45,782 bases of DNA from an uncultured Clostridia bacterium (lineage in GTDB: Bacteria; Bacillota; Clostridia; Lachnospirales; CAMVHY01): the NCBI GenBank assembly GCA_947073045.1, contig CAMTJU010000001.1, positions 1 to 45,782 of the forward strand, written 5' to 3'. The notes under the pieces are model-generated. The model was not told the origin of the DNA. It searched no databases and was given only the letters and a program-made list of their open reading frames with translations. The translations under genes and the position numbers were made by a program. This document shows positions 1 to 45,782 of this stretch, piece by piece; positions within the stretch are counted from its first letter, which is position 1, and each line of letters begins with the position of its first letter.

Positions 1-19
1 TATCTGACTAATAACTTTA

Positions 20-46
20 TTGACATTAATTATATTTAAATATAAT
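20..46 (+). promoter_or_regulatory. candidate sigma-A promoter with no gene downstream
   Basis: TTGACA at 20-25 is followed by TATAAT at 41-46 (15-nt spacer) or TAATAG at 43-48 (17-nt spacer). No plus-strand gene starts before 1831. The next 200 nt contain a hairpin at 148-173 (GCTAA...TTAGC) and the bidirectional terminator at 217-250, so a noncoding transcript of about 190-200 nt is possible. Chance matches are common in DNA this AT-rich. Confidence 0.35.
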
Positions 47-216
47 AGATTTGTCAAGTAAAATTTTTTTATTTAAAATCAAAAACAAAATCAGTATTTA
101 TTTATGCGCAATTCCTACAAAATTTATACGAAAGTTTTTTTTTAAAAGCTAAGCTTTTTGAAAAAAGTTTAGCATAATCGTTTTATTTGTAGCCACTTCA
201 TAAAAACTTTAACAAA

Positions 217-250
217 AAAATCTCAGATGATATCTGAGATTTTTATTTTG
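217..250. terminator. bidirectional intrinsic terminator downstream of recU
   Basis: A perfect 12-bp stem (217-228 with 232-243; core ATCTCAGAT/ATCTGAGAT) has a 3-nt loop and is flanked by T-rich tracts on the plus-strand side and A-rich tracts on the other. On the minus strand it ends the queG-recU transcript about 50 nt after the recU stop. The ATCTCA/TGAGAT core recurs in the terminators near 22640 and 31420. Confidence 0.85.
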
Positions 251-295
251 TAGTTTTATATTTTTTAAAAATGACAAAACAAATCAAAAATCTAT

Positions 296-814
296 TCAAG
301 TTCCAATAATTTTATTGATTATATCAAGGTAGTTTAAAAAATAATTGCTTGATAAAAATATTTGGTGCTCAAATTTTTCATAAGGTATTGATTTTCGGCC
401 ATATCTTAAATTTTCCCATGCTTCCTTTAAATTCTTAAATGGTAAATAAAAATATGTATCATTGAACAAAAAATGAACCAATATAAATGAAATACCCTGT
501 TGCTTTTCAAATCTATCCATGAACTCTATTTGATGTTCATGGATATTTTGCAATGGCAAACTTTTTTTTGCCGTTTCCTTTGCATCAAAACATATTGCTA
601 TCCCCTGCACTACTCCTATATAATCTACCGTGCTTTTTTTTTCGAAATATGCCAACGATATTGTATGATTTTTATTATCTAATTCAACTGGTTTAATTGG
701 TGTCGGAATTTTTTCTATCAACGCCAAATTATTTTTTTTATATATCTCATTTGTATAATTTATAAGCTCTTCAAAAGAATTTCCTCTCAAGCCTCTGCTA
801 TTCCAATATCCCAT
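296..814 (-). CDS. recU: Holliday junction resolvase RecU
   Basis: RecU is a dimeric, Mg-dependent endonuclease that resolves Holliday junctions in recombinational repair and chromosome segregation of Bacillota; it belongs to the PD-(D/E)xK nuclease superfamily. The 172 residues match the family in length and order: an N-terminal NSRG/GNSFEELIN segment, a KPTP-like stretch (KIPTPIKPV), the metal-binding core VDYIGV followed by FDAKETAKKS, then PLQNIHEHQ. The acidic residues and Lys expected for catalysis are all visible. The ATG at 814 lies inside the 3' end of queG (28-nt overlap), so the two genes are probably co-transcribed. In Bacillus recU sits beside a class A PBP gene; here the PBP gene is about 28 kb away. 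Confidence 0.93.
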   Translation of the reverse strand: MGYWNSRGLRGNSFEELINYTNEIYKKNNLALIEKIPTPIKPVELDNKNHTISLAYFEKKSTVDYIGVVQGIAICFDAKETAKKSLPLQNIHEHQIEFMDRFEKQQGISFILVHFLFNDTYFYLPFKNLKEAWENLRYGRKSIPYEKFEHQIFLSSNYFLNYLDIINKIIGT

Positions 815-1740
815 TTTTTCATCTGCTCCTCAATTATTTCTTTAAGCATCGGATTTTCCATAACCTCTTTTATTTTACCAGAGTTTTTCAAAGCAATAAT
901 TGCATTTCTTTTTAATAAATTCGAACGCCAGATAAAAGCTGTATTTTTATATTTTTCCTTTAGCTTTTTATTACTCATAGTTAAAATATATTCTATGAGT
1001 GGCATTTTTTCATTAATATCATTAATTTCGCCAATATAAATTTTATTATACGGGCAAACAATTTGGCATACGTCACAGCCATAAAGTTGTTTACCCATTA
1101 TTTTTATTTCATGTGGCAAAAGTTTTTCATTTTTTTGTGTAAGATAAGATACACATTTTCTATAATCAAATCCATTTTCACTTAAAGCATGTCCAGGACA
1201 ATTTTCAACACATTTTTTACAGTCACTGCAAATATTTGTTTCAGTTTTTTTTATTGCAGTATGTTTCAAATTTAAATCTGTTATCATGTATCCAATAAAA
1301 AACATTGAGCCAAACTTTTGTGATATGATACAATGATTCATCCCAATAAATCCAAGACCAGCTTTAAAGGCCAATAATCTTTCATTCAGTGGACCAGTAT
1401 CAACAAAAATTTTGTATTCAAACTGAATATTTATTTGCCTTGCCAATTTTTCCAATAATTTTTTTAAAGTAATGTGGTAATCTTCGCCCACACATGACAT
1501 GGAAAAATTTCCACGTATTAAATTATCCGTTTTGAAGGAAATTTTTTTGTTGTATCCACATCCAATCACTATTATACTTTTGGCATTTTTCATAATTAAT
1601 TTAGGATTAATTCTCTGCTTTGCACTATAATTTACAAACGGAGCATTTGGCAAAATTATATTTGAAATTTTTTGGGCATCACATATTCCATAAATCAAAT
1701 TATTTTTTTTTGCAAACTCACAAATTAAATCTTCAATCAT
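787..1740 (-). CDS. queG: epoxyqueuosine reductase QueG
   Basis: QueG catalyses the last step of queuosine synthesis, reducing epoxyqueuosine in the tRNA anticodon with a cobalamin cofactor and two [4Fe-4S] clusters. The 317-residue protein shows the two ferredoxin-like cysteine motifs (CSDCKKCVENCPG near residue 190 and CDVCQIVCP near residue 235) and the family segment VDTGPLNERLLAFKAGLGFIG near the middle. It is somewhat shorter than QueG proteins that carry C-terminal HEAT-like repeats, although a short helical tail is present. AAAGGA lies just upstream of the ATG. Its end overlaps recU. No other queuosine gene is in the window. Confidence 0.94.
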   Translation of the reverse strand: MIEDLICEFAKKNNLIYGICDAQKISNIILPNAPFVNYSAKQRINPKLIMKNAKSIIVIGCGYNKKISFKTDNLIRGNFSMSCVGEDYHITLKKLLEKLARQINIQFEYKIFVDTGPLNERLLAFKAGLGFIGMNHCIISQKFGSMFFIGYMITDLNLKHTAIKKTETNICSDCKKCVENCPGHALSENGFDYRKCVSYLTQKNEKLLPHEIKIMGKQLYGCDVCQIVCPYNKIYIGEINDINEKMPLIEYILTMSNKKLKEKYKNTAFIWRSNLLKRNAIIALKNSGKIKEVMENPMLKEIIEEQMKKWDIGIAEA

Positions 1741-1830
1741 TTTTTAAATTCCTTTCAGCAATTTTTAATAATATTGTCATCAATTTACGGTTATTATAAG
1801 TTAAAATATAAATAAAGGCTGGTGTAAATA

Positions 1831-2763
1831 ATGAAAAAATTTATTTTGAGTATAGTTTTTTTATTTTGCTTATTTCAAATTCCGGTATATGCCCAAAATA
1901 ACTATAAATTTGATTTCATATTTGAAAACAAGATACAATTAGATAATAAAAATATAGAAGTAAGTGGAAAGTTGCCATACATAGACAAATTTAAAAATAA
2001 TGACTTTGCAAAGACAATAAATCAAGAAATAACTTCTATTTACAAAAAAAAATTAGAGACGGCTATATCGCAAAAAACTAAATCATTAAAAATAGATTAT
2101 CAAGTTAAAGCAGGAAAAAATATTGTATCATTACTGCTTTATTTTACTGGTGCAAAAAAAGAGATTGAAACAATAAATTTCAATCTTCAATCATGTGAAT
2201 TTATCAGTATATCAGATATTCTGGGGCCAAATGCTATTGATTTGGTGAACAAAATTATAAAAGATGACACAATAAAATCTTCTAAAAAATATAATTTGAA
2301 TTTCACAGGGATAGACAATGAACATAATTTTTATATAGATGACAACAATCTTGTTATTACATTTGATGAATATGAACTTTCGCCAGCAGTAAAAAATATT
2401 CAAAAATTCAATATAAAAATTAGTTCTGTAATCAATAAATCTATTGATGAAAATGATTATTACATCACTAAGCCATATAATTTAAAAATGATTCCGCTTC
2501 GTGAAGTTTGCGACGCCTTTGGATATAAATCAATCTGGAATGTAACATCTTATTCTGTACAAATTATCGGCAAAAATTTAACTGCTAACGTCTTTGTAAA
2601 CAGAAATAATTATATAAAAAATAATCAGTCTCCACAAACTTTAGAAAGTGTCCCACAAATAAAAAATGGGAAAGTATACGTTCCTATTTCTTTTTTTACT
2701 GAATATTTAAATTTGCTGTATTCAGTTGATGAAAATGGTACGATTACATTCACAAATTATTAA
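1831..2763 (+). CDS. exported protein with DUF4163/DUF3298-like and copper-amine-oxidase-N-like domains
   Basis: The 310-residue protein begins with a typical signal peptide (MKKF, hydrophobic core, VYA-Q cleavage near residue 21), so it should act outside the membrane. Residues about 25-200 resemble the DUF4163 plus DUF3298 pair found in extracellular PdaC/RsiV-like proteins, where the region can bind peptidoglycan or lysozyme. Residues about 215-310 (PLREVCDAFGY...VYVPISFF) resemble the copper amine oxidase N-terminal-like domain, a common clostridial cell-surface module. There is no deacetylase domain. Its TAA overlaps the upstream ATG of nagA, suggesting one transcript and a possible link to wall amino-sugar turnover; that link is inference. 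Family assignment is from pattern only. Confidence 0.7.
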   Translation: MKKFILSIVFLFCLFQIPVYAQNNYKFDFIFENKIQLDNKNIEVSGKLPYIDKFKNNDFAKTINQEITSIYKKKLETAISQKTKSLKIDYQVKAGKNIVSLLLYFTGAKKEIETINFNLQSCEFISISDILGPNAIDLVNKIIKDDTIKSSKKYNLNFTGIDNEHNFYIDDNNLVITFDEYELSPAVKNIQKFNIKISSVINKSIDENDYYITKPYNLKMIPLREVCDAFGYKSIWNVTSYSVQIIGKNLTANVFVNRNNYIKNNQSPQTLESVPQIKNGKVYVPISFFTEYLNLLYSVDENGTITFTNY

Positions 2764-2780
2764 TGAAAGGTCTGAAAAAA

Positions 2781-3917
2781 GTGAAAATAATAAAAGCAAA
2801 GGAAATTTATACACCAAACAATGTTTTGTATGATTCAAACTTATTAATTGATAATGATAAAATTAAATCGATTGATAAATTTTCTTTAGGCGAAACAAGT
2901 GAAAGCGAAACGATTGATTTGTCAAATTTAAAATTGCTGCCTGCATTAATTGATATACATATACATGGCTATGGCGGATACGACTTTATGATGCAAACTG
3001 AGCACTTCTTAGATATATCACAAAAACTTTTAGAAATAGGAGTTTCTTATTTTTGCCCGACAACAATGACAGAAACAATTGAGAATATAGAAAAGACTCT
3101 GTCGAATAAATCTGGAGATATCCCAAATAATCTTGGATATTTTTTAGAAGGCCCATATATATCTACAAAGAAAAAAGGTGCTCATAATATAAATCTTATA
3201 CGCGATCCAGATATTGCGCAATTAAAACAGCTACTCAAATATAAAAATATCAAATCAATTGCAATAGCTCCTGAAGTTACAAATGCTTTGCAGTCTATAA
3301 ATTTTTTACGTGAAAATGGTATTAATGTACGAATTGGGCATTCAGATGCAAATTTCGAACAGACACAAGAAGCAATAAATGCTGGTGCAAATATTTGCAT
3401 TCATACATTTAATACAATGGCAGCATTTCATCATCGTAGTCCTAATATTACAGGAGCAGTTTTGATAAATGACAATATATACTGTGAAATAATTTGCGAC
3501 TTTATACATTGCGATATAAATGCAATTAGACTTCTTTTAAAATGCAAGCCACCTGAAAAAATTATTTTGATTACCGATTGCACATCTGCAGGTGGATTAT
3601 CTGACGGAAAATACAAACTTGGGCAATCCGATATTTTTGTTAAAAATGGAGTTGCGCTAACAAAAGATAATATTCTTGCCGGCAGCACTTTGAATTTATT
3701 AACAGCAATAAAAAATATGAGCACCATAACAAATTTACAAACTGCAGTTAACATGGCTACAATAAATCCAGCAAAAGCTTTAGGAGTAGAAAAAGAAATT
3801 GGTAGTATAGAAACAAACAAATTTGCCGATTTTGTAGCAATTGATGATAATTTCAATTTAAAATTTGTTATGCATCGTGGAAAAATTTTGTTCAACAAAA
3901 CTAATTCTTCTTCTTAA
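2781..3917 (+). CDS. nagA: N-acetylglucosamine-6-phosphate deacetylase NagA
   Basis: NagA removes the acetyl group from GlcNAc-6-phosphate in the cytoplasm, feeding recycled cell-wall amino sugar towards GlcN-6-P. The amidohydrolase metal and catalytic residues are visible: IDIHIHG (HxH), FLEGPYIS (Glu), GHSDAN and IHTFNTM (His), and ITDCTSAGG (catalytic Asp). I place the start at GTG 2781 because AAAGGT lies 9 nt upstream and the product then begins MKIIKAKEIYTP, as is usual for the family; an in-frame ATG at 2763 overlaps the previous stop codon and would add six residues. nagB is not in the window. Confidence 0.93.
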   Translation: MKIIKAKEIYTPNNVLYDSNLLIDNDKIKSIDKFSLGETSESETIDLSNLKLLPALIDIHIHGYGGYDFMMQTEHFLDISQKLLEIGVSYFCPTTMTETIENIEKTLSNKSGDIPNNLGYFLEGPYISTKKKGAHNINLIRDPDIAQLKQLLKYKNIKSIAIAPEVTNALQSINFLRENGINVRIGHSDANFEQTQEAINAGANICIHTFNTMAAFHHRSPNITGAVLINDNIYCEIICDFIHCDINAIRLLLKCKPPEKIILITDCTSAGGLSDGKYKLGQSDIFVKNGVALTKDNILAGSTLNLLTAIKNMSTITNLQTAVNMATINPAKALGVEKEIGSIETNKFADFVAIDDNFNLKFVMHRGKILFNKTNSSS

Positions 3918-4007
3918 AAAAAATAAAATTAAGCAAGCATAAAAAATATTTTTTCTTGAGAAAAGTTTATAAATAAAAAAAATCACGCTCATGTATTGCA
4001 TTTTTTG

Positions 4008-4056
4008 TTAGACAAAAATAAATACCTAATAAATAGGTATATTTTTTTGTGTCTAA
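4008..4056. terminator. long imperfect hairpin between nagA and the glycan operon
   Basis: TTAGAC (4008-4013) pairs with GTCTAA (4051-4056), and an inner stem ATACCTA/TAGGTAT (4022-4028 with 4034-4040) encloses a 5-nt loop. The inner stem is followed by T7 on the plus strand and by a T-rich stretch on the minus strand, so it can stop nagA transcription and also the opposing glycan operon. Nothing else recognisable lies in 3918-4279, which is otherwise A/T tracts. Confidence 0.6.
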
Positions 4057-4279
4057 AAATAAAACTTATAGTAAAGAATTGAAAATATAAATTATAAAAC
4101 GTTACATTAATCAAGTTAACATTTTCTTTATAAATACACTAAAATTCGTTAATTAATTTTTTACAAAAAAAGCAAAAAAACATTATATTAAAAACACAGA
4201 CCCATAAAAAAAACAAATTGTACATGCTATAAATATTTATGTTTTATCAATACAACATATATAATACTTAAATCATCAA

Positions 4280-5746
4280 TTACAACTTCGTCATCTCTTT
4301 TTTGGATATAACTTTTGCCTTAAAAGGAACATCAAAATTATTATCTGGTACTATAAACAAAGTATTAATATCTTCTAAAATATTATTTGGTATTTCATCA
4401 ATTGTTTTAAAATAATACGTATCACAATTTTGACCAAAATAATACTTCATAAACAATTTGTCAGCAAATATCCATTTATATTCATCACCGCAATTAAAAA
4501 AAACAACATCAACATTTTCGTTTTTATTAATATTTTTTTTAACATCTTCATAAACACTTTGTGCAATTTCTTGACTATATTTAAAATGAATCATATCTTT
4601 ATTAAAATTGTAATATACATCAACTATAAACTTAAAGGCTATTAACATACATATGCAAACTAATATATTTTTATTTTTTAAACTAAAATTTCTAGCCATA
4701 TAAAATAGAAAAATAATTAATATAAAATATGGTGTTAACAAAAATCTATCTTCACCGTGAGTTAATGCTATTAATGAATATGATAATAAATTAATTAAAA
4801 AAAATACAAAAAATATAATCATTGTTTTTAAATCTTTATAGTTTTTGCTCACATATCTAGTTATAAAACTAAAAACAAAGATAAAAATAAAAGTAGATAT
4901 TAATAAAATAATTCCACTTATTTGGTATATTTTAAAACCACCATGCCATTCATCACCAATTGAATAACCCATAATATTAATAAAACCTTTTAAAGAAAAT
5001 GCTATTACATTATTTAGTAGTTCAAAGACTGTTCCTCTACCTGTCTGCAACATATTTGAATTAGAAATAACAGTAGTAATATGTTTCAAAATTAATGGCA
5101 TACAAATTATAAAACAATGAAATAATTTTTTTAACAATTTAACTTGAGAAATCAGTATTGTAAAAATAATAGCCAAAGCTAAGCACATATTTCTCTCAGC
5201 TATAAATATAGAGCAAAAAAATAATAAAAATATTAAAAAACATTTTTTATTAGTTGCATTACCTATATAATATTGATAACACAGCAAAAAAATTAAAGAT
5301 ATAATTAACAAACTTAAAATCTCCATGGAACCATAAACTTGCATTATACTATAAGCATTAAATGGCGTCATTATCATTAAACCAACTGCTAAAATGCAAT
5401 ATAATACTTTATTACTTATTTTATATACAACATAATATAAAACCAAACTTAAAACAGAAAACAAAACAATATTAAATAAAAAATAATTTTGATAATGTAA
5501 GCCAAAAAATTTAACAGGTAAATACATAAATAAATAATAAATCGGTCTGTACTTTGCCATAACATAACCAAAGTTTTTTAAAATCATTAATGGAGAATTG
5601 TTGGACACAAAATCATATAAATAAATTATATCATCTCCCATTAATACTGTGTAATTTACATTTTTAAATTTTATATAAGTAAACAAAAATGAAAAACAAA
5701 ATAACAAAATGTATTTAAAAAAATACCCAACCTGAAATTTTTTCAT
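4280..5746 (-). CDS. polytopic membrane protein, GT-C glycosyltransferase-like
   Basis: The 488-residue protein has an N-terminal membrane segment, an acidic extracytoplasmic loop (LMGDDIIYLYDFV near residue 38), then roughly ten further hydrophobic segments to about residue 385 and a soluble C-terminal tail. A conserved acidic pair in the first outer loop is the hallmark of GT-C enzymes, which use polyprenyl-phosphate sugars outside the membrane. AGGGGAG precedes the ATG. It is the last gene of the minus-strand polysaccharide operon, 19 nt after gmhB, so a role in adding a sugar branch to the exported glycan is plausible. I do not recognise a specific family, and acceptor and donor are unknown. 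Confidence 0.6.
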   Translation of the reverse strand: MKKFQVGYFFKYILLFCFSFLFTYIKFKNVNYTVLMGDDIIYLYDFVSNNSPLMILKNFGYVMAKYRPIYYLFMYLPVKFFGLHYQNYFLFNIVLFSVLSLVLYYVVYKISNKVLYCILAVGLMIMTPFNAYSIMQVYGSMEILSLLIISLIFLLCYQYYIGNATNKKCFLIFLLFFCSIFIAERNMCLALAIIFTILISQVKLLKKLFHCFIICMPLILKHITTVISNSNMLQTGRGTVFELLNNVIAFSLKGFINIMGYSIGDEWHGGFKIYQISGIILLISTFIFIFVFSFITRYVSKNYKDLKTMIIFFVFFLINLLSYSLIALTHGEDRFLLTPYFILIIFLFYMARNFSLKNKNILVCICMLIAFKFIVDVYYNFNKDMIHFKYSQEIAQSVYEDVKKNINKNENVDVVFFNCGDEYKWIFADKLFMKYYFGQNCDTYYFKTIDEIPNNILEDINTLFIVPDNNFDVPFKAKVISKKEMTKL

Positions 5747-5765
5747 TTAAATCTCCCCTACATAT

Positions 5766-6206
5766 TCAAACTAAAAAGCTTTTTATTCCACATTTTTCTC
5801 CAGCCTCCACATCCCATGATTTATCACCGAAAAGTATAGACTGATTAACATCTATATCAAAATCTTTAATTGCTTGTTCAATCATTCCTGTTGCTGGTTT
5901 TCTGCACTTACAAACTCCTGTAAAATCAGGGTGATGAGGACAAAAATAAAAAGCATCTATATGTGCTCCATATTTTTTTAATTCTTCATTCATAAATTCA
6001 TGTAACAGATTCATATCTTCCTGTGTATACAATCCTCTGGCAATACCAGCTTGATTTGTTACAACAATAACTTTATATCCCCAATCATTCCATTTTTTTA
6101 TAAATTGTGGCATACCATCAATAAATTTCATATCTTCTTTTTTATAAAGATAATTAACATCTACATTTATCGTACCATCTCTATCAAAAAAGGCTGCTTT
6201 GTTCAT
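5766..6206 (-). CDS. gmhB: D-glycero-D-manno-heptose 1,7-bisphosphate 7-phosphatase
   Basis: This HAD phosphatase removes the 7-phosphate from heptose 1,7-bisphosphate between HddA and HddC. Motif I is FFDRDGTIN at residues 5-13, motif II is VVTNQAG, and motifs III/IV fall in CRKP and [11 protein letters not shown]. The zinc loop is [14 protein letters not shown] chose ATG 6206 (146 residues): it places motif I at the usual position and has AGGAGG 12 nt upstream at 6219-6224. A longer in-frame ORF to 6275 adds only hydrophobic-basic residues that overlap hddC. The gene overlaps the 3' end of hddC by 23 nt. Confidence 0.93.
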
Positions 6207-6888
6207 TTTTTGCAAAATCCTCCTGAGCCTTATAATAATCCTGCGCAATTCCAATATCAATAAAATATCCATCACTCAAAAAAGAATATATACTTTTATT
6301 TTTAATTTCTCTTTCCAAAAAATCTGTCTCAAAAGAAAATTTTTTTTCTGATATATAATTAAAGCATTCTCTATTAATTACATATATACCTCCGTTTATA
6401 TATCCTTCTTTGGTTAAAGATTTTTCCTTAAATTCTTTTATGTAACCATTTTCAATTTTAACTGTCCCATATCTGTCAAAATCAAACATTTTTTTACATG
6501 CAATAGTAATATACGAATTTTTTTTAAGATGAAATTCGAACATTTTCTTTAAATCAACATCAAAAAATGTGTCACCATTAACAACAAAAATATTTTTCGT
6601 TTTACAATATCCTAAAGCTTTTTTAATTGCGCCGCCAGTAAACAAAGGTTCATTTTCTTCAGAATAAATTATTTGGCAATTATTATATTCATATCCAAAA
6701 TAATTTTTAATTATTTCTTTCTTATAGCCTACAGCAATTATAATTTTTTTTATGCCTTTTTTTATTAAATCATTTATTACGTATAAAAGAAATGGCTTTT
6801 TGCAAACAAAAGCCATTGGTTTAGGTATATCTTTAATTATATGTGATAAACGTGTTCCAAAACCTCCTGCAAGTATTATTGCCTCCAT
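6184..6888 (-). CDS. hddC: D-glycero-alpha-D-manno-heptose 1-phosphate guanylyltransferase
   Basis: This nucleotidyltransferase transfers GMP to heptose 1-phosphate to give GDP-D-glycero-alpha-D-manno-heptose, the activated sugar. The signature LAGGFGTRL sits at residues 6-14, followed by KPM and the metal-binding [11 protein letters not shown] near residue 105. At about 234 residues it has the usual family length. The GDP specificity is inferred from the neighbouring hddA, gmhA and gmhB genes; from sequence alone a mannose-1-P guanylyltransferase is the main alternative. The ATG at 6888 shares a base with the gmhA stop codon (TGATG), indicating translational coupling. Confidence 0.87.
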
Positions 6889-7541
6889 CAAATCTCATCC
6901 CCAAAAAATTCATTTTCCAATGCAAGACATAATGCATGATAAATAGGCAAATGATATTCTTGAATTTTAAACGTAATATTACTTGGAACACATATTACAA
7001 TATCACATAATTTTTTCATTTTACCACCTGTTTCACCTGTTAATCCTATTACTTTCATTTTTTGTACTTTTGCTACTTCACAAGCATAAATTATATTTTC
7101 TGAATTTCCTGAAGTTGATATTGCTAAAAATACATCACCAGGATTTCCAAGTCCAAATATTTGTTGTGCAAATACAAGATTAGATGCTTTGTCGTTACTA
7201 TATGCACTTGTTAAAGAATTTTCGCCTAAAAGGGAAATTGCTGAAAATGCATTTTGCAAATTATTTATTAAATAATGACTATCTTGTGGAAACATATTTT
7301 TTATTTCCAGCTGTTTGCTAATCGATAATTTTCTTGGCAAAACAAATGCCTTCATAAGTTCTCCTACCATATGCTGAGCATCTGCTGCACTTCCACCATT
7401 TCCTGCTACAAGAAGTTTTTTATTATTTTTATATATATCAATTAACATCTCAAGCGCTGACAATATGTCATTTTTACATACTTCTAATATGTTATACCTT
7501 ATAATAAGTTCTTCAATAATATTTACTGTAGATTCTTTCAA
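6888..7541 (-). CDS. gmhA: sedoheptulose-7-phosphate isomerase GmhA
   Basis: GmhA converts sedoheptulose 7-phosphate to D-glycero-D-manno-heptose 7-phosphate, the entry step of the heptose pathway. The 217-residue SIS-domain protein shows GNGGSAADAQHMVGEL near residue 46, containing the family's zinc-binding His, and the phosphate-binding STSGNSENI near residue 140. The start is TTG 7541, supported by AAGGAGG seven nt upstream; no ATG is available in that position. It lies 25 nt downstream of hddA and is fused by stop/start overlap to hddC. Confidence 0.92.
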   Translation of the reverse strand: MKESTVNIIEELIIRYNILEVCKNDILSALEMLIDIYKNNKKLLVAGNGGSAADAQHMVGELMKAFVLPRKLSISKQLEIKNMFPQDSHYLINNLQNAFSAISLLGENSLTSAYSNDKASNLVFAQQIFGLGNPGDVFLAISTSGNSENIIYACEVAKVQKMKVIGLTGETGGKMKKLCDIVICVPSNITFKIQEYHLPIYHALCLALENEFFGDEI

Positions 7542-7566
7542 TTAAAAACCTCCTTAATAAAAAATA

Positions 7567-8595
7567 TCAATATAGAGTCCATGCTTGCGTACCTTTTTGA
7601 GTAAAACTTGTAATAATAACTTTTCCACTTGTATTTTTAAGTTTTTCCACAAGATCATATCTTTTATTAGGGTCACATATTATCATCATAAATCCTCCGC
7701 CTCCAGCACCACTTATTTTAGCAGCTTTACCACCATTATTTATTATAAATTTATACATTTTTTCAATTTGTTCATTTGATATAACATCCGAAGTTTTCTT
7801 TTTTGCCTCCCAACCTTTTTTCAAACATTCTGTAAATCCATCAAAATCACCTTTTAATATACATTCTTTCATTACATATGCTTGACGTTTAAGTTCGTGC
7901 ATTCCCTCTAGTGATTTTTCTTTTTTATGTTTTGTATTTTTAATTTGAGTATCTATAATTTTTGCACTATCTCTTGATGTACCTGTATAGTAAAGTACAA
8001 GTGAACTTTCAAGCTCGTTTTTTATCCAATTTTTTATTCTTAAAGGATTAACAATAACCCTGTTGTTTTCAAAAAACTCAATATAATTAAAGCCACCAAA
8101 AGTAGCGGCATATTGATCTTGCTTTCCACCTAATAAACCTAAATCTACTCTTTCTATCTCATAAGCCAATGATGCCATATCATATTCACCCAATGGTAAA
8201 TTAAGCCATTCCATATAAGCTTTAAGCATAGCAATAACTATAGTTGAAGAAGAACCAAGACCACTTCCAGCAGGTGCATCTGAATATGTTGTCAATTTGA
8301 AAGAAAGTGGTTTATCCTTACAATAATCTTTAACTATTCTGTTATAAACTCCTTTATGAAGCTTTAATTCACCTTCAATAGGTATATTATTTACGCTATG
8401 TGTTAAATATTTTTTTTTAAAATCTGAGGCATAAAACTCTATTTTTCCATTTTGTGTTGGTTCTATTGTACAATATGCATACATATCTATTGTCGCATTT
8501 AAAACAACTCCGCCAAATTCATCACAATACGGTGAAACATCTGTTCCTCCACCAGCCAACCCAAGTCTTAACGGTGCTTTTGCTCTAACAATCAT
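7567..8595 (-). CDS. hddA: D-glycero-alpha-D-manno-heptose 7-phosphate kinase
   Basis: HddA is a GHMP kinase that phosphorylates heptose 7-phosphate at C1, giving the alpha-1,7-bisphosphate that commits the sugar to the GDP rather than the ADP branch. Visible motifs are [17 protein letters not shown] at the N-terminus, the GHMP phosphate loop [10 protein letters not shown] near residue 105, and the C-terminal [12 protein letters not shown] chose ATG 8595 (342 residues) because AAGGTGG lies 8 nt upstream; a GTG at 8607 would overlap that site. It sits between the large transferase gene and gmhA. Confidence 0.92.
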
Positions 8596-8609
8596 GTTTA
8601 AAACCACCT

Positions 8610-11600
8610 TTAACTAATATTAAAATCTTCTTTTATAATTTGCAGCACACTTTTTGATGAAAAATTATCAACAATGTAATCAAATGATTTTTTACTTATT
8701 TCCTCAAGTTTTTCATAATTATTATATAAATTAATTATTGCATCAGCAAATTTTGTTTCATCATCTTCTATGCTTAATATATTTTCGGCACCAATTATAC
8801 CTTCAGCACCAATTGAAGTAGTAACAACTGGGACACCATTTTTCATAGCCTCAATTACTTTACCCTTTATTCCCGCTCCATATCTTAAAGGTACAACCGA
8901 AATACGGCAATTACTATAAAATTCATTAAGTTGTTCATCTGTAACAAATCCATGAACAATTATACTTTCATCTGATATATTTTTTAATTTTTCAGGTACA
9001 TTTGAACCTAAAATATATATTTTTATATCAGATATAATTTTTTTTACTTTAGGGAAAATTTTACCTACAAACCAAAAAACTCCATCTAAATTAGGTTTAT
9101 GACTAAATCCTCCTATAAATATTAAATCTTTTCTTTTCGCTGTTTCATACCCACTATATTTTATTCCATCAAAAATGTATGCAGGTATAACTTTTACATT
9201 TATATTTTTATCTATTTCTTTTATTGCATTTTTTTCAACTATTGAAGGATAATAAACATAATCTACTTTTTTCATCAAACTAAGTTCTTTTTGCTTCCAA
9301 ACTTTAAAATTTTCTTTGCATAATATATCACCAGTAAGTTCATATTCTCTATATTCCCTTAAAAAATGCAAATCATGCCCGTAATACATAATTTTTGCTG
9401 ATGTATTTTCTCTAATAAAATCCACATATTTTAAAGATATATGTGGCCTATTTAAAAAGAAAAAATCAAAATACTTACAGTTATCTTTAATCCACTTCTT
9501 CCAATTATTTTTATAATAAATCCCATACAATACTTCAACACCCATTTGTTGAAATATAGTACTATATGGTTGAGCTTGATAAAAATTATCACCTATAAGC
9601 TTTACATTAAATCCATGCTCAACAAATAATTTTATATATTGATAAACTGTTTTACTTCCTGCATCCTTATCAAATGTTGGCACATAATGATCTATAAAAA
9701 CAATAGTTTTTTTATTTCTAGTTCTATCTCTAGCAACAAACAAATTTTCTGCATTTTTGAAGTTTTCTTTTTCAAGTACATCTTTCCATTTATCATAAAA
9801 TTTTTTCTGATTAGAAATTTGATATGACTTTTGTCCACTATTTAAATCTGTTCCATTTGATATACCTTCAAAATGCACTACGACAGATAATGGTTGATAC
9901 ATAACTTTATAGCCATGTTTTCTAACCTCGAAAGCCAAATCACTATCTTCATAATAAGCCGGTGAAAATCTCTCATCAAAGCCACCAATTTCATTCCAAA
10001 GTTTTTTAGAAATCAAAATACTTGCGCCAGAAATATAATCCACTTCTTTAACATAATTGAATTCAGATAAATTTGGATCTGATTTATTTCCATAATTCCA
10101 AGCTGAAGCATCATTCCAAAATATTCCCCCAGCTTCCTGTAATCTTCCATCAGGATAAACTAGTTTTGAGCCAACCAAACCAATTTGTTTATCTTTTTCA
10201 AATAATTCTATTAATGGCAAAAGCCAATTTTTTTGCACTTGGGTATCATTATTTAAAAACAAAATAAATTTTCCACGAGCAAATTTAGCAGCATTATTGC
10301 AATTTTTGAGAAACCGCATATTTTCTATATTTCGAATAACCTTTATCCCTGAAATAACTTTTTCAATATCCATCGTTAAATCGTCAGAACAATCATCCGC
10401 AATAATTATTTCATAATTAATATTACCGCTATTATTTTTTATTGTCTTCAAACAATTATAAGTATAATCAAATTCATTATAAACAGGTATAATAATTGAA
10501 ACTTGTACATCTTCAAAGGTATCAAAAGAAATTTTTTCATAATCATAAAGTGTTTTAGTTGGATTTTTTACTATATCTATAACTTTAATTTCATTAGATT
10601 CGTTTTTAGGAGAAATTAAACATTCGTCAATACGTTTTGAAACAGCACTAACACCTTCTTGTTTTAATATCTTAAAAAAATTCTTTATACGTTTTGCATT
10701 CGCTTTCTTTATAAATAAAATAGGTGATTTTAAAAATTTAAAAATAACTTTAGCTATTAAACGACGTTTACTACCTATCGGTAAAATAACTCGTGTAATT
10801 TTGGCAATTTTATTTGCCAGCTTCCACGAACGAGAATTTTTGATGTTATGTAGTTCTCTGTCGCTTTCTAATAACAAATTAATATGACCTGTTTTATTTC
10901 TTAATTGAAGATTTAAATTATCTACTTCATTATTCAATTCATTTTCTTTATCCAATAAATTTTGAAGTTGCAAAGATTTATCTTTAAGTTCATTCGAAAG
11001 TTTTCTTTCGCTATCAAGCAATAATTCAATATGTGCCGATTTATTACTAAGTAAACTGTTAATCGCTGTATAAATCTCAAATTCATTATCAGTATGCAAA
11101 CTAAAACTAATTTTCAATCGAATATTTTTGAAATTACTTACATTTACAACTTCAAATGAAAACTTTGGCGGTAAACACACATAATTATCATTTAATTTAT
11201 AAACACATTTACTACAATTAACCTCAATATTTTTAACACCAACTGATTCCACACTTAATTTTTTTATAATAATTGGCTTCGCAACAAACATACTCCAATA
11301 AATTTTGCTTGAATTAATCAAATTATCAAATTCAAATTTCAATGAAAAAAAATCCGATTCAGAAAATGAAATTAAACCAATTTGTTTTTTTAAACCGCTA
11401 TCAATCTCTATAAATGATTTAAGCATATTACACTTTCTATTTGCTTTACATTTAAATTCAAGACGACAATTTTCAGTCATAATTTTAGATATATTATCAT
11501 AATTACTTTTAATATTTTGTTGCAATTCTAATAATTTATTATTGATTTTATCTGCCCAATCAAAATCACTAATCAAATTACCAAATGCACTTAATAAATA

Positions 11601-12578
11601 TTTAGGCTCAGATATTAAATATTTTCCAAGCCCAAACAAATCATATAATCCATCAATTTTACTTATAAATGAACTATACATATCCAAAGCTAAACATTTT
11701 ATTCCGTAAGATAAAGCTGTTACATTTCCATGCAAACTTGTCCCTAGAAAAAACTTTGCTCCGGATATTATTGACATAATCTCCACCGGTTGCAAAAATT
11801 TATCTATTAAAAAGAACTTACCATTCGATAGTTCTAAAAGGTCCCTCATAATAATTTCATCATTATGGCAATAATTTACCGAAAGCAAAACTATTTGCAA
11901 ATTATATAAATCGCTAATATTATTTAACTCTTTAGCCAAATCATTGAGTTTATATTTTGTATCATACTGGACAACTAAATAATCGTCAGACAAATTTAAA
12001 CCGAGTTCTTCTCTAATTTTAGCTAAACTTTCTTTTTTATAATACAAATTAAAAAGTAACAAACCATCTCCACTTAAAAATATTTTATTTTCCGGTATAC
12101 CGGCATTAATAAGTTTCATCTTTGAAAATTTATCTCTCACTGATATATAAGAAACGTATTGCAAATAATCACAAAGTATTTCAGTTTCAAATTTATTAAA
12201 TTCATAAGGAACGCCAATTAAATTTATAATAACTTTTATATTGTTTTTACGGGCAAATTCTATAGGTAGCTTCCACAATTCCCCCGGTTGCGTACGAAAA
12301 ATTTTGCCATTTATTTTGTATTCAATCGGTTTAAAATGAAGCAATTCACCTCCTACTATAATGACAAAATCAAAATGATAATCATCATTCATTTTATTTA
12401 ACTGTTTAAAACTATAAACATGACCATTATTATTATAAGCTTCCTCTATTTCATTGGGTGAAAACAATACAACATTATCAATTTGTATTCTACTCTTTAA
12501 CTCATTTACAACAAATTTAGGAAACATCGTATCTCCTAAACTCTCAAGATCAAAAGTTCCAATTAAAGCTATATTCAT
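8610..12578 (-). CDS. trifunctional fusion: pyruvyltransferase-like, GT2 and GT4 glycosyltransferase domains
   Basis: This 1322-residue cytoplasmic protein joins three catalytic-type modules. Residues about 1-340 match the polysaccharide pyruvyl transferase (CsaB/WcaK) fold, including GGELLHF and the [15 protein letters not shown] loop. Residues about 390-505 form a beta-rich segment, then a coiled coil (about 515-575) and the [10 protein letters not shown] motif common in multidomain glycosyltransferases. Residues about 692-935 are a GT2 domain ([29 protein letters not shown]). Residues about 955-1320 are a GT4 domain ending in [17 protein letters not shown] and GAEGI. GGGAG precedes the ATG. 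It would both extend and pyruvylate or otherwise modify the glycan; substrate specificity cannot be read from sequence. The position between wzt and the heptose genes ties it to the exported polymer. Confidence 0.85.
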
Positions 12579-12605
12579 TTACTTATCTCCCACAATTATT
12601 TTTTA

Positions 12606-12991
12606 TCAAACTATACAAAAATACAACTTCTCCAGCTCACACCAAAATTTTTCACAAATATCATTTAAAATTTTGCTTGCCGTATTTTCATCATAAACGT
12701 AAGATGTTAAATTTCTTGTATTTAACATCTCAAGCCAAATATTTTCATTATCAATAATTTTTAATGAAAATGATTCTTTTAAAATATCTCTTGGAAAATT
12801 CAAATCGTCTTTTAATCCATTTAAAATCATAAACTCCTTCATTGTCTCCCACAAAAATTCGAAAGTAAATTCAAATCGCTGAATCAGTACATTCTAATAA
12901 ATATTGTTATCAGAATTTTTTTATAAACTTTTATTGCCTGTGATAACTTTTCAAAAGCACTAATAAAATTTTCGATTTTATTTCTTTTCAT
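12606..12991 (-). pseudogene. broken HepT/HI0074-family gene (MntA partner)
   Basis: The readable C-terminal part (82 residues from 12854) carries the HI0074-type pattern: LWETMKEF, FPRDILKESF, WLEMLNTRNLTSYVYDE. The N-terminal part starts at ATG 12991 (MKRNKIENFISAFEKL) in a different frame, and the two are separated by a frameshift near an A7 run (about 12918-12925) and an in-frame TAG just before NVLIQRFEFTFEF. Both lesions would have to be undone to restore the family's roughly 130-residue protein. In intact pairs this protein is the HEPN toxin or substrate-binding partner of the adjacent minimal nucleotidyltransferase; the RNxxxY motif survives as RNLTSY. The start overlaps the upstream MntA-like reading frame by 14 nt, as in intact operons. 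Confidence 0.87.
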
Positions 12992-13275
12992 AAATGCTAA
13001 CACCATCTTTTTTTATTTCATCTAATAATTTTTCAGATGTATTACTGTCAATAAATACTACATCGAATTTCAAAAGCATTTCGATTTTCTCTAAATCCAA
13101 TTGAAAAAATATTTTTGTATCAAAATCTTTAGCATAAACATCCAAATTAATATCGCTACTGTTTGAATTATCACCTCTGGCTCGCAATCCAAACAAAATT
13201 ATTTTATCAATGCCATATTTTTTTGGCTAATATTTTTATTTGCTCCAATATCCAATTAAATTTTTCATCACGCAT
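12978..13275 (-). pseudogene. frameshifted MntA-type minimal nucleotidyltransferase
   Basis: From ATG 13275 the frame reads MRDEKFNWILEQIKILAKK and then stops; removing one A from the A7 run at about 13217-13223 continues it as YGIDKIILFGLRARGDN and on to the TAA at 12978, giving a normal MntA-like protein of about 100 residues. The active-site pattern is also damaged: the family motif GSxxRG...SDxD reads GLRARG...SDIN, so the Ser and the second metal-binding Asp are both lost. MntA proteins are antitoxins that AMPylate HepT; this copy looks dead. It overlaps the end of wzt by 8 nt and feeds straight into the broken HepT gene. Confidence 0.88.
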
Positions 13276-13999
13276 TGTTTTCATAAGCATCACAAACCTC
13301 TTGTACTCCACCAATCATTTTCATATGACCCTTTTCAAGCCACAAAACATTTTTGCAAAGCTGTCTAATTTGATTGAGCGAATGGGAAACCATAAGAACT
13401 GTTGTGCCATCACTCATCAAATCTTCTATTCTTTTCTCACATTTTTGCTGAAACAAAAAATCACCGACCGACAAAATTTCATCGACAATCAAAATATCTG
13501 GCTTAGTAATTGTAGCAATAGAAAATCCAAGACGCGCAACCATACCTGATGAAAAATTTTTAATTGGTACATCAAGAAAATCCTGAAGCTCGGAAAACTC
13601 CACAATTTCATCGAACTTATCTGACATTTGTTTTTTTGTATATCCGAGGACAGAGCCATTCAAAAAAATATTTTCGCGCGCAGTCAAATCAATATCAAAA
13701 CCTGCACCAAGTTCTATAAGTGGTGAAACGGAGCCATTACAAATTACAGAACCTGACGTAGGTTTTAATATTCTAGAAATAATTTTCAACAAAGTGCTTT
13801 TGCCAGATCCATTTAAACCAACTATGCCAAAAACATCACCGCGTTTCACATTAAAAGAAATATTTTCAAGAGCGATGAATTCGTCAAACATCAATTGTTT
13901 TTTGACAAGTTTAATGAAATATTCCTTAAGACTGTCAACTTTTTCTTTAGCCATATTAAATTTCATAGTGACATTTTTTACTTCGATTATGTTATCCAA
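13268..13999 (-). CDS. wzt: polysaccharide ABC exporter ATP-binding protein (Wzt/TagH type)
   Basis: This cytoplasmic ATPase powers export of an undecaprenyl-linked glycan together with the adjacent permease. Walker A is GLNGSGKST, the signature is SSGMVARLGFS, Walker B is ILIVDEILSVGD, and the switch His is VSHS. At about 243 residues it stops after the nucleotide-binding domain, so it lacks the C-terminal carbohydrate-binding extension of chain-length-sensing Wzt proteins. I prefer TTG 13999 (MDNIIEVKNV) because the Shine-Dalgarno sequence AAAGGCGGTGA overlaps the alternative GTG at 14008. The stop overlaps the start of the broken MntA gene. Confidence 0.9.
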   Translation of the reverse strand: MDNIIEVKNVTMKFNMAKEKVDSLKEYFIKLVKKQLMFDEFIALENISFNVKRGDVFGIVGLNGSGKSTLLKIISRILKPTSGSVICNGSVSPLIELGAGFDIDLTARENIFLNGSVLGYTKKQMSDKFDEIVEFSELQDFLDVPIKNFSSGMVARLGFSIATITKPDILIVDEILSVGDFLFQQKCEKRIEDLMSDGTTVLMVSHSLNQIRQLCKNVLWLEKGHMKMIGGVQEVCDAYENNA

Positions 14000-14015
14000 A
14001 AATTTCACCGCCTTT

Positions 14016-14792
14016 TTAAATATAAAGTATAAATTTATCTTGCTTCAATTTAAAAATCAAAAGCCCTAAAAATAAAAAAGCAAATGAAAACGCAAAACAT
14101 ATCAGATTAAAATTCAAACCAGGTATATTATTATACATAACTACCTGCCTGAAATAATCAACATAATAAAACATGGGATTAAACTTCATAATATTTTTCA
14201 TACCAGCAGTAAGAGTCTCCATAGGATAAATTACAGGTGTCAAATACATCCAAGCCGTAATCCACACAGAATATAAATGCCCGATATCGCGAAAAAACAC
14301 ATCAGCTGCTGATAAAATCAAACCGAGGCCAATACTAAAAATCAAAGTAAAAATCATAGGCACAAAAAAAAGAAGTGCCATCCAAGTTATTTTATAATGC
14401 AAAACAAAAAACATAATAATAACGGCAACAGATGAAAACAACATATTCACAAATGCAAACAAACATTTTTCAAGAGGAAAAATATATTTAGGAATATAAA
14501 CTTTTTTAATAAGCGATGCAGAACTTAAAACAGAAGTCATTGCCAAAGACGTAGCTTCAGACATAAAATTAAAAATCAAAGAACCAGTTAAATAATAAAT
14601 AGGAAAATTATCGATATTCATACGAAAAATATTTTGAAACACAGCAGTAATAACGAGCATCATTAAAAGCGGATTTAGAATGCTCCATAAAAATCCTAAG
14701 ACAGATCGGCGATATTTTACCTTCAAATCGCGCACAATAAGATTTTGCAATAAATGAACATAATGATAAAAATTAACAAGATATTTATTCAT
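14016..14792 (-). CDS. wzm: polysaccharide ABC exporter permease (Wzm/TagG type)
   Basis: The 258-residue ABC-2 permease has about six membrane segments, preceded by the cytoplasmic LIVRDLKVKYRRSVLGFLWSIL motif region typical of TagG/Wzm/RfbA permeases, and contains the conserved MYLTPVIYP stretch near residue 185. It forms the membrane channel that, with the ATPase encoded 16 nt downstream, moves the completed glycan across the membrane. AGAGGTG precedes the ATG. It is the first gene of the minus-strand glycan operon; the 55-nt gap to the divergent GT2 gene must hold both promoters, but neither is convincing by eye. Confidence 0.92.
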   Translation of the reverse strand: MNKYLVNFYHYVHLLQNLIVRDLKVKYRRSVLGFLWSILNPLLMMLVITAVFQNIFRMNIDNFPIYYLTGSLIFNFMSEATSLAMTSVLSSASLIKKVYIPKYIFPLEKCLFAFVNMLFSSVAVIIMFFVLHYKITWMALLFFVPMIFTLIFSIGLGLILSAADVFFRDIGHLYSVWITAWMYLTPVIYPMETLTAGMKNIMKFNPMFYYVDYFRQVVMYNNIPGLNFNLICFAFSFAFLFLGLLIFKLKQDKFILYI

Positions 14793-14847
14793 GAAAGCAC
14801 CTCTTAAAAATTATATGTGATAATATTTTAATATTGGGGGTGAAAAA

Positions 14848-15801
14848 ATGGCGATCGTTACAATCGTAATTGCTGTGTATAATCCTAACATAACATGGCT
14901 AAAAAAACAACTTAGCTCAATCAATAATCAAACATTCAAAGATATAGAAATAATAATTTGTGATGACTGCCCACAAAATTACACAGACAAAAATATTTTT
15001 TATAAAACACTTTCGAATTTCAAACCAAAAATTTTCCGCAACAAAAATAATCTTGGTTCAAATAAAACATTTGAACTTATGACAAAATTTGCAGCGGGAA
15101 AATATATTGCATATTGTGATCAAGATGACATTTGGCAAAACAATAAGATTGCCAAACTTGTTGAGGCGCTGGAAAATTCAAATGCCCTACTTGCATATTC
15201 CGATGCACAAATAATTAATGAGAACGATGAAAAAATTTATGATAGTCTAAAAGATTATTCCAAACGAACAAAATTTTACTCTGGAAAAAATTTATATGAA
15301 AAGCTATTGGTAAGCAATTTTATTACAGGCTGTACAATGATGGTAAAATCCGATATTGCCAAAAAATCTATTCCATTTGAAAAAACTATGGTTCATGATC
15401 ATTATTTAGCTTTATATTGCTCAATATTTGGCCAAATAATTTTTGTTGATGAAAAACTTATAGAGTATCGGCGCCACAAAAAAAATCAAACAGGAATTTT
15501 AAATGGCATACAAACAAAAAAAGATTATTTAGAAAAAAGAATACTACTTACAAAAAAACGCTTAAAAAATTTGAGGCGTCGTTTTTCAGACATATCTTTT
15601 TTTATCAATAAATTATCTGAAATTGAAAAATGGAACCATTTCAGAGAAATTTGGTGGCAAAAATTTAATATGCCTGCATTAAAAAATTTATGGCGTATGA
15701 GAAATTATAATAAATCATGGACAATGTTTGAAATTTTTTCTGCCCGCTTCCCTCAATTTCTATTTAAAATATGTATAAAAATTTTATGCCGCTCAAAATA
15801 A
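14848..15801 (+). CDS. GT2 family glycosyltransferase (rhamnosyltransferase-like)
   Basis: The 317-residue protein has a GT-A fold pattern: TIVIAVYNP at the N-terminus, [10 protein letters not shown], and the metal-binding [11 protein letters not shown] near residue 92, a variant common in rhamnosyl- and related transferases of O-antigen and wall-glycan loci. The C-terminal 90 residues are basic and aromatic, consistent with membrane association. GGGGGTG lies just upstream of the ATG. It opens the plus-strand operon that continues into rmlABCD, so rhamnose transfer is a reasonable inference but is not proven by sequence. Confidence 0.85.
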
Positions 15802-15841
15802 TTATTGTATAATAATTAAAATGCCGAAAGGAGATTTATCT

Positions 15842-16705
15842 ATGAAAGGAATAATTTTAGCTGGTGGAACAGGCTCAAGACTTTTCCCAATTACAATTCC
15901 TATTTGCAAACAGCTTTTGCCTGTATACGATAAACCCATGATTTATTACCCAATGTCAACATTAATGTTAGCAGGTATACGTGAAATTTTAATCATATCT
16001 ACTCCAAACGACATCAATAGTTTTAAAAAATTATTCGGTGATGGAAATAATCTAGGACTTAAAATTTCATATGCTGTTCAGGAAAAACCAAATGGATTAG
16101 CACAAGCTTTTATTATTGGTGAAGAATTTATTGCTGATGACGATGTAATGTTAGTTCTCGGTGATAATATTTTTTATGGACACGGTTTTACAGGAATATT
16201 AAAAGATTCTATAAAAAACAATTTAGGTGCAACTATCTTTGGATATTACGTAAATGACCCAACATCTTATGGGGTTGTCGAATTCAATAAAAACGGAAAA
16301 GTTTTATCGATTGAGGAAAAACCACAAAAACCTAAATCAAATTATGCAGTCCCTGGATTATACATATACAATAATAAAGTTATAGAAATAGCAAAAAAAA
16401 TCAAACCGTCAAAACGTAATGAACTTGAAATTACTTCAGTAAATGAAGAATATCTAAAACAATCAATGCTACAAGTAAAACTATTTGGCAGAGGAATGGC
16501 ATGGCTTGATACCGGAACTTATGATAATTTAATTGAAGCATCAAATTTTGTTGAAGCAATTCAAAAACGTCAAGGTTTATATATTGCCTGCCTTGAAGAA
16601 ATTTCTTATAAAAACAATTGGATTAGCAAAGAACAATTAGAAAAATTATATGTGCCTCTTATAAAAACTCCGTACGGAAAATATATCGCATCATTAGCAA
16701 AATAA
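15842..16705 (+). CDS. rmlA: glucose-1-phosphate thymidylyltransferase RmlA
   Basis: RmlA makes dTDP-glucose, the first step of dTDP-L-rhamnose synthesis, and is normally feedback-inhibited by dTDP-rhamnose. The N-terminus [17 protein letters not shown] is diagnostic, followed by [23 protein letters not shown] and the metal-site [11 protein letters not shown] near residue 108. The length (287 residues) is normal. I use ATG 15842 with AAAGGAG 7 nt upstream rather than an in-frame ATG at 15821, which overlaps that site. The next gene, rmlC, follows after 15 nt. Confidence 0.96.
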
Positions 16706-16720
16706 AAGGAGATAAAAAAT

Positions 16721-17269
16721 ATGAAACTTATTGAAACCAAAATAAAAGATTTGTGCATAATCGAACCAGAAATTTTTGGAGATAATCGAGGATGGTTTAC
16801 TGAAAGTTGGTCCAAAAAAAAATTTGAAGATAACGGACTTTTTTATGACTTTGTTCAGGACAACCATTCCTTTTCTACCAAAAAAAATACTCTGCGCGGT
16901 ATCCATTTTCAATATGGAAAGTATGCACAGGCTAAATTGGTTCGCTGCTGCAGGGGAAAAGTTTTAGATGTTGCAATTGATTTGCGCTTTAATTCACCTA
17001 CTTATAAAAATTGGGTTGCAGTTGAACTTACTGCTGAAAATAAAAAACAATTTCTTATTCCACGTGGGTTTGGCCACGCATTTTTAACATTAACTAATGA
17101 TGTGGATTTTCTCTATAAAGTTGATAATTTTTATGATAAAGCAAGTGAGGACTCAATTATTTGGAATGACCCAATTTTAAATATTGACTGGCCAGTTGAA
17201 AATCCAATTGTATCTGAAAAAGATTCGTTGGCTAAAAATTTTGATGAGCAAAAAATTTATTTTGATTAA
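16721..17269 (+). CDS. rmlC: dTDP-4-dehydrorhamnose 3,5-epimerase RmlC
   Basis: RmlC epimerises C3 and C5 of dTDP-4-keto-6-deoxyglucose. The 182-residue cupin shows FGDNRGWFTESW near residue 20, the catalytic-His segment TLRGIHFQ near residue 60, and IPRGFGHAFLTL near residue 110. AAAGGAG precedes the ATG. It lies third in the operon, and its TAA is followed directly by the Shine-Dalgarno sequence of rmlB, so the two are translated in close succession. Confidence 0.96.
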   Translation: MKLIETKIKDLCIIEPEIFGDNRGWFTESWSKKKFEDNGLFYDFVQDNHSFSTKKNTLRGIHFQYGKYAQAKLVRCCRGKVLDVAIDLRFNSPTYKNWVAVELTAENKKQFLIPRGFGHAFLTLTNDVDFLYKVDNFYDKASEDSIIWNDPILNIDWPVENPIVSEKDSLAKNFDEQKIYFD

Positions 17270-17283
17270 TGGGGAGATGCATT

Positions 17284-18300
17284 ATGAAAATAATTGTTAC
17301 TGGTGGAGCCGGATTTATCGGTTCCAATTTTATTTTATATATGCTTGAAAAATATGACTACAAAATAATCTGCCTGGATAAATTAACTTATGCGGGTAAT
17401 CTTGAAAATCTCGCTGGTGTTATGAACAATAAAAATTTTAAATTTATCCACGGCGATATCTCTGACAAAATTTTTATTGAAAATTTATTTGAAAATGAAA
17501 AACCTGACATCGTTATAAATTTTGCTGCCGAAAGTCATGTCGATCGCTCAATTGAAAATCCTAATATCTTTCTGCAAACAAATATTATTGGTACAAATAT
17601 TTTAATGGATGCATGCAGAAAATCTACCGTTAAAAGATTTCATCAGGTTTCAACTGATGAAGTCTATGGAGATTTGCCAATAGATAAACCTGATTTATTC
17701 TTTACTGAATCTACCCCAATTAATCCTTCTAGTCCCTACTCTGCTTCGAAAGCTTCCGCAGATTTATTAGTACAATCTTACCATCGAACTTTTAATTTCC
17801 CAGCTACAATTTCTCGTTGTTCAAATAATTACGGGGCATTCCACTTCCCTGAAAAATTAATTCCTCTCATGATTATTAATGCACTGAATAATAAAGATTT
17901 ACCTGTATACGGTGAGGGAAAAAATATTCGTGATTGGCTGTACGTAAAAGATCACTGCAAAGCTATTGATTTAATTATTCACAATGGGAAAATTGGTGAA
18001 GTTTATAACATTGGCGGACACAACGAAAAATCTAATATCGATGTCGTCAAAATAATATTAAAATATTTAGGCAAACCCGAAAGCTTAATAAAATTTGTAA
18101 AGGACAGACCCGGACATGATTTACGTTACGCAATTGATCCAAATAAAATTTCTAATGAACTCGGATGGATTCAAGATACAAATTTTGAAACTGGAATTGC
18201 AAACACAATCGAATGGTATTTAAAAAACAAATCATGGTGGCAAAATATTATAAATGGCGAATATAAAAATTATTATGCCAAAATGTATAATGGGAGATGA
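17284..18300 (+). CDS. rmlB: dTDP-glucose 4,6-dehydratase RmlB
   Basis: RmlB oxidises and dehydrates dTDP-glucose to the 4-keto-6-deoxy intermediate using bound NAD. The extended SDR features are present: GGAGFIGSNF at the N-terminus, the STDEVYGDLP segment with the Thr-Asp-Glu catalytic residues near residue 130, and YSASKASADLL carrying the Tyr-x3-Lys pair. The length is 338 residues. I start at ATG 17284, seven nt after GGGGAG; an in-frame start at 17269 overlaps the rmlC stop codon and would add five residues. Confidence 0.96.
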   Translation: MKIIVTGGAGFIGSNFILYMLEKYDYKIICLDKLTYAGNLENLAGVMNNKNFKFIHGDISDKIFIENLFENEKPDIVINFAAESHVDRSIENPNIFLQTNIIGTNILMDACRKSTVKRFHQVSTDEVYGDLPIDKPDLFFTESTPINPSSPYSASKASADLLVQSYHRTFNFPATISRCSNNYGAFHFPEKLIPLMIINALNNKDLPVYGEGKNIRDWLYVKDHCKAIDLIIHNGKIGEVYNIGGHNEKSNIDVVKIILKYLGKPESLIKFVKDRPGHDLRYAIDPNKISNELGWIQDTNFETGIANTIEWYLKNKSWWQNIINGEYKNYYAKMYNGR

Positions 18301-18306
18301 ATAATT

Positions 18307-19146
18307 TTGAAAGTGCTCGTTACTGGCGCAAATGGTCAATTAGGATATGATTTAATAAAAGAATTAAACAAACGTAATATAAAAAATATCGGTGTTGACA
18401 AAAATGATTTTGATATTACAAATCAAAGCGAAACTGAAAATTTTATATTGAACTCCAAACCTGATGCAATAATTCATTGCGCTGCCTATACAAATGTAAA
18501 TAAAGCAGAAAACGAAAAAGATTTATGCTATAAAATAAATGTCGATGGTACAAAAAATATTGCATCTGCATGCAAAAAAATTGATGCCAAAATGATTTAT
18601 ATCAGTACGGATTATATATTTGACGGCAAAAAAAATTCACCATACGAAATTGATGATAATCCAAATCCCCTAAATTTTTACGGCAAAACAAAACTTGACG
18701 GTGAAAACATTATTAAAAACTCTCTTGAGAAATATTTCATTGTCAGGATATCATGGGTATTCGGTAAAAATGGCAATAATTTTGTAAAAACAATGCTCAA
18801 TCTCTCACAAACTCAAAACGAATTAAATATTGTGAGTGACCAAATTGGTTCACCTACCTACACCGTTGACCTATCAAAAATTTTATGCGATATGGTTTTA
18901 ACAGATAAATATGGAATTTATCACGCTACAAATGAAAATTATTGTTCATGGTATGAATTTGCACAGGAAATCTTTAAAATCTCAGATATAAAAATAAAAT
19001 TAAATCCAGTTGAAACAAAAGATTTTCCATCAAAAGCAAAACGTGCCCTAAATTCTCGCCTAAGCAAAAAAAAATTGCCAGAAAGCAATTTTTCAAAATT
19101 ACCTACATGGCAAAATGCATTGGCTAGATTTCTCAAAGAAATCTAG
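18307..19146 (+). CDS. rmlD: dTDP-4-dehydrorhamnose reductase RmlD
   Basis: RmlD reduces the 4-keto intermediate to dTDP-L-rhamnose, completing the pathway. The N-terminal TGANGQLGYDL nucleotide-binding motif, the STDYIFDGKK segment and the catalytic YGKTKLDGE (Tyr-x3-Lys) are all visible in 279 residues. The start is TTG 18307 with GGGAG 10 nt upstream; no ATG fits. The last codons and stop lie inside the operon terminator stem. Confidence 0.95.
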   Translation: MKVLVTGANGQLGYDLIKELNKRNIKNIGVDKNDFDITNQSETENFILNSKPDAIIHCAAYTNVNKAENEKDLCYKINVDGTKNIASACKKIDAKMIYISTDYIFDGKKNSPYEIDDNPNPLNFYGKTKLDGENIIKNSLEKYFIVRISWVFGKNGNNFVKTMLNLSQTQNELNIVSDQIGSPTYTVDLSKILCDMVLTDKYGIYHATNENYCSWYEFAQEIFKISDIKIKLNPVETKDFPSKAKRALNSRLSKKKLPESNFSKLPTWQNALARFLKEI

Positions 19147-19157
19147 CCACTTTTTTT
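19121..19157 (+). terminator. strong intrinsic terminator of the rhamnose operon
   Basis: A perfect 12-bp stem (TGGCTAGATTTC at 19121-19132 with its complement at 19138-19149) has a 5-nt loop and is followed by T7 at 19151-19157. The rmlD stop codon lies within the stem, so terminating sequence and coding sequence overlap. Confidence 0.93.
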
Positions 19158-19275
19158 AATTTATTTTTTATCAAAATACTTTTTTATTTCAATTAAAACA
19201 ACTGAATTTACTAAAAATTAATTAAATAAAAATTGAGTTATGCTAATTTTTAACCAAAAAAATAAAAACGTTATT

Positions 19276-20439
19276 TTATAAAATCTCTTTCAAAAAACTT
19301 GTTCCGTTAATTTGAGGATTGATTCCTAGATACTGAGCAATTGTTGCAGCTATATCGGAATAAGTTGAGCGAGTATGCAAATTTGTTTTCTTAATATTTT
19401 TTCCGTATATCAAAAGCGGAATGTATTCACGTGAATGATCCGTACTTGGAGTCGATGGATCACAGCCATGATCTGCTGTAATAAATAACAAATCGTCGTC
19501 TTTCATTGTATTTATAATTTCAGGAATGCGTTTATCGAATTCATCTAAAGCTTTTGCGAATCCAGGTAAATCATTTCTGTGTCCGTAAAGCATATCGTAA
19601 TCAACAAGATTTGTAAAAATTAAACCTGAGAAATCTTCTTTCAAATAATTTATTGTTTCGTCAATGCCTTCGGAATTCACGCGCGTATGAACTTTTTTTG
19701 TAATGCCTTGGTTGCAAAAGATGTCTTCAATTTTTCCGACAGCTGCAACTTCCATTCCTGCCTCGTTTATATAATCCAATAAAGTTTTTCTTATTGGCTT
19801 TAACGAGAAATCTTTGCGATTTTTAGTGCGTGTATAATTTCCGCTTGTACCTGTAAAAGGCCTTGCAATAACTCTAGCAACTGCGTGCGGACCAGTTAAA
19901 ATATTTCGTGCAATCTCACACATTTCATATAATCTTTCAAGCGGGACAACATCTTCATGAGCTGCAATTTGAAATACGCTATCAGCAGAAGTATAAATAA
20001 TAGGATAGCCCGTTTTCATGTGTTCATCACCAAGTTCTGCAATAATTTGAGTACCTGATGCAGGATAGTTAGCTAAAATTTTTGTACCGATTGCATTTTC
20101 AAATTTATCAATTATTTCTTTCGGGAACCCATTTGGATAAGTAGGAAATGGTTGGTCAACAATCACACCTGAAATTTCCCAGTGTCCAGTTGTAGTATCT
20201 TTGCCACAAGATTTTTCAGCACACTTTCCATAGCTTCCAATAGGATTTTCGAACTTGTCATAAAGATTCTCACCGTCTATATTTCCTAATCCTAATCGGC
20301 AAAGATTTTCAAGTTTTAAATCTGGCGTAGCTTTTTTTATATTCATTAAAGTATTGCTGCCAACATCGCCATATTTTGCAGCATCGGGAAGCTCTCCAAT
20401 TCCTACGCCATCCATTACAATAATTGTTGCACGTTTCAT
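19276..20439 (-). CDS. deoB: phosphopentomutase DeoB
   Basis: DeoB interconverts (deoxy)ribose 1-phosphate and 5-phosphate, linking nucleoside phosphorolysis to central metabolism. The 387-residue alkaline-phosphatase-fold enzyme shows the metal-site motifs [14 protein letters not shown] at the N-terminus, the [10 protein letters not shown] segment with the phosphorylated Thr near residue 83, and [20 protein letters not shown] near residue 320. GGAGTGA precedes the ATG, and the gene follows pdp by 10 nt. No clear terminator was found in 19158-19275. Confidence 0.96.
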
Positions 20440-20449
20440 ATAATCACTC

Positions 20450-21742
20450 CTATTTAATAATATCCATGATTAATTTATTTGTCTGAGGTTTTTCATTTTT
20501 AATATTGACGGCAGACGATAAAATTTTTGCTGCACGCTCGCATTTTTCAGTAGTGCTTGAAAAGATTTGAGCAATTTCGTCGCCCTCATTTACATAATCT
20601 GACAGACGCACTTTCATAATAATCCCTGCAGTGTAATCAATTTTATCTTCTTTGGTCATTCGGCCAGCTCCGGTTTCAATTGAGGCACGACCAATTTGCG
20701 AAGCTGTCATTGAATAAATATAACCAGATTTTTCAGCCTTAAGAGAAAAACTATGTTGAGCATGATGAATTACAAGTTCACCATTAAAATTGTCAGACTG
20801 TTGGGCAACAAATTCCAAGAATTTTTTATATCCTTCACCATTTTTTATTTTGTCTAAAAGCATTTGGCGGGCTTGCTCAATATTGTCAGCTTTTTTGCCT
20901 AAAAGCAACATATTTGCTCCAAGCTCGATTGATACATCAAGCAATCTTCCTGTTACATTACCTTTTAAAATTTCAACAGCTTCTTCTACTTCTAATGAAT
21001 TTCCTATATTTAAGCCAAGCGGTTCATCCATATTTGTAATTAATGCAATTACCTTGCGGCCAATATTTTTACCGATTGCAACCATTTCTTTTGCTAAAGC
21101 TTTAGCGGATTCAAAATCCTGCATAAATGCTCCGCTTCCACATTTTACATCCAAAACAATAGCGTCACTGCCAGCAGCAATTTTTTTACTCATAATGCTT
21201 GCAGCAATTAAGGGAATGCTTTCGACGGTACCGGTAACATCACGCAGAGCATAGAGAATTTTATCGGCAGGAGCTAAATTTGCAGTTTGCCCCATTATAA
21301 CAAGCCCGATTTTTTTCACGTAATCCAAGGCTGTTTTCATTGGAATATCAATTTTCAAACCAATAGACTCCATTTTGTCGATAGTTCCGCCTGTAAACCC
21401 AAGACCGCGCCCAGACATTTTTACTACCGGCAATCCACAAGCAGCAACAAGTGGGGCAAGAACAAGTGTGGTTGTATCGCCAATTCCACCAGTACTGTGT
21501 TTATCAACTTTAATTCCAGAGATTTGTGACAAATCCAAAACATCTCCAGATTTAACCATTTCTTGTGTAATGCAAGCAGTTTCAAATTCATCCATGCCTT
21601 TTAAAAATATTGCCATAAGCATTGCAGAAATTTGATAATCTGGTATAGATTTGTTTACTGTACCTTCAATAAAAAATTTAATTTCTTCATTGCTTAATTT
21701 TAAGCCATCCCTCTTTTTTATTATTAAATCAACTATATTCAT
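20450..21742 (-). CDS. pdp: pyrimidine-nucleoside phosphorylase Pdp
   Basis: This enzyme phosphorolyses uridine, deoxyuridine and thymidine to free base and pentose 1-phosphate. The signature [15 protein letters not shown] near residue 80 and [19 protein letters not shown] near residue 108 identify the thymidine/pyrimidine phosphorylase family, and the 430-residue length fits the Gram-positive Pdp type. AAGGTGA lies just before the ATG. It is the middle gene of deoD-pdp-deoB, the three steps needed to turn purine and pyrimidine nucleosides into pentose 5-phosphate; deoC is absent here. Confidence 0.96.
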
Positions 21743-21756
21743 TATTCACCTTCCTT

Positions 21757-22467
21757 TTACAGTTGAATTGCAGTTTCAAGCGCAAGTTTCATCATTGTCG
21801 TGAAAGCAGTTTGTCTTTCCTCGGCCGTAGTTTCTTCTTTTGTTACCATATTATCACTAACTGTCAAAATGCAAAGGGCATTAGCATTATAACGCGCAGC
21901 ATTTAAATACAAAGCAGTTGATTCCATTTCTGCAGCAAGTACTCCCATTTTAGCCCAATTGAAAGTATCCTGAATATCTTCGCCATAGAATACATCCGTA
22001 GCTAAAACATTTCCAACATGCGGAGTAATTCCTAAATTTTCAGCAGTTTTGTAAGCAGTATTTAATAATTTCCAAGATGCAATAGGAGACATATTGCCAC
22101 TTAATTTAAACTGATCAGCAAAATGTGAATCGTAGCATGAACCCATTGCAAAAATTATATCGTATAATTTAATATCTTTTTGGATAGCACCGCATGACCC
22201 AACACGAATTAAATTTTTAACCCCAAAGAAATTAATCAATTCATAAGAGTAAATACCAATACTAGGATTACCCATTCCAGTTGCCATAACCGAAACTTCT
22301 TTACCATTATATTTTCCAGTAAAGCCTAAAATATTTCTAACTGCATTAAATTGCTGAGCATCACTCAAAAAATTATCAGCAATAAATTTTGCACGAAGAG
22401 GATCCCCCGGCAATAAAATTGTTTCTGCAATTGGTGCAGTTTGATTAATATGAGGCGTGTTTTTCAT
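21757..22467 (-). CDS. deoD: purine-nucleoside phosphorylase DeoD
   Basis: DeoD splits purine (deoxy)nucleosides by phosphorolysis. The 236-residue protein is of the trimeric/hexameric bacterial PNP type: LLPGDPLRAKFIA, MATGMGNPSIGIYSYEL, RVGSCGAIQ and the C-terminal TVSDNM segment are all present. AAGGAGCG lies upstream of the ATG. It is the first gene of the nucleoside operon and has a recognisable promoter about 90 nt upstream. Confidence 0.96.
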   Translation of the reverse strand: MKNTPHINQTAPIAETILLPGDPLRAKFIADNFLSDAQQFNAVRNILGFTGKYNGKEVSVMATGMGNPSIGIYSYELINFFGVKNLIRVGSCGAIQKDIKLYDIIFAMGSCYDSHFADQFKLSGNMSPIASWKLLNTAYKTAENLGITPHVGNVLATDVFYGEDIQDTFNWAKMGVLAAEMESTALYLNAARYNANALCILTVSDNMVTKEETTAEERQTAFTTMMKLALETAIQL

Positions 22468-22548
22468 AACAAATCGCTCCTTTTGATATAAATTTTTTTA
22501 TAAAAATAAGCCTGCAAAACAATTTTTCACAAACTTAATTTCAATCGA

Positions 22549-22577
22549 ATTATAACACAAATGTTAAACATAAACAA
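22549..22577 (-). promoter_or_regulatory. sigma-A promoter of the deoD-pdp-deoB operon
   Basis: On the minus strand TTGTTT (22577-22572) and TATAAT (22554-22549) are separated by 17 nt, with TG two bases before the -10 box (extended -10). It lies about 80 nt upstream of the deoD start codon. No operator or riboswitch is obvious in the leader. Confidence 0.7.
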
Positions 22578-22631
22578 AAGTTCATTACTTTTTTTGAAAG
22601 AAAGTAAACAAATAATTTTTAACAAAAACAA

Positions 22632-22735
22632 TAAAAAAATCTCAAGTATTGTGAACAGCATCCCATTTGTTAGACAGTATAGTAGTATACTGAAAAACAA
22701 ATGGGATACTGTTCAGAGCACACAACTTGAGATTT
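22632..22735 (-). terminator. terminator with a second palindrome nested in its loop
   Basis: The outer stem AAATCTCAAGT/ACTTGAGATTT (22637-22647 with 22725-22735) is followed on the minus strand by T7, so it terminates the operon ending in pncB. The loop is not short but about 77 nt long and itself folds: GAACAG/CTGTTC (22653-22658 with 22709-22714), ATCCCATTTGTT with its exact complement (22660-22671 with 22696-22707), and CAGTATA/TATACTG (22675-22681 with 22686-22692) around a 4-nt loop. The nested part looks like a palindromic element inserted into an ordinary terminator loop. Confidence 0.8.
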
Positions 22736-22769
22736 CTTATTAAACTAACAAAATAATTTTTCACATTAA

Positions 22770-24206
22770 TCAATTTATAAGCGAGTATTTAATCGAAAAC
22801 AATTTATCAGATAAATCAACCGGCATAATTTCTGGATTAACAATTCTTTTATATTCACTCCATAGAGAATCAACCTGACTCATGCAATAATTTTTTATTT
22901 CGGACAGATTCGGTTTATTGTAAACTAATTTACCATTTAAAATAATTGGCTCTAGCATCTTGCATATATAATAAAAATTTTTTTCAAGCCGCATTTTTTT
23001 CCATGGCGCATTTGGATCAAATATAACTAAATCATTCTCGCAATCAAATTTTTCATCATGTATACCCAATAAATCTGCCTTGATTTTTTTAGATTTAGCA
23101 TCATAAATTCTAAAAATCTGTTTAAAGCAGGGCGTACTTATTTTCTCAGGATTCTCAGATATTTTTATTTTCGGCACAAGCTCACCGTTTTCATTTTCTA
23201 TCGCAACTAATTTATAAACTCCACCAAGTGCCGGATTTTTGTCCGCAGTAATTAATTTTGTACCAATGCCCCATGTATCAATTTTTGCATCTTGTTGCTT
23301 AAGCGACGCTATTAAATTTTCATCTAAATCATTTGAAACAACAATGCATGCGCTATAAAGCCCAGCTTCATCCAACATTTTTCTGATTACTTTAGTAAGG
23401 TATGCAAAATCTCCACTATCCAAACGCACTCCATATTTTTTTAGTTTCATCCCCTGCCCGATTAAATCCTTAAAAACTTTGATAGCATTCGGTACTCCAG
23501 ATTTTAAAGTATTAAACGTGTCCACAAGCAATATACAATTGTCAGGATACTGGCGCGCATATTCATAAAATGCTTCGAGCTCACTATCAAAACTCATAAC
23601 CCAACTATGAGAATGTGTGCCGCTCACCGGAATTTCAAAAAGCTTTCCCGCTAAAACATTACTTGTTGCATCGAATCCGCCAATAATACTTGCGCGTGTT
23701 CCATAAATTGCAGCATCTGGGGCTTGTGCTCTCCTAAGCCCAAATTCAAAAATTACGTTATCTCCCGTAACTTGCTTAATTCTATTTGCCTTGGTAGCAA
23801 TAAGCGTTTGATGGTTGATAATATTGAGTAATGCTGATTCTAAAAACTGTGCTTGAATTATCGGCGCCTTTACTGTCAAAAGCGGTTCATTGGGAAATGC
23901 AACACTACCTTCTTTCATCGCAAATACATCGCCCGTAAATTTAAAGTTCTTAAGATAATCGAGAAATCTTTTGCAAAAACAATTCTGACTACGCAAAAAT
24001 TTTATATCTTCATCCGAAAAACTTATATTCATAATATAATCAATAGCTTGCTCGAGCCCAGTTACAATTACATAACCATTACCAAAAGGATTTTTGCGAT
24101 AATATAAATCAAACACAGCAGTTTTATTTGCCATATTGCTTAAAAAAAATCCTTGCATCATTGTCAATTCATAAAAATCCGTCAGCATAGACAAGTTTTT
24201 TTCCAT
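22770..24206 (-). CDS. pncB: nicotinate phosphoribosyltransferase PncB
   Basis: PncB joins nicotinate to PRPP, the entry step of NAD salvage. The 478-residue protein begins MLTDFYELTMMQGFF, the family's N-terminal signature, and continues with EFGLRRAQAPDAA near residue 155, SGTHSHSWVMSF with the autophosphorylated His near residue 200, and LDSGDFAYL. Length is typical of Gram-positive forms. It is the last gene of the operon and follows yunB by 14 nt. Its Shine-Dalgarno sequence (GGGATGG) is weak for this genome. Confidence 0.95.
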   Translation of the reverse strand: MEKNLSMLTDFYELTMMQGFFLSNMANKTAVFDLYYRKNPFGNGYVIVTGLEQAIDYIMNISFSDEDIKFLRSQNCFCKRFLDYLKNFKFTGDVFAMKEGSVAFPNEPLLTVKAPIIQAQFLESALLNIINHQTLIATKANRIKQVTGDNVIFEFGLRRAQAPDAAIYGTRASIIGGFDATSNVLAGKLFEIPVSGTHSHSWVMSFDSELEAFYEYARQYPDNCILLVDTFNTLKSGVPNAIKVFKDLIGQGMKLKKYGVRLDSGDFAYLTKVIRKMLDEAGLYSACIVVSNDLDENLIASLKQQDAKIDTWGIGTKLITADKNPALGGVYKLVAIENENGELVPKIKISENPEKISTPCFKQIFRIYDAKSKKIKADLLGIHDEKFDCENDLVIFDPNAPWKKMRLEKNFYYICKMLEPIILNGKLVYNKPNLSEIKNYCMSQVDSLWSEYKRIVNPEIMPVDLSDKLFSIKYSLIN

Positions 24207-24220
24207 TTTCTAATCCATCC

Positions 24221-24928
24221 CTACTTTAATAAATTTTTCCCGTCAATATATGCATTGGGCACAGAACCATTAATAATGGTGTTGACGAGTGGAACTTTTT
24301 TTTGGAAAACAATTTCTTTTTTTTGTAGCGGGTTTACAATTTGAGAATTAAATTTCACATTGAGCCAAATTTGAAAATTAGTTTGGTTAATACCGGCACT
24401 AATGAATTTTGTTTCGTAATCAATCAATGCATTACCCGCTGGTACGATTCTTATTTTTACACATGGCCCTAAAGTATTAAACAAATTAAATCCCGAAACA
24501 GAAGAAAAAATTGCACCAAGTGGGATTTTTATTTGCCCATAGCCAAGTTTCAAAAATTCCTGCGGAATGCAAACAGCCAATTCATTACAAAATTTATTAA
24601 TTAAAACAGTGTTAGCAACGACAGAATTAATTTGATTATTGTTTGAATTTACGCTGCAAAAATCAGATGATTCTATATTATTTTTTTTGATAGCCTCATC
24701 TACCGCTGCTGTTATCGCACAATTAATCATGTTATTAATAACAAATTTAGATTGTATAATTGCATTATCAAAAATTTTTTTATCCGCCACAAATGCAATA
24801 AACAAAAATATTATACAAAAAATAATTAAGGGTATCAAAAAATTTTTTTTTGTTCTTTTGCAGTATCCAAATTTATTTTTTTTCCACAAAAAAATAGCAG
24901 TCACCTTCTTTGAATATATTCTATTCAA
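24221..24928 (-). CDS. yunB: sporulation protein YunB
   Basis: YunB is a sporulation membrane protein controlled by the mother-cell sigma factor SigE in Bacillus; its biochemical role is unknown. The sequence shows one N-terminal membrane segment (about residues 29-48) and the family core: IPLGAIFSSVSGFNLFNTLGP, VRIVPAG-like segment, FISAGINQTNFQIWL and the final VPLVNTIINGSVPNAY. The start is uncertain: TTG 24928 gives 235 residues but has no ribosome site, whereas TTG 24889 (222 residues, MWKKNKFGYCKR) has GAAGGTGA 11 nt upstream. It is strong evidence for an endospore former. Confidence 0.85.
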   Translation of the reverse strand: MNRIYSKKVTAIFLWKKNKFGYCKRTKKNFLIPLIIFCIIFLFIAFVADKKIFDNAIIQSKFVINNMINCAITAAVDEAIKKNNIESSDFCSVNSNNNQINSVVANTVLINKFCNELAVCIPQEFLKLGYGQIKIPLGAIFSSVSGFNLFNTLGPCVKIRIVPAGNALIDYETKFISAGINQTNFQIWLNVKFNSQIVNPLQKKEIVFQKKVPLVNTIINGSVPNAYIDGKNLLK

Positions 24929-24958
24929 AAAAAGTACTGCTATGAAAATTTAAACTTA

Positions 24959-25798
24959 TTACCACAAAGTTGGTAATGGTTCTTCATTTGGTTTATCTAG
25001 TTTTTCAGGAATTTTAGTATCTTGAGGAGTTGATTGTTTCCGTTGTTGCTCCTGCTGTTGATACTGTTGCGCTTTAAATTTCGCGTAAGTAATTAATGCA
25101 CTTACAGTTAAATCTTGCTGCATATATTGATTAAATCTTATTTGTGAAGCACAAAAAACACATAAATTTTTCAAATGTTCTTTTAGAGAAGCTATATTTT
25201 TAATTTCAACTTCTGAAGTTGACTGAAAATGACTTATTTGATAACACAATTTTCTCAAAATTGATAATGATAAACCTAGCTTTTCAATGTCATCATTACG
25301 TATGCCATTTAAATTATTAATAATTTCTAAAACGTAATTTACAATAGAACAGTAATCAACCGAACATTTCTTTGTTTGTGTCATATTTTGTGCAAGCTCG
25401 CGAATTTCATTAATTAAAAGTTCACGCCAGTTATTTTCATTATTATTTAATTCCTCAACTTTTTCAGCTATTGATGTCTTTAAATGAGAGTGTGAGTTCA
25501 AGGTTTGTACTGTTTTGCATATATTATCAAATGACTCTAACATTTTAAAATGAAAATTAGCTTTAATTGCTCCTAAAATAACAGTTTGATTCTCTTTTGT
25601 TTCATTTGAAAAATTCTCAGGCAAATATTTTATTGCCTCACGCTCAAGTCTTAAATTCAAATAAATTTTCTTAAGTTCTTCATTTTGATTTATAGAATTA
25701 TTATTAGGCTTTAATTGTAAATACGCATCCATAAAAGTTTCTATATTTTCATCAGGCAAAACACCCAAAGCAAAACAATTTATAAATTCATTTTCCAT
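24959..25798 (-). CDS. hypothetical helical protein with Gln-rich tail
   Basis: I do not recognise this 279-residue protein. It has no signal peptide or membrane segment, is predicted largely helical, is rich in Asn, Glu and Lys, contains about seven cysteines (including CVFCAS near residue 217), and ends in a Gln-rich tract (QQYQQQEQQRKQS) followed by a Pro/Lys tail finishing PLPTLW. AGGAGGG precedes the ATG, so it is well translated. It lies between the uracil-DNA glycosylase gene and yunB in one operon; with yunB as a neighbour a sporulation role is possible, but nothing in the protein itself shows it. Confidence 0.65.
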   Translation of the reverse strand: MENEFINCFALGVLPDENIETFMDAYLQLKPNNNSINQNEELKKIYLNLRLEREAIKYLPENFSNETKENQTVILGAIKANFHFKMLESFDNICKTVQTLNSHSHLKTSIAEKVEELNNNENNWRELLINEIRELAQNMTQTKKCSVDYCSIVNYVLEIINNLNGIRNDDIEKLGLSLSILRKLCYQISHFQSTSEVEIKNIASLKEHLKNLCVFCASQIRFNQYMQQDLTVSALITYAKFKAQQYQQQEQQRKQSTPQDTKIPEKLDKPNEEPLPTLW

Positions 25799-25820
25799 TG
25801 AAATCCCTCCTAATTATTTT

Positions 25821-26390
25821 TTATTCATAAATTTCTGGTGCAACTTCAAATATTTTTTCTTTAAGCTTTTTAAAATCATCCTGAGCTTGCGGTAAATTAT
25901 TAGGATTACGTAGAAGAGCTGCTGGATGAAATGTTCCCATTATATGTACATTTTTTTTTGTAAACCAAACACCATGCTCGCGTGTAACTCTAAAGTCATT
26001 TTTTATTATACGCATTGCCGCAATACGCCCCACACATACAATAATTTTAGGCCTTATAATTTTAAACTGACAGCGCAAATAATCTATGCAGCAATCAATT
26101 TCTTCAGGCAATGGATCACGATTATTTGGTGGACGACATTTAACCATATTAGCAATATAAATATTTTTCTCGCGCGAAAGATTTATTTCCTCTAGCATTT
26201 TATCCAAAAGCTTGCCGCCACGTCCTACAAATGGAATTCCTGTCAAATCTTCATTTTGTCCAGGCCCTTCACCAATAAATAATATTTTTGCGTTAGGATT
26301 GCCAATGCCAAAAACAACATTTGTTCTTGTTTTAGACAAATCACATTTGGTACATCCTAAAGTTATATTTTTTAATTGCGTAAGAGTAAT
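25821..26390 (-). CDS. family 4 uracil-DNA glycosylase, apparent AUU start
   Basis: This iron-sulfur uracil-DNA glycosylase excises uracil from DNA. Motif A is GEGPGQNEDLTGIPFVGRGG, followed by NMVKCRPPNNRDPLPEE and the GTFHPAALLR motif near the C-terminus. The family's N-terminal cluster ligands appear as CTKCDLSKTRTNVVFG, encoded upstream of the first ordinary start codon (TTG 26339, which would lose both cysteines). Reading back, the frame is closed by TAA at 26391-26393, leaving only ATT 26390 as a reasonable start, with AGGTGA ending 5 nt upstream. This gives 189 residues, the normal length. It follows the flavoprotein gene by 16 nt. Confidence 0.9.
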   Translation of the reverse strand: MTLTQLKNITLGCTKCDLSKTRTNVVFGIGNPNAKILFIGEGPGQNEDLTGIPFVGRGGKLLDKMLEEINLSREKNIYIANMVKCRPPNNRDPLPEEIDCCIDYLRCQFKIIRPKIIVCVGRIAAMRIIKNDFRVTREHGVWFTKKNVHIMGTFHPAALLRNPNNLPQAQDDFKKLKEKIFEVAPEIYE

Positions 26391-26406
26391 TTAAATCACC
26401 TACTTT

Positions 26407-27261
26407 TTATTGTTTCATTGAATCAATAAACTTAGCAGCATTTTGAGCAGCAACTTGTCCTTGACCAATAGCCTTACTTAATTGAAAAGGCCAGCCTGTA
26501 CAATCACCAGCTGCAAAAACTCCCGGCAAATTTGTTTCGCACAAACAATTAACTTTTATTATACTACCATTAAGCTCTAATCCAAAAATAATATTATCAA
26601 CAGGGGTATTTTCATTAATAAAGAATATTCCGTCGCACACAATTTCCCTATTATCTATTTTCAAAGCTTTAATTGAATCATCGCCTAAAATTTCATTAGG
26701 TTTGCCATGTATAATTTCGACATTGGCCGGAAAATTTTCTTTCAAATCATACATAGGTAAGTATATCACATTTTTGCAAATTCCACTCAAAAATCTAACA
26801 TCACTTTCAGCTTCAACACTGTCTGCAACAACAGCAACAGATTTATTTTTATAAAACATACCATCACACGTTGCGCAATAGCTTACTCCATTGCCAAGAA
26901 ATTTTTCTTCTCCGGGAATTTTTTTTGTTTTGGTAATGCCAACTGCAATAATAACTGTTTTGGCATTAAAGAATTCATTTTCAAAATTAATAACAAAATA
27001 TTTGCCCATAGATAAAATTTGTAATACACGACCATTTTTAATTTCAATATTTAAATTTAATGCGTGAGCCAAAAATTTTTCCATCATATCCTTGCCACTT
27101 TCATTTGGCATCCCAAGATGATTATCAATTTTTTTAGCTTTATAAAGTGCACCAGTGTCAATTTTATTTCCAAATACAATAACACTTTTGTTTCTAGCCC
27201 AGGCATTTATAGCGGCAGAAAGTCCTGCCGGTCCGCAACCTATTACGGCAATATCAATCAT
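26407..27261 (-). CDS. thioredoxin-reductase-like flavoprotein lacking NADPH motifs
   Basis: The 284-residue protein has the thioredoxin reductase layout: FAD-binding GCGPAGLSAAINA at the N-terminus, the redox-active YCATCDG near residue 126, and the C-terminal FAD segment GVFAAGDCTGWPFQLSKAIGQGQ. In the NADPH domain, however, the usual GGGDSAxEEA is replaced by VADSVEAESDV and the HRRxxxR motif by PMYDLKEN. The same losses mark ferredoxin-dependent flavin thioredoxin reductases of clostridia, so ferredoxin may be the electron donor; that is inference. Start ATG 27261 has GAGGTG upstream; a longer frame to 27291 overlaps the preceding gene. No thioredoxin gene is adjacent. Confidence 0.85.
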   Translation of the reverse strand: MIDIAVIGCGPAGLSAAINAWARNKSVIVFGNKIDTGALYKAKKIDNHLGMPNESGKDMMEKFLAHALNLNIEIKNGRVLQILSMGKYFVINFENEFFNAKTVIIAVGITKTKKIPGEEKFLGNGVSYCATCDGMFYKNKSVAVVADSVEAESDVRFLSGICKNVIYLPMYDLKENFPANVEIIHGKPNEILGDDSIKALKIDNREIVCDGIFFINENTPVDNIIFGLELNGSIIKVNCLCETNLPGVFAAGDCTGWPFQLSKAIGQGQVAAQNAAKFIDSMKQ

Positions 27262-27271
27262 AATTAACACC

Positions 27272-28237
27272 TCACAATTTATAAATTTCATCTAGAGACG
27301 AAAATTCAATTGGCTTACCGTCGCAAAGACAAATTTTATTTTCCTGAGTAATTTCCCCAATTATTTTAGCATTAATGCCTTCATTATTCAATTTATTAAT
27401 TACTTTTTCTTCGTCGTTTGTAAAAACAAGCAATGCACCACTTGAAATAATTTTATATGGGTCGAGGGAAAACTCACTGCATAAAATTTTTGTTTGTGGC
27501 AAAATCGGTATCTGACTCGAAAATATTTTCATACCAAACTCAATATTTGAAAAAATCTCGCCCAATGCACCAAATACTCCACCTTCTGTAATATCATGCA
27601 TTTTACAAACAGAATAATTTTTACAAATAGCTGCCTCTTTTTCGACGGACAAATATTTTTCAAGCTCAAGGCATTTGTTTAAAAACTCAATGCCGAATTT
27701 ATTTCGTAAATATTTTTCATACATGCGCGCAATTATAATTGTTGCTTCTATTCCTGCCCATTTGGTAATTATAATTTTACTTGATGGCAAAATTTCCCCA
27801 TCAATAATCTTATCCGTTTGACCGATTATGGTTACACTAACAACATTGCGATTAACAGCATCAGTAATTTCTGTATGGCCACCCAAAATTTCCAAATTAA
27901 ATTTATTTGCACTTTCAACTATACTTTCCATAATATCTTTCAATTCATTTTGCTTTGTACCAGGCTTAAGTAAAATTGTAAGCATTAAACCAATGGGCTT
28001 AGCTCCTGACGTTACTAAATCATTTAAATTTATGTTAACTGCCAATTGTCCAATATTATCACTCGTAAAAGTAATGGGGTCAGACGAGAGCACGCAAAAT
28101 TTTTTATCAAGCTTTAATATCGAACAATCTTCACCAATTTGAGGATGATTAATAGCGCAACTGTGTCTAACATTTTTTTTGAGACTCTTAAAAATTATTT
28201 CATTCAACAAATTATTTTCTAGCTTTCCTATCTGCAT
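27272..28237 (-). CDS. PurM/HypE-like AIR synthase-related protein
   Basis: The 321-residue protein belongs to the ATP-binding PurM superfamily. It shows GEDCSIL and SSDPITFTSDNIGQLAVNINLNDLVTSGA in the N-terminal domain, GGHTEIT near residue 118, and the second-domain segment MHDITEGGVFGALGEI near residue 210. It most resembles the HypE-like AIR synthase-related proteins of clostridia rather than true PurM or hydrogenase HypE, and no hyp or purine genes are nearby. The substrate is unknown. ATG 28237 with AAGGGTGA upstream is preferred to GTG 28246. It begins the six-gene operon that ends with pncB. Confidence 0.78.
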   Translation of the reverse strand: MQIGKLENNLLNEIIFKSLKKNVRHSCAINHPQIGEDCSILKLDKKFCVLSSDPITFTSDNIGQLAVNINLNDLVTSGAKPIGLMLTILLKPGTKQNELKDIMESIVESANKFNLEILGGHTEITDAVNRNVVSVTIIGQTDKIIDGEILPSSKIIITKWAGIEATIIIARMYEKYLRNKFGIEFLNKCLELEKYLSVEKEAAICKNYSVCKMHDITEGGVFGALGEIFSNIEFGMKIFSSQIPILPQTKILCSEFSLDPYKIISSGALLVFTNDEEKVINKLNNEGINAKIIGEITQENKICLCDGKPIEFSSLDEIYKL

Positions 28238-28310
28238 TAATATCACCCTTTTTATTTTAACTTACTTTCTTAAAAAAATTAAGCAAAATCATGTAAATAC
28301 TACTAAATAA

Positions 28311-28365
28311 AAAAAGTGAATCCGATTATTAAACATTTTTGTTCAATATTTAGATTCACTTTTTG
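28311..28365. terminator. bidirectional terminator downstream of the PBP gene
   Basis: AAAAAGTGAATC (about 28313-28324) pairs with GATTCACTTTTT (about 28353-28364), enclosing an AT-rich inner hairpin (AAACA/TGTTC core). T tracts follow on both strands. On the minus strand it lies about 30 nt after the PBP stop and separates that gene from the next operon. Confidence 0.85.
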
Positions 28366-28393
28366 GATTTGACATAAAGCTACAAATTTTTAT

Positions 28394-30844
28394 TTATTCG
28401 GGCATCAGCGGTTCATCTGGTATAACTTCTTGAGTTGTAAATTGCGATGGCGTATTTATTGGTTGAATATTTTCTGTTGAAACAACAGGTGAAATTTGTG
28501 GCGATTGATTATCTTTTTTTGCGCTTTGTTCTTCATTTTCATCACTACTTTTTTGTTCAGAATGCATTGTGCAATATTTTTTTGGCTCAGTCCCGGATAT
28601 AAAAATTTCATTTATAGCAGTGCCTTCATTTTTGCATTGATCAGTTGCGAGAAGTCCTGTCTTTTTGCATACATATGCATTCGTTAAACCAGATGGCTTT
28701 TCAAAATTTTTTACTTCGAGTGAAGAATGAATTTGCTCCATTATCGCACTCCATAATTTCAAATGATAACCCCGATCTTCTTTCATTGTTTTTGGCTGGT
28801 CAAAGCCAAGCCAAATTCCTGCCACATAATACGGAGTATACCCAACAAATGTTAAATCTTTAGTATCATTCGTAGTACCAGTTTTACCCGCTACAGGCAT
28901 TTTACTTTTTTTAAATCTTGCCTTTGTACCAGTACCCTTTGAGACTACATCTTTCATCATGTCAGTCAAAATATAAGAAGATTGTGGCTTCAAAACTACT
29001 TGTGCTTCATTCTCATTTTTAAGCAAAATATTGCCATTGTGATCTAATACCTTTGTATAGAAAATAGGCTTGTTGTATTCACCAAGATTTGCAATTGTAC
29101 CAATTGCCGCTGTTAATTCTAACTGATTAACGCCATGCGTTAAACCTCCCAGTGCAGCTGATGCAACTTTATCACTGTAGACTTTACCGTTTATTCTTTC
29201 TCCATCAACAAGCGTAGTAAATCCAAATTTTAAAAGATAGTCGAAACAATTTGCAACACCTGTATTAATCATATTTTTTGCCGCAAGTATATTCATTGAG
29301 TCACGAACTCCATCACGAATTGTTGAAGGGCCACGATAGCCTTTGTAATAATTTTTAGGACTATAACCATCAGGAGTTGTGTATGGTTCATCGACAATAA
29401 CGGTTGCAGCAGTTGCTTTTTTTAAATCTATAGCTGGTGCATACGAAGCTAAAATTTTGAAAACAGAACCCGGTTGGCGTACAGAATCAACTGCACGATT
29501 TAATGCTAAATCTGCAGATTTTTTACCACGCCCACCAATAATTGCTTTAACCTGTCCGTTATGATAGTCAATAATAATCATAGCAGCTTGAGGCTGCGGA
29601 ATTTTTACAACTTTATCTACGAATGTTTCATTTGCGCCAACCAATTCATTTTTTACAGACTGTATAAATTCATCGGCCTCAGTTTCATTTTTAACAGTCT
29701 TGCTGCGTTCAAAATTTTTTTGCTCATTGTCTGAATTAGTTGTTGTCAAATAATAATGGACATCAATTTCATAATCTGATTTTGGAAAATATGAATCATC
29801 GCTAAATTTTTCATCCATTATATTTTGCATGCTAGAATCAATCGTAGAATATATTTGCAATCCGCCATTGTAAATTAAATTAATAGCCTCGCTCTTGGAT
29901 AAATTATTCTTTTGCTGCAAGTCATTTGTTAAATCTTTAATGAGCTTGTCAACAAAATAGCTATGAAATGATTTTTCTTCACTTTTTGTTTTTTTGCTTT
30001 GCGATATTTTTTCATATACATCTTCATTTTTTGCATTCGTATATTCTTCCTGGGTTATGTAATCTAGTTGCAGCATCTTTTTCAAAATAGCATTCTTTCT
30101 TTCATTATTATTCTCAGGATTTTTGTCAGGTGCATAATACGTAGGAGATTTAGTAATTGCTGCAATAACCGCACTTTCTGCAATATCCAATTCTGATACA
30201 TCTTTATTAAAGTAATAATCAGCGGCAGTTTTTACACCATTGAGTCCATGATACAAATAAATTGTGTTTAAATAAACTTCAAGTATATGGTCTTTAGCAG
30301 ATTTTTTACTTCCAAATTGATCTATTAATTCTTTTTCAAATTTGAGAGCAAGATATTGTTCTTGCAATTTTGTCTTCATGTTATTTTTAGAGACTTTTGT
30401 GACTGTATTTTTTATTAATTGCTGAGTAATAGTACTTGCACCTTGAGTTTTGTTTCTTAAAATTTTCGAAAAAATTGCACGTATTAATCCTTTTGGGTCA
30501 ATCCCGTTATGTTCATAAAATCTTTCATCTTCAATAGCAATAAAAGCATGCTGAAGATTTTTAGGAATTTCATCGAGTGTGACATATTCACGATTTTCTG
30601 TACCGTTTATTCTGTCAATTTCATTTCCATTACTCTCATAAACTATAGAAGTATAGATATTTGGCATAACGTTTATATTTTTGAGCTGTTCGGCATTTTT
30701 AATAATTCCCATATATACTCCAAATGAACAGCCTATAAAAATAAAGAAAGCAATAACAAAAACAAATAAAAATGCGCGAAAGATTTTTTTGCGTTTTCTA
30801 CGACGCCTAATTTCTCTTCGCGACAATCTTTTCTTTTCTTCCAT
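28394..30844 (-). CDS. class A penicillin-binding protein (PBP1A family)
   Basis: This bifunctional enzyme polymerises and cross-links peptidoglycan outside the membrane. It has a very basic cytoplasmic N-terminus (about residues 1-22), one membrane segment (about 24-46), a GT51 domain with EDERFYEHNG near residue 105 and GASTITQQL near 140, and a transpeptidase domain with SVFK (catalytic Ser about 458), SMN (about 514) and KTGT (about 653). The 816 residues end in a PBP-type Cys-containing segment and a low-complexity Ser/Gln/Pro tail. GGGAGGT precedes the ATG. It appears monocistronic, with terminators on both sides. Confidence 0.96.
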   Translation of the reverse strand: MEEKKRLSRREIRRRRKRKKIFRAFLFVFVIAFFIFIGCSFGVYMGIIKNAEQLKNINVMPNIYTSIVYESNGNEIDRINGTENREYVTLDEIPKNLQHAFIAIEDERFYEHNGIDPKGLIRAIFSKILRNKTQGASTITQQLIKNTVTKVSKNNMKTKLQEQYLALKFEKELIDQFGSKKSAKDHILEVYLNTIYLYHGLNGVKTAADYYFNKDVSELDIAESAVIAAITKSPTYYAPDKNPENNNERKNAILKKMLQLDYITQEEYTNAKNEDVYEKISQSKKTKSEEKSFHSYFVDKLIKDLTNDLQQKNNLSKSEAINLIYNGGLQIYSTIDSSMQNIMDEKFSDDSYFPKSDYEIDVHYYLTTTNSDNEQKNFERSKTVKNETEADEFIQSVKNELVGANETFVDKVVKIPQPQAAMIIIDYHNGQVKAIIGGRGKKSADLALNRAVDSVRQPGSVFKILASYAPAIDLKKATAATVIVDEPYTTPDGYSPKNYYKGYRGPSTIRDGVRDSMNILAAKNMINTGVANCFDYLLKFGFTTLVDGERINGKVYSDKVASAALGGLTHGVNQLELTAAIGTIANLGEYNKPIFYTKVLDHNGNILLKNENEAQVVLKPQSSYILTDMMKDVVSKGTGTKARFKKSKMPVAGKTGTTNDTKDLTFVGYTPYYVAGIWLGFDQPKTMKEDRGYHLKLWSAIMEQIHSSLEVKNFEKPSGLTNAYVCKKTGLLATDQCKNEGTAINEIFISGTEPKKYCTMHSEQKSSDENEEQSAKKDNQSPQISPVVSTENIQPINTPSQFTTQEVIPDEPLMPE

Positions 30845-30899
30845 TAGTTATACCTCCCAACAAGAAGTATATCATAAAAAATTGTTAATTACATAAAAA

Positions 30900-30927
30900 A
30901 AAGATGATACAAAATTGTATCATCTTT
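30900..30927 (-). terminator. terminator downstream of the small lipoprotein gene
   Basis: AAAGATGATAC (30900-30910) pairs perfectly with GTATCATCTTT (30917-30927) around a 6-nt loop; on the minus strand the stem runs into T8. It separates the lipoprotein gene from the PBP gene, whose promoter must then lie within 30845-30899. Confidence 0.9.
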
Positions 30928-30937
30928 GTTTGATGAA

Positions 30938-31189
30938 TTATTCAGCTTCAGCTTGAGTAACTGTTACTTGTGGAGCTGAAGAAGCATCATCAGTTACAGA
31001 CACATCATCGTTTTCATCTAAATTATTTTCTTCATTAAGGTTTGTATCTTCATCTAAGTTCTGATTGTCTGTAGCTTCAATTGAAACTTCAGGTGCATTG
31101 CTTAAGTCTGGGTCATTAACAGTTTTATTTCCGCAAGAAATTAAGCAAAAAGAAACTGCTATTAAAAACATTGGTAAAAACTTTTTCAA
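30938..31189 (-). CDS. small acidic lipoprotein
   Basis: The 83-residue product starts MKKFLPMFLIAVSF and has a lipobox LISC-G, so Cys near residue 19 should be lipidated and the mature protein anchored outside the membrane. The mature part is almost wholly low-complexity and acidic (Asp, Glu, Asn) with Ser/Ala/Val, and contains no known domain. TTG 31189 has AGGAGG 8 nt upstream; the in-frame GTG at 31198 overlaps that site. The gene is flanked by its own promoter and terminator. Function is unknown. Confidence 0.8.
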   Translation of the reverse strand: MKKFLPMFLIAVSFCLISCGNKTVNDPDLSNAPEVSIEATDNQNLDEDTNLNEENNLDENDDVSVTDDASSAPQVTVTQAEAE

Positions 31190-31244
31190 TGAATTCACCT
31201 CCTAATTTCGTATGTATGTGCAAATCATCTATACACACTTAAAC

Positions 31245-31273
31245 AGTTTAGCACATATTTGTTTAATTAGCAA
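31245..31273 (-). promoter_or_regulatory. promoter of the small lipoprotein gene
   Basis: On the minus strand TTGCTA (31273-31268) and TAAACT (31250-31245) are separated by 17 nt and lie about 55 nt upstream of the TTG start. The rest of 31274-31418 shows no further feature. Confidence 0.6.
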
Positions 31274-31418
31274 ATGTAAATTTTATTATTTGTGAACAAA
31301 TTTCATACTTTATATCGTTTTTTGTGTTTATATCTGCACTAACTTGTGCTATTTCTATTTTCCATACAAATTATAATTTCATGTTTTTGTAAAAAATGAA
31401 AACAAAAAATTATAAAAA

Positions 31419-31444
31419 AAAATCTCAAGATTGCTTGAGATTTT
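31419..31444. terminator. bidirectional terminator after the phosphodiester-glycosidase gene
   Basis: A perfect 11-bp stem (AAAATCTCAAG at 31419-31429 with CTTGAGATTTT at 31434-31444) has a 4-nt loop and T-rich tracts on both strands; it lies 20 nt past the stop of the gene to the right. Its stem is the same sequence as the outer stem of the terminator at 22637-22735. Confidence 0.9.
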
Positions 31445-31464
31445 ATTTTCTATCCAAACTTATT

Positions 31465-33825
31465 TTATTCAAATTTATAAACAATATTTTTTCCAGTAAC
31501 CCTAAATTTAAGTGACTTATAATTTTGATTTAAAGATTTGTCACTTTTATAAAGCGAACCAATATTAATATATCTTACTCCATCTTTAACAGTTGATTGT
31601 GTATTTGAATCAGTACTATACAAAACAAAAACTGTTTTTCCATTATCAACAAATTTTTTTAATACACAATGGAATAATTCATATTCTTTTTGCGGATTTA
31701 AAGTTGCCGGATTTTTATCCAACATTATTATTATGTGATCCGAATTTTTATTTTTTATATCCGTCTCAAATTTTTCCCATTGTTTTATGTTAGTTTTAAA
31801 CAAACTGCCGCTTTTGGCTGTCATACTTGCTACAGTCAAATTTTTGAACGTGTTTATAGAATAATTATTTTGCTGCTTAAAAATTTTTGTATCCGTACCT
31901 GCATCTACATTTCCAACAAATAATCCTAATGAACAATTTTGTTTTGCCAAAGTTAAATATTTATTAATGTTCTCTTTGTAGTTACTAGGTTTTGATTTTT
32001 CACTTATATACATATTCCCTACACAAAAAACATCAAAACTTTCGTTTGACATATTTTCGTTCGTAAAGTTTACATTCAACTTATCATGAAATTTTTTTGA
32101 ATCAGGTAATTTAATTTCATTTGCAGTTGTGTTTTTTTCATTTGCAACTACAACTTTTATATAGCAATTCAAATTTTCATTTGCATTTTCAAATGAACAA
32201 GCAATATATCCCTTGCCCAAAGTTAATGCATTAAACTTTCCATTTTCAATTTTACCTAAACTTTCTGGCACAACACTAAATTTTATATTTGAATTATCGA
32301 GTCTAGTTTTAACTCCATCATCGTCAATTGCATTTATTATTAAATCTGTTTGAGAATTCAATTTTGCATTAAGAACATCTTGCGCTGGTTCAATACAATT
32401 TATTTGTGAACACACAATTTCTTTTTCGCTTGTAAAATTTTCATACTGAGCAAGAAGTTTTAATTTACCAACTTTGCTTGCATAAAAAACACCGTTTTCA
32501 ATTATCCCGCCTTCATCGTCAGCTATAATCGCTACATTTTCTTGCGGTATCTCAATTTTATTTAAATATTCATCGTATCCATAAACTTTCAATTTGCATG
32601 GCACATTCAACAAAAATTTATTATATTCTGGAACAATTTCTATTGAATTAAGTTCACCGACTTGAGTTGGTTTGAAAATACCCACAGCATTTACAACTTT
32701 TCTTTGCAAACCATCAGAAAGAGTGTTAACAACATTCAAATTTTCTGTCTTTAAATCCTGCACTACCATGGTTGTTGAACCTCCACCGTCCAAATGCATT
32801 GCATTATATGCTCCAAAGCGCTGCATTAATTGAGCCATTTCCTCTTGCGTTGCACCAATACTATGGCTACGTCCATCAACTACAATAATTATCAAAGTAT
32901 TTCTATCAAAAGTCAAGCCTAAAGCAGTACGAGGCTGGCGACCTTTTACAACTATTCCATTATCATTTGCAACTTTGCCGTTGATAAGAATGCGGCCAAC
33001 ACCACCAAACATTGTTTTTATTTTACTCAAATCTACAGATGATTTAATATTGAACTCAGTTTTTTGGCCAACTTTAAATTTATCTAGATTGTAATCTGCC
33101 GTATGCGAACTCATTGTAATAATGTAACCGTCTTCTGGAACATCGACATTCTCACTTTTTTTTGATATATAAACAATTTCATCATTTGATATAACTAATT
33201 TAACCAATCCAGGAAAACGTTTGTCAAGCGATTTTGTGTTATCCATTGAATTTCTATCAATGTAAGTCGGATAAACCATATCCGTAATTTTGTTTACGTA
33301 AGCAATATCAAGGCTTTTTTTGCCGTCATTTAAAAAAGTAACTTCTGATTTTATATATGCCATAAATGGATTATTGTCATTATCTATATAAAATGAAGAA
33401 TACTCACCCTTTTGCGCATTTATATTTGAATTGAGCGAAATCAAATTGCCATTATTAATAACAGTACCAAACGCTGCAGAATAATTTCCCTGCATTCCAA
33501 AAAAATCACCATTTACTCCAGCAATAGCATTATTTTCAGAAAGAAGAGTTTGTGCAGTTTCCTTTAGTCCATATTCTTTTAAAGATTCCACAGATTTTAC
33601 AGTAATATTAGGGTCGTTCAAAGGAACTCTCAAAACATAAAAATCTCTCATACCTTCACTTGTAATTTGATTATATACCGAATAAACAAGATTTTTCGTA
33701 ATTAATTTTTCTTGCTTTTGTTCATAAAAAACATAAAGATTTGCTGCCAGAACATTTATATGAAATGTGAACAATAAAATTATTGTAAGCGCAGTATTAA
33801 ATATCCATCTTTTGAAATTTTTCAC
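31465..33825 (-). CDS. exported phosphodiester glycosidase (NAGPA)-like protein
   Basis: The 786-residue protein has a signal peptide (hydrophobic segment, cleavage after VLAA near residue 28). Residues about 85-390 form a NAGPA/DUF2233 phosphodiester glycosidase domain: NAIAGVNGDFFGMQG, GRQPRTALGLT, IIVVDGRS and MHLDGGGSTTMVV are the conserved core. Bacterial relatives act on sugar-phosphodiester linkages of wall polymers. A bacterial Ig-like segment follows (about 395-475), then further beta-rich sequence, and residues about 605-786 look like an alpha/beta phosphoesterase fold (FCVGNMYISE, LGLFVGNVDAGTD) without the usual metal-binding His/Asp set. The GTG start at 33825 has GAGGTGA upstream. 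It is probably monocistronic. Confidence 0.82.
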   Translation of the reverse strand: MKNFKRWIFNTALTIILLFTFHINVLAANLYVFYEQKQEKLITKNLVYSVYNQITSEGMRDFYVLRVPLNDPNITVKSVESLKEYGLKETAQTLLSENNAIAGVNGDFFGMQGNYSAAFGTVINNGNLISLNSNINAQKGEYSSFYIDNDNNPFMAYIKSEVTFLNDGKKSLDIAYVNKITDMVYPTYIDRNSMDNTKSLDKRFPGLVKLVISNDEIVYISKKSENVDVPEDGYIITMSSHTADYNLDKFKVGQKTEFNIKSSVDLSKIKTMFGGVGRILINGKVANDNGIVVKGRQPRTALGLTFDRNTLIIIVVDGRSHSIGATQEEMAQLMQRFGAYNAMHLDGGGSTTMVVQDLKTENLNVVNTLSDGLQRKVVNAVGIFKPTQVGELNSIEIVPEYNKFLLNVPCKLKVYGYDEYLNKIEIPQENVAIIADDEGGIIENGVFYASKVGKLKLLAQYENFTSEKEIVCSQINCIEPAQDVLNAKLNSQTDLIINAIDDDGVKTRLDNSNIKFSVVPESLGKIENGKFNALTLGKGYIACSFENANENLNCYIKVVVANEKNTTANEIKLPDSKKFHDKLNVNFTNENMSNESFDVFCVGNMYISEKSKPSNYKENINKYLTLAKQNCSLGLFVGNVDAGTDTKIFKQQNNYSINTFKNLTVASMTAKSGSLFKTNIKQWEKFETDIKNKNSDHIIIMLDKNPATLNPQKEYELFHCVLKKFVDNGKTVFVLYSTDSNTQSTVKDGVRYINIGSLYKSDKSLNQNYKSLKFRVTGKNIVYKFE

Positions 33826-33945
33826 TCTCTACTCACCTCAAACATTAATAAATCTTCAATAAGTATAACATAAGTATGTCTAATCGCAATTAAATTTATA
33901 TTAAAGTTTGTATACCGCCAGTAACATTTTTAAAAATTATTTCAT

Positions 33946-33983
33946 ATCCATAAATTATAATCCATAAAATTATAATCCATAAA
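33946..33983 (+). repeat. short tandem repeat in the leader of the DUF4397 gene
   Basis: The unit ATCCATAAATTATA (with one extra A in the second copy) occurs at 33946-33959 and 33960-33974, with a partial third copy from 33975. Each full copy contains TATAAT, and the first contains CATA-N3-TA, which resembles the -10 of mother-cell sigma factors. It sits 15-50 nt before the start codon, so copy number could alter promoter strength. Confidence 0.6.
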
Positions 33984-33998
33984 AAAAGGTGATTTATA

Positions 33999-34610
33999 AT
34001 GGAAAATATGTGTTATTTGAGATTTTTTCAGGCTTCTTTAAATGCCCCTGCTTTGGATATTTATATAAATGATGTTGCATTAGTAAAAGATTTTGCTTAC
34101 AAGGATTTTACAAAATATTTTAAAGCAGTCTCTGGAAGTTATAATATTAAAATATTTGTTTCGGGCAACAAAAATTTAATTGTATTAGATGAAAACATCG
34201 AGCTTTATCCAAATAATATTTATACTCTCGCAATAATAGGATTGTTTAATCTAAATGGCATAGAAATAAATTTAATAGATGATCATTTGCGAGATATAAA
34301 CAAAAATTATTCATACATACGTTTTATAAATTTATCACCAAGCTCACGCGATTTAGATATTGTTTTAAATAACAACCTAGCAATTTCAGAATTAAGTTAC
34401 GCAACAGTTTCAAGTTATTTAGAATTACCACCAGGAAGATATAACTTCAAAGCATATTTATCTAGTCAACAAAAACTTGTTTTAGAAAATCCAAATATGA
34501 CTTTAGACCCAGGTAAAATTTATTCGGGCTATGTTTTAGGAATAGAAAATATAAAAGACAGCATGCAAATAGTAATTCCGCTTGAAGGCGCAACATATTT
34601 AAAATTTTAG
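33999..34610 (+). CDS. DUF4397 repeat protein
   Basis: The 203-residue protein consists of two homologous beta-rich halves, residues about 4-85 (YLRFFQAS...LDIYIND) and about 108-190 (YIRFINLSPSSRDLDIVLNN), the pattern of DUF4397 domains. It has no signal peptide or membrane segment, although DUF4397 is often found in surface proteins, so it may be cytoplasmic or deposited on spores; function is unknown. AAGGTGA lies 6 nt before the ATG. It is transcribed alone between the phosphodiester-glycosidase gene and an XRE regulator and ends in a terminator. Confidence 0.82.
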   Translation: MENMCYLRFFQASLNAPALDIYINDVALVKDFAYKDFTKYFKAVSGSYNIKIFVSGNKNLIVLDENIELYPNNIYTLAIIGLFNLNGIEINLIDDHLRDINKNYSYIRFINLSPSSRDLDIVLNNNLAISELSYATVSSYLELPPGRYNFKAYLSSQQKLVLENPNMTLDPGKIYSGYVLGIENIKDSMQIVIPLEGATYLKF

Positions 34611-34673
34611 AAATAAATTTTAGAAATGCCTACTTTTCTTCAAAAAAAATATTGCTAAAAAAGACAACAAAAT

Positions 34674-34725
34674 AACTTTTAAATAAAAAACTTTACTTAA
34701 GTTTTTTTATTTAAAAGTTTTTTTG
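34674..34725 (+). terminator. long AT-only terminator after the DUF4397 gene
   Basis: AACTTTTAAATAAAAAACTT (34674-34693) pairs almost fully with 34699-34719 around a 5-nt loop and is followed by a T run. Sequence 34726-34763 shows nothing further; the opposing XRE gene ends there and may use the same hairpin. Confidence 0.8.
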
Positions 34726-34763
34726 CTGCCATTAAAAAAATCAAAACACATCTCAAATATTAA

Positions 34764-35234
34764 TTATTTTTTTTTGGATCTAGTTTTTTTATTCAAATCC
34801 TTTTTTGTCATTTCAACTGCAATTTTCAAAACTTGCGATATAGTTTTTATATCACCCTTACGAAGTTTTTTTCTATTACAAGTAACCAATTTTGCATTTT
34901 TAAGGTTATTTATTATTTCCTTTGTATATCGCTTGATGTCGATAACGTTTAAATCGAGTGACTTTTCAAATCTTTCTTTATAAAATTCATAATCTTCATC
35001 AATATAGCCACACATATATAAAAATTTATTAAGCGGGATTTTCAGAGCATCAGCAATCTTAATCAAAGTTTCTATAGTTGGTGTAATTCCCTTGTTTGTC
35101 TTAGGATTTATACTCTTTTCGATTTTATTGATATAGGCATGGCTTATACCAATAAATTCACTGAATTCACGCAAACTCATTTTTTTTTCTAAACGTAAAT
35201 TCCTTAATACACTACCAAAATTTTTTTTACCCAT
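34764..35234 (-). CDS. XRE-family helix-turn-helix regulator
   Basis: Residues about 8-70 form a Cro/C1-type HTH (LRNLRLEKKMSLREFSEFIGISHAYINKIE, then PTIETLIKIADALKIPL). The 86-residue C-terminal part is helical and lysine-rich and is not a known ligand or protease domain. AGGAGGAA lies upstream of the ATG. The gene diverges from a small operon whose predicted promoter carries a perfect palindrome at the start site, so this protein is the natural candidate to bind there. Its own promoter may be TTCAAT-17-TAAAAT around 35280-35310. Confidence 0.88.
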   Translation of the reverse strand: MGKKNFGSVLRNLRLEKKMSLREFSEFIGISHAYINKIEKSINPKTNKGITPTIETLIKIADALKIPLNKFLYMCGYIDEDYEFYKERFEKSLDLNVIDIKRYTKEIINNLKNAKLVTCNRKKLRKGDIKTISQVLKIAVEMTKKDLNKKTRSKKK

Positions 35235-35361
35235 CTTTTAAAATTCCTCCTCACATATTAACTGTATTAATTATTTTACACCAATTAAATTAATTATTGA
35301 ATAAAAATTATCACAAAGCAATTGAAAAAAACGTAGCAATTTGCAAAAATTTGTCAAATTA

Positions 35362-35412
35362 TTGAAATCAGTTTTTGTATTGGATATAATTTACTCGTAA
35401 ACTATAGTTTAC
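35362..35412 (+). promoter_or_regulatory. sigma-A promoter with palindromic operator
   Basis: TTGAAA (35362-35367) and TATAAT (35385-35390) are separated by exactly 17 nt. A perfect 16-bp palindrome, GTAAACTATAGTTTAC, occupies 35397-35412, that is, at the predicted transcription start, and a second perfect palindrome ATTGAATTCAAT lies at 35418-35429. The arrangement fits repression by the divergently encoded XRE protein; the assignment of repressor to site is inference. Confidence 0.75.
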
Positions 35413-35452
35413 TAAAATTGAATTCAATCTGCATTGAATACTTAAAAATGGA

Positions 35453-35743
35453 GTGATAATTATAACGAAAGAAATTTTTTTTGCCAAAAATAAAAGGGAA
35501 TATATAGAAAAAATAGCCGAAGAATTATTTCCGTTGTTTATTAAAAGTTTGATCGACAATAAAATTTTAGAATTGCTTAATTCTGATATGCCTGATTATA
35601 AAAAACAAAAGATATATTGTGAACTGACAAATATATGCAATGATTTAATGTTTGACTATAAAAATATTCATTACAAATCAATGTTATCAGGTGTAAACAA
35701 AGTTATCAATTTTAATAAAAATATTTTTCAGTTATTAAAATAG
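35453..35743 (+). CDS. hypothetical protein upstream of mor
   Basis: The 96-residue frame has no recognisable domain. It is predicted helical, with alternating acidic and hydrophobic residues (EYIEKIAEELFPLFIKSLI) and three cysteines, and carries no signal peptide. The start is unclear: GTG 35453 falls inside the only good Shine-Dalgarno sequence (GGAGTGA, 35450-35456), while the codons at sensible spacing are ATT 35459, ATA 35462 and ACG 35465. It is the first gene after the palindromic operator and is followed after 13 nt by the Mor-family gene, so the two are probably co-transcribed. Confidence 0.55.
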   Translation: MIIITKEIFFAKNKREYIEKIAEELFPLFIKSLIDNKILELLNSDMPDYKKQKIYCELTNICNDLMFDYKNIHYKSMLSGVNKVINFNKNIFQLLK

Positions 35744-35756
35744 GAGATGATTTTAT

Positions 35757-36035
35757 ATGAATGACTCAATTTTAAAAAATGTTGTCAGCAATTATTCAGG
35801 CGAAATATTACCGCCTTTCGACATTATTATCAATATTATAGGGTTTAATTCATTATGCCAACTTTCGGAAAAATTTGGCGGAACTTCCATTTATATACCA
35901 ACTAAAAAAAGATTATTTGGAAATTGCATAGCTAAACAAATAAAAAATGAGTTTAATGGTTGCAATTATAGAGAATTAGCTGTGAAGTATAATTTTTGCG
36001 AGAGAACAATAAGAAATATTACTGGTGGAAAATAG
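35757..36035 (+). CDS. Mor transcription activator family protein
   Basis: The 92-residue protein matches the Mor/C family, named for the middle-operon activator of phage Mu: GGTSIYIPTKKRL near residue 42 and a C-terminal helix-turn-helix FNGCNYRELAVKYNFCERTIRNI. Chromosomal Mor-like genes of clostridia are usually of unknown target. TAGGAGATG precedes the ATG. No other phage gene is present, so it is either a domesticated regulator or a relic. It lies between the unknown 96-residue gene and abrB. Confidence 0.88.
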   Translation: MNDSILKNVVSNYSGEILPPFDIIINIIGFNSLCQLSEKFGGTSIYIPTKKRLFGNCIAKQIKNEFNGCNYRELAVKYNFCERTIRNITGGK

Positions 36036-36065
36036 TTGATTTATTTAATTGTTGTATGATAGAAT
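36036..36065 (+). promoter_or_regulatory. candidate promoter of the AbrB-family gene
   Basis: TTGATT (36036-36041) and TAGAAT (36060-36065) are 18 nt apart and lie about 50 nt before the AbrB start codon. It overlaps the end of the Mor-family gene's stop codon region, so abrB could be transcribed both independently and by read-through. Confidence 0.45.
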
Positions 36066-36115
36066 AAATTCGTTATGTTTGACAATTTATATTTTTACTT
36101 AGGAGGAAATTTTCT

Positions 36116-36385
36116 ATGAAATCAACAGGTATTATAAGAAACATTGATGAATTAGGCAGAATAGTTATTCCAATTGAAATTAGAAGAACTTTAGATATTA
36201 CAGACCATGACGCTGTTGAAATATTTACTGATTCTGATAAAATTATTTTGCAAAAATATGCACATAAAGATATATTTAACGGTTCAGAAGATGATTTAAT
36301 AGATTACTACGGTAAAAAAGTTTCTAAAAAATCTATTATTGAATTAGCTAAATTAATTGGCTTAGATACTTCTAGCCTGTCCTAA
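36116..36385 (+). CDS. AbrB-family transition-state regulator
   Basis: The first 50 residues (MKSTGIIRNIDELGRIVIPIEIRRTL, then DAVEIFTDSDKIILQKY) are almost a textbook AbrB/SpoVT swapped-hairpin DNA-binding domain. AbrB proteins are dimeric or tetrameric global regulators of the growth-to-sporulation transition. The remaining 39 residues form a short helical tail unlike that of AbrB or SpoVT and end LGLDTSSLS. AGGAGG precedes the ATG. A terminator follows directly, so it is not co-transcribed with mutS2. Confidence 0.9.
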   Translation: MKSTGIIRNIDELGRIVIPIEIRRTLDITDHDAVEIFTDSDKIILQKYAHKDIFNGSEDDLIDYYGKKVSKKSIIELAKLIGLDTSSLS

Positions 36386-36391
36386 TATTTT

Positions 36392-36428
36392 TCCTATATT
36401 ATTTGCTAGCGATAATATAGGATTTTTG
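36392..36428 (+). terminator. terminator of the AbrB-family gene
   Basis: An 11-bp perfect stem (TCCTATATTAT at 36392-36402 with ATAATATAGGA at 36412-36422) with a 9-nt loop is followed by T5. It isolates the regulatory genes from mutS2, whose start codon is only 28 nt away. Confidence 0.85.
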
Positions 36429-36449
36429 TTGTTGGAGTGAATTTTAATC

Positions 36450-38768
36450 ATGCTGAAAAAATCCATATATACTTTAGAATTTGACAAAATAATTCAAATG
36501 CTTTGCCAAAATGCTAAATCCATAATGGGAAAAGAATTATGTAATAACATACTTCCGTCTACAGATATTAAATTTGTAAGTAAAATGCAAAATGAAACAA
36601 CAGAAGCTGTTTCTTTAATCCTTAAAAAAAATTATTTGCCACTTGGTAGCATAAAAGATATTAGAAATATTCTTACTAGAACTCAAAGAAATGGTGTTTT
36701 ATCATGTGAAGAATTAATTTCAATTGCAGATTTTTTGTATGTAAGCGAAAAACTTGAAATCTATTCTAAAAATTATTCTGGAATATTAACTGATTTGTTT
36801 TCAAAAATAAATTGTGCATTAGATTTAAGAACAGAGATTGAAAGCAAAATTCATAATAATGAAATTTTGGATAATGCTTCCCAATCTCTTTTTGCATTGC
36901 GCAAAAATATTAAGGATTTAAATTATAGCGTGAAAGAATTTCTTAATTCCATAATTAAAAATTCTAAATCTATATTGCAAGATAATATCATTGTTATGAA
37001 AAACAATAGATATTGTTTGGCGGTTAAAAATGAATACAAAAATAGTTTTAACGGAATTGTACATGACCAATCGTCTAGCGGTTCAACCTTATTTATTGAA
37101 CCATCGTCGATTGTCACTCTTAATAACAAAATTAAAAAATTAAAGATGGATGAAGAAATCGAGATAAATAAAATTCTTGAAGAGCTATCGAATAAGGTAG
37201 CTCTTAATTTTGACTTATTAAACCAAAATGTTTACGCAATCGGTAAATTAGATTTCATTTTTGCACGTGCACAGCTTTCAATTTCAATGAAAGCAAGTGA
37301 ACCTATTTTAAATTGCAATGGATATATAAATTTAAAAAAAGCTCGCCATCCACTTATAAATCCCCAAAAAGTTGTACCACTTGATATTTACCTTGGTGAT
37401 AAATTTACAACACTTTTAATAACGGGTCCCAATACAGGCGGTAAGACAGTTTCTTTGAAAACAGTTGGCTTATTGACAATCATGGCACAATCAGGTTTGC
37501 ATATTCCTGCAAATGAAAATTCACAAATTGCTGTTTTCGAAAATATTTTTGTCGATATAGGTGACGAGCAAAGTATTGAACAAAATCTAAGTACGTTCTC
37601 GGCTCATATGAAAAATATAAGTGAGATTACAAAACAGGCCAATGAAAATTCATTGATTTTATTGGATGAATTGGGGTCAGGAACAGATCCAGTTGAAGGT
37701 TCAGCATTAGCTATTTCCATTTTGGAATATTTTTTTTGTCTAAAATCACGTGTTCTTGTCACCAGTCACTACAGTGAATTAAAATTATATGCAATGATAA
37801 CAAAAGGTGTTGAAAATGCATCATGCGAGTTTGATTTAGAAAATCTGAGCCCAACTTATAAATTATCAATAGGAACTCCTGGCAAAAGCAATGCTTTTGA
37901 GATTTCGCAAAAAATAGGTTTAGATGAAAAAATTATTGAAAACGCTAAAAAAAATCTCAGCCAAAAAGATATCCAATTTGAAGATATAATAAAAAACTTG
38001 AATAAAGAACAAGAACAAATGGAAAAAAAGAAGGCTAATATAGATAAATTACTTTTTGAAGCTCAAGAGACAAAAAAAAGATTCGAAAATGAAATAACAA
38101 AACTCAATGCTAAAAAAGAAAAAGAAATTGCCAGGGCTAAAAAAACAGCATTAGAAATTATTGACTTAGCCAAAGAAAAATCTACACTACTGCTTAAAAA
38201 ATATCGTGAAAAAGATTTCAAAACAGCTGAAAAATTAAAAGTCGTTATAGATAATGAACGAGAAAAATTGAAAACCAATAAAAATATTATTTCGCAAAAC
38301 AAAAATCTTAAGCCAATTGAAAATTTAAATATAGGTAATACAGTTTTTTCTATTAGCATGAATAAAAATGGTATTGTACAATCGTTGCCAGATGCTAATA
38401 AAAATGTTATTATAAGCATTGGGGATTTAAAAATTAAATTGCCAATAAGCGATTTGAAAATTTCTATTCAAAAAGATGATAAGCGCGATGCAAAACAAAA
38501 AAGTTTTATTGCAAAAAGTTTCGATATCTCTTCTGAAATAGATGTGCGTGGTTGCAATTGCGATGAAGCTTTGAAATTGATTGACAAATACATTGACGAT
38601 GCCATTATTGCAAAACTTGATAAAATTACAATTATACACGGAAAAGGTACAGGAGCACTTCGTAAAGCTATTGCTGATTTTCTTGAAAAAAACAATGCTA
38701 TAAAAAGTTTTCGATCAGGAAATTTTGGTGAAGGCGAACTAGGTGTAACTGTTGTGCAATTAAAGTGA
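36450..38768 (+). CDS. mutS2: MutS2 endonuclease / ribosome-rescue ATPase
   Basis: MutS2 is a MutS-like ATPase with a C-terminal Smr nuclease; it suppresses homologous recombination in some bacteria and splits collided ribosomes in Bacillus. The 772 residues include a core/lever region, Walker A GPNTGGKT near residue 325, Walker B LLDELGSGTDP near residue 405, a long Lys/Glu-rich coiled coil (about 510-610) and a Smr domain from about 690 with DVRGCNCDEAL and IIHGKGTGALR. GGAGTGA lies 9 nt upstream of the ATG. Its stop overlaps the leader of the response-regulator gene. Confidence 0.96.
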   Translation: MLKKSIYTLEFDKIIQMLCQNAKSIMGKELCNNILPSTDIKFVSKMQNETTEAVSLILKKNYLPLGSIKDIRNILTRTQRNGVLSCEELISIADFLYVSEKLEIYSKNYSGILTDLFSKINCALDLRTEIESKIHNNEILDNASQSLFALRKNIKDLNYSVKEFLNSIIKNSKSILQDNIIVMKNNRYCLAVKNEYKNSFNGIVHDQSSSGSTLFIEPSSIVTLNNKIKKLKMDEEIEINKILEELSNKVALNFDLLNQNVYAIGKLDFIFARAQLSISMKASEPILNCNGYINLKKARHPLINPQKVVPLDIYLGDKFTTLLITGPNTGGKTVSLKTVGLLTIMAQSGLHIPANENSQIAVFENIFVDIGDEQSIEQNLSTFSAHMKNISEITKQANENSLILLDELGSGTDPVEGSALAISILEYFFCLKSRVLVTSHYSELKLYAMITKGVENASCEFDLENLSPTYKLSIGTPGKSNAFEISQKIGLDEKIIENAKKNLSQKDIQFEDIIKNLNKEQEQMEKKKANIDKLLFEAQETKKRFENEITKLNAKKEKEIARAKKTALEIIDLAKEKSTLLLKKYREKDFKTAEKLKVVIDNEREKLKTNKNIISQNKNLKPIENLNIGNTVFSISMNKNGIVQSLPDANKNVIISIGDLKIKLPISDLKISIQKDDKRDAKQKSFIAKSFDISSEIDVRGCNCDEALKLIDKYIDDAIIAKLDKITIIHGKGTGALRKAIADFLEKNNAIKSFRSGNFGEGELGVTVVQLK

Positions 38769-38779
38769 GGTGTTTTTTT

Positions 38780-39451
38780 TTGAAAATTTTAGTGGTTGAA
38801 GACGACAAACATATATCAGAACTTATTTCACTTTATTTAAGTAAGGAAGGTTTCGATGTAAAACAAATTTACGATGGCAACGAGGCATTAAATGAATTTG
38901 CAAATTATCAGCCTGACCTTGTCTTGCTGGATTTAATGCTTCCAGGCAAAGATGGTTATTCAATATGCCGAGAAATTAGAAAAACAAGCCCTGTTCCCAT
39001 TATAATTTTAACTGCCAAGGGTGAAACATTTGATAAAGTCTTGGGATTTGAATTTGGTGCAGATGATTACGTCGTCAAACCGTTTGAACCAAAAGAATTA
39101 ATTGCTAGAATTAAAGCAATTTTAAGACGATATGAAATAGATACAAAAAAACAGACAAAAAGTATAACCTATGGCGATATAAGTATTAACCCGGAGGAAT
39201 ATACGATTACTTATCGTGGACAAAACATTAACTTGCCATATAAAGAATTTGAAATTTTGCTTTTTTTTATGTCGCATCCTGATAAAGTTTATACTCGCGA
39301 ACAATTATTAAATGAAATATGGGGCTATGATTTTTATGGAGACACGCGTACAGTTGATGTGCATATAAAACGTATAAGAGAACATATACCTTCTGATGGC
39401 GAAATTGGAATAAAAACAGTGAGAGGTGTAGGTTATAAATTTGCAACTTAA
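38780..39451 (+). CDS. OmpR/PhoB-family response regulator, no adjacent kinase
   Basis: The 223-residue protein has a receiver domain with the acidic pair EDD near residue 8, the phosphoacceptor Asp in LLDLMLPGKDG near residue 51, the conserved Thr/Lys in LTAKG and VVKPFEP, and a winged-helix DNA-binding domain (YKEFEILLF, YTREQLLNEIWG, RTVDVHIKRIREHI). All phosphorylation residues are intact. I start at TTG 38780, seven nt after TGAGGTG; GTG 38765 overlaps the mutS2 stop and that site. A terminator follows, and no histidine kinase gene is next to it. Confidence 0.93.
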   Translation: MKILVVEDDKHISELISLYLSKEGFDVKQIYDGNEALNEFANYQPDLVLLDLMLPGKDGYSICREIRKTSPVPIIILTAKGETFDKVLGFEFGADDYVVKPFEPKELIARIKAILRRYEIDTKKQTKSITYGDISINPEEYTITYRGQNINLPYKEFEILLFFMSHPDKVYTREQLLNEIWGYDFYGDTRTVDVHIKRIREHIPSDGEIGIKTVRGVGYKFAT

Positions 39452-39480
39452 ACGCTTGGACATTATGCTTATAAATTTTT

Positions 39481-39513
39481 GAAGTTGTTTTTTTTAAGCA
39501 ACTTATTTTTTTA
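39481..39513 (+). terminator. terminator after the response-regulator gene
   Basis: AAGTTG (39482-39487) pairs with CAACTT (39499-39504), and the stem can extend inward by three pairs; T7 follows at 39506-39512. It separates the response regulator from aroE. Confidence 0.7.
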
Positions 39514-39539
39514 AACTTTTATAAAAAGGTGAATTAAAA

Positions 39540-40397
39540 TTGAATATAAACGCAAAGACAAAAGTTTACGGATTAATTGGAAATCCAATTGAAAATTCAT
39601 TATCTGCGCAAATACATAATAAGTTGGCGCAGATATTTTTTTTTGATATGATTTATGTACCATTTCAAGTAATAGATTCTGACCAAAACAAAATTTTTTC
39701 GGCACTGCGTCAACTCAATATATCTGGAGTAAACATCACATCTCCATGTAAAAATTTAAAAAATCTTAGCTATTTTAAAGATGCTGATGAAAACGTCAGA
39801 GCAATAGGTGCAGTTAATACCATAAAAAATATCAATGGAGAACTTTTTGCATTTAATACTGATGTTTTTGGTATAGAAAAAACTTTTGAAATTCATCAAA
39901 TCAATGTCAATCAAAAAAATATTCTGGTATTTGGTAGCGGTGGTGGCGCAAAAGCAGCAATTTATGCAATCTCAAAAAAAAGCCCCGCTACAATATATAT
40001 TGCAAACAGGACACTTGAAAACGCGGATAAACTAGTAAAATTATTTGAAAAAAAATTTAGCAATGTCAAATACAAAGCATTGTATCTTGAGCAAATATGC
40101 GACATTAACAAAAAAATTTATCTTGCCATTCAGGCAACAACTTTAGGTTTTAAAAATAATTTATCGCCGGTAAAAAACATTGATTTTTTTAGCGAAGTGG
40201 AAATTGCGTTCGACTTGATTTATTCTCCGTGGAAAACAAAATTTTTAAACGATAGTGAAAAATTCAATGTAAAATCTATAAATGGATTTGAAATGCTCAT
40301 CTATCAAGCAATAAAATCTTTTGAAATCTGGAACAATGTCAAAGTTGACAAGAAAATTGAATCTGACTTATTTGATTATATGAAGAGGTTTATATGA
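39540..40397 (+). CDS. aroE: shikimate 5-dehydrogenase AroE
   Basis: AroE reduces 3-dehydroshikimate to shikimate with NADPH. The 285-residue protein shows YGLIGNPIENSLSAQIHN (substrate Ser residues; the usual SxSP reads SLSA), GVNITSPCKN with the catalytic Lys near residue 64, GAVNTI, NTDVFG with the catalytic Asp near residue 103, and FGSGGGAKAA for the cofactor. The TTG at 39540 has AAGGTGA seven to eight nt upstream. Its last four bases overlap the following pseudopilin gene (ATGA). No other aromatic-pathway gene is nearby. Confidence 0.92.
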   Translation: MNINAKTKVYGLIGNPIENSLSAQIHNKLAQIFFFDMIYVPFQVIDSDQNKIFSALRQLNISGVNITSPCKNLKNLSYFKDADENVRAIGAVNTIKNINGELFAFNTDVFGIEKTFEIHQINVNQKNILVFGSGGGAKAAIYAISKKSPATIYIANRTLENADKLVKLFEKKFSNVKYKALYLEQICDINKKIYLAIQATTLGFKNNLSPVKNIDFFSEVEIAFDLIYSPWKTKFLNDSEKFNVKSINGFEMLIYQAIKSFEIWNNVKVDKKIESDLFDYMKRFI

Positions 40398-40855
40398 ATA
40401 AAAATGGTTTCACTTTGATTGAAATGACAATTGCACTTGCAATTTCTGTAATCATGTTTAATATAGCTGCAATTTCTTTTGTGTCTGTCGAAAGATTTAG
40501 AATTATTCAGTGTGCTCAGGTTTTACGTACAAATTTGAGATATTGTCAAAAAAATGCAATCGAAGAAAAAAGAAAATATGATATTGTAATCGACACTTAT
40601 AATAGTTTGTATTATATACGTCGTAGTGATGATAGTGGTTTGCTTAGAAAAATTTCGCAGATAAATCTTGCAAAAGGCATAACAATTCAAACAAATAGTA
40701 GCGATAATTCAATTGCGTATACACCACAAGGAACTAGTGGCGATGCATGCACGATAACTTTTAGAGGCAAATATTATTTTTTAGAAATGACAGTAAATAT
40801 CGGAAGCGGCAGAGTCAAGCTTGGAAATTTAAAAAAATTAATTCAAAAATCTTAA
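40394..40855 (+). CDS. type IV pilin-like protein (pseudopilin)
   Basis: The 153-residue protein begins with a class III signal: a short basic leader MNKNG then FTLIEMTIALAISVIMFNIAAI, with cleavage expected after Gly5, Glu at mature position 5 and a hydrophobic helix. The rest is a small beta-rich globular domain resembling GspH/ComGD-type minor pilins. It would need a prepilin peptidase and an assembly ATPase, and none is in the window. It is translationally coupled to aroE (ATGA overlap), an unusual partner. Confidence 0.87.
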   Translation: MNKNGFTLIEMTIALAISVIMFNIAAISFVSVERFRIIQCAQVLRTNLRYCQKNAIEEKRKYDIVIDTYNSLYYIRRSDDSGLLRKISQINLAKGITIQTNSSDNSIAYTPQGTSGDACTITFRGKYYFLEMTVNIGSGRVKLGNLKKLIQKS

Positions 40856-40907
40856 ATTCATTTTGTAAAATTAACTAAGATTCTTTTTAAAAATCAAGGA
40901 AAAAATT

Positions 40908-41621
40908 TCATAACTGAGTTTCAAAAACAATCGAAGATAAAATAAATAATGCAGCTGTTTCGGTACGCAAGATTCTTTTGCCAAGCGAAACAGCTTTTAT
41001 ATTACTTGAGGCAGCAAATTCAATTTCACTTTCCGAAAATCCACCTTCGGGACCAACAAATATACCTATGCTATCACTGTTAAAAGAATAATTTTTTATT
41101 GAACAGTTAGATTTTTCATGCGCAATAAAATTTAAATCAATGTTATTTGAAAACGACACAGCGCTTTTAAAATCCATTGGCTCTAAAATTTTTGGAATTA
41201 TGCCGCGACCCGATTGCTCGGCTGCAGATTTAGAAATTTTGTGCCAACGTGTCAATTTATTTTCGCCAGGATTATTTTTCACATCACAATAATCACAAAT
41301 AATAGGAATGATTTTGTTTACTCCCAGCTCTACAGATTTTTGAATAACAAATTCAAATTTGTCAGCCTTAGTCAATGCCTGAAACAAAAAAATATTTTTA
41401 GTAAGTTCAGTGTTTGATTTAGAAATTTTTTTTATGGACAACATTGCCTTGTCTTTATAAATATTTTTAACTAAGCAAAAATAATCGTTCATTTGTCCAT
41501 CGCAAACAATAATTTCATCATTTGCTCTAAGGCGTAATGCTTTAATATGTTTAAATTCATCACCCAAGATTTCAATTGTATCATTAAAAATACAATTGGT
41601 ATTCAAAAATATTTTATGCAT
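40908..41621 (-). CDS. rsmE: 16S rRNA (uracil(1498)-N3)-methyltransferase RsmE
   Basis: RsmE methylates U1498 in helix 44 of 16S rRNA with S-adenosylmethionine. The 237-residue SPOUT protein shows the N-terminal PUA-like part and then KADKFEFVIQKSVELGVNKIIPI, AAEQSGRGIIPKI, the knot segment IGIFVGPEGGFSESEIEF and LGKRILRTETAAL. AAGGTGA precedes the ATG. It converges on the pseudopilin gene and diverges from polC with an 80-nt gap. Confidence 0.95.
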   Translation of the reverse strand: MHKIFLNTNCIFNDTIEILGDEFKHIKALRLRANDEIIVCDGQMNDYFCLVKNIYKDKAMLSIKKISKSNTELTKNIFLFQALTKADKFEFVIQKSVELGVNKIIPIICDYCDVKNNPGENKLTRWHKISKSAAEQSGRGIIPKILEPMDFKSAVSFSNNIDLNFIAHEKSNCSIKNYSFNSDSIGIFVGPEGGFSESEIEFAASSNIKAVSLGKRILRTETAALFILSSIVFETQL

Positions 41622-41701
41622 TTATAAATTCACCTTCCAATTGTTTTAAAAACAAAACCGTATTATAATTAATAATAGCAGTAAAAAAAGGAACGATGGC
41701 A

Positions 41702-44700
41702 ATGGAAAATAACAATAATTTTAAAAATGTGTTTGCAAATTTTAATTTGCCAATACAAATAAAAAATCAATTAGATTCGGCACTGGTCTCACAAATTAAA
41801 ATCTCCAAATCAAAAAAAGAATTGGCCGTTAATCTAAACTTTAAAAAAATCGTAGACAAAAATATTATTGCACAATTTGAAACACAAATGAAAAATTATT
41901 TCCCTATGCTAAATGTTAAAGTATATGAAAAATATAATCTCGAGTGTAATATACAAAATAAAATTGAAAAAGTTTTGTCCGCAGTTTTGTTCGATATAAA
42001 AAACAAAAGCAATGTATGCTATAAAATTTTGAGTCAATCCAAATGGCATTTGCAAAATGAAAACATTTTGAGTTTTGAAATTGATAAACGTTATGAATTT
42101 TTTTTCAAAAAAAAGAAAATAGGCGATTTAATCCAAAATATGTTTCTGCAAAAAATCGATATTCCTATTAAAATTACCTTTTCCAATTCCCTCAAGCAAG
42201 TAAATATTGATTATCTCAATCAAAAACAAAATGAAATTATCAATCAAATATCACAACAAAAAAATTATTCTATTCCTGCTTCTAAAAATGAACAACCTAT
42301 ACAAAATAAAAAATATCAGAATGCAAAAAGGCAATCTATAAAAATTAACAATGATTTAGTAAACGAAACATTATCTTCTCTCAAAAATAATTTTTCTGTC
42401 AATGAAAAAATAATTGTTGGTGGAAAAATATTTTTTTGTGAATTTTATCAGCTTAAAAATGGCAAATTCATTTTTAATTTTGATATAACTGACAAAAATA
42501 ATTCTATTAGTTCAAAATTTTTTATTGATGAAAACAATATCACAAATGAAATCAAAAATCTTATTTGTGTCGGCAAAGATATTATTGTTAAAGGCAAAAT
42601 TAAATTTGATGAATTCATGAAAGAAAATGTTTTGTTTGCTGATGAAATTTGCGAATTTGAAATTCCTATACGACAAGACAATTCAAAATTTAAACGAGTC
42701 GAATTACATGCACATACTCAAATGAGTAGTATGGATTCTGTTGTTCCCGTAAAAAAATTAATTGAGCGTGCTGCATTTTGGAAACATAAAGCTATTGCAA
42801 TTACAGATCATGGTGTTGTACAAGCCTTCCCTGAGGCAATGGAAGCAGCAAAAAAATTTAATATAAAAATTATATATGGTACCGAAGCTTATTTAATAGA
42901 TGATTTGGCAGGTATTGTTCAAAATCCCGCCAACAAAACATTAGCAGATGATTTTGTAGTCTTCGATTTAGAGACAACGGGCCTTTCAAAAGAAAACAAT
43001 AAAATTATTGAAATTGGCGCTGTTAAAATTTCAAATGGGAAAATAATTGACAGATTCTCCTCGTTCGTCAATCCTCATGAAAAATTATCCGATAAAATTA
43101 TTGAACTTACTCATATTACAGATCAAATGCTTGTTGACGCTCCCAACATAAAAGAAATTTTTCCTAAGTTTCTTGAATTTATAAAGGGTTGCGTGCTTGT
43201 TGCGCATAATGCTGATTTTGATACAGGATTTATAAATCGTACTGCCGAAAAAGATTTTAACATCAAATTAAAAAACAGTGTTCTTGATACTTTGGGATTA
43301 TCGCGTGCATTATTGCCCGAACTTTCTAAACATAAATTGAATGTTCTTGCAAAACATCTTGGTATCAGTTTGGAAAACCATCACCGTGCTGTAGATGATG
43401 CCGAAGCTACTGCTTTAATCTTTTTAAAATTTTGCGATATGCTTCATGAAAAAAATATAAGCCAGCTTAGACAAATCAATCTGCTTTCTGCAAGCTCTGT
43501 CAATAAAACAAAACTTAAAGCATATCACGCTATCATACTTGTAAAAAATCAAGCCGGACTAAAAAATTTATATAAGCTTATCTCAAAATCACATCTTGAT
43601 TATTTTTATAAACGTCCACGAATTCCTAAAAGTGAATTTTTAAAATATCGAACAGGTTTATTAATTGGCTCGGCATGTGAAGCAGGTGAACTTTATCGCG
43701 CAATACGTGAAAATAAATCCGATGAATTTATAAATGAACTGGCACAATTTTATGATTATCTCGAAATTCAACCACTTGAAAATAATTTTTATATGTTGCG
43801 CGATAAAATTGTTGAATCCAAGCAGAGTCTTATCGATATTAATAAAAAAATAATTGAGCTTGGTAAAACATTTAATAAATTAGTGGTAGCGACGGGAGAT
43901 GTTCATTTTCTTGAACCTGAAGACGAAATATACAGAAAAATAATTATGTCGGGCGATGGCTTCAAGGATGCAGATAATCAGCCGCCTTTGTTTTTTCACA
44001 CTACTGATGAAATGCTCAAACGTTTCGATTATCTAGACGAAGCAAGCGCATTTGAAATTGTCGTAACTAATCCAAATTTAATTGCTGACTCAATCGAAGA
44101 CATTAAACCTATCCCCGATGAAACTTTTTCCCCTAAGTTTGAAGGCGCCGACGAACAGCTTAAAAAAATTACAATTGACAAGGCTCACGAAATTTATGGT
44201 GAAAATCTTCCAAAGATAGTTTCTTCACGATTAAACCGCGAACTCGATTCAATCATTAAAAATGGTTTTACCGTTATGTACATAATTGCGCAAAAACTTG
44301 TTTGGAAATCTCTCGAAGATGGATATTTGGTTGGCTCACGCGGCTCAGTTGGTTCATCATTTGTTGCAACAATGGCACAAATTACAGAAGTTAATCCGCT
44401 GCCCGCACATTATGTTTGTCCAAACTGCAAATATTCCGATTTTGATTCGGATATTGTAAAAAGTTTTGCTGGTGGTTCTGGATGCGACATGCCCGATAAA
44501 AATTGCCCAATCTGTGGAAAATTATTAAACAAGGATGGTCATGATATTCCGTTTGAAACTTTCTTAGGATTTGACGGCGACAAAGAACCAGATATAGATT
44601 TAAATTTTTCTGGTGAATATCAACTCAAGGCTCATGCATATACCGAAGAATTATTTGGAAAAGGTCATGTCTTCAAAGCCGGCACAATTTCTACACTTGC

Positions 44701-45782
44701 TGAAAAAACTGCATATGGCTACGTAAAAAAATATTTTGAGGCAAAAGATTTAACCTTACCAAAATCTGAAATTAATCGTTTAAAACTTGGTTGCAGCGGC
44801 ATAAAAAAAACTACCGGTCAACATCCCGGCGGCTTAATGATTGTTCCAAGTAATCACGATATTTTTGAATTTTGTCCTGTTCAGCATCCTGCCAATGATT
44901 CCAAATCTAACGTTATTACTACACATTTTGATTATCATTCAATAAGTGGACGACTTTTGAAATTAGATTTACTCGGCCATGATGTTCCAACAATTATACA
45001 TATGCTTGAAGAAATCACAGGAATTGATCCGACAAAAGTTCCTCTCTCAGATAAAAAAGTTATCTCGCTTTTCACATCACCAAATGTCTTAGGGCAAATC
45101 AGTTGTAATACAGGAACATTAGGATTACCTGAATTCGGAACACATTTTGTAAGGCAAATGCTTTTGGAAACACAGCCCAAATCATTTGGCGAGCTCGTAA
45201 GGATTTCAGGATTGTCACATGGTACAGATGTATGGTTTAATAATGCGCAGGAACTCATTAAAAATAAAGAGGCGTCATTAAAAACAGTAATTCCAACTCG
45301 AGACGATATTATGCTTTTCTTAATTCAAAATGGAGTGGAAAAGAAGACAGCATTTAAAATAATGGAAGCAGTACGAAAGGGCAAAGGTCTAACTGAAGAA
45401 AACATCCAAATTTTGAAAGAAAAAAATATTCCCGATTGGTATATAAATTCATGCCGGAAAATAAAGTATCTGTTCCCAAAAGGTCATGCCGTTGCATATG
45501 TAATGATGACAATGCGTATAGGATACTTTAAAGTTTATCATCCGTATGCATTTTACGCAGCAACATTTTCCGTACGCAGTATGGATTTTAATTATAATAC
45601 CATGTGCTGCGACAAACAGAAGGTTCTGGACGCAATGAAAAAAATTGAGTCACTAGGAAAAAATGCTACAACAAAAGATAAGAATGTTTACTCATTACTT
45701 GAAATAATATTGGAAATGTATGAACGAAATCTTAAATTTACAAAATTGGATTTATATAAATCCGATGCTACAAAATTTATTG
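41702..45782 (+). CDS. polC: DNA polymerase III PolC-type alpha subunit (cut by window end)
   Basis: PolC is the essential replicative polymerase of Bacillota with a built-in proofreading exonuclease. The visible 1360 residues contain an N-terminal and OB-fold region, the PHP segment VELHAHTQMSSMD near residue 334 with AITDHG, the DEDD exonuclease from VVFDLETTGLS near residue 418 to HRAVDDAEAT, the zinc motif CPNCKYSDF...CPICG near residue 905, and the palm catalytic DKEPDIDLNF near residue 960. The fingers region follows; the last part lies beyond the window. ATG 41702 is preferred to ATG 41696 because AGGA is then 9 nt upstream. Confidence 0.96.
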   Translation, partial: MENNNNFKNVFANFNLPIQIKNQLDSALVSQIKISKSKKELAVNLNFKKIVDKNIIAQFETQMKNYFPMLNVKVYEKYNLECNIQNKIEKVLSAVLFDIKNKSNVCYKILSQSKWHLQNENILSFEIDKRYEFFFKKKKIGDLIQNMFLQKIDIPIKITFSNSLKQVNIDYLNQKQNEIINQISQQKNYSIPASKNEQPIQNKKYQNAKRQSIKINNDLVNETLSSLKNNFSVNEKIIVGGKIFFCEFYQLKNGKFIFNFDITDKNNSISSKFFIDENNITNEIKNLICVGKDIIVKGKIKFDEFMKENVLFADEICEFEIPIRQDNSKFKRVELHAHTQMSSMDSVVPVKKLIERAAFWKHKAIAITDHGVVQAFPEAMEAAKKFNIKIIYGTEAYLIDDLAGIVQNPANKTLADDFVVFDLETTGLSKENNKIIEIGAVKISNGKIIDRFSSFVNPHEKLSDKIIELTHITDQMLVDAPNIKEIFPKFLEFIKGCVLVAHNADFDTGFINRTAEKDFNIKLKNSVLDTLGLSRALLPELSKHKLNVLAKHLGISLENHHRAVDDAEATALIFLKFCDMLHEKNISQLRQINLLSASSVNKTKLKAYHAIILVKNQAGLKNLYKLISKSHLDYFYKRPRIPKSEFLKYRTGLLIGSACEAGELYRAIRENKSDEFINELAQFYDYLEIQPLENNFYMLRDKIVESKQSLIDINKKIIELGKTFNKLVVATGDVHFLEPEDEIYRKIIMSGDGFKDADNQPPLFFHTTDEMLKRFDYLDEASAFEIVVTNPNLIADSIEDIKPIPDETFSPKFEGADEQLKKITIDKAHEIYGENLPKIVSSRLNRELDSIIKNGFTVMYIIAQKLVWKSLEDGYLVGSRGSVGSSFVATMAQITEVNPLPAHYVCPNCKYSDFDSDIVKSFAGGSGCDMPDKNCPICGKLLNKDGHDIPFETFLGFDGDKEPDIDLNFSGEYQLKAHAYTEELFGKGHVFKAGTISTLAEKTAYGYVKKYFEAKDLTLPKSEINRLKLGCSGIKKTTGQHPGGLMIVPSNHDIFEFCPVQHPANDSKSNVITTHFDYHSISGRLLKLDLLGHDVPTIIHMLEEITGIDPTKVPLSDKKVISLFTSPNVLGQISCNTGTLGLPEFGTHFVRQMLLETQPKSFGELVRISGLSHGTDVWFNNAQELIKNKEASLKTVIPTRDDIMLFLIQNGVEKKTAFKIMEAVRKGKGLTEENIQILKEKNIPDWYINSCRKIKYLFPKGHAVAYVMMTMRIGYFKVYHPYAFYAATFSVRSMDFNYNTMCCDKQKVLDAMKKIESLGKNATTKDKNVYSLLEIILEMYERNLKFTKLDLYKSDATKFI

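Follow-up and report, generated by a model that had tools for sequence, protein, structure and literature searches.

Group IIC introns, which are retroelements without a DDE transposase, insert beside intrinsic terminator stems. The described systems nearest to the one reported here are the IS3-family elements IS1397, ISKpn1 and ISPsy8, which insert in REP palindromes (PMC1525189), and IS1272/TnSha1 (PMC4923244). The stretch of DNA analysed in the present study (hereafter the window; 45,782 nucleotides from an uncultured Clostridia bacterium of the order Lachnospirales) carries a related arrangement after pncB, the features of which are collected in Table 1. The palindrome found at this site is very probably a 64-bp non-autonomous left-end derivative of an IS3 lineage that resides in terminator loops, now immobile, with the pncB terminator probably retained.

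Table 1 Features of the pncB terminator, its nested palindrome and the comparison terminator, in window coordinates.
Feature	Position	Strand	Remarks
Solo IS3-derived palindromic element (MITE)	22652..22715	.	Both termini are IS left-end copies, TGAACAGC...
Inner perfect 12-bp stem	22660-22671 / 22696-22707		ATCCCATTTGTT / AACAAATGGGAT; within the 64-bp palindrome
Innermost hairpin of the 64-bp palindrome			CAGTATA/TATACTG
Outermost stem segment of the 64-bp palindrome			TGAACAG/CTGTTCA
Host terminator 3' arm (for pncB mRNA)	22637..22646	-	AAATCTCAAG on the plus strand
Host terminator 5' arm (for pncB mRNA)	22726..22735	-	CTTGAGATTT on the plus strand
Terminator U-tract in the pncB transcript	22633..22639	-	A-run on the plus strand
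pncB, nicotinate phosphoribosyltransferase; transcript ended by the host terminator	22770..24206	-	NAPRTase domains PF17767, PF17956, PF04095
Gene resembling purine-nucleoside phosphorylase, at the head of a deoD-deoA-deoB-like run; in the downstream transcription unit	21757..22467	-	PF01048
Uninterrupted terminator of the same type, for comparison	31419..31444	.	AAAATCTCAAG-ATTG-CTTGAGATTTT

It can be read directly from the sequence that the intrinsic terminator of pncB holds the palindrome in its loop. The 5' arm of the terminator starts about 34 nt past the pncB stop codon and a UUUUUUU run completes it on the minus strand, which is the order of stem and U-tract shortly past a stop codon expected of an intrinsic terminator. 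Folding of a 131-nt segment gave predicted energies of -46.8 kcal/mol (plus strand) and -55.6 kcal/mol (minus strand), with z of about -10 and none of 200 shuffles as stable, and the 105-nt core on the minus strand, corresponding to the pncB mRNA, reached z = -12.3. The nested palindrome that a sequence-only reading had placed in the terminator loop is therefore real, both in its directly legible arms and stems and against the shuffles; its three stems and perfect 12-bp segment were described correctly, and its length, given there as 62 nt, is 64 nt as measured. Despite the nested insert, the outer stem is still closed beside the U-tract in the prediction. Termination after pncB probably survives the insertion, since a self-complementary insert closes on itself and leaves the arms adjacent.

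No target duplication is visible at either end of the window copy, which lowers the MITE assignment only a little because duplications decay and are not required of an old copy. In the only genome of the same family the orthologous site is not syntenic: a different gene follows pncB and no such element is found there.

Searching of the whole genome (1,166,444 bases in 36 contigs) placed the palindrome, complete or as its left half, at about 16 sites, a census that rests on sequence searches; for the most part these mark the left ends of decayed elements of the IS3 family. At four of them the palindrome is solo and has no transposase, namely at the window copy on contig C1 and at C2:32233, C8:197 and C19:16239. 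Within the window the exact arm ATCCCATTTGTT occurs only at the pncB site and is not enriched, so the family is invisible from the window alone; genome-wide the palindrome family is many-membered. The sequence-only reading had proposed that a small palindromic repeat entered a terminator loop, and had named a single genomic copy as one mark of its being wrong. Several solo copies and IS-borne copies were found instead, and the proposal is borne out in a sharper form, the repeat being a left-end palindrome of a terminator-loop IS3-family element. The window element is 64 bp long, has no coding capacity, ends in copies of the resident IS left end and has dispersed copies, as is typical of a MITE.

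In most copies TTAAATT-ATG and a broken reading frame come straight after the palindrome and so place it immediately before orfA. Several nearly full-length IS copies of about 1.3 kb are present, 81-83% identical to the copy on contig C14, together with many fragments, and the transposase fragments match the rve/rve_2 integrase-core families (PF00665/PF13333/PF13683). The terminal inverted repeats are imperfect and of the TG...CA kind seen in IS3 elements, the left end reading TGAACAGCACCCCATTTGTTAGACA and the inverted right end TGAACTGACC...GTTAGACAAA. The full-length copies here are old, and no target duplication can be seen at them. The best transposase stretches contain stops and none of the transposase copies detected is unbroken; the element has thus probably lost its mobility and looks dead in this genome. 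The starts of two contigs (C8:1-257 and C23:1-107) share a common left flank, followed by a solo palindrome in one and a full IS copy in the other; this reflects either a duplicated region or mixed strains, and the two form a natural pair in which to study IS-to-MITE conversion.

The two ends of the IS are unlike each other (the right one, inverted, reads TGAACTGACC... in this genome), and the MITE can accordingly be resolved as a left end plus an inverted left end. Solo palindromes also occur in genomes G215, G187 and G259, with lengths of 61, 77 and 62 bp, and the MITE ends of each genome carry the left-end letters of that genome (TGAACAG, TGAACTG, TGAACGG or TGAAATG, with matching partners). 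Two-sided changes were observed at 5 of the 20 pairs of the MITE ends, a level reached by none of 500 shuffles. The G187 palindrome lies within a terminator, together with a CTC duplication; the flanks of the G215 and G259 palindromes pair only weakly. In the G187 MITE a small inner palindrome of the left end is the point from which the second left-end copy starts, as would fit fold-back copying. The hairpin before orfA covaries across IS copies, suggesting that it matters to the IS itself, where it may perhaps block expression from transcription entering from outside.

The target in this genome was characterised from its ordinary terminators. The standard form is AAAAAATCTCAAGC-N4-GCTTGAGATTTTTT with variable loops, and 27 uninterrupted copies with exact ATCTCAAG/CTTGAGAT arms were counted, against none in the reversed control. 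Among 25 other genomes of the order that were searched, such a hairpin gave one match only. The arms of this stem (AATCTCAAG / CTTGAGATT) adjoin 13 of 15 left and 13 of 17 right element ends with at most two mismatches, compared with 4.5% of random window positions scored as a control, and the solo copy on contig C19 is without terminator arms. The stem being common to the sites in this genome and the copies being old, recognition of its sequence would also fit these data. The standard stem is strikingly uniform in this genome, possibly because recombination spread it or because it serves as an uptake sequence of the kind used by Neisseria. A second short palindrome, TTACTTTCTTGAAAGAAAGTAA, has 12 exact copies genome-wide (for example C17:23737-23758), several of which lie tens of bases from standard terminators, with a diverged copy at window positions 22586-22608; a third repeat, GCATCTCATTTTGAGCTGCTTCAT, adjoins some copies of this palindrome or of the standard terminators.

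The left end was then sought in 295 genomes of the order and the transposase in 392. Fourteen genomes, that of the window included, contain the left end within three mismatches, and in other genera of the order the related IS3 elements are partly intact and also located in terminator loops. OrfB of one relative belongs to the IS3 family (NCBIfam NF033516, E 4.5e-90, 302.6 bits against a cut-off of 160). The terminator stems around these copies differ from one another (AAAAAGAACCGGA, AAAAACAGGGAGAACC, AAAGGGCTCCTTGCTG, AATAGCTGGAATCTTT, AAAACCGGA and others). For 13 two-ended copies within the lineage, joining the own flanks gained -13.6 kcal/mol on average, as good a value being reached by none of 200,000 permutations, and the own flank partner ranked first among 13 by folding energy in 8 of them; in two of the 13 (L230 and L227) no recognisable terminator surrounds the element. 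This folding-energy statistic replaced a count of paired bases (10 of 20,000 permutations), which is noisy in AT-rich flanks, and the switch was made after the first result had been seen.

Duplications of 3 bp (TTT, TAC, CAA, GCT, CTC and AGA) were found at the loop in six copies of the relatives, within the 3-5 bp usual for IS3 elements. The IS copy in G175 lies after an enolase gene, and at the corresponding position the terminator-like hairpin of six congeners is uninterrupted. No clear terminator flanks were seen at four more distantly related IS3 copies (L206, L207, L208 and L222), and the habit may therefore be confined to this lineage. G215 and G223 contain a recurrent terminator-like stem, GCTGGAATCC...GGATTCCAGC, in four and two exact copies respectively, and element copies sit in terminators of that type. 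At L196 in G223 an 80-bp element (1501-1580, minus strand) is an internally deleted IS composed of left and right ends only; situated in a terminator loop with a CAA duplication, it constitutes a second, non-palindromic MITE kind of the same lineage.

The near-constant AATCTCAAG arms around almost all copies in this genome, often with further short repeats at their flanks, could alternatively indicate that the mobile element includes the terminator arms, with arm, palindrome and arm forming one composite repeat and the plain terminators being its shortest form. This is improbable, as the spacer between arm and element end varies in letters and in length (2-10 nt) while arm and end stay conserved, and in the relatives the same element end is met with arms that differ between sites and pair best within their own site, 3-bp duplications lying between arm and element. 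On the site-specific arms of the relatives and their pairing within sites the composite repeat was rejected and is largely refuted. It is likewise quite unlikely that, along the lines of the second option of the sequence-only reading, the nested hairpin is a functional, selected 3' end of the pncB mRNA, acting as a stabiliser or a source of small RNA. Its very stable predicted fold and one compensatory C-G to T-A change in a palindrome arm relative to the IS consensus would agree with such a role, but the same palindrome is found at unrelated places and within transposons, an Rfam search of the window matched no family, the nested hairpin included, and both the transposon's own hairpin and palindrome repair would lead one to expect covariation just as much.

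That the palindromes are small, intergenic and close to gene ends also brings to mind a hairpin element of the REP/RAYT or IS200/IS605 type, mobilised by a Y1 transposase. We give this hardly any credence, given that orfA/orfB of the parent element are of the IS3 type with a DDE (rve) core, that its inverted ends are TGAAC...GTTCA and its duplications 3 bp long, and that none of the ORFs seen incidentally beside the copies is suggestive of a Y1 transposase.

The preferred reading thus remains the left-end derivative of a terminator-loop IS3 element. The palindrome family, its location, the lineage-wide association with terminator hairpins and the covarying ends are established by sequence comparison. 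Mechanistically, the IS3 lineage would take intrinsic-terminator hairpins with stems of differing sequence as its target, through a transposase that presumably recognises the hairpin, and would insert in or beside the loop with a 3-bp duplication. The left end of the IS carries a subterminal hairpin just before orfA, of which the MITE would be an extension to a full palindrome, most simply produced when the left end is copied by fold-back (template switching). The wider proposition, that a Lachnospirales IS3 lineage recognises the folded terminator hairpin and not its sequence, repeatedly sheds palindromic left-end MITEs by fold-back and finds in terminators a standing safe harbour for both, is put forward tentatively, and we hold it to be somewhat short of an even chance.

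Such a system could show how transposons colonise a small genome with low harm, the terminator loop being intergenic and tolerant of inserts, and a self-folding insert there would probably leave the terminator working. With it one can test whether a DDE transposase chooses its targets by structure. It would also account for oversized nested terminators that could be mistaken for regulatory RNAs, and it marks the insert in the window as a mobile-element relic.

A literature search, in which subscription journals and ISfinder were outside the coverage and novelty is accordingly unproven, did not find IS3 insertion into terminator loops with 3-bp duplications and fully palindromic left-end MITEs. 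Group IIC introns resemble the present lineage in using terminators as safe targets, and differ in lying beside the stem and in having no DDE transposase. MITEAba12 is, like the window MITE, short and non-autonomous with the ends of a resident IS; the parts of its description consulted report no terminator target (PMC6382973), and the window MITE is distinguished by its two left ends and by being palindromic as a whole.

Overall, IS1397, ISKpn1 and ISPsy8 share with the present lineage the IS3 family, an intergenic palindromic target and high target selectivity (PMC1525189). Their target is the repeated REP/PU sequence, whereas that of the present lineage is the intrinsic terminator, with stems varying by site and genus, and the present lineage has fully palindromic MITEs. 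IS1272/TnSha1, of the IS1182 family and hence with a transposase of another family, is alike in its insertion into hairpins without a sequence consensus, many of them transcription terminators (PMC4923244). When TnSha1 inserts, however, the stem is cut and a part of the hairpin is lost, with no duplication (PMC4923244), while in the present lineage the insert is found in the loop or beside it, accompanied by a 3-bp duplication, and both arms are kept.
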